Assembly (NCBI GenBank): GCA_027449025.1
Contig: DAIDMK010000029.1
Location: 1-34,765 of the forward strand
From: Lutibacter sp.
GTDB lineage: Bacteria; Bacteroidota; Bacteroidia; Flavobacteriales; Flavobacteriaceae
Length of the DNA: 34,765 nucleotides
Direction of reading: 5' to 3'
Below, in pieces: positions 1-34,765 of the stretch (positions within the stretch are counted from its first letter, which is position 1; each line of letters starts with the position of its first letter). A program made the position numbers and the translations under genes. The notes beneath the pieces were generated by a model, which was not told where the DNA came from, did not search any database, and worked only from the letters and a program-made list of their open reading frames with translations.

Positions 1-42
1 TTTCATCAAACTTCTTGGAATCTCAATGGTAATAATGCCTAA
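1..42 (+). CDS. Possible 3' end of an unidentified gene
   Basis: Frame 1 is open from the window edge to a TAA at 40-42 and reads FHQTSWNLNGNNA. A strong hairpin terminator follows at 85-118, and the next gene lies on the opposite strand, so a plus-strand gene ending here fits the layout. Thirteen codons are too few to name a family, and chance openness is a real alternative. Confidence 0.3.
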   Translation, partial: FHQTSWNLNGNNA

Positions 43-84
43 CAGACTATTTACCAACTATTTTTCAGTATTATGCCATTTTTA

Positions 85-118
85 AAAAGAAAAACCCGCA
101 TTTGTGGGTTTTTCTTTT
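85..118. terminator. Bidirectional hairpin terminator
   Basis: A 13-bp stem (85-97 with 106-118) has a CCC/GGG core flanked by A-rich and T-rich arms, so either strand yields a hairpin with a U-rich tail. It separates the plus-strand gene that may end at 42 from the minus-strand polyamine operon that ends at 165. Confidence 0.8.
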
Positions 119-164
119 ATATTATCAGATATTTTATAAGCTGAAATATTTTCAAATAATTTTA

Positions 165-461
165 TTAGTCTAAATCTTCGTCACTTTCTTCATCTGCAAT
201 ATCTTCAATATCGCTATCAAATACATCATCAAAATTGTCTTCCTCTGCATCATAATCCTCCATAGTTTCTTCCAATTTCAAACTAATTTTAACAAGATAT
301 ATAGTATCTTCAAAATTAACCTCCACTGCTCTAACGGTTTCACCCTGAGCATTTTTGAAGGTAATGATGTCTTTGTAGCCATAACCATTAGGGAATTTCG
401 CTACCAATAAATCTAAAATATCGCTGGTTAATTTACTATAATCTACTATTACTCTTTTCAT
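165..461 (-). CDS. Small acidic conserved protein of unknown function
   Basis: This 98-residue protein has a mixed basic and hydrophobic first half (MKRVIVDYSKL...) and a strongly acidic C-terminal third, with about 20 Asp/Glu in the last 35 residues. It has no signal peptide, membrane segment or metal motif, so it is probably cytosolic. From memory, flavobacterial relatives are sometimes labelled 'DNA primase'; nothing here supports that, since there is no zinc-binding or Toprim motif. It starts 8 nt after the stop of the deoxyhypusine-synthase-like gene and is the last gene before the terminator, so it is probably co-transcribed with the polyamine genes. Binding to a cationic partner is conceivable from the charge but is only a guess. 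Confidence 0.75.
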   Translation of the reverse strand: MKRVIVDYSKLTSDILDLLVAKFPNGYGYKDIITFKNAQGETVRAVEVNFEDTIYLVKISLKLEETMEDYDAEEDNFDDVFDSDIEDIADEESDEDLD

Positions 462-469
462 AAATTCGT

Positions 470-1444
470 TTACATGTTTAATAAATACGCAAATATTAAC
501 GGTACAACAATGGTTGCATCAGATTCTATTATAAATTTTGGGGTATTGATGTCTAATTTTCCCCAAGTAATTTTCTCATTTGGAACAGCGCCTGAGTATG
601 ATCCATAACTAGTGGTAGAATCTGAAACTTGACAAAAATAACTCCAAAAAGGCGTATCGGTAAGTTCTAAATCTTGGTACAACATTGGAACCACACAAAT
701 AGGAAAATCACCTGCAATTCCGCCACCTATTTGAAAGAAACCAATGCCTGTTTTAGAATTTTTAGTATACCAATCGGCTAGGAAAGTCATATATTCAATT
801 CCTGATTTCACGGTACTTGCTTTAAGTTCGCCTTTTAACACATAGGAAGCAAAAATATTCCCCATCGTACTGTCTTCCCAGCCTGGAACAACCATTGGCA
901 AATTGGCTTTTGCAGCTGCAATCATCCAACTATTTTTTGGGTCAATTTCATAATATTGTTCCAACACACCAGAAAGCACCAATTTATACATAAATTCATG
1001 CGGAAAGTATCGTTCTCCTTTATCTTCAGCATCTTTCCAAATTTTGAAAATGTGTTTTTGCAATCTTCTGAAAGCTTCTTCTTCTGGAATACAAGTATCG
1101 GTAACCCTGTTCAAGCCTTTCTCCATTAAATCCCACTCGTCTTGAGGAGTTAAGTCTCTATAATTAGGAACTCTTTTGTAATGAGAGTGAGCTACTAAAT
1201 TCATCACATCTTCTTCCAAATTTGCACCGGTACAAGATATAATTTGCACTTTATCCTGTCTGATTATTTCAGCAAAAACTTTGCCTATTTCCGCAGTGCT
1301 CATGGCGCCAGCCATAGAAACCAACATTTTTGAACCGGCAGCTAACTGATCTTCATAACCTTTTGCCGCATCAACTAGTGCTGCAGAATTAAAATGCAGG
1401 TAATATTTTTCAATAAATTGGGAAATCGCTCCTTTATTATTCAT
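470..1444 (-). CDS. speY: Deoxyhypusine synthase-like protein, probable homospermidine synthase
   Basis: This 324-residue member of the deoxyhypusine synthase family keeps the catalytic lysine context WGK (Lys296), whose lysine forms the enzyme-butylamine intermediate, and the glycine-rich FFQIGGGIAGDFP NAD-binding stretch. Bacteria lack the eukaryotic substrate eIF5A. Bacterial homologues are known to transfer the aminobutyl group to putrescine instead, making homospermidine, a polyamine reported from flavobacteria. The upstream speA and speB would supply putrescine, which supports that role. I chose the start at 1444 (MNNKGAISQF), not the longer frame to 1531: family members begin here, the 29 extra codons lie inside speB, and the ATG overlaps the speB stop by 8 nt, which suggests translational coupling. 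Confidence 0.9.
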   Translation of the reverse strand: MNNKGAISQFIEKYYLHFNSAALVDAAKGYEDQLAAGSKMLVSMAGAMSTAEIGKVFAEIIRQDKVQIISCTGANLEEDVMNLVAHSHYKRVPNYRDLTPQDEWDLMEKGLNRVTDTCIPEEEAFRRLQKHIFKIWKDAEDKGERYFPHEFMYKLVLSGVLEQYYEIDPKNSWMIAAAKANLPMVVPGWEDSTMGNIFASYVLKGELKASTVKSGIEYMTFLADWYTKNSKTGIGFFQIGGGIAGDFPICVVPMLYQDLELTDTPFWSYFCQVSDSTTSYGSYSGAVPNEKITWGKLDINTPKFIIESDATIVVPLIFAYLLNM

Positions 1445-2372
1445 AATCTTCGTCTTCGAATTTTGAGATTTTGTTACTTGGTTCTTTAAAACCGCTTTCA
1501 TTTCCGTAATCAGCCTCTTCTGTGTTGTCAAATTTGTAACTAAGCATTTTATAATACAATTTAGCTGCTAAAAAATCAGATGATTTTTCCTTTTCATTTG
1601 GACAAAGTTCCATAATATCGAAACCTACCACATTTTTTTCATTGAATATTTTTTTTAGAAAATCTAGGGTTTCGTACCAAAGCAATCCTCCTGGTTCAGG
1701 AGTTCCTGTTGAAGGCATGATTGAAGGATCAAAGGCATCCAAATCAAAAGTTATAAAAACATTTTTACCCATGGTATCAATGGCATTTTCCATCCAATAA
1801 TCGTCGATGGCCATTTCGTGGGCAAAAAACACTTTATCGGGATCTATGACCGTTTTCTCCAAAATATCCATACTGCGTATGCCTACCTGAACCAAGTTGG
1901 TGTTTTGACTCGCTTCATAAACAGCACAAGCATGGTTACATTTAGAACCATCATATTCTTTTCTTAAATCGGCATGCGCATCAATTTGAACAACTGTCAA
2001 ATCATTGAAACATTCATTAAAAGCTCTGATAGTTCCAATAGAAACAGAGTGTTCACCACCAAAAATAGTGACAAATTTATTTTTTCTTATAAATGTTTTT
2101 GTTACTGCATGAACTGCAGCCACCATTTTTTCAGGAGAGGAATTTTCTGTAACGGCATCTGCTAAATAAATACCATTTTTGTAAACTTCAGAATCAGTTT
2201 CAATATCGTAAAGTTCCATGTTTTCTGAAGCATTCAAAAAAGCTTCAGGTCCCTTGTCTGCACCTTTTTGCCATGTGCTTGTTCCATCATAAGGAACAGG
2301 TATTAAAACTATTTTTGAAGTTTCAATTTTGGCATATTGTTCAGATATCCCTGCGTAAGTTCTTTTATTCAT
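1437..2372 (-). CDS. speB: Agmatinase / ureohydrolase (arginase family)
   Basis: This 311-residue ureohydrolase has all binuclear manganese motifs: GGEHS (His108), DAHAD (Asp131, His133, Asp135) and DLDAFDP (Asp210, Asp212). In this position it most likely hydrolyses agmatine from the upstream arginine decarboxylase to putrescine and urea. Arginase or another guanidino-substrate activity cannot be excluded from sequence, but the neighbours favour agmatinase. The start ATG overlaps the speA stop by 8 nt, and its own stop overlaps the next gene in the same way; the two junctions share the sequence TATGAATAA. There is no signal peptide, so it is cytosolic. Confidence 0.9.
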   Translation of the reverse strand: MNKRTYAGISEQYAKIETSKIVLIPVPYDGTSTWQKGADKGPEAFLNASENMELYDIETDSEVYKNGIYLADAVTENSSPEKMVAAVHAVTKTFIRKNKFVTIFGGEHSVSIGTIRAFNECFNDLTVVQIDAHADLRKEYDGSKCNHACAVYEASQNTNLVQVGIRSMDILEKTVIDPDKVFFAHEMAIDDYWMENAIDTMGKNVFITFDLDAFDPSIMPSTGTPEPGGLLWYETLDFLKKIFNEKNVVGFDIMELCPNEKEKSSDFLAAKLYYKMLSYKFDNTEEADYGNESGFKEPSNKISKFEDEDYE

Positions 2373-3762
2373 AACCTAATATTTTTAAAAAATCGCTTGC
2401 TATTTGTTTTTCTTTAAACACTTTAAATTCTAATTTATCTTCGTTATTTTTTGATATAATAATATGTTTTGGCTGAGGGATTAAGCAATGTTGCAATCCG
2501 CCATAACCTCCTATTGATTCCTGGTATGCGCCTGTATTAAAAAATCCTAAATACAGTGGTTTTTCTTCTTTATAAACTGGCAAATAAATAGCGTTTATAT
2601 GTTGTTCTGAATTGTAATAATCATCACTATCACAGGTTAAACCTCCTAATAATACTCTTTCATATACATCGTTCCAACGGTTTAAAGGTAATAAAACAAA
2701 TCGTTTATTTATAGCCCAACTGTCTGGTAAGGTAGTAATAAATGATGAGTTTATCATATTCCATCTTTCTCTGTCGTTCTGCTTTTTTTGGTATAAGACC
2801 TTATAAATGGCGCCTCCGCTCTCACCTACCGTATAGCTCCCAAATTCTGTAAATATATGCGGAACCTGAACCTCAGCATCTTCGCAGGCTTCTTTTATTT
2901 GGCAGATGATTTCATCAACCATATATTCATAATCGTAATTAAAAGCCAATGAGTTTTTAACTGGAAATCCACCACCGATGTTTAAGCTATCCAAACTTGG
3001 ACAAATCCTTTTTAGACTGATATAAACTTTTAAACATTTGCTTAATTCGTTCCAATAATAGGCATTGTCTTTAATACCGGTATTGATGAAGAAATGCAAC
3101 ATTTTTAGATTTACCTTATGATTGTCTTTCACTTCTCGTCTATAAAAATCGACGATATTTTTATAGCCAATTCCCAAACGTGAGGTGTAAAATTCAAACT
3201 TTGGTTCTTCTTCAGAAGCAATCCTTATTCCTATATTAATTTTCTTTTTTGTCCCTTCAGTAAGCAAGCCAATTTCTTCATAATTATCGATAATCGGAAT
3301 GCAATTTTTATGACCGTTATTGATTAATCGCTGAATATTTGTAATGTATTCATCGCGTTTAAAGCCATTACAAAGAATGAAGGTTTTATCCGTTATTTTA
3401 CCTTCTTTTTTTAAGCTTTCAACAATATCAATATCAATGGCTGAGGAAGTTTCTATATGAATATCATTTTTTAAAGCTTCATCTAACACGTGTTTAAAAT
3501 GGGAACTTTTGGTACAATAACAATAATGATATTTAGCTTTATATTTATGGTTATGCATTGCTTTTACAAACATTGCCCTAGCTTTTTGGATATTTTGGCT
3601 AATTTTAGGTAAATAGGTAAATTTTAAGGGCGTTCCAAATTCCTCAACCAATTTCATGGTATCAATGTCATGAAAATGTAAGTTTTTATTGGCGTCAACA
3701 AAAAACTCTTCTTGGGGAAAATCAAATGTTTGATTAATTAAGTCGATATATTTAGTGTTCAT
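2365..3762 (-). CDS. speA: Arginine decarboxylase, fold III PLP enzyme
   Basis: This 465-residue decarboxylase is of the alanine-racemase-like (fold III) type. The PLP lysine lies in YCYCTKSSH (Lys85). LNIGGGFP is the glycine-rich phosphate loop, and TCDSDD (Cys377-Asp378) and FFNTGAYQE form the C-terminal active site. At 465 residues it is much shorter than E. coli SpeA (about 658), as is usual in this phylum. It should convert arginine to agmatine, the first step of the putrescine route completed by speB downstream. It is the first gene of the operon; the 319 nt before it contain a possible -7 box far upstream (3977-3984). Confidence 0.92.
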   Translation of the reverse strand: MNTKYIDLINQTFDFPQEEFFVDANKNLHFHDIDTMKLVEEFGTPLKFTYLPKISQNIQKARAMFVKAMHNHKYKAKYHYCYCTKSSHFKHVLDEALKNDIHIETSSAIDIDIVESLKKEGKITDKTFILCNGFKRDEYITNIQRLINNGHKNCIPIIDNYEEIGLLTEGTKKKINIGIRIASEEEPKFEFYTSRLGIGYKNIVDFYRREVKDNHKVNLKMLHFFINTGIKDNAYYWNELSKCLKVYISLKRICPSLDSLNIGGGFPVKNSLAFNYDYEYMVDEIICQIKEACEDAEVQVPHIFTEFGSYTVGESGGAIYKVLYQKKQNDRERWNMINSSFITTLPDSWAINKRFVLLPLNRWNDVYERVLLGGLTCDSDDYYNSEQHINAIYLPVYKEEKPLYLGFFNTGAYQESIGGYGGLQHCLIPQPKHIIISKNNEDKLEFKVFKEKQIASDFLKILGYE

Positions 3763-4081
3763 TTAGTATTTTAATTTTACAATTAATAAGGTAGTCATTT
3801 TAGACTCGTATTAAGTTCAAAAAAGGATTTTATAGCTATACTCTTAATACTAAATAATTTTTTTCAAGCCGTACAATTTTCAATGGATTGAATAACTTTA
3901 AAATGTGGTTAAATGAAGTCATTAAAATACTTAATTCCTCGTTATATTTTTAATAATTATGTGTTTTAAAGGTCTGCAAACATACAAGTTAGCCGTTAAA
4001 AAACGCTCTTCTTTTATGGCTGCTTTAAACGTTGGCGCAAACTTATATAAAAAATCAATACAAATTAAAAAAAATCTAATT
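3763..4081. other. Intergenic region between speA and yaaA
   Basis: These 319 nt must hold the speA promoter and the end of the yaaA transcript. One perfect TAnnTTTG (minus strand, 3977-3984, TATGTTTG) would give a leader of about 200 nt. A 70-codon open frame here has no recognisable protein character. I found no clear terminator. Confidence 0.5.
3977..3984 (-). promoter_or_regulatory. Possible -7 promoter box for the speA operon
   Basis: TATGTTTG on the minus strand matches the Bacteroidota -7 consensus TAnnTTTG. It is more than 200 nt from the speA start and no clear -33 TTG was found, so the assignment is weak. Confidence 0.25.
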
Positions 4082-4840
4082 TTATCTCGTAAAAACCAAC
4101 TCATCTGTTGAGGATAAGTTTGCGTCAAATGCATAGCCTTCATAATTAAAATTTTTCAACTCATCTATTGTTTCAACCTGTTGATCTATGATGAAACGAA
4201 CCATTAACCCCCTTGCTTTTTTCGCAAAAAACGCAATTACTTTTAATTTCCCGTCTTTTAAATCCTTAAAAACTGGCGTGATTATAGGAACTTTTAACAA
4301 TGCTGGTTTTACCGCTTTAAAATACTCAGCGCTCGCTAAATTAATAAACAATTCATTATCAGCAAGTTCATTATTTAATTTTTCGGTAATTTTTTTTCCC
4401 CAAAACTGATATAAATTCTCCTTTTTCGCCACTTTTAACTTGGTTCCCATTTCTAAACGATAAGGCTGAATCAAATCTAAAGGCTTCAATAAACCATATT
4501 GCCCTGATAGGATTCTTAATTTATTTTGAAGCTGATTCAATTTATCATTTGATAAGGAATATGCATCGAGCCCTATATAAACTTCCCCATTAAAAGCAAA
4601 AATAGCCTGACGTGCATTACTTAACGAAAAAGGCAATGTCCATTCCTGGTTACGTTGCCAATTTAATTCGCCCAAGTTTGGGGAAACATTCATTATTGCT
4701 GAAAGTTGTTTAGGAGATTTCTTCTTTAAAATGACATTCAATTTTGCGGCTTCATCTAAAAAAATTCCTTGTGTAAACTGCTTTGAGGGAATGGACGTTT
4801 TATAATCCAGTGATTTAGCCGGTGATATAATAATTTTCAA
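4082..4840 (-). CDS. yaaA: YaaA / UPF0246 family peroxide-stress protein
   Basis: The 252-residue protein opens with the family hallmark KIIISPAKSLDY and continues with conserved blocks such as AIFAFNGEVYIGLDAYSL and ILSGQYGLLKPLDLIQPYRLE. In E. coli YaaA limits iron-driven oxidative damage during peroxide stress and has a DNA-binding fold; there is no signal peptide, so it is cytosolic. The start codon is TTG (4838-4840): the family N-terminus begins exactly there and no in-frame ATG precedes it. Upstream lies a leader ORF (4859-4927) in a repeat shared with coaD and topB, suggesting coupled translation. Confidence 0.93.
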   Translation of the reverse strand: MKIIISPAKSLDYKTSIPSKQFTQGIFLDEAAKLNVILKKKSPKQLSAIMNVSPNLGELNWQRNQEWTLPFSLSNARQAIFAFNGEVYIGLDAYSLSNDKLNQLQNKLRILSGQYGLLKPLDLIQPYRLEMGTKLKVAKKENLYQFWGKKITEKLNNELADNELFINLASAEYFKAVKPALLKVPIITPVFKDLKDGKLKVIAFFAKKARGLMVRFIIDQQVETIDELKNFNYEGYAFDANLSSTDELVFTR

Positions 4841-4927
4841 CTGTTTAAACTTTATTTTTTATTGGTACATATGCAGTTCGCCATTAATCATTCTGCTGTG
4901 TATCAAAATTTGTAATGCTCGTTTCAT
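4841..4927 (-). repeat. Leader element, yaaA copy
   Basis: This 87-bp unit ends directly against the yaaA TTG start. By hand alignment it is identical at 80 of 87 positions to the topB copy (13073-13159), which is on the other strand. It contains a 22-codon ORF, an A/T-rich spacer and the terminal AAACAG. AACTG (plus-strand 4874-4878) can pair with CAGTT, which covers the start codon (4839-4843). Confidence 0.85.
4859..4927 (-). CDS. Leader peptide ORF upstream of yaaA
   Basis: This 22-residue ORF begins MKRALQILIHSRMINGELH and ends in TAA 18 nt before the yaaA start. The topB leader ORF has the same length and differs at two residues (Leu5/Trp and Met20/Leu). Such length and frame conservation suggests translation, but because the DNA itself is repeated, coding is not proven. 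Confidence 0.5.
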   Translation of the reverse strand: MKRALQILIHSRMINGELHMYQ

Positions 4928-5067
4928 TTCTTATTTTTTCATTTTTAGTTGAAATTTTATCCAACTAGGCAATTTTATGATTAATTATTTTTAAATAATA
5001 TCTTAAAATTAAAAATTAATATACAAATAGTTGCGTTTTTATGAATTATTATTGAAATAATTCTCAT

Positions 5068-5697
5068 TTAAACAAGTTCATTTATAAATTTTTGCATTTT
5101 TTCATACAGCAATCCCACGTGGTACCCATCCATTAATGCATGATGAACTTCCACCGAAAATGGGATTTTTTGAATTTCGTTTTCCTTGAATATTTTTCCA
5201 AATACCACTTTTGGAATCCCCCTCAATCCTTCATTTCCATTTCTTGCATGTTTAAATCCGGTAAAAGAAACCCAAGGAATTGTGGAGCAATGGATGATTC
5301 CCAATTGATCCTCCTGGGTATTGAACCCAATGCCTTTTTTATGATTTTCAAGCACTAATTTACCATTTGCATTAAATGCTGAAAGGGTTGTGCAATATTT
5401 AAAATCGCAAAATGAAAAAGTTTTGTCATCATTTAAAACTGTGGAGCCAATATTTACTTGATCAAATAAGTAAACTTTGTCGTTTTTAAAACGCAATTTA
5501 AATTCGGTAATTTCATTGGCACATTTTAAGGCAACATACATACAGGCTAAAGAAAACGACAAATGATGTTGCTTACAGTACTTGTAAAGATTGGTGACTT
5601 CTAAATTGGCTGTAATATTAAAAAAAGGATCTTCATACGTTTTAAAAAATTGGTATTGTGCATTTCTGTTCCAATTTTCAATATCAAATTCTTTCAT
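5068..5697 (-). CDS. Chloramphenicol acetyltransferase-fold protein
   Basis: This 209-residue protein has the CAT-family active site HHALMDGYH (residues 185-193, consensus HHxxxDG) and the conserved PWVSFTGF segment (141-148), which in CAT enzymes lines the active site. The length matches the family (about 210-220). Such proteins form trimers and acetylate hydroxyl groups with acetyl-CoA. Chromosomal flavobacterial copies are common, and drug resistance cannot be inferred from sequence alone. It lies 10 nt after the rluD stop, so it is probably the last gene of the PASTA-rluD operon. There is no signal peptide. Confidence 0.85.
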   Translation of the reverse strand: MKEFDIENWNRNAQYQFFKTYEDPFFNITANLEVTNLYKYCKQHHLSFSLACMYVALKCANEITEFKLRFKNDKVYLFDQVNIGSTVLNDDKTFSFCDFKYCTTLSAFNANGKLVLENHKKGIGFNTQEDQLGIIHCSTIPWVSFTGFKHARNGNEGLRGIPKVVFGKIFKENEIQKIPFSVEVHHALMDGYHVGLLYEKMQKFINELV

Positions 5698-5707
5698 TAT
5701 ATTCTTT

Positions 5708-6736
5708 TTATTCTTTTTGATTGATGGTATAGCTTCGCCATTTCTCTAAACACAACTGCATGTCTTGAGGCATTTCCGAATTAAATTGTAAGAATTCTTT
5801 GGTAATAGGATGCTGAAAACCCAATGTTTTTGCGTGTAGTGCTTGCCTTGGCAATACTTTAAAACAATTTTCAACAAATTGTTTGTATTTGGTAAATGTT
5901 GTACCTTTTAAGATGGTATCTCCACCGTAACGTTCATCATTAAAAAGCGTATGGCCGATGTGTTTCATATGCGCCCTAATTTGATGCGTTCTTCCGGTTT
6001 CCAGTTTGCATTGAATTAAGGTTACATAACTAAAGCGCTCCAGCACTTTATAATGGGTAATTGCAGGTTTGCCAAATTCGCCGGTTGGAAAAACATCCAT
6101 TTGCAATCTATTTTTTAAACTTCTACCAATATTTCCTTCAATAATCCCTTCTTCTTCATCAATATTTCCCCAAACCAAGGCATAATATAAACGTTCGGTG
6201 GTTCTGTCAAAAAATTGTTTGGACAAATGTGCCATCGCATATTCGGTTTTTGCCACCACCAGCAACCCACTGGTATCTTTATCTATTCTGTGTACCAAAC
6301 CAGGACGTTCATTGGAGTTTGTCGGCAAATTTTCAATATGAAAAATCAATCCGTTTACCAAAGTGCCGCTATAATTTCCGTGACCAGGATGCACTACCAT
6401 ACCGGCAGGTTTATTTACAACAATTACCTCATCATCTTCAAACAAAATATCCAAAGGAATGTCCTCCGCAACCAATAAATTCTCGTGTGGAGGATGTGCC
6501 AAAACAACACGAACAACATCTTTTGCCTTAACCTTATAGTTAGATTTTACTGCAATGTCATTCACCAATATATTTCCTGCTTTTGCAGCCTGTTGAATTT
6601 TATTTCGGGTAGAATATTCTATAAAATTCATCAGATATTTATCAACGCGCAAAGGCTCCTGACCTTCACTGGCAAGAAACCTATAATGTTCGTAAAATTC
6701 CTCTTTATCTAAATCTTCTATATTGTCTATTTTCAT
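5708..6736 (-). CDS. rluD: RluD-family 23S rRNA pseudouridine synthase
   Basis: This 342-residue RluA/RluD-family enzyme has an N-terminal S4 RNA-binding domain (about 29-76, LRVDKYL...) and a catalytic domain with VHRIDKDTSGLL; Asp152 is the catalytic aspartate. RluD isomerises uridines in helix 69 of 23S rRNA in E. coli; the exact target here is inferred from the family. Its start overlaps the PASTA gene stop by 4 nt (ATGA), indicating coupled translation, and the CAT-like gene follows after 10 nt. The PASTA-rluD pair facing ddl is a common flavobacterial arrangement. Confidence 0.92.
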   Translation of the reverse strand: MKIDNIEDLDKEEFYEHYRFLASEGQEPLRVDKYLMNFIEYSTRNKIQQAAKAGNILVNDIAVKSNYKVKAKDVVRVVLAHPPHENLLVAEDIPLDILFEDDEVIVVNKPAGMVVHPGHGNYSGTLVNGLIFHIENLPTNSNERPGLVHRIDKDTSGLLVVAKTEYAMAHLSKQFFDRTTERLYYALVWGNIDEEEGIIEGNIGRSLKNRLQMDVFPTGEFGKPAITHYKVLERFSYVTLIQCKLETGRTHQIRAHMKHIGHTLFNDERYGGDTILKGTTFTKYKQFVENCFKVLPRQALHAKTLGFQHPITKEFLQFNSEMPQDMQLCLEKWRSYTINQKE

Positions 6737-7338
6737 TCTATAATCAGTTCTTCGGTGGTTCCTAAACTATCTATTTGCATACCTCCTTCATTTCCATCGC
6801 CTAACTTTAAGATGATTTCAGAATTTTGTGGAATTTTATCTCCGTTTTTTAAATCTTTTCCTTTGTAAATTAAACCTCTCACCACATCTTTCGCAATATC
6901 ATTCACATAAATTTCCTGTGCACTTATTCTAAATCCAATGGCTGTTAATTGTGCAACTGCTTGTCTTTTTGTTTTGCCATAAAAATCGGGTATTTCAATA
7001 TCCGAATATCCTGATGGATTCAATGTCAAATATATTTTTCTGTTTTCTTTCACAAAATCCCCAGCTTCCGGACTTTGTTCAATGACAGATTTGCTTGGAT
7101 ACTCTGCAATAAAACTTGCAGAATCTATCACCTCCCAGCTTAAATCCAAATCGCTCAACGTTTCCTCAACCTCCTCCAAACTCAATTTAGACAAATTTGG
7201 AACTTCAATTTTCTGATTGTGATTGGTCGAAAAATTTAACCAAAACACACTAAAAACAATCAATACCACTAAAACAACAAATGCCATCAGCAACTGTTTT
7301 ACAAATACTTTAGATTTAATAAATTTAAAAAAACTCAT
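6733..7338 (-). CDS. PASTA domain membrane-anchored protein
   Basis: This 201-residue protein has a short cytosolic N-terminus, one membrane helix (about 12-35) and two PASTA domains (about 43-108 and 113-181) that would lie in the periplasm. PASTA domains bind muropeptides or cell-wall precursors in other bacteria. There is no kinase or transpeptidase domain, so this is a stand-alone PASTA protein. It is divergent from ddl, which makes the D-Ala-D-Ala of peptidoglycan, so a cell-wall link is plausible. It overlaps rluD by 4 nt. A -7 box lies 22 nt upstream of the start. Confidence 0.9.
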   Translation of the reverse strand: MSFFKFIKSKVFVKQLLMAFVVLVVLIVFSVFWLNFSTNHNQKIEVPNLSKLSLEEVEETLSDLDLSWEVIDSASFIAEYPSKSVIEQSPEAGDFVKENRKIYLTLNPSGYSDIEIPDFYGKTKRQAVAQLTAIGFRISAQEIYVNDIAKDVVRGLIYKGKDLKNGDKIPQNSEIILKLGDGNEGGMQIDSLGTTEELIIE

Positions 7339-7360
7339 ATTCCCGTTTTTAGATTTTATG

Positions 7361-7368
7361 CAAAGATA
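7361..7368 (-). promoter_or_regulatory. -7 promoter box for PASTA-rluD operon
   Basis: TATCTTTG on the minus strand matches TAnnTTTG perfectly, 22 nt before the PASTA start. No clear TTG was found at -33. Confidence 0.5.
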
Positions 7369-7450
7369 CTTTTTTATTGTTTATTTTTTTTCTGTTTAAT
7401 TTTTAGTTGTTGCCTTAGTTGGCTTAAACTTTCGACATTTAACTTTTAAT

Positions 7451-7501
7451 CCTATCCCCAACCCCTACCTAGGCAGGCAGGCTTTTCCGAAGGAAAGGGC
7501 G
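7451..7501. repeat. GC-rich hairpin with an inserted AGGCAGGC tract
   Basis: In an AT-rich spacer, this GC-rich patch holds CCCCAACCCCT and, further on, TTTCC-GAA-GGAAA followed by GGG, so it folds into an interrupted hairpin. Between the arms is a stretch of about 17 nt (about 7466-7482, ACCTAGGCAGGCAGGC). Similar short GC-rich sequence occurs inside the decayed leader copy at about 8642-8660. It looks like a small interspersed repeat or repeat debris. Confidence 0.45.
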
Positions 7502-7576
7502 TTTGATTTGAGATAAATAGTTATTTACAACAAAAATCTTCTAATATTTACCTTTTAATATTTAACTTTTAAACTG

Positions 7577-7584
7577 TAAGTTTG
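7577..7584 (+). promoter_or_regulatory. -7 promoter box for ddl
   Basis: TAAGTTTG matches TAnnTTTG perfectly, 23 nt before the ddl ATG. The -33 region has no clear TTG. Confidence 0.5.
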
Positions 7585-7607
7585 TATTTCAACTTATTAA
7601 ACTTATA

Positions 7608-8591
7608 ATGAAAAAAAATATTGCCATAATTATGGGCGGACACTCTTCGGAAGTTGAAATCTCTCTACAAAGTGGTCAGGTTGTCTATCAAAATATTTCA
7701 AAAGAGAAATACAATACCTATAAAGTTCATGTTCTTAAAGAAAAATGGGTGCTTGTTGATGATTCTGGAAATGAATTCCCCATAAACAAACACGATTTTT
7801 CAGCAGAAATTAAGGGTAAAAAAATTAATTTTGATTGCGTTTTTAATGCCATACATGGCCATCCGGGCGAAGACGGAACCATTTTAGCCTACTTTGAATT
7901 GATTGGGTTGAAACACACCTCAGCACCTTTTTATCAAATGGCATTAACATTTAATAAGCGTGATTGTTTAAGTGTTCTGAAACAATATGGCATAAAAACT
8001 GCAAAATCTTACTTTTTAAATAAGGGTGATAAAATTAATGTGGAAGAAATAATTGCGAGAGTAGGTTTGCCTTGTTTTGTAAAACCCAACAATGCCGGTT
8101 CAAGTTTTGGGATTTCTAAAGCAAAAACCGCTTCAGAAATAATTCCATCCATAGAAAAAGCTTTTAAAGAAGATTCACAAATTTTAATAGAAGAATTTTT
8201 AGACGGTACGGAAATTACCATTGGCGTTTTTAACTACAAAGGAAAAATTAAAGTGTTACCAATGACAGAAATTGTAAGTGGTAATGAGTTTTTTGATTAT
8301 GAAGCGAAGTATTTAGGGAAATCTCAGGAAATTACGCCTGCCAGAGTTTCATTGGAAGTTCATGAAAGATTAGAAAAAATAGCTTCTCAAGTATATCAAA
8401 TTTTAGACATGAGCGGATTTTCACGCTCTGAGTATATTTTAGTAAATAATGAGCCGCATTTTCTCGAAATGAATACTGTGCCTGGCTTGACAACGGCAAG
8501 TATAATTCCGCAACAAGCCAAAGTTGCAGGCATTAGTTTAGAAGCACTTTTTCATAATGCTATTGATATGGCTTTAAGCAAAAACTCATGA
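7608..8591 (+). CDS. ddl: D-alanine--D-alanine ligase
   Basis: This 327-residue ATP-grasp ligase has the N-terminal GGHSSEVEIS signature, the ATP-binding KPNNAGSSFGISKA loop, EEFLDGTEITIGVF, and the C-terminal FLEMNTVPGLTTASIIPQQ with the metal-binding Glu/Asn pair. It joins two D-alanines for peptidoglycan precursors in the cytosol. Length is typical for Ddl. It is transcribed toward coaD and divergently from the PASTA protein. Its stop codon overlaps the ATG-like first bases of the decayed leader element. Confidence 0.95.
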   Translation: MKKNIAIIMGGHSSEVEISLQSGQVVYQNISKEKYNTYKVHVLKEKWVLVDDSGNEFPINKHDFSAEIKGKKINFDCVFNAIHGHPGEDGTILAYFELIGLKHTSAPFYQMALTFNKRDCLSVLKQYGIKTAKSYFLNKGDKINVEEIIARVGLPCFVKPNNAGSSFGISKAKTASEIIPSIEKAFKEDSQILIEEFLDGTEITIGVFNYKGKIKVLPMTEIVSGNEFFDYEAKYLGKSQEITPARVSLEVHERLEKIASQVYQILDMSGFSRSEYILVNNEPHFLEMNTVPGLTTASIIPQQAKVAGISLEALFHNAIDMALSKNS

Positions 8592-8694
8592 ACAAATATT
8601 CTAAATTTTAACATTTATAAAGAATGATTAATGGCAAATTTACCTGCCGATAAGCAGACAGCTTTGTTACCGCTAAAAATTAAAATTTAAACAG
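8588..8694 (+). repeat. Decayed leader element, copy 0 upstream of coaD
   Basis: From the ATG overlapping the ddl stop, 48 nt align without gaps to the intact coaD units (shared AAATTTT, ACAT, AGAATGATTAAT). The last 30 or so nt (from TGTTACCGCTAAAAATTAAA) are also shared. Between them is an extra stretch of about 19 nt including ACCTGCCGATAAGCAGAC. The leader ORF is broken: it stops after seven codons. Confidence 0.7.
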
Positions 8695-8778
8695 ATGAAA
8701 CGAGCATTACAAATTTTGACATGCAAGAGAATGATTAATAGCGAACAGCATCTGTTACCGCTAAAAATTAAAATTTAA
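8695..8778 (+). CDS. Leader peptide ORF 1 upstream of coaD
   Basis: A 27-residue ORF beginning MKRALQILTCKRMINSEQH and ending in TAA, four nt (ACAG) before the next leader ATG. It resembles the yaaA and topB leader ORFs through MKRA-QIL and RMIN, but runs five residues longer. Confidence 0.4.
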   Translation: MKRALQILTCKRMINSEQHLLPLKIKI

Positions 8779-8782
8779 ACAG
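8695..8782 (+). repeat. Leader element, coaD tandem unit 1 (88 bp)
   Basis: This unit is identical at every base to the next one (8783-8870). The first 12 nt of each unit, ATGAAACGAGCA, are also the first 12 nt of coaD. The end of the unit can pair with its own CATCTGTT (8749-8756 with 8778-8785), covering the start of the next leader ORF. Confidence 0.9.
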
Positions 8783-8866
8783 ATGAAACGAGCATTACAA
8801 ATTTTGACATGCAAGAGAATGATTAATAGCGAACAGCATCTGTTACCGCTAAAAATTAAAATTTAA
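8783..8866 (+). CDS. Leader peptide ORF 2 upstream of coaD
   Basis: Identical 27-residue ORF to leader ORF 1. Its TAA lies four nt before the coaD ATG, a spacing that suits termination and re-initiation on coaD. Confidence 0.45.
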   Translation: MKRALQILTCKRMINSEQHLLPLKIKI

Positions 8867-8870
8867 ACAG
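8783..8870 (+). repeat. Leader element, coaD tandem unit 2 (88 bp)
   Basis: Exact duplicate of 8695-8782, ending directly against the coaD ATG. CATCTGTT (8837-8844) and AACAGATG (8866-8873) form an 8-bp inverted repeat that includes the coaD start codon. Confidence 0.9.
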
Positions 8871-9329
8871 ATGAAACGAGCAATTTTCCCAGGATCATTT
8901 GATCCAATTACTTTAGGCCACGTTGATGTAATTAACAGAGCATTGCCTTTATTTGCTGAAATTATTGTTGCTGTTGGCATAAATACCGACAAAACTTACC
9001 TCTTTTCACTTGAGGAACGAGTCAATTTTATCAAAAAGCATTATGCAAATGAACCTAAGGTAAAAGTGGAAACCTATGCCGGTTTGACCATTGATTTTTG
9101 TCAGAAATTGGATATAGATTTTATTTTGAGAGGTTTAAGAAATCCTGCAGATTTTGAATTTGAAAAAGCCATTGCCCAAACAAACAGAAAATTATCAACC
9201 GTTGAAACAGTGTTTTTATTAACCTCGGCCGACACATCATTTATTAGCTCTAGCATTGTGCGCGATGTTTTGCGTAACGGTGGAGATATTTCTGGTTTTG
9301 TACCGGAAAGTGTCCCGAAAAAATTATAA
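8871..9329 (+). CDS. coaD: Phosphopantetheine adenylyltransferase
   Basis: This 152-residue nucleotidyltransferase opens MKRAIFPGSFDPITLGH, where TLGH (14-17) is the family's (H/T)xGH nucleotide-binding motif. The C-terminal ISSSIVRDVLRNGGDISGFVP block is also typical. It transfers AMP from ATP to 4'-phosphopantetheine, the penultimate step of coenzyme A synthesis. The start is fixed by the family N-terminus. It is preceded without a gap by two tandem leader elements, so its translation may depend on leader reading. The next gene starts on the last base of its stop codon. Confidence 0.96.
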   Translation: MKRAIFPGSFDPITLGHVDVINRALPLFAEIIVAVGINTDKTYLFSLEERVNFIKKHYANEPKVKVETYAGLTIDFCQKLDIDFILRGLRNPADFEFEKAIAQTNRKLSTVETVFLLTSADTSFISSSIVRDVLRNGGDISGFVPESVPKKL

Positions 9330-11083
9330 TGATGCACTTAAAAAGAATTCTGTTTTCAGTAATAATCATCTTATTTTCGGGTATAACTTCAGCCCAAAAA
9401 AAACTCAATGATTTCACAACCGTTTTCGAAAAATCAAAAGGTCTAGAAACTTCAACATATCAAGAAACCATTGCATTTTACAAAGATTTGGCCGCCGTTT
9501 ATCCTGAAATTTCTTTAATGGAAATGGGAGAAACTGACAGTGGTTTTCCTTTGCACCTGGTGGTTTTTAATACTTCAAAAGAGTTTGATTTTAGTAAAAT
9601 TCACCTAGACCAAAAGAATATTATTTTAATCAACAATGCCATTCATCCAGGTGAACCTGATGGTGTGGATGCAAGTATGATGTTGTTAAGAGATTTTGTT
9701 CAGGATAAAAACAAGATTAAAAAATTAGAAAATATCGTATTGGCCGTAATTCCGATGTATAATGTTGGTGGCGCTTTAAACAGAAACAGCCATTCCCGTG
9801 CAAACCAAAAAGGTCCGATAGAATACGGCTTTAGAGGAAATGCCCAAAATTATGATCTAAACAGAGATTTTATAAAAACCGATTCAAAAAATGCCAAATC
9901 ATTTGCTGAAATTTTTCATTTGGTGCAACCCGATGTTTTTATAGACAATCACGTGAGCAATGGCGCTGATTATCAATACGGTATTACCCATTTATTTACA
10001 CAACACAATAACTTGGGAAATGATCTTGGTGATTTTATTGAAAATGAAATGAGACCCAACATCGAAGCATCATTGTTGAAAAAAGACATTATCATTACGC
10101 CCTATGTGAATGTTTGGGGAACTACACCAGAAGCCGGTTTTAGTCAGTTTTTCGACAGTCCGAGATATTCAACTGGTTACACAACTTTGTTCAACACTTT
10201 GGGGATGATGGTAGAAACACATATGCTGAAACCCTACAAACAACGTGTTTCAGAAACCTACAGTTTACTGGTATCGGTAATCGATTTCACGATAAAAAAT
10301 GGTGCTAAAATTAAAGAACTTCGCAGCAATGCCGTTTCAAAAATTTTGGCAAAAGAAACCTACCCTCTTTTGTTTGAACTTGATAAAAACACCTATTCAA
10401 CCTTACAGTTTAAAGGCTACGAAGGAAGTTATATCGACAGTAAAGTCACCAATGGTAAGCGTTTGTATTACGACCGGACAAAACCCTATACAAAACCTGT
10501 AAAATATTTCAACAATTATATTCCTTCAAAAGAAATCCAACTTCCTAAAGCCTATATTTTAAAACAAGGCTGGTGGAAAGTTTTGGAACGATTGAAAGAT
10601 AACAATATTGAATACCTTGTTTTCAAAAACGACACTACCATAATTGCTGAAGAACAACATATTAAAGATTATAAAACAAGCCCTAGACCTTTTGAAGGGC
10701 ATTATATGCATTCAAAAACCGAAGTTTCTTCAACAACAAAAAAAGTGTTATTCAGTAAAGGAGCCGTTTATATTCCAACCCAGCAAAATGGTGTGCGCTA
10801 TATTGTGGAAACTTTAGAAGCCGAAGCAACCGATTCCTTCTTTAACTGGAATTTTTTTGATACCATTTTGGAGCAAAAAGAACACTTTTCATCCTATGTT
10901 TTTGAAGATATTGCAGAAAAATTATTACTAGAGAATCCGACCTTGAGAGATTTGCTGCGTCAGAAAATGACAACAGACCAAGATTTTGCTGAAAGTCCAG
11001 AAGCACAATTGGATTTTGTGTACAAAAATTCTCCTTACTATGAAACTGCACACTTAAAATTGCCTGTTTATAAAGTGTTTTAA
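9329..11083 (+). CDS. Secreted M14 family zinc carboxypeptidase
   Basis: This 584-residue protein has an N-terminal signal peptide (hydrophobic to about residue 22, ending ITSAQ). The catalytic domain has the HxxE zinc motif in IHPGEPDG (His106, Glu109), the third ligand in DNHVSNGAD (His208), and a likely catalytic glutamate in MMVETHM (Glu296). The remaining 280 residues have no motif I can name. It should cleave C-terminal residues from peptides outside the cytoplasm. The start overlaps the coaD stop (TAATG); a second ATG follows immediately at 9332. Its end overlaps the convergent GNAT gene by 4 nt. Confidence 0.88.
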   Translation: MMHLKRILFSVIIILFSGITSAQKKLNDFTTVFEKSKGLETSTYQETIAFYKDLAAVYPEISLMEMGETDSGFPLHLVVFNTSKEFDFSKIHLDQKNIILINNAIHPGEPDGVDASMMLLRDFVQDKNKIKKLENIVLAVIPMYNVGGALNRNSHSRANQKGPIEYGFRGNAQNYDLNRDFIKTDSKNAKSFAEIFHLVQPDVFIDNHVSNGADYQYGITHLFTQHNNLGNDLGDFIENEMRPNIEASLLKKDIIITPYVNVWGTTPEAGFSQFFDSPRYSTGYTTLFNTLGMMVETHMLKPYKQRVSETYSLLVSVIDFTIKNGAKIKELRSNAVSKILAKETYPLLFELDKNTYSTLQFKGYEGSYIDSKVTNGKRLYYDRTKPYTKPVKYFNNYIPSKEIQLPKAYILKQGWWKVLERLKDNNIEYLVFKNDTTIIAEEQHIKDYKTSPRPFEGHYMHSKTEVSSTTKKVLFSKGAVYIPTQQNGVRYIVETLEAEATDSFFNWNFFDTILEQKEHFSSYVFEDIAEKLLLENPTLRDLLRQKMTTDQDFAESPEAQLDFVYKNSPYYETAHLKLPVYKVF

Positions 11084-11577
11084 ATACTATTCTTGTGAAT
11101 TAACAATTCCCAATAGCCAACATCAATCCATTTTTTAAACTTATAGCCCACTTCTTTAAATTGGGCTATTTTTTCAAAACCAAATTTTTCATGCAAAGCA
11201 ACACTTGCTTCATTAGGAAGGGAAATGCCGCCAATTATGGCGTGAAAACCCAATTCTGTTAGTTGTATAAGCAATTCTTTGTAAAGCAGAGAACCAATGC
11301 CACTTTTTATTGCCTCATTTTTAAGATAAACAGTGCTTTCAGCCGTATATTTATAAGCCGATCTTGGTTTCCAAACACTCGCATAAGCGTAGCCTAAAAT
11401 CTCATTGTTTTTTTCAAAAACAAGCCAAGGAAATTTTAAATAGACAGCTTCAATTCTTCCACACATTTCTTCGGCGCTTACAGGATATTCCTCAAAAGTG
11501 ACGCAAGAATTAAGAATATAATAATTGTATATCTCAGCTATTTTCTGGGCATCTTCTAATTTAACTTTTCTAATCAT
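11080..11577 (-). CDS. GNAT N-acetyltransferase, phosphinothricin/methionine-sulfone type
   Basis: This 165-residue GNAT protein resembles the Pat/MnaT (YncA) group: IYNYYILNSCVTFEE near the N-terminus, GYAYASVWKPRSAYKYTAESTVY in the middle, and the acetyl-CoA pyrophosphate loop KSGIGSLLYKEL. These enzymes acetylate methionine sulfone, sulfoximine and phosphinothricin-like amino acids; the natural substrate here is unknown. It is cytosolic. Its 3' end overlaps the convergent M14 gene by 4 nt. Confidence 0.85.
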   Translation of the reverse strand: MIRKVKLEDAQKIAEIYNYYILNSCVTFEEYPVSAEEMCGRIEAVYLKFPWLVFEKNNEILGYAYASVWKPRSAYKYTAESTVYLKNEAIKSGIGSLLYKELLIQLTELGFHAIIGGISLPNEASVALHEKFGFEKIAQFKEVGYKFKKWIDVGYWELLIHKNSI

Positions 11578-11611
11578 CTACGGCAAATGGTTCGTGTTCA
11601 TCTTCTTCAGA

Positions 11612-12091
11612 TTACTCAGGCCAATCAATGGTGTCATCATCAATAAAAAAAGGTGTCCATTGAATTTCATCTAAAACCCCATCATTAATCCAAAAATTAA
11701 TTGATTTTTCTTCAATTTCAATCACTTTTTGGTCTTCAATATCGTCCTCAGAACAAACTTCCAGGCTCCATTCTCCCAGATCCATTTCGTCCAACTCTGT
11801 CATCAAGCCTTCTTGAAACAAACCAATCAAACTTTTTCCTTCCAATTCATAAAAATCATCATTTACAGAAATCATTATCAATCTCCAGTCTTCTTCTTCA
11901 TCAAAACTTAGCGATAACAATAAGTCGTCATATTGCCAAGATTCCGTCAAATCCTTTTTAGAATCCGAATGCGAATATTTATCGATAAATGAAGGCTTTC
12001 CAAGCATTAATTCCACTTCTTTTCTGGTCATTCCAAATTTTAGGTTGCCCAATCCGTAACCAAGTTTTATTTCTTTGAGTGCTTTTTTCAT
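11612..12091 (-). CDS. Hypothetical acidic protein with BamE/SmpA-like N-terminal motif
   Basis: I do not recognise this 159-residue protein as a named family. Its N-terminus, LGNLKFGMTRKEVELMLGKP (about 15-34), resembles the SmpA/BamE-type motif in which a short loop precedes a helix and LGxP, but there is no lipobox. The rest is rich in Asp, Glu and Trp and is predicted to be soluble. A -7 box lies 26 nt upstream. The gene ends 34 nt before the GNAT start and may be co-transcribed with it. Confidence 0.7.
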   Translation of the reverse strand: MKKALKEIKLGYGLGNLKFGMTRKEVELMLGKPSFIDKYSHSDSKKDLTESWQYDDLLLSLSFDEEEDWRLIMISVNDDFYELEGKSLIGLFQEGLMTELDEMDLGEWSLEVCSEDDIEDQKVIEIEEKSINFWINDGVLDEIQWTPFFIDDDTIDWPE

Positions 12092-12117
12092 AATTTTATA
12101 CGATTTAAAAATACTAA

Positions 12118-12125
12118 CAAATCTA
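12118..12125 (-). promoter_or_regulatory. -7 promoter box for the 12.1 kb gene
   Basis: TAGATTTG on the minus strand matches TAnnTTTG, 26 nt before the start codon. Confidence 0.45.
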
Positions 12126-12210
12126 ATGGATTATTTTTTTATTTACTGGTAAAATTTGACTTCTATACCATTAAATAATTTATATATCAAATTTCGAAAA
12201 AAATATGCGA

Positions 12211-12840
12211 TTAATTTATTTTTTTGCATATCATTAGAAACAAGGGATATTTTCTAACTTTTCCATCAAACTCTTTTTCAATATCAAAAGGCGTTTCATT
12301 GTACACAACTTTAAATCCATGATTGGATAAAACAGCACTTAGTTTTTCCCTGTCAAATCCATTATGACCATCAAAACCAGGTACATTGGTATGAAAAGAA
12401 CCGTCTTCCTTCACCAAATCAGCAACACACAAATAACCACCAGTTTTCAGCATCGTATGGAATATTGGTAAAATCTTATCAATTTCAAGTATGTGATGAA
12501 GTGTCATCAAGGTATAAATCACATCAAATTCATTGCTATTAATAACAGCATTCTCCTCTAATAAATCTATAAGAACCGGTTTAAAATTGTTGATATTTTC
12601 ATTGGCTATTTTTTCCTGCAAAACTTTTATCATCCCGTCTGAAGTATCGGCGAGTGTTATTGTTTTGAAAAAATCCTTTAGCTGATAGCTCAATAGTCCT
12701 GTTCCACAGCCAAACTCAAAAGCATTCATCGTTTTATCCGGCTGAATAAAACCCGTAATTTCTTTTGCAATGGTAATGGCTCTTTCTCTCTTTTTTGGGT
12801 CATTGTCCCATTCTTTGGCTTGTATGTTGAAATGCGTCAT
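12211..12840 (-). CDS. Class I SAM-dependent methyltransferase
   Basis: This 209-residue Rossmann-fold methyltransferase has motif I FEFGCGTGLL (41-50), an acidic residue after strand 2 (TLADTS) and FDVIYTLMTLHHI as the motif IV/post region. This is the general UbiE/type-11 pattern. The substrate cannot be read from the sequence. It stands alone, with a 119-nt gap to the next gene and a -7 box 39 nt upstream of its start. Confidence 0.85.
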   Translation of the reverse strand: MTHFNIQAKEWDNDPKKRERAITIAKEITGFIQPDKTMNAFEFGCGTGLLSYQLKDFFKTITLADTSDGMIKVLQEKIANENINNFKPVLIDLLEENAVINSNEFDVIYTLMTLHHILEIDKILPIFHTMLKTGGYLCVADLVKEDGSFHTNVPGFDGHNGFDREKLSAVLSNHGFKVVYNETPFDIEKEFDGKVRKYPLFLMICKKIN

Positions 12841-12879
12841 TGTTTATTTAATTTTCTTAAATGCTTCTAAATATCTCAA

Positions 12880-12887
12880 CAAATATA
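12880..12887 (-). promoter_or_regulatory. -7 promoter box for methyltransferase
   Basis: TATATTTG on the minus strand matches TAnnTTTG, 39 nt before the start. A TTG on the minus strand (12912-12914) lies 24 nt upstream of it, slightly long for a -33 element. Confidence 0.4.
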
Positions 12888-13072
12888 ACAGTTAATCATT
12901 GGTGTTTTAGCCAAAATGATGATAAATGATTGGTAACATAAATTACATTTTATCATTTAAGAAGTTAATCTCCAATCAAACCTAACCTTGAAAAAGTTTC
13001 AAAATCAATCTACTTATTAAGGCCACAATTACGATGAAAATTAGTATTTTGCGGCTTTAAAAAAATTCAAAA

Positions 13073-13141
13073 ATGAAACGAGCTTGGCAAATTTTGATAC
13101 ACAGCAGAATGATTAATGGCGAACTGCATCTGTACCAATAA
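13073..13141 (+). CDS. Leader peptide ORF upstream of topB
   Basis: A 22-residue ORF beginning MKRAWQILIHSRMINGELH. It keeps the frame, length and stop position of the yaaA leader ORF. Its last codons lie on the CATCTGT arm, so a ribosome reading it would open the hairpin over the topB start. Confidence 0.5.
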   Translation: MKRAWQILIHSRMINGELHLYQ

Positions 13142-13159
13142 AATATAAAATATAAACAG
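13073..13159 (+). repeat. Leader element, topB copy (87 bp)
   Basis: This unit ends directly against the topB ATG and matches the yaaA copy at 80 of 87 positions. CATCTGT (13127-13133) and ACAGATG (13156-13162) form a 7-bp inverted repeat that includes the topB start codon. A leader ORF ends 18 nt before topB, exactly as in the yaaA copy. Confidence 0.88.
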
Positions 13160-15475
13160 ATGAAAGTATGTATTGCCGAAAAACCAAGTGTTGCGCGTGA
13201 AATTGCTGCTGTTTTAGGTGCAAACACCAAACACGACGGTTATTTTGAAGGGAATGGATACGCAGTTACTTTCACTTTCGGACATTTATGTACCTTATTT
13301 GAACCCAATGATTACAAATCGCATTGGAAAAGCTGGGATTTAAACAATTTACCCATGCTTCCGGAAAAGTTTGAAACCAAAGTGGTGGACAATATTGGCA
13401 TCAAAAAACAATTCAACATTGTAAAAGGTCTGTTCGACAAAGCAACTTTAATTATCAATTGCGGGGATGCCGGACAAGAAGGAGAGTTGATTCAGCGCTG
13501 GGTAATTCAACAGGCAAACTACAAAGGAGAAGTAAAACGCTTGTGGATTTCCTCATTAACTACGGAAGCCATCAAAGAAGGTTTTGAAAATTTAAAACCT
13601 TCAGAAAACTACGACAATTTATATTATGCAGGCTATTCAAGAGCTATTGGCGATTGGCTATTGGGAATGAATGCCACAAGATTATACACCTTAAAACACG
13701 GCGGAAATAAACAGGTTTTATCCGTTGGCAGAGTACAAACACCCACTTTGGCGATGGTGGTCAATCGATTTAAGGAAATAGAAAATTTTGTACCACAGCC
13801 TTATTGGGAATTGCAAACACTTTATCGTGAAACGCTTTTTAATTGTGAAGAAGGGCGCTTTCAAAAAAAGGAAGATGGCGAATTGCTCGCCAATAAAGTA
13901 AAAGAAAGCGATTTTGAAATTGTTTCCGTCACCAAGAAAAAAGGGAAAGAAAATGCGCCAAAATTATTTGATTTAACCGGATTGCAGGTTTATTGCAACA
14001 ATAAATTTGATTTTTCTGCTGATGAAACCCTTAAAATTGTTCAAAAATTATACGAACAAAAAGTGGTTACTTATCCAAGAGTCGATACCACATTTTTGCC
14101 TGATGATGTGTATCCGAAAGTGCCGGAAATTTTAAAAAACCTGACCGCTTACCAAACATTGACTTCGCCTTTATTAGGAAAAAAAATAAAAAAATCATCG
14201 TTGGTTTTTAACAGCAAAAAGGTTACTGATCATCACGCCATCATTCCAACCGGCGTTCAAATTAATTTGCCTTATAATCAACAACAGGTTTACGATATTA
14301 TAACCAAACGATTTATAGCTGTTTTTTATGATGATTGTACCGTTTCTAACACGGCAATTATTGGCGTAGCGGCTGATGTTACTTTTAAAACAACCGGAAA
14401 AGAAATTCTTGAAAAAGGATGGCGGGTTGTATTCGCCACTTCGGCTCCGCTTAGTGCAAGTGCAGAAAAACTGGAAACTGGAATCCTGCCAAATTTCATA
14501 AAAGGAGAAAAAGGGCCACATGAACCTTCCTTTTTGGAGAAAGCCACAAAACCGCCCAACTTATTTTCTGAAGCCACTTTGCTTCGGGCAATGGAAACTG
14601 CAGGGAAACAAATTGATGACGATGAATTGCGAGAATTGATGAAAGAAAACGGGATTGGCCGACCATCAACCCGCGCAAATATTATTGAAACACTTTTTAG
14701 AAGAAAATATATTATCCGAAATAAGAAGCAAATTTTACCCACGCAAACTGGCATTCAATTAATCGATATTATCCAAAGTGAACTGTTAAAATCGGCAGAA
14801 TTGACCGGACAATGGGAAAAACAGCTTAAAGAAATTGAAAAAGGAACTTACAATGCCGGGACTTTCATAAAAAATATGAAAAAGATGGTTGACCATTTGG
14901 TTTATGAGGTTCGTTCCGAAAAAATAACGGCAAATATTTACCATCATGAAGTTGCCAAACAGGTTCCTAAAAAAAGTACAGCAATTTCCACTGGAATTTC
15001 ATCAGAGAAATGTCCGAAATGTAAAAAAGGAACTATTCTCAAAGGAAAAACTGCTTATGGCTGCAGTGAATATACGAACGGCTGTGATTTCAGATTGCCT
15101 TTTAGTTTTCTCGATAAAAAAATATCGGAAAATCAATATATCCGCTTGCTACAAAAAAAATGCACCGTCAATTTAAAAGGTTTTAAAACAGAAGTTGGAG
15201 AAACGGAAGGTTTAATCCGTTTTAACGAACAATTTAATTTGGTGCTGGAAGAAAAGAAAACTTCAAAAAAAACTACTTTAAGCGAAGTTCCTGATAAAAT
15301 TGTTTGTCCGAAATGCCATAAAGGAACTGTGCTGAAAGGAAAAACAGCTTACGGGTGTAGTAATTATAAAAATGGCTGCGATTTTCTATTCAGTTTTGAT
15401 GACATCAGAAAAAAAGCAGCGGGGCAACCACTTTCCGCAACATTGGTTTACGCTATTTTAAATGGAAAATCCTAA
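13160..15475 (+). CDS. topB: DNA topoisomerase III (type IA)
   Basis: This 771-residue type IA topoisomerase begins with the Toprim motif CIAEKPSVAREIA (Glu7). The second Toprim motif is CGDAGQEGELI (Asp103, Glu107), with Gly105 where E. coli enzymes have a second Asp. The active-site tyrosine is in VVTYPRVDT (Tyr305), followed by IGRPSTRANII. Two C-terminal four-cysteine zinc-finger-like modules start at Cys618 and Cys716, 98 residues apart. It passes single DNA strands to decatenate recombination and replication intermediates. Translation is probably coupled to the leader ORF upstream. The next gene overlaps its end by 14 nt. Confidence 0.95.
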   Translation: MKVCIAEKPSVAREIAAVLGANTKHDGYFEGNGYAVTFTFGHLCTLFEPNDYKSHWKSWDLNNLPMLPEKFETKVVDNIGIKKQFNIVKGLFDKATLIINCGDAGQEGELIQRWVIQQANYKGEVKRLWISSLTTEAIKEGFENLKPSENYDNLYYAGYSRAIGDWLLGMNATRLYTLKHGGNKQVLSVGRVQTPTLAMVVNRFKEIENFVPQPYWELQTLYRETLFNCEEGRFQKKEDGELLANKVKESDFEIVSVTKKKGKENAPKLFDLTGLQVYCNNKFDFSADETLKIVQKLYEQKVVTYPRVDTTFLPDDVYPKVPEILKNLTAYQTLTSPLLGKKIKKSSLVFNSKKVTDHHAIIPTGVQINLPYNQQQVYDIITKRFIAVFYDDCTVSNTAIIGVAADVTFKTTGKEILEKGWRVVFATSAPLSASAEKLETGILPNFIKGEKGPHEPSFLEKATKPPNLFSEATLLRAMETAGKQIDDDELRELMKENGIGRPSTRANIIETLFRRKYIIRNKKQILPTQTGIQLIDIIQSELLKSAELTGQWEKQLKEIEKGTYNAGTFIKNMKKMVDHLVYEVRSEKITANIYHHEVAKQVPKKSTAISTGISSEKCPKCKKGTILKGKTAYGCSEYTNGCDFRLPFSFLDKKISENQYIRLLQKKCTVNLKGFKTEVGETEGLIRFNEQFNLVLEEKKTSKKTTLSEVPDKIVCPKCHKGTVLKGKTAYGCSNYKNGCDFLFSFDDIRKKAAGQPLSATLVYAILNGKS

Positions 15476-16064
15476 CGAAAATCAGCATCATCGGCATTTT
15501 ATAATTTACAAGCCTTATGGTTACTTGAGTCAGTTTGCGAATAATGACATTAGCAAACACAAGAAGAAATTATTGGGTGAATTTTATCCTTTTCCTGAAA
15601 AAATAATGGCCATCGGCAGGTTGGATGAAAAATCGGAAGGGCTTTTGTTGCTTACCACAGATGGAAATATGAGCGAATTGGTGAGAAGCAGCAAGGTAGA
15701 AAAAGAATATTTTGCTGAAGTTGACGGCGACATTACTTCAGAAGCCATTGAAACCCTAAAAAATGGCGTAGAAATTGGTTTTGGCGGCATAAAATACATT
15801 ACACAAGCTTGCCATGTTTTTAAATTAAACCAAATTCCTAAGTTACCCAAAAGAGGAAAAAAGATAAGAGATGAACGTCACGGCCCAACAAATTGGATTT
15901 CCATTACTTTAACAGAAGGAAAATTTAGACAAGTTCGCAAAATGACTGCTGCAGTGGGTTTTCCTACCTTGCGATTGGTTCGTGTTCGCGTTGGAAATAT
16001 TCATATAAACGATATGCAGGCAGGAGATATAATAGAAATTACCAACTTTCTTTTAAGCATATGA
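15462..16064 (+). CDS. RluE-like rRNA pseudouridine synthase
   Basis: This 200-residue RsuA-family enzyme has the catalytic motif GRLDEKSEGLLLLTTDG (Asp55) and the family's GKFRQVRKM block near 153-162. It lacks the N-terminal S4 domain, which matches RluE rather than RsuA, RluB or RluF. RluE modifies a single uridine in 23S rRNA in E. coli; the exact position here is not proven. It overlaps topB by 14 nt, so the two are co-transcribed and probably translationally coupled. Confidence 0.88.
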   Translation: MENPNENQHHRHFIIYKPYGYLSQFANNDISKHKKKLLGEFYPFPEKIMAIGRLDEKSEGLLLLTTDGNMSELVRSSKVEKEYFAEVDGDITSEAIETLKNGVEIGFGGIKYITQACHVFKLNQIPKLPKRGKKIRDERHGPTNWISITLTEGKFRQVRKMTAAVGFPTLRLVRVRVGNIHINDMQAGDIIEITNFLLSI

Positions 16065-16115
16065 CAAGTAGCAAAATAGACAATCTTACAAAGGCTTAAA
16101 TCCTGCTAAGGAATT

Positions 16116-16268
16116 TTAGATTCTAAACTTAGCACAATCTACAACCTTGTGTAATTGATGGATGAGTTTAGCTCCTATTTTAATATCCTGCCTATTAGTT
16201 AATTTAACATTTTCTATTTCTGAATAAGCATTATCGCCTATGATTGCGTCAAACTGATCTTTTGACAA
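16116..16268 (-). pseudogene. Remnant of an unidentified gene
   Basis: The minus strand is open for about 50 codons to a TAA (16116-16118) and reads like real protein (LSKDQFDAIIGDNAYSEI, then further on IKIGAKLIHQLHKVVDCAKF). There is no ATG and a stop lies just upstream (16275-16277), so it looks like the 3' end of a decayed gene. TTG at 16266-16268 could be a start if it is a small intact gene. I cannot name the family. Confidence 0.35.
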
Positions 16269-16318
16269 TGTGATTTATATAAGGATCTTCAATAATACCT
16301 ATTAGGCTTTATAACACA

Positions 16319-16357
16319 AAAAAAGGAGTAGATGACTAATATTCCTACTCCTTTTTT
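16319..16357. terminator. Bidirectional terminator between rluE-like gene and coiled-coil gene
   Basis: The stem A6-GGAGTAG (16319-16331) pairs with CTACTCC-T6 (16345-16357), 13 bp with a 13-nt loop. Both strands give a U-rich tail, serving the convergent topB operon and the minus-strand gene at 16429. Confidence 0.8.
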
Positions 16358-16428
16358 ATTAAATTTTTAATCTTAAAATGACTTTTTTAGTGGTCTCACA
16401 AAAACCGCGATATTTTTTTAAAAGATAT

Positions 16429-16812
16429 CTATAAATATTTCAGAAAGAAATCCATCATCTTTTCTTTAAGCTGATAGTGCATATTTACAAATGTTTTCAT
16501 TTCGTCCTTCAGCAACACCTGCTTTTCATGAAATTGCGAATCATTGTTTTTCTCCATATGACCAAGCTGAGCCAATTCTCTCCTTTTCATTCTAATTCTA
16601 TGCCTTAAATGACCCATAACTTCTCGTTCACGGATTATTTTATTTTGAAAACCTTCTAATTGTACCAGAACATCCGATCCGGGATTTCGCATAACAATAT
16701 GCTCTAACTTTTCTTCAAAATAATCCATTTCACTTTCTTGAAACTTCAACTCTCTTTTCCAAACTTCAAGGTTGAAGTTTAAATCACTTAAGAATACTAA
16801 CTGACTTTCCAT
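16429..16812 (-). CDS. Hypothetical helical, coiled-coil protein
   Basis: I do not recognise this 127-residue protein. It is almost entirely predicted helix, rich in Glu, Lys, Arg, Met and His, with heptad-like stretches (RELKFQESEMDYFEEKLEHI and REREVMGHLRHRIRMKRREL). There is no signal peptide or membrane segment. It stands alone, with terminators on both sides (16319-16357 and 16936-16969), so it has its own transcript. Confidence 0.7.
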   Translation of the reverse strand: MESQLVFLSDLNFNLEVWKRELKFQESEMDYFEEKLEHIVMRNPGSDVLVQLEGFQNKIIREREVMGHLRHRIRMKRRELAQLGHMEKNNDSQFHEKQVLLKDEMKTFVNMHYQLKEKMMDFFLKYL

Positions 16813-16935
16813 TTTCGAATCGGTTTTAAATTATTATATGCTAAATTTCGTGATTTTCTTTTAATTTCCCGCTGATATAAATCATAAAGTTTTAACAAAA
16901 TACAACGGCTCATAAAAGCATTTGGATAAAGATAT

Positions 16936-16969
16936 AAAAAAAGCGTTTTAACTAAATTAAAACGCTTTT
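16936..16969 (-). terminator. Terminator of the MacAB-type efflux operon
   Basis: A perfect 13-bp stem (16939-16951 with 16957-16969, core AAGCGTTTTAA) with a 5-nt loop is followed on the minus strand by seven T (16936-16942). It lies just downstream of the adaptor gene stop. Confidence 0.85.
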
Positions 16970-17004
16970 AAATTATTCACGAAATTGAGGCTTTAAATAT
17001 TTTA

Positions 17005-18120
17005 TTATTTGCCTTCTTTATCTTCGTCTTCTTTTTTGGAAGTTTTATTCCAAATCTTTATATCATCTTCTATAGTAAGGCCTGATAAAATTTCAACATT
17101 CACACCATCTGAAATACCAAGATCCACATCTCTTTTTTCAAATTTTTGATCTCCAGTTTTAATTTCTACATAAGGTTTCTCGGTTTTTTTGTCAAATTGC
17201 AACAGGGCTTCTTTAATGGAAAGCACGCTGTCCTTTTTTTCTAAAACGATATCAGCGTTTGCACTATATCCTGCTCTCACAAAAAAATCATCATCTAAGG
17301 TAAGATCTCCTTTAATTTTAAATTGAACTGCGCCATTTTCTTCAGTTCCTTTTGGAGCGATAAAGTTTAATTTCGCTGGATATTTTTTCTTCTCAATAGC
17401 GCCCAATGAAACTTCCAAAACTGTTCCTTTTTTAATTTTTCCTACTTCAGCTTCATCAACTTTACCCTCAAAAATCATTTTGGTCATATCGGCAATGGTT
17501 GCAATGGTTGTTCCGGCATTGAAGGTATTGCTCTCAATTACCTGATTTCCTATACGAACTGGAATTTCTAAAACGGTTCCTGAAATTTCTGCTTTCACAA
17601 AAGTATTGGCTGTTTCTCCCATTCCTGCAGCAGAGCCTTTTCTAATAATATCTAAATTATTCTGGGCATTGTTTAATTCAGACCTAGAATTGTTAAAATT
17701 CAATTCGGCAGTTTCAAACTCCTGTTTTGAAATAACGCCTTTTTCAAAAAGACCTTTATTTCTATCGTACAGAATTTTAGTGTTGTTATAGAGTAATTGT
17801 GCAGTTTTCACACTGCCTTGTGCACTATTTAAGGATTGTACATTTGGAACGACACGAATGGTGGCAATTAAGTCGCCAACCTTAACTTTCGCGCCTTCTA
17901 CTACATAAATACGATCAATAATTCCTGAAACTTTGGGTTTAATTTCTACTTCTTCCAAAGGAATTACTTTTCCTGTTGCAACCGTTTTTCTGACAATATT
18001 TGTTACAAATGGTTTTTCTGTTTCGTACTCAATAGGAGATTTACTATTTTTTGCCCCAAACCAAGCCAAAACAGCTATCAATGCTACTCCTATTGCTCCA
18101 AAAATTATAGTTTTTTTCAT
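17005..18120 (-). CDS. Efflux periplasmic adaptor (HlyD/MacA type)
   Basis: This 371-residue membrane fusion protein has one N-terminal membrane helix (about 4-22), a biotinyl-lipoyl half (KPKVSGIIDRIYVVEGAKVKVGDLI), a long helical hairpin (about 98-165) and a returning lipoyl half (KAEISGTVLEIPVRIGNQV), then beta-barrel and membrane-proximal domains. It would link the inner-membrane ABC pair to an outer-membrane channel, whose gene is not in the window. It is the last gene of the operon, 140 nt after the second permease. The C-terminus is lysine- and glutamate-rich (KEDEDKEGK). Confidence 0.9.
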   Translation of the reverse strand: MKKTIIFGAIGVALIAVLAWFGAKNSKSPIEYETEKPFVTNIVRKTVATGKVIPLEEVEIKPKVSGIIDRIYVVEGAKVKVGDLIATIRVVPNVQSLNSAQGSVKTAQLLYNNTKILYDRNKGLFEKGVISKQEFETAELNFNNSRSELNNAQNNLDIIRKGSAAGMGETANTFVKAEISGTVLEIPVRIGNQVIESNTFNAGTTIATIADMTKMIFEGKVDEAEVGKIKKGTVLEVSLGAIEKKKYPAKLNFIAPKGTEENGAVQFKIKGDLTLDDDFFVRAGYSANADIVLEKKDSVLSIKEALLQFDKKTEKPYVEIKTGDQKFEKRDVDLGISDGVNVEILSGLTIEDDIKIWNKTSKKEDEDKEGK

Positions 18121-18260
18121 TAGTTTTTATTTATTAAATGATTCAAAAATTGAAAGATTAAAAATTCTTATTTACTTATTTATTACTGTTTATTCAAAAA
18201 TTGAAAATTTATTACTTTTAATTATTCCTTTTTAATTGTTAATTATCAATTTTCAATTGA
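18121..18260. other. AT-rich spacer with short repeats inside the efflux operon
   Basis: This 140-nt gap is very AT-rich and contains TTCAAAAATTGAAA, itself nearly palindromic, twice (about 18141 and 18193), plus TCAATTTTCAATTG near 18247. No terminator is evident, so it may be spacer or an RNA-processing or regulatory site separating the adaptor from the permeases. Confidence 0.4.
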
Positions 18261-19508
18261 TTATTCTTCTCTTAATGCTTCTATTGGTCTGATGCTAACG
18301 GCTGTATGCGCAGGAATTAATCCAATTAAAGTTCCTAAAACCACCAATGTTATTGCCGCAATTAAAATTACGGGAATATCAACTGTTGGGTTTGATAAAG
18401 CTGCTTCTTCCCCTTTTCCCAAAGTAGCATCGATAACCATTAAAACCAATCCGCCAGAAATAATTCCCAATGCACCTGCGATACTTGTTAAAAATACCGA
18501 TTCCAAAATAATTTGACGCTTAATCTCCCAAGGTTTGGCTCCCAATGCGCGTCTGATTCCTATTTCCTTTGTGCGTTCTTTAACGGTAATTAACAAAATA
18601 TTTCCAATAGCAAATACGCCAGCAATTAAGGTTGCTATACCAACAAACCAGGTTAAAAATTGCATTCCTTTAATAAAACCGGTCACTTTTGCGATTTCTT
18701 TTCCTAAGTTAAAACTGCCAAACGCCCTTTCATCTTCTGGATGAACTTTGTGCAAATTTTTCAATAATAACTTCACATCTGCTTCAATTTGTGTAATGTC
18801 AAATCCAGGTTTCCCAGTTATCATCATCCAACCAACATCATCTCCTCTATTATATACCTGTTGAAATGTGGTAAAAGGAATATGGATATTTCCCTGTGGG
18901 CCTCCGCTGCCAATTTGGCCTTTTTTATACATGCCAACCACTTTATAATTGATGTTATTTATTTTAATATAGGTTCCAATGGGTTGTACATCTTTATCAA
19001 AAAGTTGTTTGTAAATTTCTTCTTCAATAACACATACTTTTTTCTTTTCAATAATATCATTATTATTGATAAACCTTCCGTAAACCATATCCATTTTTTG
19101 AACTTCATCAAGTTCAGGATAATCACCAAAAATTCCGAAGTTTCCTGATTTAAAGTCATTTACTGCCAAGGCTTGGTCCTGAAGACGTGGCACGACGAAT
19201 TCCAAACCCAGAATTTCTTTTTTGATACTCTCTAAATCTGCCATTTTAAGAGTAAGTGATTTTCCTTCCTGAAAGCCTTTGAATGGTTTGCTGGTTTGTT
19301 GTGCCCAAACAAAAACGCTGTTGGTTGCAAAACTTCCAAATAATTTATTGAAATTATTTTCTACGCCTTTTGCGGCGCCCAATAAAACAACCAATAAAAA
19401 AATACCCCACATTACACCAATAATAGTAATTGCAGTACGCGTTTTATTTTTGCGAATGCTGCTATATATTTCTTGCCAAGTATCTGTGTCAAATAAAAAT
19501 TTAATCAT
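18261..19508 (-). CDS. MacB-like ABC permease, second of pair
   Basis: This 415-residue permease has the MacB/FtsX topology: one membrane helix near 20-45, a periplasmic MacB core domain (about 50-280), then three helices in the FtsX domain with KERTKEIGIRRALGAKPWEI between the first two. It ends in VSIRPIEALREE, typical of the family. It lies 1 nt after the first permease, so the two probably form a heterodimer. Unlike E. coli MacB, the ATPase is a separate protein. Confidence 0.92.
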   Translation of the reverse strand: MIKFLFDTDTWQEIYSSIRKNKTRTAITIIGVMWGIFLLVVLLGAAKGVENNFNKLFGSFATNSVFVWAQQTSKPFKGFQEGKSLTLKMADLESIKKEILGLEFVVPRLQDQALAVNDFKSGNFGIFGDYPELDEVQKMDMVYGRFINNNDIIEKKKVCVIEEEIYKQLFDKDVQPIGTYIKINNINYKVVGMYKKGQIGSGGPQGNIHIPFTTFQQVYNRGDDVGWMMITGKPGFDITQIEADVKLLLKNLHKVHPEDERAFGSFNLGKEIAKVTGFIKGMQFLTWFVGIATLIAGVFAIGNILLITVKERTKEIGIRRALGAKPWEIKRQIILESVFLTSIAGALGIISGGLVLMVIDATLGKGEEAALSNPTVDIPVILIAAITLVVLGTLIGLIPAHTAVSIRPIEALREE

Positions 19509-19509
19509 A

Positions 19510-20739
19510 TTATTCGTCGTTTAATGCTACTATTGGTTTGATTCTTGCCGCTCTTTTAGCAGGGATATATCCTGCAATGGTGCCTGCTATAATAAGCACA
19601 ATTGTTGCGCCAACAACCACATAAGTTTCTACACTCGGGTTCAAAATAAAATATTTTTCTAAACTGTCCCCTAAAGCTTTTAGGGCAAATACACCAATCA
19701 ACAATCCTGTGTAACCCGCCAACGCAGTAATAAAGATAGATTCCATCATAATCATTCCAATAATATTACTTGGCGTTGCACCCAATGCTTTTCTGATTCC
19801 CAGTTCTTTTGTTCTTTCTTTTACGATGTAAACCATAATATTGCTGATACCGATAACACCTGCAACCAAAGTTCCTATTCCAATAAAAAGTATTATCACA
19901 TTTAAAACACCCATAAATTGTTGCACATTTTTGGCCCCTTCTGCATAATTTTGAACACGAATAGCAGATTGGTCTCGAGGGTCAACCTTGTGTTTTTCTT
20001 TCAGCACTTGCGTCAACTGGTTTGAAAATGCAATGGCTTCAGCGATACTTAATTTTGGGTTAAAGGTTAAACCAAATCGATCCAACTCATCATTGGGCTT
20101 ATAAATTCCCTGCAAAGTTGTAAAAGGCGCGTAAATAAAACGTTCATCATTATCCCCACCAGGATCGCTAAAAACACCAACAACTCTATAGGAAAGTCCG
20201 TCAAGTACAATATTTTTTCCCAAAGCCGACTTATTTCCGAACAAATCTTTTTCAACCAATCTTCCTATGGCAATTACTTTTCCTTTCTTTTTGATATCCA
20301 ACACACTCAAAAATCGTCCAGTTTCAATAACAGCCGATTCCAGCGGAAGATAGTCAGGATAAACACCTCTTACTGTATATTGATTTTGCTCGCCCTTGTA
20401 GGATGCTTGTGCAAACCGTTCGATATTTGGACTGAAAAATTGAATTTTATCTTCAAATTCTTTATTGATGAATTTAGAATCATCATTTCTAAACTGAATT
20501 TTTCTTCCACTTTGTAGTCCTTTATAAGGTTTTGTAGTATTTCCTGATCTTATATAAATTGAGTTTTGGGAATCTCCAGCAAATTGTTTTTCAAAAGTGT
20601 GTTTTAAGCCATTTCCAATGCCAAACAACAAGGTAAACAATAAAATGGCAAATGCAATGGTAAAACCGGAAAGCGCAGTTCGCAGTTTATTTTTGCGAAC
20701 TGTCTGAAAAATTTCTTGCCAACGATCTAAATCGAACAT
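19510..20739 (-). CDS. MacB-like ABC permease, first of pair
   Basis: This 409-residue paralogue of the following gene has the same layout: N-terminal helix (about 20-45), MacB periplasmic core, and a C-terminal FtsX domain with KERTKELGIRKALGATPSNI and the closing ARIKPIVALNDE. It starts 3 nt after the ATPase stop and ends 1 nt before its partner. The substrate is unknown; such systems export peptides, antibiotics or lipoproteins. Confidence 0.92.
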   Translation of the reverse strand: MFDLDRWQEIFQTVRKNKLRTALSGFTIAFAILLFTLLFGIGNGLKHTFEKQFAGDSQNSIYIRSGNTTKPYKGLQSGRKIQFRNDDSKFINKEFEDKIQFFSPNIERFAQASYKGEQNQYTVRGVYPDYLPLESAVIETGRFLSVLDIKKKGKVIAIGRLVEKDLFGNKSALGKNIVLDGLSYRVVGVFSDPGGDNDERFIYAPFTTLQGIYKPNDELDRFGLTFNPKLSIAEAIAFSNQLTQVLKEKHKVDPRDQSAIRVQNYAEGAKNVQQFMGVLNVIILFIGIGTLVAGVIGISNIMVYIVKERTKELGIRKALGATPSNIIGMIMMESIFITALAGYTGLLIGVFALKALGDSLEKYFILNPSVETYVVVGATIVLIIAGTIAGYIPAKRAARIKPIVALNDE

Positions 20740-20742
20740 AAT

Positions 20743-21435
20743 TTATATGGTTACTTTTTTATTTACTTTTTCATCGCTAATAATAACGCCGTCTTTCAAT
20801 CTTACAATTCTGTCTGTTTCAGCTGCAATATCTTCTTCATGTGTAATGACAAATACCGTCATTCCTTCACGATTAATTTCTTTTAGCAATTCCATTACTT
20901 GATGAGAAGTTGTTGAATCCAATGCACCTGTTGGCTCATCGGCCAACACTACTTTTGGATTGGTAACCAAAGCACGTGCTATGGCAACACGTTGTTTTTC
21001 ACCTCCCGAAAGTTCGTTCGGTAAATGTTCAGCCCGGTCTTTTAATCCTACTTTATCTAGATATTGCAAGGCGATTTTATTTCTTTCCTTCCGTCCTATT
21101 CCTTGATAATATAAAGGCAAGGCTACATTTTCCAAGGCGCTTTTATAATTTATCAGATTAAAGGACTGGAATACAAAACCTAAAAATTTATTTCTTAAAA
21201 TTGCGGCTTTTTTCTCATCTAAATTTTCAATTAATTGTCCGTTTAAATAATATTTTCCCGTATCATGACCGTCCAACAAACCAACAATATTTAGCAAGGT
21301 GGATTTTCCCGAACCCGAAGATCCCATAATAGATACAAATTCCCCTTCTTTTATATGTAAATCCAAGCCTTTTAATACATGGAGAGAACCTTTTCCGATT
21401 GGATAAGATTTATGAAGCTTTTCAATTTTAATCAT
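20743..21435 (-). CDS. ABC transporter ATPase (LolD/MacB type)
   Basis: This 230-residue ATPase has Walker [10 protein letters not shown] (38-46), the Q-loop glutamine (Gln90), signature [15 protein letters not shown] (142-156), Walker [13 protein letters not shown] (162-173) and the switch histidine in VITHEED. Length and the [13 protein letters not shown] start match the LolD/MacB group. It is the first gene of the four-gene efflux operon and energises the two FtsX-type permeases. No perfect -7 box was found upstream. Confidence 0.93.
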
Positions 21436-21532
21436 TTGGTAATTGTTTTTTCTAAATTAAAAATTGCCATTGAGAGTGATTATTAATTATATGTTAAAAG
21501 AAACTTTAAATTTAAATCAATAATTTTACGCA

Positions 21533-21934
21533 ATGAACAATTTTGAGAACAAATCAATTATTTTTTTTGATGGTGTTTGTAACCTCTGCAATGCTTCGGT
21601 AAATTTTGTGATTAAACACGATAAAAAAGCACAATTTTTATTTGTCTCCTTTCAATCAGACGCTGCAAAAGAAATATTGTTACATTTCAATTTAAAAAAT
21701 TTGAATGCAGACACTTTAATATTGATTGAAAAAAATAGCGTATATGATAAATCAACTGCAGCACTCAAAATCGCCAAGCATCTAGATGGCGTGTTTAAAA
21801 CATTATATGTGTTTCTTATAGTACCGAAAATTTTTAGAGACATAATTTATGTTTTTATTGCAAAAAACCGTTATCGATGGTTTGGCAAAAAGGAAAGTTG
21901 CATAATTCCTTCCAAAAATCAAAAAAAAATATAA
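21533..21934 (+). CDS. DCC-family thiol-disulfide oxidoreductase-like protein (DUF393)
   Basis: This 133-residue protein has the defining motif FDGVCNLCN (DxxCxxC, residues 13-21), where the cysteine pair resembles a thioredoxin-type redox site, and the FVSFQSDAAKEIL block. It ends in RYRWFGKKESCIIPS, typical of the family. Function is not established for the family; no signal peptide is present. It is a single-gene unit divergent from the efflux operon (97-nt spacer). Confidence 0.88.
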   Translation: MNNFENKSIIFFDGVCNLCNASVNFVIKHDKKAQFLFVSFQSDAAKEILLHFNLKNLNADTLILIEKNSVYDKSTAALKIAKHLDGVFKTLYVFLIVPKIFRDIIYVFIAKNRYRWFGKKESCIIPSKNQKKI

Positions 21935-22092
21935 CTAATCAGTTTATCCTTCATACTCAAATTTAGCAAGTACCAGGTTTTAAAAAGTTTTGGTTCTTAC
22001 AAAATATCACAGCAATAAAATATCCTGTTTGCTGCAGTGATTGATAGCACCATTGTTTTTGATTGTGCAAAAAAAAAAAAATTTATTGATAC

Positions 22093-22206
22093 AGAAATAA
22101 AAAAGCGACTAAGTTAAAGTAACCTTTTAACTTAATCGCTATAATATACCCTGCTTAATTTTGTTAAGCTTTTTCAGTAGTCTCTTTAAATTGACTGCGT
22201 TTTTTG
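22093..22206 (-). repeat. 3'-end repeat with terminator, copy A (after the E2 gene)
   Basis: This 114-bp segment is about three-quarters identical to 28858-28970, which follows clpS. On the minus strand it starts with a short frame reading RSQFKETTEKA and ends in the terminator hairpin. Both copies have the same orientation relative to the gene they follow. Confidence 0.7.
22099..22139 (-). terminator. Terminator downstream of the E2 gene
   Basis: On the minus strand, 14 bp (22126-22139 with 22105-22118, core GATTAAGTTAAA) with one G-U pair and a 7-nt loop are followed by six T. Confidence 0.85.
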
Positions 22207-22252
22207 TGATAAATAATAATCGAATGCACGAAACTTTTATACAATTTATTTA

Positions 22253-23575
22253 TTAGAATTCCGCTTTAACATCCCAAGCTTCTAGATTTTCTTTAACTGC
22301 TTTAATAAACATTCCTCCCAAGGCACCATTCACAACGCGATGGTCATAAGAGTGTGAGATAAACATTTTATGGCGGATTCCTATAAAATCTCCGTCGGGT
22401 GTTTCAATAACGGCAGGTACTTTGCGCACAGCGCCCAAGGCCAAAATTGCCACTTGCGGTTGGTTAATGATGGGTGTTCCAAAAACACTTCCAAAACTTC
22501 CAACATTGGTTACGGTATAAGTTCCACCCTGAATATCATCGGGTTTTAATTGTCCTTTTCTTGCTCTATCGGCTAAATCATTAACGGCTTTGGTCATTCC
22601 AACCAAATTTAATTGATCTGCATTTTTAATGACGGGTACAATTAAATTTCCGTCAGCCAAAGATGCCGCCATGCCTAAATTAATCGATTTTCTTTTGATA
22701 ATCCTATCGCCATCAACAGAGATATTAATCATTGGAAATTTTTTAATGGTATTGGCAACGGCCATCATAAATATAGGTGTATAGGTAATTTTTTCTCCTT
22801 CACGCACAAAAAACTGGTCCTTAACACGATCTCGCCATTTTACAATATTGGTAACATCAACTTCAATAAAGGATTGTACATGTGCGGAAGTTTGAACGGA
22901 AGCCACCATATGATGTGCAACCATTTTACCCATTCGACTCATTTCCATAATTTCGTCTTCCCCACTCACCGATATTGGCACAGCAGCTTTAACAGTTTCT
23001 ACTGCTGCTTTTGGTTGCTGAACTTCTTCCGCAATAATTTCTTTTTTAACCTGCTTAGCGGCTCCTCTGCCGCTTTCAATATAAGCCAAAATATCATTTT
23101 TGGTAACCCTGTCATCTTTTCCCGTTCCAATAATAGCTTCCAATTCTTCCATGGAAACATTTTCTGTTGTAGCGATGTTTCTAACTAAAGGAGAAAAGAA
23201 TTTACCAGATTCTGAAACTTTACCAATGCTTGTAGCTTCAATCGTTTTTTCAACTTCTTTCTCAATGGCTGCTGCTTCATTTGATATGTCTTCAGAAACT
23301 GAAATTATAGCAGCTTCTTCTTTGGTATTTTCATTCAAAGTTTCAATAATGGCAATGGTTTCGCCTACTTTTACAATAGCATCCGCCTCAAATAAAAGTT
23401 CAACCAAAGTTCCTTCCACATCACTTGGCACTTCAGAATCTACTTTATCAGTTGCAATTTCAACAATTGCCTCATCCATTTCTATATGATCACCAACATT
23501 TTTCAACCATGAAATGATTGTCGCTTCTGCAACGCTTTCGCCCATTTTGGGAAGTTTTATTTCGAATCTAGCCAT
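22253..23575 (-). CDS. 2-oxo acid dehydrogenase E2, dihydrolipoyl acyltransferase
   Basis: This 440-residue E2 has an N-terminal lipoyl domain with the modified lysine in ATDKVDSEVPS (Lys44), an E3/E1-binding domain (about 130-175, FFSPLVRNIA...) and a C-terminal acyltransferase domain. The catalytic motif reads SYDHRVVNGALGG: His412 is kept, but the usual Asp of DHRxxDG is Asn416. It transfers an acyl group from lipoamide to CoA; branched-chain and 2-oxoglutarate complexes are both possible. No E1 or E3 gene adjoins it. I start at MARFEIKLPKMGE (23575), the family N-terminus, rather than eight codons earlier. A -7 box lies 21 nt upstream. Confidence 0.9.
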   Translation of the reverse strand: MARFEIKLPKMGESVAEATIISWLKNVGDHIEMDEAIVEIATDKVDSEVPSDVEGTLVELLFEADAIVKVGETIAIIETLNENTKEEAAIISVSEDISNEAAAIEKEVEKTIEATSIGKVSESGKFFSPLVRNIATTENVSMEELEAIIGTGKDDRVTKNDILAYIESGRGAAKQVKKEIIAEEVQQPKAAVETVKAAVPISVSGEDEIMEMSRMGKMVAHHMVASVQTSAHVQSFIEVDVTNIVKWRDRVKDQFFVREGEKITYTPIFMMAVANTIKKFPMINISVDGDRIIKRKSINLGMAASLADGNLIVPVIKNADQLNLVGMTKAVNDLADRARKGQLKPDDIQGGTYTVTNVGSFGSVFGTPIINQPQVAILALGAVRKVPAVIETPDGDFIGIRHKMFISHSYDHRVVNGALGGMFIKAVKENLEAWDVKAEF

Positions 23576-23596
23576 TTTGTTATTTATTTTGATCAG

Positions 23597-23604
23597 CAAA
23601 TTTA
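23597..23604 (-). promoter_or_regulatory. -7 promoter box for the E2 gene
   Basis: TAAATTTG on the minus strand matches TAnnTTTG, 21 nt before the MARFE start. Its overlap with the longer frame also supports the shorter start. Confidence 0.5.
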
Positions 23605-23759
23605 CAAAAAAAGAGGGATTTTTGCTTGCCCTTATTATTATAAAAAATATAACTCATTTTATTTATTGCCCCTTTAACAATTAATGCCGTAAAAACAATC
23701 ATAAATTGTGAAGAATAAAATTTATCCTCTAAAAAGCTAGTTTTTTAATGAGTAGTAAT

Positions 23760-23797
23760 TTACATTAATATGTAATAACAGTTACATTAATATGTAA
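23760..23797 (+). promoter_or_regulatory. Two tandem TTACAT-TAAT-ATGTAA inverted repeats
   Basis: The same 16-nt inverted repeat occurs at 23760-23775 and 23782-23797, 22 bp apart, i.e. about two helical turns. A related site, TTACACTTGCATGTAA, lies in copy 2 (25603-25618). The form fits a dimeric transcription factor; I cannot name it. Confidence 0.5.
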
Positions 23798-23891
23798 CAT
23801 AAATAGCCTTCAAACTGGACTATACAATATATAAACAATCTAAATAAGCGACAACTACTTGATTTTTAGTATGTTACATTTCTACAGAAGA

Positions 23892-23903
23892 TGACTTAAA
23901 TCA
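23892..23903 (+). promoter_or_regulatory. CRP/FNR-like site, copy 1
   Basis: TGACTTAAATCA has the TGA(T/C)-N4-ATCA form of FNR/DNR-type operators. It lies 28 nt before a TTG (23920-23922) that may be the -33 element, the same spacing as in copy 2. Confidence 0.6.
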
Positions 23904-24042
23904 TAGATAAAAATTAAAGTTGGTCATAATTTTACAACTGCTCATTGCACATTATAAGTAATAGCGAATTCTAAAAAATCTAAAATCAATGAATTTATCT
24001 TTGATTTTAACAACAAGTTTAACAAAAATAATAACAAATTTT

Positions 24043-25281
24043 ATGAAACAATTTAAATCTAAATTAGTCTTAACAGTTGCAATTACAATATCTCTAGCGA
24101 GTTGTACGTTTGACGACAACGCAAATTATTCAGAATTTAATTCAAGTACTGATGAATTATTGGTAAAAAAATTCAAAACAGCCCCAATTTTTGATGGTGA
24201 AATAGATGAAGTATGGAGTACAACAAGGCCTTTACTAAGCGAAGCTTCGGTTTCTTCTGCTGGAAGTAGGGTAATAACCTTAAATGAATCAAGCAACGGC
24301 AACACAGCCCTAGAGCCAAATGATTTATTTGAACCTTATACTGGTGAAAGTTACAAGTACTCTTTACGTGGCGGTCATGATGGAGAATATCTTTATTTAT
24401 TATTAGAATTTGAGGATGCAGAAGATAGCCAAGACAGAGAATCATTCTATTTTGATCCAGCTACCAAAACTTGGAAACAAGAAAATAAATATGCAAATAA
24501 TAAAAATGATAAATTCTACGAAGATAAATTTGCAGTGATGTTCCCTATAAAAGTAAATGGTACTTATCCTGAAGGATTTGCAACAGGTACTTGTACTGTA
24601 ACATGTCACAGTGGCTTAAGCAACCCTGCACCAGGGCAGAAAACCACAAGACACTATATGAAAAACGCTGGGGAATTAGCTGATTTATGGCATTGGAAAC
24701 GTAACAGAAATGCACTTTCTCTATCAGTGGATGATGGTTATGTAACAACTGATCCTAATGCTGGCAAAGCTTCTGCCAATGGTAGAAAAAGTGATGAAGG
24801 AGTAAAAATGTATAACGATAATCCAGTATTTACAGATGCAGTAACTGGTATGAAAGGGCCTAAATGGGTTAAAAAAGATCAAACAAATTATTATTGGATA
24901 ACTGATGCAGAATTGGCATCTGGGGCTGCTCAAACAGTAACCGGTGTTGCTGTTAACGGTACTTTAACATTATCTGATGGGGCAACAATTGATCCTAATA
25001 GAGAATTATCTAATTACGCACAAGGAGTTGGTCTAAAACGCTTCCCAAGTATTACAATTAATCCAGGAGGAGCAGGAAATGACTTTAGAACTGACACTCA
25101 AGTTAGAGCCAAACACAATGGTAAAGGATGGCAAATTGAAATTAAACGTAAATTAAATACTGGTGACCCTAAAGATGCTGTGTTTGTTGTAGGAGAAGAA
25201 ATTGCCTTTGGATTATCTATATTTAACAATGCAGCCATTGCACATGGAATGAGTAATTTCAAAACGATGAAAATTGAATAA
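24043..25281 (+). CDS. Heme-binding lipoprotein with ethylbenzene-dehydrogenase-like domain
   Basis: This 412-residue protein begins with a lipoprotein signal peptide (lipobox LASC, Cys21). Most of it resembles the EB_dh domain found in the heme-binding gamma subunit of ethylbenzene dehydrogenase and related cytochromes: APIFDGEIDEVWSTTRPL near 48-65 and ELADLWHWKRNRNA near 211-224. A covalent heme site of the rarer CX3CH form, CTVTCH (184-189), lies within the domain. It should sit in a membrane facing the periplasm or surface and carry electrons. I start at MKQFKSK, which begins the signal peptide, not 18 codons earlier. It has its own terminator and a promoter region shared with the next gene. 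Confidence 0.82.
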   Translation: MKQFKSKLVLTVAITISLASCTFDDNANYSEFNSSTDELLVKKFKTAPIFDGEIDEVWSTTRPLLSEASVSSAGSRVITLNESSNGNTALEPNDLFEPYTGESYKYSLRGGHDGEYLYLLLEFEDAEDSQDRESFYFDPATKTWKQENKYANNKNDKFYEDKFAVMFPIKVNGTYPEGFATGTCTVTCHSGLSNPAPGQKTTRHYMKNAGELADLWHWKRNRNALSLSVDDGYVTTDPNAGKASANGRKSDEGVKMYNDNPVFTDAVTGMKGPKWVKKDQTNYYWITDAELASGAAQTVTGVAVNGTLTLSDGATIDPNRELSNYAQGVGLKRFPSITINPGGAGNDFRTDTQVRAKHNGKGWQIEIKRKLNTGDPKDAVFVVGEEIAFGLSIFNNAAIAHGMSNFKTMKIE

Positions 25282-25342
25282 TCATTCAATATTATAATAA
25301 TTTTTCTCTAATAAGACAAAATTAATTATCCCAAAGAGTACT

Positions 25343-25379
25343 AAAATCGGAAAAGAATTCAATCTTTTTCGATTTTTTT
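25343..25379 (+). terminator. Terminator after the EB_dh-like gene
   Basis: A 14-bp stem (25343-25356 with 25363-25376, core TCGGAAAAGA with one wobble pair) and a 6-nt loop run into seven T (25373-25379). It separates the first cytochrome gene from the second promoter region. Confidence 0.82.
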
Positions 25380-25457
25380 ATCTTCTGGTTTATCTTCTGG
25401 AGAATGTTTATTGGATTCCATATGTGTAATAATTCTTCAAAATAGTATTTATAACTA

Positions 25458-25751
25458 ATTGCCATTTTCACAATTAACGCTATAAAAACGCTCATAAATT
25501 GTGTAGAAATATAATTTTTACTTTCCTATAAAACAATCATCTTAAAAAAACAAAAATATTTACCCTCCAAAAAACTAATTTTTAATATCGATAAAACAAT
25601 AATTACACTTGCATGTAACAAAAGTAGCGTTAAAATTGCATCAAATAATTAATAAACAGTCTAAATAAGGTTTAACTATCTGATTATGAGTGTGTTTAAA
25701 TTTACAAAAAGATGATTTAAATCATAAAAAAAAGTTAAAGTTGGTGGTATT
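25458..25751 (+). promoter_or_regulatory. Cytochrome upstream module, copy 2
   Basis: Homologue of 23665-23930. It carries the TTACA/TGTAA inverted repeat (25603-25618), the CRP/FNR-like palindrome (25713-25724) and the TTG at 25741-25743. The distances between these (110 and 28 nt) equal those in copy 1. An indel of 28 nt lies in the left part. With the terminator before it, this fills the 511-nt gap. Confidence 0.75.
25712..25725 (+). promoter_or_regulatory. CRP/FNR-like palindrome, copy 2
   Basis: ATGATTTAAATCAT is a perfect 14-bp palindrome with the half-sites TGAT and ATCA spaced by four bases, as in FNR operators. Its centre lies 22.5 nt before the TTG at 25741. Confidence 0.65.
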
Positions 25752-25792
25752 TTTAACAAATATTTAAAACAAACAAACAAATATCTAATATT

Positions 25793-26830
25793 ATGAAAAA
25801 TTTGAAATTAATAGGTTTCTTGATGATTTTAGTATCAAGCTTAATGTTTATCCAATGTACAAGTGACCCTATTGAAGGACCACAAGGATTGGCCGGTATA
25901 GACGGTGTTGATGGTGTTGACGGTGTTGACGGTGTTGACGGTGTTGATGGCACGGCATCTTGTGTGGCATGTCATAGTGAAAGTCACAGAGCGCCAATTG
26001 AAGAATCATATGCAAAATCAGGACACGCAGCGGGATCCGCAGTTGCTTATGCAGGGGGTAGAGATTCTTGTTCTCGATGTCACTCAAATGAAGGATATAT
26101 CAATTTTATTACAGGAAAACCAGCAGTAGCTATTGCAAATCCTACCGCTGTTAGTTGTACAACTTGCCATAGTAAACACAGCACTTTCGATTTCGAAAAT
26201 GATGGTCATGACTATGCTTTAAGAAATATGGCTGCTGTAACATTAGATTTAACAGACAATACCGTAATAGATTACGGCAGTACAAGCAACAACTGTGTTT
26301 CTTGTCACCAACCTAGATCAATGGCACCAGTAGATGATGGTACTGGAATGTATTTACAAACAAACTCAAGATTTTACCCTCATTATGGTGGACAATCTAC
26401 TATGTTAGAAGGTATCCAAGGTTCATTCATTGCAGGTGGTTCAACTGATTACCCAGGTGCGGGAACAGCAGGACACAGAAAAGGAGCTTCTTGTACAATC
26501 TGCCATATGGGATCTTCTAGTGATGGAGAAAGCGGAATGCATACTTTTAAAGCAAGCTTTTCATCTCCTGCATGTTTAACTTGTCATACTACAGTACCAA
26601 CTGAAGTTGCTGGTTTGGCTGCTGATATGACTGCCTTATATGATAAATTATTAGCTCTTGGCTTAATCGATGCAGCAGGAAATACATTAGTTCAAACTGA
26701 AAAAGTTCCATTTAAAACTATTCAAGCATTGTGGAATTACAAAACTGTTGAAGAAGACCATAGCCATGGTGTTCATAACCCAAAATATGCAAAAGCATTA
26801 GTTAAAAATGCACTTGAAGCAGTTCAATAA
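25793..26830 (+). CDS. Hexaheme c-type cytochrome lipoprotein with collagen-like tract
   Basis: This 345-residue protein has a lipoprotein signal peptide (lipobox FIQC, Cys22), then a collagen-like GxD tract (residues 29-53: GPQGLAGIDG then GVD repeats), then six CxxCH heme motifs at Cys57, 93, 122, 168, 234 and 261. The C-terminal SHGVHNPKYAKAL resembles the heme-ligand histidine block of multiheme reductases of the NrfA/HAO type. It has no further catalytic signature I can name, so electron transfer is the safest role. It should be anchored in a membrane and face the periplasm or outside. The promoter region is shared with the EB_dh-like gene. Confidence 0.88.
   Translation: MKNLKLIGFLMILVSSLMFIQCTSDPIEGPQGLAGIDGVDGVDGVDGVDGVDGTASCVACHSESHRAPIEESYAKSGHAAGSAVAYAGGRDSCSRCHSNEGYINFITGKPAVAIANPTAVSCTTCHSKHSTFDFENDGHDYALRNMAAVTLDLTDNTVIDYGSTSNNCVSCHQPRSMAPVDDGTGMYLQTNSRFYPHYGGQSTMLEGIQGSFIAGGSTDYPGAGTAGHRKGASCTICHMGSSSDGESGMHTFKASFSSPACLTCHTTVPTEVAGLAADMTALYDKLLALGLIDAAGNTLVQTEKVPFKTIQALWNYKTVEEDHSHGVHNPKYAKALVKNALEAVQ
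25907..25951 (+). repeat. Tandem 9-bp repeat encoding the GVD tract
   Basis: Five consecutive copies of GGTGTTGA(C/T), in frame, encode Gly-Val-Asp repeats in the hexaheme cytochrome. The units differ only at the last base, so the tract can probably change length by slippage. Confidence 0.85.
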
Positions 26831-26853
26831 ATTCCTTCAAATATAGATATTAA

Positions 26854-26892
26854 AAGTTCAGGAGTTATAAAATTTCTGTAACTCCTGAACTT
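26854..26892 (+). terminator. Perfect 14-bp hairpin between cytochrome genes
   Basis: Arms 26854-26867 and 26879-26892 (core GTTCAGGAGTTA) are perfectly complementary with an 11-nt loop. No T run follows, so it may be a partial terminator or a 3'-end stabiliser that lowers expression of the two genes downstream, for which no separate promoter is clear. Confidence 0.6.
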
Positions 26893-26993
26893 CAATAATT
26901 ATCTATAATAAATAGTTTTTAACAAATTTGAAAAATAAATTTTCAATTTCATTTTGTAAAAAAGCAAGTATTTATTTAATTAAAAAACTAAAA

Positions 26994-27371
26994 ATGAAAA
27001 AAATATTTCAAATTTTATTAATCGTATGCGGGGGTTTGCTGATGAACTCTTGTTATTATGATGAATTACAAGAAAAGATAATTCCCGAATTGCCTGTTGA
27101 TCCAGACGATCCTGATTATGTTGAAATTAAATTTGGAGCCGACATTCAGCCTATTTTCACAAATAGTTGTATTGGTTGCCATAATGCCAGCAGAAATCCA
27201 GATTTAAGAACTGGTTTTGCTTATAGCGCTTTAGTGCCTCAATACGTTACCGCAAGCAATGCAGATGCAAGTCCATTGTATATTAAACTCGCTGGAGGTC
27301 ACCAAAATTTAGCAACAGACAAGTTAACTTTAATCAAAACTTGGATTAACCAAGGTGCTAAGAACAACTAA
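26994..27371 (+). CDS. Monoheme c-type cytochrome lipoprotein
   Basis: This 125-residue protein has a lipoprotein signal peptide (lipobox LLMNSC, Cys20), a short acidic Pro/Asp linker (about 30-43) and one heme motif, CIGCH (59-63), in the context FGADIQPIFTNSC, which resembles the cytochrome domain common in planctomycete and Bacteroidota surface proteins. LYIKLAGG may hold the region of the distal ligand. I start at MKKIFQILL (26994) because it begins the signal peptide; the longer frame adds 22 codons. It is probably co-transcribed with the barrel gene 17 nt downstream. Confidence 0.85.
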   Translation: MKKIFQILLIVCGGLLMNSCYYDELQEKIIPELPVDPDDPDYVEIKFGADIQPIFTNSCIGCHNASRNPDLRTGFAYSALVPQYVTASNADASPLYIKLAGGHQNLATDKLTLIKTWINQGAKNN

Positions 27372-27388
27372 TTTTTAAGACAGTACAC

Positions 27389-28246
27389 ATGAAAAATTAT
27401 ATAAAAATACTTTTTGTTCTATTGATGTTCCCTGCAATTTCATTCGCACAAGAAGATAGTACAGAAGACTCAACAAATGTTAAAGTTAAGGAACAACTGG
27501 AAAGGCGTGCTTTTGAAGGGGCTTCACTTATTGAGAATCCAACCAATGTTTTATTTTCCAAAAATACCTTGGAAGTACAAATGCAACACAGATTTGGTTT
27601 GCTCAACGAAACAAATACCTTAGCTGGTATTTATGGAGATGGCGCTAACATTAGAATCGCCTTATCTTATGCTGTGCATGAAAGATTGACTATTGGGTAC
27701 GGAACCACCAAAAATAATCGTTTGCAAGACTTTTTCTGGAAAGCTGGGTTGTTGAGACAAACTCGCTCTAACAGTATGCCTTTTAGCGTTACCTATTATG
27801 GAAATTTTACCATTGATGCAAGACCTGAATCAACTTTTAATTTAGAGCAAGACAGGTATTCATTTTTTAACCAATTGATTATTGCCAAAAGATTTAGTCC
27901 AAACGTGTCTATGCAAATTGCACCAAGTATTTCACATTTCAATGCAGTTGAACCGGGAATGAAAAACGACATGGTTGCAATTGCTTTTGGAGGTCGTATT
28001 AAAATTAGCCCTAATACTGCAATTCTTGCAGATTATAGCCAACCTTTAACACAATTCGACCAACTTAATCCAAATCCAGGAATTAGTTTTGGTGCTGAAT
28101 TTGCAACTTCTGCACACACTTTTCAGATTTTCTTAACCAATTATGCTGGCATAGTTCCACAACAAAACTATATGAAAAACCAAAATGATTTCTTTAATGG
28201 TGATTTCTTAATCGGATTTAATATTACAAGAAACTATAATTTTTAA
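27389..28246 (+). CDS. DUF5777-type outer-membrane beta-barrel protein
   Basis: This 285-residue protein has a signal peptide (MKNYIKILFVLLMFPAISFA, cleaved near residue 20) and alternating amphipathic strands throughout, ending in ITRNYNF with the terminal aromatic typical of outer-membrane barrels. It matches DUF5777, found beside cytochrome genes in marine Bacteroidota. The repeated LEVQMQHRFG and FFNQLIIAKRF segments look like barrel strands. It may be a porin for heme proteins or an electron conduit; neither is shown. It follows the monoheme gene by 17 nt. Confidence 0.82.
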   Translation: MKNYIKILFVLLMFPAISFAQEDSTEDSTNVKVKEQLERRAFEGASLIENPTNVLFSKNTLEVQMQHRFGLLNETNTLAGIYGDGANIRIALSYAVHERLTIGYGTTKNNRLQDFFWKAGLLRQTRSNSMPFSVTYYGNFTIDARPESTFNLEQDRYSFFNQLIIAKRFSPNVSMQIAPSISHFNAVEPGMKNDMVAIAFGGRIKISPNTAILADYSQPLTQFDQLNPNPGISFGAEFATSAHTFQIFLTNYAGIVPQQNYMKNQNDFFNGDFLIGFNITRNYNF

Positions 28247-28263
28247 ATAATTAATAGAACTTA

Positions 28264-28301
28264 AAAAAAGCTTCATTAATTAAAATTTATGAAGCTTTTT
28301 T
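28264..28301 (+). terminator. Terminator of the cytochrome locus
   Basis: The stem A6-GCTTCAT (28264-28276) pairs perfectly with ATGAAGC-T6 (28289-28301), with a 12-nt loop, 17 nt after the barrel gene stop. Confidence 0.85.
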
Positions 28302-28641
28302 ATTTTTAATCATTAATGTCCAACAAAACATAAAAATAATTATTTTTATCTTCTATCTAATTGTAATTCAGTTGATTTGATTTTTAAATTTTACCTTCTT
28401 TAAAAACAAGGTGGCAGAAAAATAACAGTTGTTTTATTTCAGATTAACAAATAACCCAGTCTTTCTCTAGGTTTTCTAAAAAATTCATCAGATTTATGTA
28501 ATTGAACAGATCTTTAAAAAAACATAATTCTCGTTTAAAAATAGGTTAGCGTTCTAATTGTAAGTAGTTTAAATTAAAATCTTCTTATTTAAATCTGCCA
28601 TATTTTGTATTTTTTTAACATAAACCCCGTAATTTAAATTT

Positions 28642-28764
28642 ATGTTAACCAAGCCAAAAGAAAATAATGGGCAACCTTCAAAGCCAATTCAATTAATGAT
28701 TGGATTGTTGATTTTAAAACATATTCGGAATATTTGGAATGATATCCCTTACTTGAATTTATGA
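28642..28764 (+). pseudogene. N-terminal remnant of an IS transposase
   Basis: Forty codons from ATG to TGA read KPKENNGQPSKPIQ followed by LMIGLLILKHIRN. This is the N-terminal block (GxPxKPxRLMxGLLxLKxLxN) of IS5-type transposases found in Bacteroidota. The conserved sequence that should follow is lost, and no terminal repeats or remaining transposase are visible, so it is a short fossil. It lies in a 721-nt gap between the cytochrome locus and clpS, whose left part (28302-28641) holds nothing else I can identify. Confidence 0.5.
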
Positions 28765-28857
28765 TTTATAAGACATTTTAGTTAAAAAAGGCTTTTTATG
28801 GCGCGACTCATTAGTTATGTCTTAGAAAAAAAATAGTACGGATTTTTGGAGAGATAA

Positions 28858-28970
28858 AGAAATAAAAAAGCGACTAAATTAAAGTTATCTTTTAACTTAA
28901 TCATTCTGATAGATCTTGCTTAATTTTGTTGAACCTTTTCAGTAACCTCTTTAAATTTGTAGCTTTTTTA
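28858..28970 (-). repeat. 3'-end repeat with terminator, copy B (after clpS)
   Basis: Homologue of 22093-22206. On the minus strand it starts on the clpS stop and reads SYKFKEVTEKVQQN before a TAA, close to the RSQFKETTEKA of copy A, and then enters a hairpin terminator. Confidence 0.7.
28864..28903 (-). terminator. Terminator of the tpiA-prmA-clpS operon
   Basis: On the minus strand a stem of about 13 bp with several G-U pairs (28891-28903 with 28871-28883) is followed by six T (28864-28869). It is weaker than its homologue after the E2 gene. Confidence 0.7.
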
Positions 28971-29243
28971 TATTATTTCAGCCGACAAACCTTTGGTTAG
29001 AAGTCGTGTACAACGAGGTTTTAATTCGTCATACTCTCCTGTTTTAACGGTACATTTCCCTTTATAATGAACCAACAAAGCACATTGCTCTGCTTGTTCT
29101 GCGGTATGATCACAGACTTCAATTAAAGCGTCAATTACAAAATCAAAAGTATTAACATCATCGTTAAACAAGATAATTTCATGTAGATTGACTTCTTTCT
29201 CCAAGACATCGATAGACTCTTGTATTTTTCTTTTGGTGCTCAT
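28968..29243 (-). CDS. clpS: ClpS, adaptor of the ClpAP protease
   Basis: This 91-residue protein has the ClpS core: HEIILFNDDVNTFDFVIDAL (21-40), where the NDD-TF segment forms the N-degron pocket, and the closing CALLVHYKGKC block. It delivers N-end-rule substrates to ClpA/ClpC. The N-terminal 20 residues are the flexible tail. It follows prmA by 16 nt as the last gene of the tpiA operon. Confidence 0.95.
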   Translation of the reverse strand: MSTKRKIQESIDVLEKEVNLHEIILFNDDVNTFDFVIDALIEVCDHTAEQAEQCALLVHYKGKCTVKTGEYDELKPRCTRLLTKGLSAEII

Positions 29244-29259
29244 ACAACAAAAATAATCA

Positions 29260-30093
29260 TTATTTTACATACTTCAAAGAAACCCACTTATTTCGTTCAA
29301 TTTGCTTAGCAAGTTTCAATCCGTATTTTGAAACTTCCGAATCTATAATAGGAATGTCTTCTCCATAAAATCCGCTTAGTAAAATTACGCCTTTATCGTT
29401 CAGGCAACTTGCGTAAACGCTCATATCATTCAGCAAAATATTTCTGTTGATATTGGCAATAATTACATCATATTTTTTGTTTTTCAATAACGATGCATCG
29501 CCTTCAAAAACTGAAATATGATTACAGTTATTTCGTTCCACATTCTCCACAGAATTTTGATAACACCAATTGTCAATGTCAATTGCATCAATTAGATTTG
29601 CCCCTTTCATTTCTGCAAAAATTGCCAAAATTCCTGTTCCGCATCCCATATCCAACACTTTTTTATTGGTTACCTCAAGTTCCAATAAATGCTGAACCAT
29701 CATATGAGTAGTTTCATGATGCCCTGTTCCAAAACTCATTTTTGGCTCAATAACTATATCATACTTCAAATTCGGATTTTCGTGAAAAGGCGCTCTAATG
29801 CTTACCAAACCATCAACCTGAATGGGATTAAAATTTTTTTCCCATTCACTATTCCAGTTTGTCTGCGCAATTTCTTTCATTTCATAAGAAACCTGAAATT
29901 CTCCCGAATTCAATACATAAATATCATCCAAAACTTGAGTATTCCAATCTGTTTTCTGAATAAAAGCCTCAACTCCTTCTTCATTTTCGACAAAACTTTC
30001 AAAACCTACTTCGCCCAATTCAGCAATTAATATTTCGGTTGCTGGCTCTTTCGGGCTCACTTTGAAAGTGTACGATATATAAATATTATCCAT
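29260..30093 (-). CDS. prmA: Ribosomal protein L11 methyltransferase
   Basis: This 277-residue enzyme has an N-terminal L11-binding domain (1-90), then the linker motif SFGTGHHETTHMM (120-132), SAM motif I LDMGCGTGILA (147-157) and ANINRN (catalytic N-I-N). These are PrmA hallmarks. It trimethylates lysines and the N-terminus of L11 in E. coli. The start overlaps the tpiA stop by one base (TAATG), so translation is coupled; clpS follows after 16 nt. Confidence 0.95.
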   Translation of the reverse strand: MDNIYISYTFKVSPKEPATEILIAELGEVGFESFVENEEGVEAFIQKTDWNTQVLDDIYVLNSGEFQVSYEMKEIAQTNWNSEWEKNFNPIQVDGLVSIRAPFHENPNLKYDIVIEPKMSFGTGHHETTHMMVQHLLELEVTNKKVLDMGCGTGILAIFAEMKGANLIDAIDIDNWCYQNSVENVERNNCNHISVFEGDASLLKNKKYDVIIANINRNILLNDMSVYASCLNDKGVILLSGFYGEDIPIIDSEVSKYGLKLAKQIERNKWVSLKYVK

Positions 30094-30851
30094 TAAATTG
30101 CGTCAATTATTGCTTTAAAGTCCTCTAAATTTAACGCAGCACCGCCAATTAAACCACCATCAACATCAGGTTTTGAAAATATTTCCTGAGCATTGGCTGG
30201 TTTTACGCTTCCACCGTATAAAATGGAAACCTCAGCAGCTACATTTTCGCCGTATTTATCTGCAACAATTTTTCTGATAAAAGCGTGCATTTCTTGCGCT
30301 TGCTCAGGTGATGCCGTTTCACCGGTTCCTATTGCCCATACAGGCTCATAAGCTAAAATGATGTTTTTCCAGGCACCTGCTTCTAAATGAAATAAGCCAT
30401 TTTTAATTTGGCTTTCAACCACTTTGAAATGATTCCCTGCTTTTCTGTCGGCCAAAACTTCTCCAAAACAAAAAATAATTTCCATTTTATTTGCCAAAGC
30501 AGCATCAACTTTTTTAGCCAAAATCGCATCAGTTTCCCCAAAATATTCCCTACGTTCTGAATGTCCCAAAATTACAATATGCACCCCCACTGATTTCAAC
30601 ATGCTCGCTGAAATTTCGCCAGTAAAAGCACCGCTTTTTTCAAAATGCATATTCTGCGCCGCTACTTCTACTTTTGTTCCTTCGGCTTTACTGGCCACTT
30701 TTTGCAAATTCACAAATGTTGGCGCAACAATAACTCTTGTGTTGTTAAGTGCTTGTTTTTTAATACTCTTTGCAATTTTTTTGACCAATGATTTCGATTC
30801 ATCTAAATCATTGTTCATTTTCCAGTTTCCGGCTACTATTTTTGCTCTCAT
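30093..30851 (-). CDS. tpiA: Triosephosphate isomerase
   Basis: This 252-residue TIM barrel has AGNWKMN (Asn9, Lys11), the catalytic histidine in ILGHSERR (His97), catalytic glutamate and flexible loop in AYEPVWAIGTGETASPEQ (Glu169), and the phosphate-binding LYGGSVKPANA. It interconverts dihydroxyacetone phosphate and glyceraldehyde 3-phosphate in the cytosol. It heads the tpiA-prmA-clpS operon, with a -7 box 28 nt upstream. Confidence 0.97.
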   Translation of the reverse strand: MRAKIVAGNWKMNNDLDESKSLVKKIAKSIKKQALNNTRVIVAPTFVNLQKVASKAEGTKVEVAAQNMHFEKSGAFTGEISASMLKSVGVHIVILGHSERREYFGETDAILAKKVDAALANKMEIIFCFGEVLADRKAGNHFKVVESQIKNGLFHLEAGAWKNIILAYEPVWAIGTGETASPEQAQEMHAFIRKIVADKYGENVAAEVSILYGGSVKPANAQEIFSKPDVDGGLIGGAALNLEDFKAIIDAI

Positions 30852-30879
30852 ATTTTTGTTTTGTGTTCCGTTTTATCGA

Positions 30880-30887
30880 CAAATTTA
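30880..30887 (-). promoter_or_regulatory. -7 promoter box for tpiA
   Basis: TAAATTTG on the minus strand matches TAnnTTTG, 28 nt before the tpiA start. Confidence 0.5.
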
Positions 30888-30954
30888 ATCATTATTAAAT
30901 TTCTTAAAAAAATTCGATTCATTATTGTACGAATTCGTTTTCGTATTTACTGAT

Positions 30955-32031
30955 TTATTTCAACCTTATTTTTGGATCCAGCATTCCGTAACTAATATCA
31001 ACCAAAATATTAATAATGATAAACATGGTGGCAATTACCAAAACGCTGCCCATTATTATAGGTAAATCCAAAGTATTTAGTGCATTTACAATTTCTTTTC
31101 CCAAACCGTTCCAATTAAAAATATATTCAACAAACACGGCCCCCGCTAACATTGAAGCAAACCATCCAGAAATGGCAGTAACAACAGGATTCAGTGAGTT
31201 TTTTAATGCATGTGTTTTTATAATTTTATAGGTTGATAGTCCTTTCGCTCGTGCCGTTCTAATATAATCCTGACCTAAAACTTCCAACAATGAATTCCGC
31301 ATCAGCTGAATAACCACTGCCAAAGGCCTGATTCCTAAAACTACTGCTGGCAATATTAAGTTTTTCCATTGAACATAAATGCCTTCGCCAAAATCATCGA
31401 CTTCATACAAACTGCCCGTCATATTTAAATTGGTGTACTTGTGTAAAACAAACCCGAAAAACCATGCAAATAAAATGGCGGAAAAGAAAGATGGTAGGCT
31501 CATTCCTAAGGTACTCAATATTGATATAATCCTGTCGAAAAAACTGTCTTTGTACAATGCGGAAAGTATACCGAAAAATACGCCAATAATAATTGCTATT
31601 GTAATGGCGGATACCGCTAAAATAGCAGTATTTGGTATCGTTTCCGCAATTACTTCCGTAACATTTTTATCGTTTTTCTGAAAGGATTTACGCAAATAAG
31701 GATATTTTACCACAACATTTTTTTCACCTGTCGAAAAAAGTTTCGAATAGGAATATTTTTCACGAGTTAAATAGGTGTAGTTTGTCGGATCTGAACTGTG
31801 GACAGAAATGGGTGATAAATCATTCAAATAATAAAAATATTGTGTGGTTAAAGACTGGTCGAATCCGTATTTAACACGAATATTTTGAAGCTGTTCACTG
31901 TCCTCACGCTGGTCGAGCATCATTCTTGCAGGATCGCCAGGCAACACATTAAAAAGAAAAAATATGACCGTAATTACGCCAAACAGTGTAAGAATTCCGT
32001 AAACTAATTTATTTAAAATATAACTAAACAA
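30955..32031 (-). CDS. ABC transporter permease, DppB/OppB type
   Basis: This 358-residue permease has an N-terminal helix (about 8-30) followed by LPGDPARMM, typical of DppB. An external loop of about 100 residues follows, then five helices (about 134 onward). The EAA loop for ATPase contact is in RTARAKGLSTYKIIKTHALKN, and WFASMLAGAVFVEYIFNW-GLG is also family-typical. The substrate is probably a peptide or similar solute. No ATPase, second permease or binding protein adjoins it, so the rest of the transporter is encoded elsewhere. A -7 box lies 18 nt upstream. Confidence 0.9.
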   Translation of the reverse strand: MFSYILNKLVYGILTLFGVITVIFFLFNVLPGDPARMMLDQREDSEQLQNIRVKYGFDQSLTTQYFYYLNDLSPISVHSSDPTNYTYLTREKYSYSKLFSTGEKNVVVKYPYLRKSFQKNDKNVTEVIAETIPNTAILAVSAITIAIIIGVFFGILSALYKDSFFDRIISILSTLGMSLPSFFSAILFAWFFGFVLHKYTNLNMTGSLYEVDDFGEGIYVQWKNLILPAVVLGIRPLAVVIQLMRNSLLEVLGQDYIRTARAKGLSTYKIIKTHALKNSLNPVVTAISGWFASMLAGAVFVEYIFNWNGLGKEIVNALNTLDLPIIMGSVLVIATMFIIINILVDISYGMLDPKIRLK

Positions 32032-32049
32032 GGCGCTTTATTTGGTAAA

Positions 32050-32057
32050 CAAAGATA
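32050..32057 (-). promoter_or_regulatory. -7 promoter box for the ABC permease
   Basis: TATCTTTG on the minus strand matches TAnnTTTG, 18 nt before the permease start, in the 75-nt spacer divergent with pyrF. Confidence 0.5.
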
Positions 32058-32077
32058 ACTTAAAGTATTAAAATTAC

Positions 32078-32085
32078 TACTTTTG
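32078..32085 (+). promoter_or_regulatory. -7 promoter box for pyrF
   Basis: TACTTTTG matches TAnnTTTG, 21 nt before the pyrF ATG at 32107. It overlaps the longer frame, which supports the shorter start. Confidence 0.5.
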
Positions 32086-32106
32086 TTAAATTCTTTATTT
32101 AAACGT

Positions 32107-32922
32107 ATGAACAAACAAGCACTTATTGAACAAATTCAGCAAAAAAAATCATTTTTATGTATTGGGTTAGATGTTGATTTGACTAAAATTCCGATGCACC
32201 TATTGGCAGAAGAAGATCCTATTTTTGAATTCAACAAACAAATTATTGATGCCACACATCATCTGGCTGTTGCATACAAACCGAACATCGCATTTTATGA
32301 AGCATACGGATTAAAAGGCTGGGCAGCTTTGGGAAAAACAATTGAGTATCTCAATGTAAATTATCCTGAAATTTTCACCATTGCTGATGCAAAGAGAGGC
32401 GATATCGGGAATACCTCAACAATGTATGCAAAAGCGTTTTTTGAAGATTTAAATTTTGATTCGGTAACTGTTGCACCTTATATGGGAAGTGATTCCATAG
32501 AACCATTTTTGGCTTTTGAAGATAAAACCACCATTCTTTTGGCATTGACTTCAAATAAAGGCGGACTCGATTTCCAAGGGTTAATAATTGGCGGGAATGA
32601 ATTATATAAAGAGGTGATAAAAACAGCGATAACTTGGAAAAATTCGGAAAATTTAATGTTTGTGGTTGGCGCAACAAAACCTACATATTTTGAGGAAATC
32701 AGAAAAATTGTGCCAAATCATTTTTTATTGGTTCCCGGTGTAGGCGCTCAAGGCGGAAACCTACAGGAAGTCTGTAAATACGGACTCAACAAAGATTGCG
32801 GATTGCTGGTAAATTCGGCAAGAAGCATTATTTATGCTGGAAATGATAAATATTTCGCAAAAGCGGCGCAGTTGGAAGCCTTGAAATTACAGCAGGAAAT
32901 GGCTTTGATTTTAAGTAAATAG
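32107..32922 (+). CDS. pyrF: Orotidine 5'-phosphate decarboxylase, type 2
   Basis: This 271-residue enzyme has [12 protein letters not shown] near 18-29, [13 protein letters not shown] (56-68) and the catalytic Lys-Asp pair in [13 protein letters not shown] (Asp94, Lys96, Asp99). Length and these motifs place it in the longer, subfamily-2 group. It makes UMP from OMP, the last step of pyrimidine synthesis. I start at MNKQALIEQ (32107) rather than eight codons earlier because the promoter box overlaps the longer frame. The next gene follows by 26 nt. Confidence 0.95.
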
Positions 32923-32948
32923 TTTTAAGTTGAAAGTTATTTTTAAAA

Positions 32949-33755
32949 ATGAAAACAATTAAAGACCAACTAGGAAGAGAAATTACCTTAAAAACCCAAC
33001 CCAAAAGAATCATTTCATTGGTACCTTCACAAACTGAATTACTTTGTGATCTGAATTTAGAAAACGAGCTGGTAGGAATTACAAAATTCTGCGTACATCC
33101 TTATCACTTAAAATCGACCAAGACCATTGTAGGTGGCACAAAAAAAGTAGATTTCGATAAAATAAAATCATTAAAACCCGATTTTATTTTATGCAATAAA
33201 GAAGAAAATACTTATGATTTTTTGCCTGAACTTGAAAAAATTGCCCCTACATATTTTTCTGACATCAGTACAATTCAAGACAGTATTGATTTTATTTTAA
33301 ACTTAGGGAGTATCTTAAATAGAAGAACAGAAAGCCAAAATTTAATCGAAAAAATAAATTTTAAAATTAACGATTTTAAGGAATTCATCAAAACAAAGCC
33401 AATCAGAAAAGTGGCTTATTTTATTTGGGCAAAACCGTGGATGGTTGCTGGAAATGAAACTTATATCAACCAAATGTTACAGTTAAACAAGTTTGACAAC
33501 ATTTACCAAAATATGAGTCGCTATCCAAAGGTTGCAATTGACAAAATCCGCTACGAAGGAGATCCTGAAATCATCATTTTGTCTTCAGAGCCATTTCCCT
33601 TCAAGGATGAGCATGCTGTGGAAATTTCGACTTACACCAATCGCTCTATAACAGTTTTTGCAGATGGTGAAATGTTTAGTTGGTACGGTAGCAGACTGCT
33701 TTTGGCTTTTGATTATTTTAAAGAACTGCACAAAAAATTAGACAGTCATTTTTAA
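32949..33755 (+). CDS. Helical-backbone metal receptor-like protein (BtuF/FepB fold)
   Basis: This 268-residue protein matches periplasmic binding proteins for vitamin B12 or chelated iron: KRIISLVPSQTELLCDLNL near 19-37, FDKIKSLKPDFILCNKEEN (74-92) and KVAYFIWAKPWMVAGNETYI (149-168). It lacks a signal peptide, begins directly with the mature-type fold, and has no transporter genes nearby, so it may work in the cytosol. The ligand is unknown. It lies 26 nt after pyrF and converges on the DUF4197 gene with a 13-nt gap. Confidence 0.85.
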   Translation: MKTIKDQLGREITLKTQPKRIISLVPSQTELLCDLNLENELVGITKFCVHPYHLKSTKTIVGGTKKVDFDKIKSLKPDFILCNKEENTYDFLPELEKIAPTYFSDISTIQDSIDFILNLGSILNRRTESQNLIEKINFKINDFKEFIKTKPIRKVAYFIWAKPWMVAGNETYINQMLQLNKFDNIYQNMSRYPKVAIDKIRYEGDPEIIILSSEPFPFKDEHAVEISTYTNRSITVFADGEMFSWYGSRLLLAFDYFKELHKKLDSHF

Positions 33756-33768
33756 AAAATTATTTCAA

Positions 33769-34470
33769 CTAATCCTGCAAAGCAAAAATTCTTTTTAATA
33801 AATCGGAAGTACGTTTGGCAATATTTGCCCTAATTCCTCTTTCTTCAACTTCAACCATAGTGAATACGCCTTTCAGGGCTTCATTAGTCACATAATCTGT
33901 TAAATCCGGATTTACATCGGCGGTTAATGGCAAATTATTGTATCTCGTGATTAAGTCTGTCCATACTTTGTCTGCACCAACTTTTTTAAATGAATTGTTA
34001 ATAATTGGATTAAACTTTTGGTACAACGCTGCTGATGTTGCTGTTTTCAAATATATGGTAGCCGAATTTTTATCGCCCAATAAAATATTTTTAGCATCAA
34101 CAAAGGTCATCCCTGTAATGGCATCAGAAAAAATAGGAATGGCTTCTCCTACAGCATCTTCTGCAGCCCTATTCAATACCCTCAAACCTTCATCAGCCAA
34201 GCTCGACAAGCCGATGCTTCTTAATGTTCTGTCAACTTTTTGTAACTCTTCAGGAAGTAAAATTTTAACCAGTTCATTTTTAAAAAACCCATCCTGAACA
34301 GCCAAAGTTGTCACCTGATTTGAAATTCCGTTTTGCAAGGCTTCCTTTAAACCAGCTGCAATTTGTTCGTTTGTAATTCCGCCATTAGGCAACTGATTTA
34401 TAACCTGTTGTAATTCTGAACAAGCAGAAAGTTGAAACACAACCACTGCTAAAAGTATTTTTTTTAACAT
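33769..34470 (-). CDS. DUF4197 lipoprotein
   Basis: This 233-residue protein has a lipoprotein signal peptide (lipobox QLSAC, Cys17). The body is predicted mostly helical and matches DUF4197: ITNEQIAAGLKEALQNGISN near 31-50, AEDAVGEAIPIFSDAI, and KNILLGDKNSATIYLKTAT. The family has no established function; it should be anchored in the outer membrane or inner membrane facing the periplasm. It is followed by the convergent binding-protein gene. Confidence 0.88.
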   Translation of the reverse strand: MLKKILLAVVVFQLSACSELQQVINQLPNGGITNEQIAAGLKEALQNGISNQVTTLAVQDGFFKNELVKILLPEELQKVDRTLRSIGLSSLADEGLRVLNRAAEDAVGEAIPIFSDAITGMTFVDAKNILLGDKNSATIYLKTATSAALYQKFNPIINNSFKKVGADKVWTDLITRYNNLPLTADVNPDLTDYVTNEALKGVFTMVEVEERGIRANIAKRTSDLLKRIFALQD

Positions 34471-34502
34471 CTTAGTATTTTTATTTTGTTAAGATACGGT
34501 AA

Positions 34503-34667
34503 TTAATTTTTGATGCGGTCAGTTTTCTTGTCATATCCATACGGACAATGTTTACAGCCGCTTTTACAACAATAGCCTCTTTTCAAATGATACTTTTCCG
34601 TAAATACACGGTAACCCTCTTCATTTGTGTAATAATCTTCTTCTGAAGTACTTGATTTTTCAAACAT
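34503..34667 (-). CDS. DUF5522 small cysteine-rich protein
   Basis: This 54-residue protein has the whole DUF5522 core, EEGYRVFTEKYHLKRGYCC followed by KSGCKHCPYGY; its four cysteines (CC...C..C) may bind zinc or a metal cluster. Function is unknown. I start at MFEKSSTSEED (34667); the longer frame adds 24 residues that run into the terminator hairpin and resemble no family member. It lies 32 nt upstream of the DUF4197 gene and may be co-transcribed with it. Confidence 0.85.
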   Translation of the reverse strand: MFEKSSTSEEDYYTNEEGYRVFTEKYHLKRGYCCKSGCKHCPYGYDKKTDRIKN

Positions 34668-34694
34668 ATATTTGGTAAAAATAATAAAAAGAAG

Positions 34695-34727
34695 CCGTCT
34701 CACTATTAAAATTTGAGGCGGTTTTTT
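34695..34727. terminator. Hairpin terminator at the right edge
   Basis: CCGTCTCA (34695-34702) pairs with TGAGGCGG (34714-34721) with one wobble and an 11-nt loop, followed by six T on the plus strand. The minus strand also has a T-rich tail (CTTCTTTTTATT), so it probably ends a minus-strand gene beyond the window. Confidence 0.7.
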
Positions 34728-34765
34728 ATTTCTATTCAATTTTGGGTATTACTTTTATTTTTAAA

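Follow-up and report, generated by a model that had tools for sequence, protein, structure and literature searches.

The repeated units that stand before yaaA, coaD and topB in the window (the whole 34,765-nt stretch analysed here, from Lutibacter sp. contig DAIDMK010000029.1) are very probably copies of a mobile DNA element that is short, non-autonomous and targeted to the pentamer ATGAA, and REP/MITE-like is the most likely description of its kind. The units, about 85-97 bp long, are mobile and have defined ends, a defined target, a single orientation, a preference for start codons and two covarying hairpins. We propose that the element inserts at ATGAA in one orientation and leaves ATGAA at both of its ends. 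After insertion, the native initiation region would lie upstream of the unit, whose A-rich right end would take over its position, and the start codon and the protein would remain unaltered. Mixed head-to-tail arrays could arise when a further copy enters at the left ATGAA of a resident unit, or when units recombine with each other.

At the three sites in the window, the last base of the unit directly precedes the start codon in sense orientation (Table 1), as the initial annotation had described for both strands. The gene names yaaA, coaD, topB and ddl, like those of the other target genes, are ones we presume from a reading of ORFs and N-termini. Our recount of the yaaA and topB units on opposite strands reproduced the agreement reported earlier (80 of 87 positions), and a repeat scan returned arms of 105 nt at 90%. 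The start of yaaA reads TTGAAA at 4840; its ortholog in locus L151 begins with ATGAAA. In the degenerate coaD unit, the left ATGA overlaps the ddl stop and a CCTGCC-type palindrome is nested inside.

Table 1. Units and the genes they precede in the window.
Feature	Position	Strand	Basis
Target gene yaaA	4082..4840	-	ORF
A-type unit, single, before yaaA	4841..4927	-	Sequence comparison
coaD array, unit 1, older, degenerate	8588..8694	+	Reading of the sequence and orthologous loci
coaD array, unit 2, A-type, 88 bp, identical to unit 3	8695..8782	+	Sequence comparison
coaD array, unit 3, A-type, right end at coaD ATGAAA (8871)	8783..8870	+	Sequence comparison
Target gene coaD	8871..9329	+	ORF
A-type unit, single, before topB (ATGAAA at 13160)	13073..13159	+	Sequence comparison
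Right-end hairpin of the topB unit	13127..13162	+	Folds of like units, family-wide compensatory changes
Target gene topB	13160..15475	+	ORF

Orthologous empty sites in other species reveal clean insertion: the site filled in L047 is empty in L098 and L201. Among orthologous loci of the genus with enough upstream DNA, units occupied 3 of 30 at topB, 2 of 30 at yaaA and 8 of 29 at coaD, and the three species with a unit at topB each carry a different type there. At seven loci the gene starts with ATGAAT, ATGAAG or ATGAAC, yet the left end of the unit remains ATGAAAC, which identifies ATGAA as the common target and rules out a duplication of the gene's own hexamer. In two alignments, both fitted to a model that had been trained on ATGAA-ended units, the right pentamer was ATGAA in 67/70 and 37/38 units and the left one in 66/70 and 29/38. 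Sites that deviate read ATAAAA (L491), AAGAAA (L508), AGGAAA (L058), GTGAAA (L181), TTGAAA (yaaA) and ATGATA (L528), and further exceptions are L523, L524 and L531. Upstream of the core, the target sites have no conserved arm apart from a slight enrichment of G at -1 (0.29 vs 0.09 at unit-free starts).

In the low-GC bacteria of this group, ATGAA is a common gene start and Shine-Dalgarno sites are absent. The window's own genome, which is Lutibacter-like, contains at least 66 matches (40 of 111 candidates scored), of which 61 are long, two of these being truncated at contig ends, and 5 are short. Of the short matches, those at L034 and L035 have a right end but neither a left end nor a transposase-like gene. 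Stretches fetched from this genome hold 42 arrays with 74 units in all, which fall into four types. Arrays of the family are head-to-tail, can be mixed in type and reach 8 units in length; multi-unit blocks have a common B-A junction. Five further B-containing sites (L212-L214, L216, L217) lie outside the count that follows. Of 41 classifiable arrays, 37 end at the ATGAAA or TTGAAA of a sense ORF of at least 60 aa, the remaining four being L041, L045, L057 and L058. Measured against the 42% of ATGAA outside gene interiors that lie at gene starts, by a crude null in which a simple ORF rule serves as gene calls, this rate excludes chance (P about 1e-10). By the script's rule, 86 of 115 classifiable arrays at Lutibacter-type loci in the named collection also adjoin the start of a long ORF (vs 37%, P about 1e-16, same null). 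Among the units scored as non-start, those at L098, L101 and L116 belong to arrays in which a later, final unit adjoins an ATGAA ORF, and the one at L195 itself adjoins such an ORF. The boundary at the start codon that was originally assigned stands for most copies, but the common boundary is the pentamer, and some units lie at ATGAAA without a long ORF.

At positions -12 to -10 before the first unit of 168 arrays, A occurs at frequencies of 0.60, 0.61 and 0.65, compared with 0.67, 0.67 and 0.57 at unit-free ATGAA starts and 0.42, 0.36 and 0.37 at intergenic ATGAA; the peak persists (0.58, 0.61, 0.63) when 14 upstream sequences resembling unit ends are left out. Such a start-type A-rich peak indicates that insertion happened at the old start codon. 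The preference for starts may come in part from the loss of harmful insertions.

The family extends far beyond this genome. A covariance-model search located it in at least 138 of 299 sampled Flavobacteriaceae genomes and at least 36 of 395 Bacteroidota genomes, the own genome included in both; these counts are floors, as the two surveys scored at most 14 and 10 candidates per genome, respectively. E-values are rough, some of the matches are the model's training sequences, and one of the unit search patterns demands ATGAA at the right end. Copies are spread over many contigs and at least 118 genera, and they are oriented and mostly located at gene starts, rather than at random distances and orientations. 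One genome (G436) has at least 27 matches, 12 of them at 100% along the entire 91 bp and 23 at 96.7-100%. All but one of these 23 (L508) have the same ends, and the flanks are unrelated by eye, which together argue for a recent burst. Sixteen of the 23 burst copies stand at gene starts (vs 38% of ATGAA outside gene interiors by the same crude null, P=0.002), and five at ATGAAA without a long ORF. The suggestion in the initial annotation that the leader is mobile or copied is therefore borne out by the empty orthologous sites, this burst and the family-wide spread. Phage, plasmid and IMG/VR collections, searched with one or two query units each, returned no unit match.

Each unit forms two hairpins with compensatory changes, and the right one pairs a CAT with the start ATG. 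In the topB unit, CATCTGT (13127-13133) pairs with ACAGATG (13156-13162), a stem that includes the topB start codon. Covariation among 68 distinct units was 0.219 against 0.079 in shuffled alignments, and 0 of 500 shuffles scored as high. Within the pattern CATNTG..CAN|ATG, which fixes the other stem letters, the free letter formed C-G 37 times and G-C 36 times and was unpaired three times in 76 unique units. Single-sequence folds are weak for A, C and D units. The middle CAT is replaced by CAG in 91 of the 220 Lutibacter A units that could be scored, which shows that guide pairing need not be perfect. CAT is kept in 82 of 131 last and 47 of 89 inner scorable A units (P=0.16). As contact with the start codon is confined to the last unit, these similar rates leave no visible selection on pairing in place.

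Tentatively, we propose that the element moves as single-stranded DNA through an HUH (Y1-like) nuclease supplied in trans, with the middle CAT acting as a guide that would pair with either ATG, left or right. The mobiliser was not found among the Y1 transposases examined. Y1_Tnp is present in 13 of the 22 unit-rich genomes and in 5 of the 16 that are unit-free (P=0.11; two of the unit-rich ones belong to the own genus), leaving nine unit-rich genomes without Y1. In the genus itself, a Y1_Tnp match occurs in every one of the 14 genomes with at least 15 unit hits among the matches listed, except G017. A pattern scan for units beside Y1 genes at 68 Y1 loci yielded a single unit, at trpF, and a profile scan of 40 of these loci yielded three A units in two (L250, L257); the unit in L250 abuts the start codon of a RAYT gene, which is thus itself a target. 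The RAYT genes inspected are accompanied by different repeats. In G436, the two IS200 types compared have ends that differ from those of the units, with a left ATGAA in 0 of 9 copies, and no unit lies within 18 fetched IS200 stretches. We set aside the Y1 (IS200/RAYT) transposases examined as the mobiliser, given the weak family-wide association, the other repeats at the RAYT genes inspected and the differing ends of the two IS200 types compared. Copies in unit-rich genomes without Y1 (G313, G492, G529, G030) are diverged (66-91% alike, 12 copies). In G604, where the Y1 match is weak, some copies are 97-98% alike and others more distant, and G233, with Y1, has three copies 89-91% alike. In this small sample, the divergence in Y1-less genomes fits only loosely with loss of the enzyme.

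The units fit no described family that we found, in line with the initial annotation, which knew of no named match: nothing in Rfam or in the published literature searched corresponds to them. Rfam 15 gave no hit at gathering score in the window, and none of three sub-threshold hits in eight loci fell on a unit. MITEs of DDE transposons carry terminal inverted repeats and a target duplication that varies by site. Our units resemble them as small non-autonomous mobile repeats and differ in having neither terminal inverted repeats nor a site-varying duplication, ATGAA being fixed at nearly all ends. Members of the IS200/IS605 family use a short left-flank target, subterminal hairpins and guide pairing with the cleavage site (described in part in PMC6006769). 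The units share a fixed target of 4-5 nt (ATGAA, with exceptions), one orientation, hairpins and a guide-like pairing, whereas they have ATGAA at both ends, the guide-like CAT between the hairpins, and no transposase gene found in or beside them. REP/BIME sequences, as described in PMC6006769, are likewise short, dispersed, non-coding hairpin elements, single or clustered, with a motif at the hairpin foot, and the imperfect hairpins preserved by compensatory change in REP/RAYT systems recur in the units. In contrast, the units are about 90 bp long with two hairpins, are placed exactly at start codons and carry ATGAA instead of GTAG; neither the consensus built from 238 unique A units nor 23 diverse units show the foot tetranucleotide GTAG (or GT[AG]G) at either end. 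They also do not flank the Y1 genes scanned, and the inspected RAYT genes have repeats of another kind. For REP/BIME with RAYT (TnpA_REP), the same paper ascribes 'atypical secondary structures' to the Bacteroidetes subclass 2.6 (PMC6006769), which we compared by its text description. CGTC-tagged palindromes are also REP-like with no identified dedicated transposase, but the units have no conserved CGTC tag, and the main text of PMC3733652 does not mention the start codon. TAACTGA direct repeats of Beggiatoaceae, some Cyanobacteria and five Bacteroidetes, according to the abstract of PMC4679880, are multi-copy repeats just upstream of starts of genes of mixed function, with no mechanism known; they are 7-bp repeats 'within several nucleotides' of the start, not abutting it, and the abstract does not describe insertion at ATGAA.

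Several other explanations might account for the placement of the units. Site-specific recombination by a tyrosine or serine recombinase, with double-stranded DNA circles that comprise one or more units being integrated at an ATGAA core much as cassettes are by an integron integrase, would explain why the core is fixed at both ends, the orientation is constant, the arrays are head-to-tail and blocks have a common B-A junction. We nevertheless consider it unlikely, because a 5-bp core with no conserved upstream arm beyond the mild G excess would be unusual and because covarying hairpins suggest single strands. An RNA intermediate, with leaders reverse-transcribed from mRNA and inserted at start codons, would suit the start preference of even the fresh G436 copies; the five burst copies at ATGAAA without a long ORF speak against it, and we regard it as very improbable.

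A portable cis-regulatory RNA leader, whose right hairpin hides the start codon, whose middle CAU pairs with the left or right AUG and through which a common factor controls all carriers, is improbable too. The start codon does lie within a stem maintained by compensatory changes, and two AUGs competing for one CAU would be a switch-like layout. However, the targets have no function seen in common, occupation varies between species, some units lie at ATGAAA without a long ORF, arrays reach 8 units, and the CAT rates of last and inner A units are alike. Given the unrelated target genes, the variable occupation and a mini-ORF broken in many copies, the common translational control originally inferred for these genes was not supported. 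That mini-ORF (MKRA...) might be read as a conserved leader peptide, as an ORF of 22 codons is open in the topB unit, and the identical tandem units 2 and 3 at coaD might suggest recent local duplication within the contig. We give these two readings practically no credence: many units stop at codon 5 (ATGAAACGAGCATAA), unit lengths differing by 1-3 bases shift the reading frame, which is not conserved, so that a leader peptide is ruled out, and the many contigs and genera with copies contradict local duplication.

A mobile element that targets ATGAA thus remains our preferred reading. Its target genes are mixed in function and include coaD, topB, yaaA, NAD kinase, rlmH, gcvT, ybbR, argG, serC, adk, cmk, lpxB and murI. 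Mobile elements usually damage or silence essential genes; here, units in different genera directly adjoin the start codons of adk, cmk, NAD kinase, coaD and murI, where they take over the initiation region and leave the protein untouched. More speculatively, the units could represent a phylum-wide class of elements that use the start codon as a landing pad, recognizing ATGAA in its translation-start context through the internal CAT guide, for example where start regions become single-stranded during transcription or replication. By carrying a portable initiation region, such elements might invade essential genes without breaking them and rewire translation as they spread. This poses the questions of which enzyme acts and whether it recognizes the start codon or ATGAA alone. 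The family amounts to a set of natural exchanges of initiation regions in bacteria that work without Shine-Dalgarno sequences.

The initial annotation had described units that end at start codons, in sense, before yaaA, coaD and topB, and all three sites were confirmed (see table), as was its count of 80 identical positions out of 87 between the yaaA and topB copies. The window units are near-identical, 87-88 bp each; the yaaA and topB units and both intact coaD units share the left end ATGAAACGAGC and the right end TAAACAG, followed directly by ATGAAA (TTGAAA at yaaA).

Repeat units in the window
Feature	Position	Strand	Remark
A-type unit before yaaA	4841-4927	minus	ends one base before start codon
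Putative older degenerate unit, coaD array (by reading)	8588-8694	plus	
A-type unit, coaD array	8695-8782	plus	adjoins the next unit
A-type unit, coaD array	8783-8870	plus	ends one base before coaD start codon
A-type unit before topB	13073-13159	plus	ends one base before start codon

The window also holds a separate 117-bp repeat pair (22088-22204 and 28853-28969; 82% identity) and a 161-bp pair (23774-23934 and 25595-25755; 73% identity) 5' of two secreted or cytochrome-like protein genes. A second palindromic repeat (CCTGCCTGC..GCAGGCAGG) is nested in several units (stretches L098, L100, L101, L116, L195, L266, L277 and window 8588-8694). Its position within the unit is nearly constant, with GGCGAAC on one side and GCA.CTG on the other, as though the unit hairpin had served this other repeat as its site.

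A DNA search of the source genome (G000; 3.34 Mb, 136 contigs, 40 of 111 match candidates scored) gave at least 66 unit matches. The window and 34 stretches around such matches contain 64 A-type units by nhmmer, and reading beyond arrays with no apparent gene turned up three further types (B, 13 matches at E<1e-9; C and D, one each), all of 86-89 bp and bounded by ATGAAA or near variants. Together these make 74 units in 42 head-to-tail arrays, 22 being a single A and the others comprising 2-5 units (AA, AAA, ABA, AAABA). An ORF of at least 60 aa is adjoined in sense by 37 of the 41 classifiable arrays, 36 at ATGAAA and one at TTGAAA; the exceptions are three arrays at ATGAAA without a long ORF (L041, L045, L057) and one at AGGAAA whose ORF begins 44 nt further (L058). 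Five extra B-containing sites (L212, L213, L214, L216, L217) were left out of the 42-array count; at L213 and L214 an A-like unit and then an ORF follow, and L212 runs off its contig. Just 5' of one AA array (L034, G000:C27), a 47-codon ORF is bracketed by two pieces that resemble unit right ends and have no left end.

Matches at E<=1e-5 occurred in 32 of 60 genomes: the source genome, 30 of 36 congeners and a single genome from another genus. Hits listed per genome ranged from 0 to 42, these counts being lower bounds. A named collection gave at least 110 matching stretches; the 80 whose titles were listed, all metagenome assemblies, are labelled Lutibacter, Flavobacteriia or Bacteroidetes, with one Gelidibacter. 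Among the stretches listed are 229 units in 138 arrays, 23 of them too close to a stretch end; by an automatic rule, 86 of the remaining 115 adjoin an ORF of at least 60 aa, and the other 29 either lie at ATGAAA with a short ORF or none behind it, or are followed by further units or by N (L147). The L047 site holds two units in the source genome and none in L098 and L201; in these, the flank that corresponds continues straight into ATGAAAACAACTACAGCA and ATGAAAACAACAACAGC, respectively. The number of units at a site also differs between species, with two in the source genome versus four in L123 at the NAD-kinase gene, and one versus three (L156) at the L049 site. Insertion is clean and recent. 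Across 30 orthologous loci per gene, from 35-37 genomes with a match, units occupy 8/29 coaD sites (one locus being too short upstream), 2/30 yaaA sites and 3/30 topB sites (L295, A-type; L306, a D-like array; L322, a divergent unit recognized by eye and by the covariance model, E=7.5e-4). Each of the 8 occupied coaD genes starts ATGAAA and none of 12 starting ATGAGA or ATGCG is occupied (P=0.009, confounded with ancestry). In two unit-free topB upstreams (L297, L301; G029, G021), ATGAAA is immediately preceded by TTTAAACAG alone, which may be what is left of deleted units.

A recent burst is seen in G436, a genome of another genus, with at least 27 copies, 12 at 100% and 23 at >=96.7% identity; 22 of these 23 have common ends. 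Sixteen of the 23 adjoin an ORF of at least 60 aa, five lie at other ATGAAA, one at ATAAAA (L491) and one, with an altered left end, at AAGAAA (L508). G436 also carries two IS200-type elements of ~590 bp, in four near-identical copies each (L452-L455, L458-L461).

The covariance model of the family, R1, extended the range to at least 138 of 299 Flavobacteriaceae genomes, which represent 118 of 236 genera, and at least 36 of 395 Bacteroidota genomes (23 in the same family, 5 in the rest of the order, 6 in the rest of the class, and G820 and G1032 beyond it); at the DNA level, at least 16 of 395 genomes from the order matched at E<=1e-4, several through short pieces only. The 27 best Flavobacteriaceae loci all fit a right-end pattern that demands ATGAA (26 ATGAAA, one ATGAAT), and 23 adjoin an ORF of at least 60 aa; L381 has none, the ORF at L382 is 57 aa and may run off the contig, and at L397 and L398 the next stretch looks like another unit. 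Fourteen of 20 further loci (G820, G869, G861, G1032, G117) adjoin such an ORF; in L539, L541, L542 and L543 the next ORF lies array-like at +88 to +96, which L532 and L544 lack. The DNA collections of phages, plasmids and viral contigs gave no unit match. In one other genus (g21), a unit with similar flank is common to three genomes (L523, L524, L531; right side ATAAAATGAAA or GTAAAATGAAA), perhaps a single ancient insertion retained across species.

Genes starting ATGAAT, ATGAAG or ATGAAC are also occupied, with the unit's left end remaining ATGAAAC (7 loci); the common target is therefore ATGAA. Compared with ATGAA sites outside gene interiors in the same DNA (gene calls being crude), arrays or copies favor gene starts in the source genome (37/41 versus 42%; P about 1e-10), the named loci (86/115 versus 37%; P about 1e-16) and G436 (16/23 versus 38%; P=0.002); restricting the null to ATGAAA in the source DNA gives 46% (P=2e-9). 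Across 168 arrays, the sequence before the first unit peaks in A at -12 to -10, as it does at unit-free ATGAA starts; intergenic ATGAA sites lack this peak. The unit's right end is also A-rich there, and the upstream peak persists after removal of 14 unit-end-like upstreams. This peak is in line with a motif reported for F. johnsoniae, A-rich at -14 to -11; in that species A at -3 and -6 is reported to promote, and structure to impede, initiation (PMC6847099). The first unit therefore occupies the old start-codon position, and the right end of the unit now serves the gene; there the base at -3 is C, part of a stem, instead of the favorable A. Of the reading in the initial annotation, the mobile leader is supported and the common translational control is not.

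Although unit types differ in sequence, all are built on the plan ATG-A-[stem 1 ... stem 1']-one base-CAT-NTG-[A/T-rich loop]-CAN-ATG-AA. Across 23 diverse units this structure pairs 78.6% of cells versus 69.1% in shuffles, with covariation of 0.252 versus 0.092 (0/500); the count of further pair types was no higher than in shuffles (269/500), and slid-structure controls drop to 18-37% paired. For 68 distinct units, in an alignment fitted to the covariance model, the values are 79.8% versus 70.2% and 0.219 versus 0.079 (0/500). The right stem is paired in 98% of cells and stem 1 in 66%; by reading, a tandem G-A/A-G mismatch accounts for many of the cells left unpaired at positions 8 and 9. Among 76 unique units (loci L356-L516, nearly all other genera), the free letter N of CATNTG..CAN|ATG forms C-G in 37 and G-C in 36 and is unpaired in 3. 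Single-sequence folds are less clear (DNA z: A -0.95 and -1.31, B -4.12, C -1.08, D 0.31; RNA z: A -2.49 and -0.42, B -3.59, D -0.22). The middle CAT can pair with the ATG of either unit end; this region barely varies, which makes covariation uninformative there, and in 91 of 220 scorable Lutibacter A units the triplet is CAG.

The units are most likely a variant of REP/MITE-like elements whose target we did not find described in a full-text literature search. That search returned no such family by title or abstract, most subscription papers and all preprints lying outside its scope; the nearest described are REP/RAYT elements (PMC6006769), GTAG/CGTC palindromes (PMC3733652) and TAACTGA repeats (PMC4679880). 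In IS200/IS605 elements, hairpins serve as binding sites and the target is recognized through a pairing guide (PMC6006769), and the units would resemble them in both respects: an HUH enzyme would bind the unit hairpins, a guide would pair with the target, and the unit would be inserted as a single strand. Consistent with such insertion are the precise ends, the single orientation, the fixed target pentamer, the head-to-tail arrays and the conservation of the hairpins. No mobilizing enzyme was found: 9 of 22 unit-rich genomes lack Y1_Tnp, the HUH-type transposase domain, and units do not flank Y1 genes. Possibly, a recombinase with an ATGAA core moves the units instead. RAYT-like Y1 genes of about 184-204 aa sit with their own repeats alongside (cggattgcaaatccg; cgaagtcgggagacttcg) in L245, L246 and L251-L258 (G000 C34:5726, C79:7020 and congeners). 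Open frames of about 1050-1290 aa also match Y1_Tnp (G000:C12:15880-16200, G013, G023, G026, G031, G541); they far exceed in length any Y1 transposase known to us. Under either mechanism, the unit would appear to behave like a passenger that resupplies what its insertion displaces.
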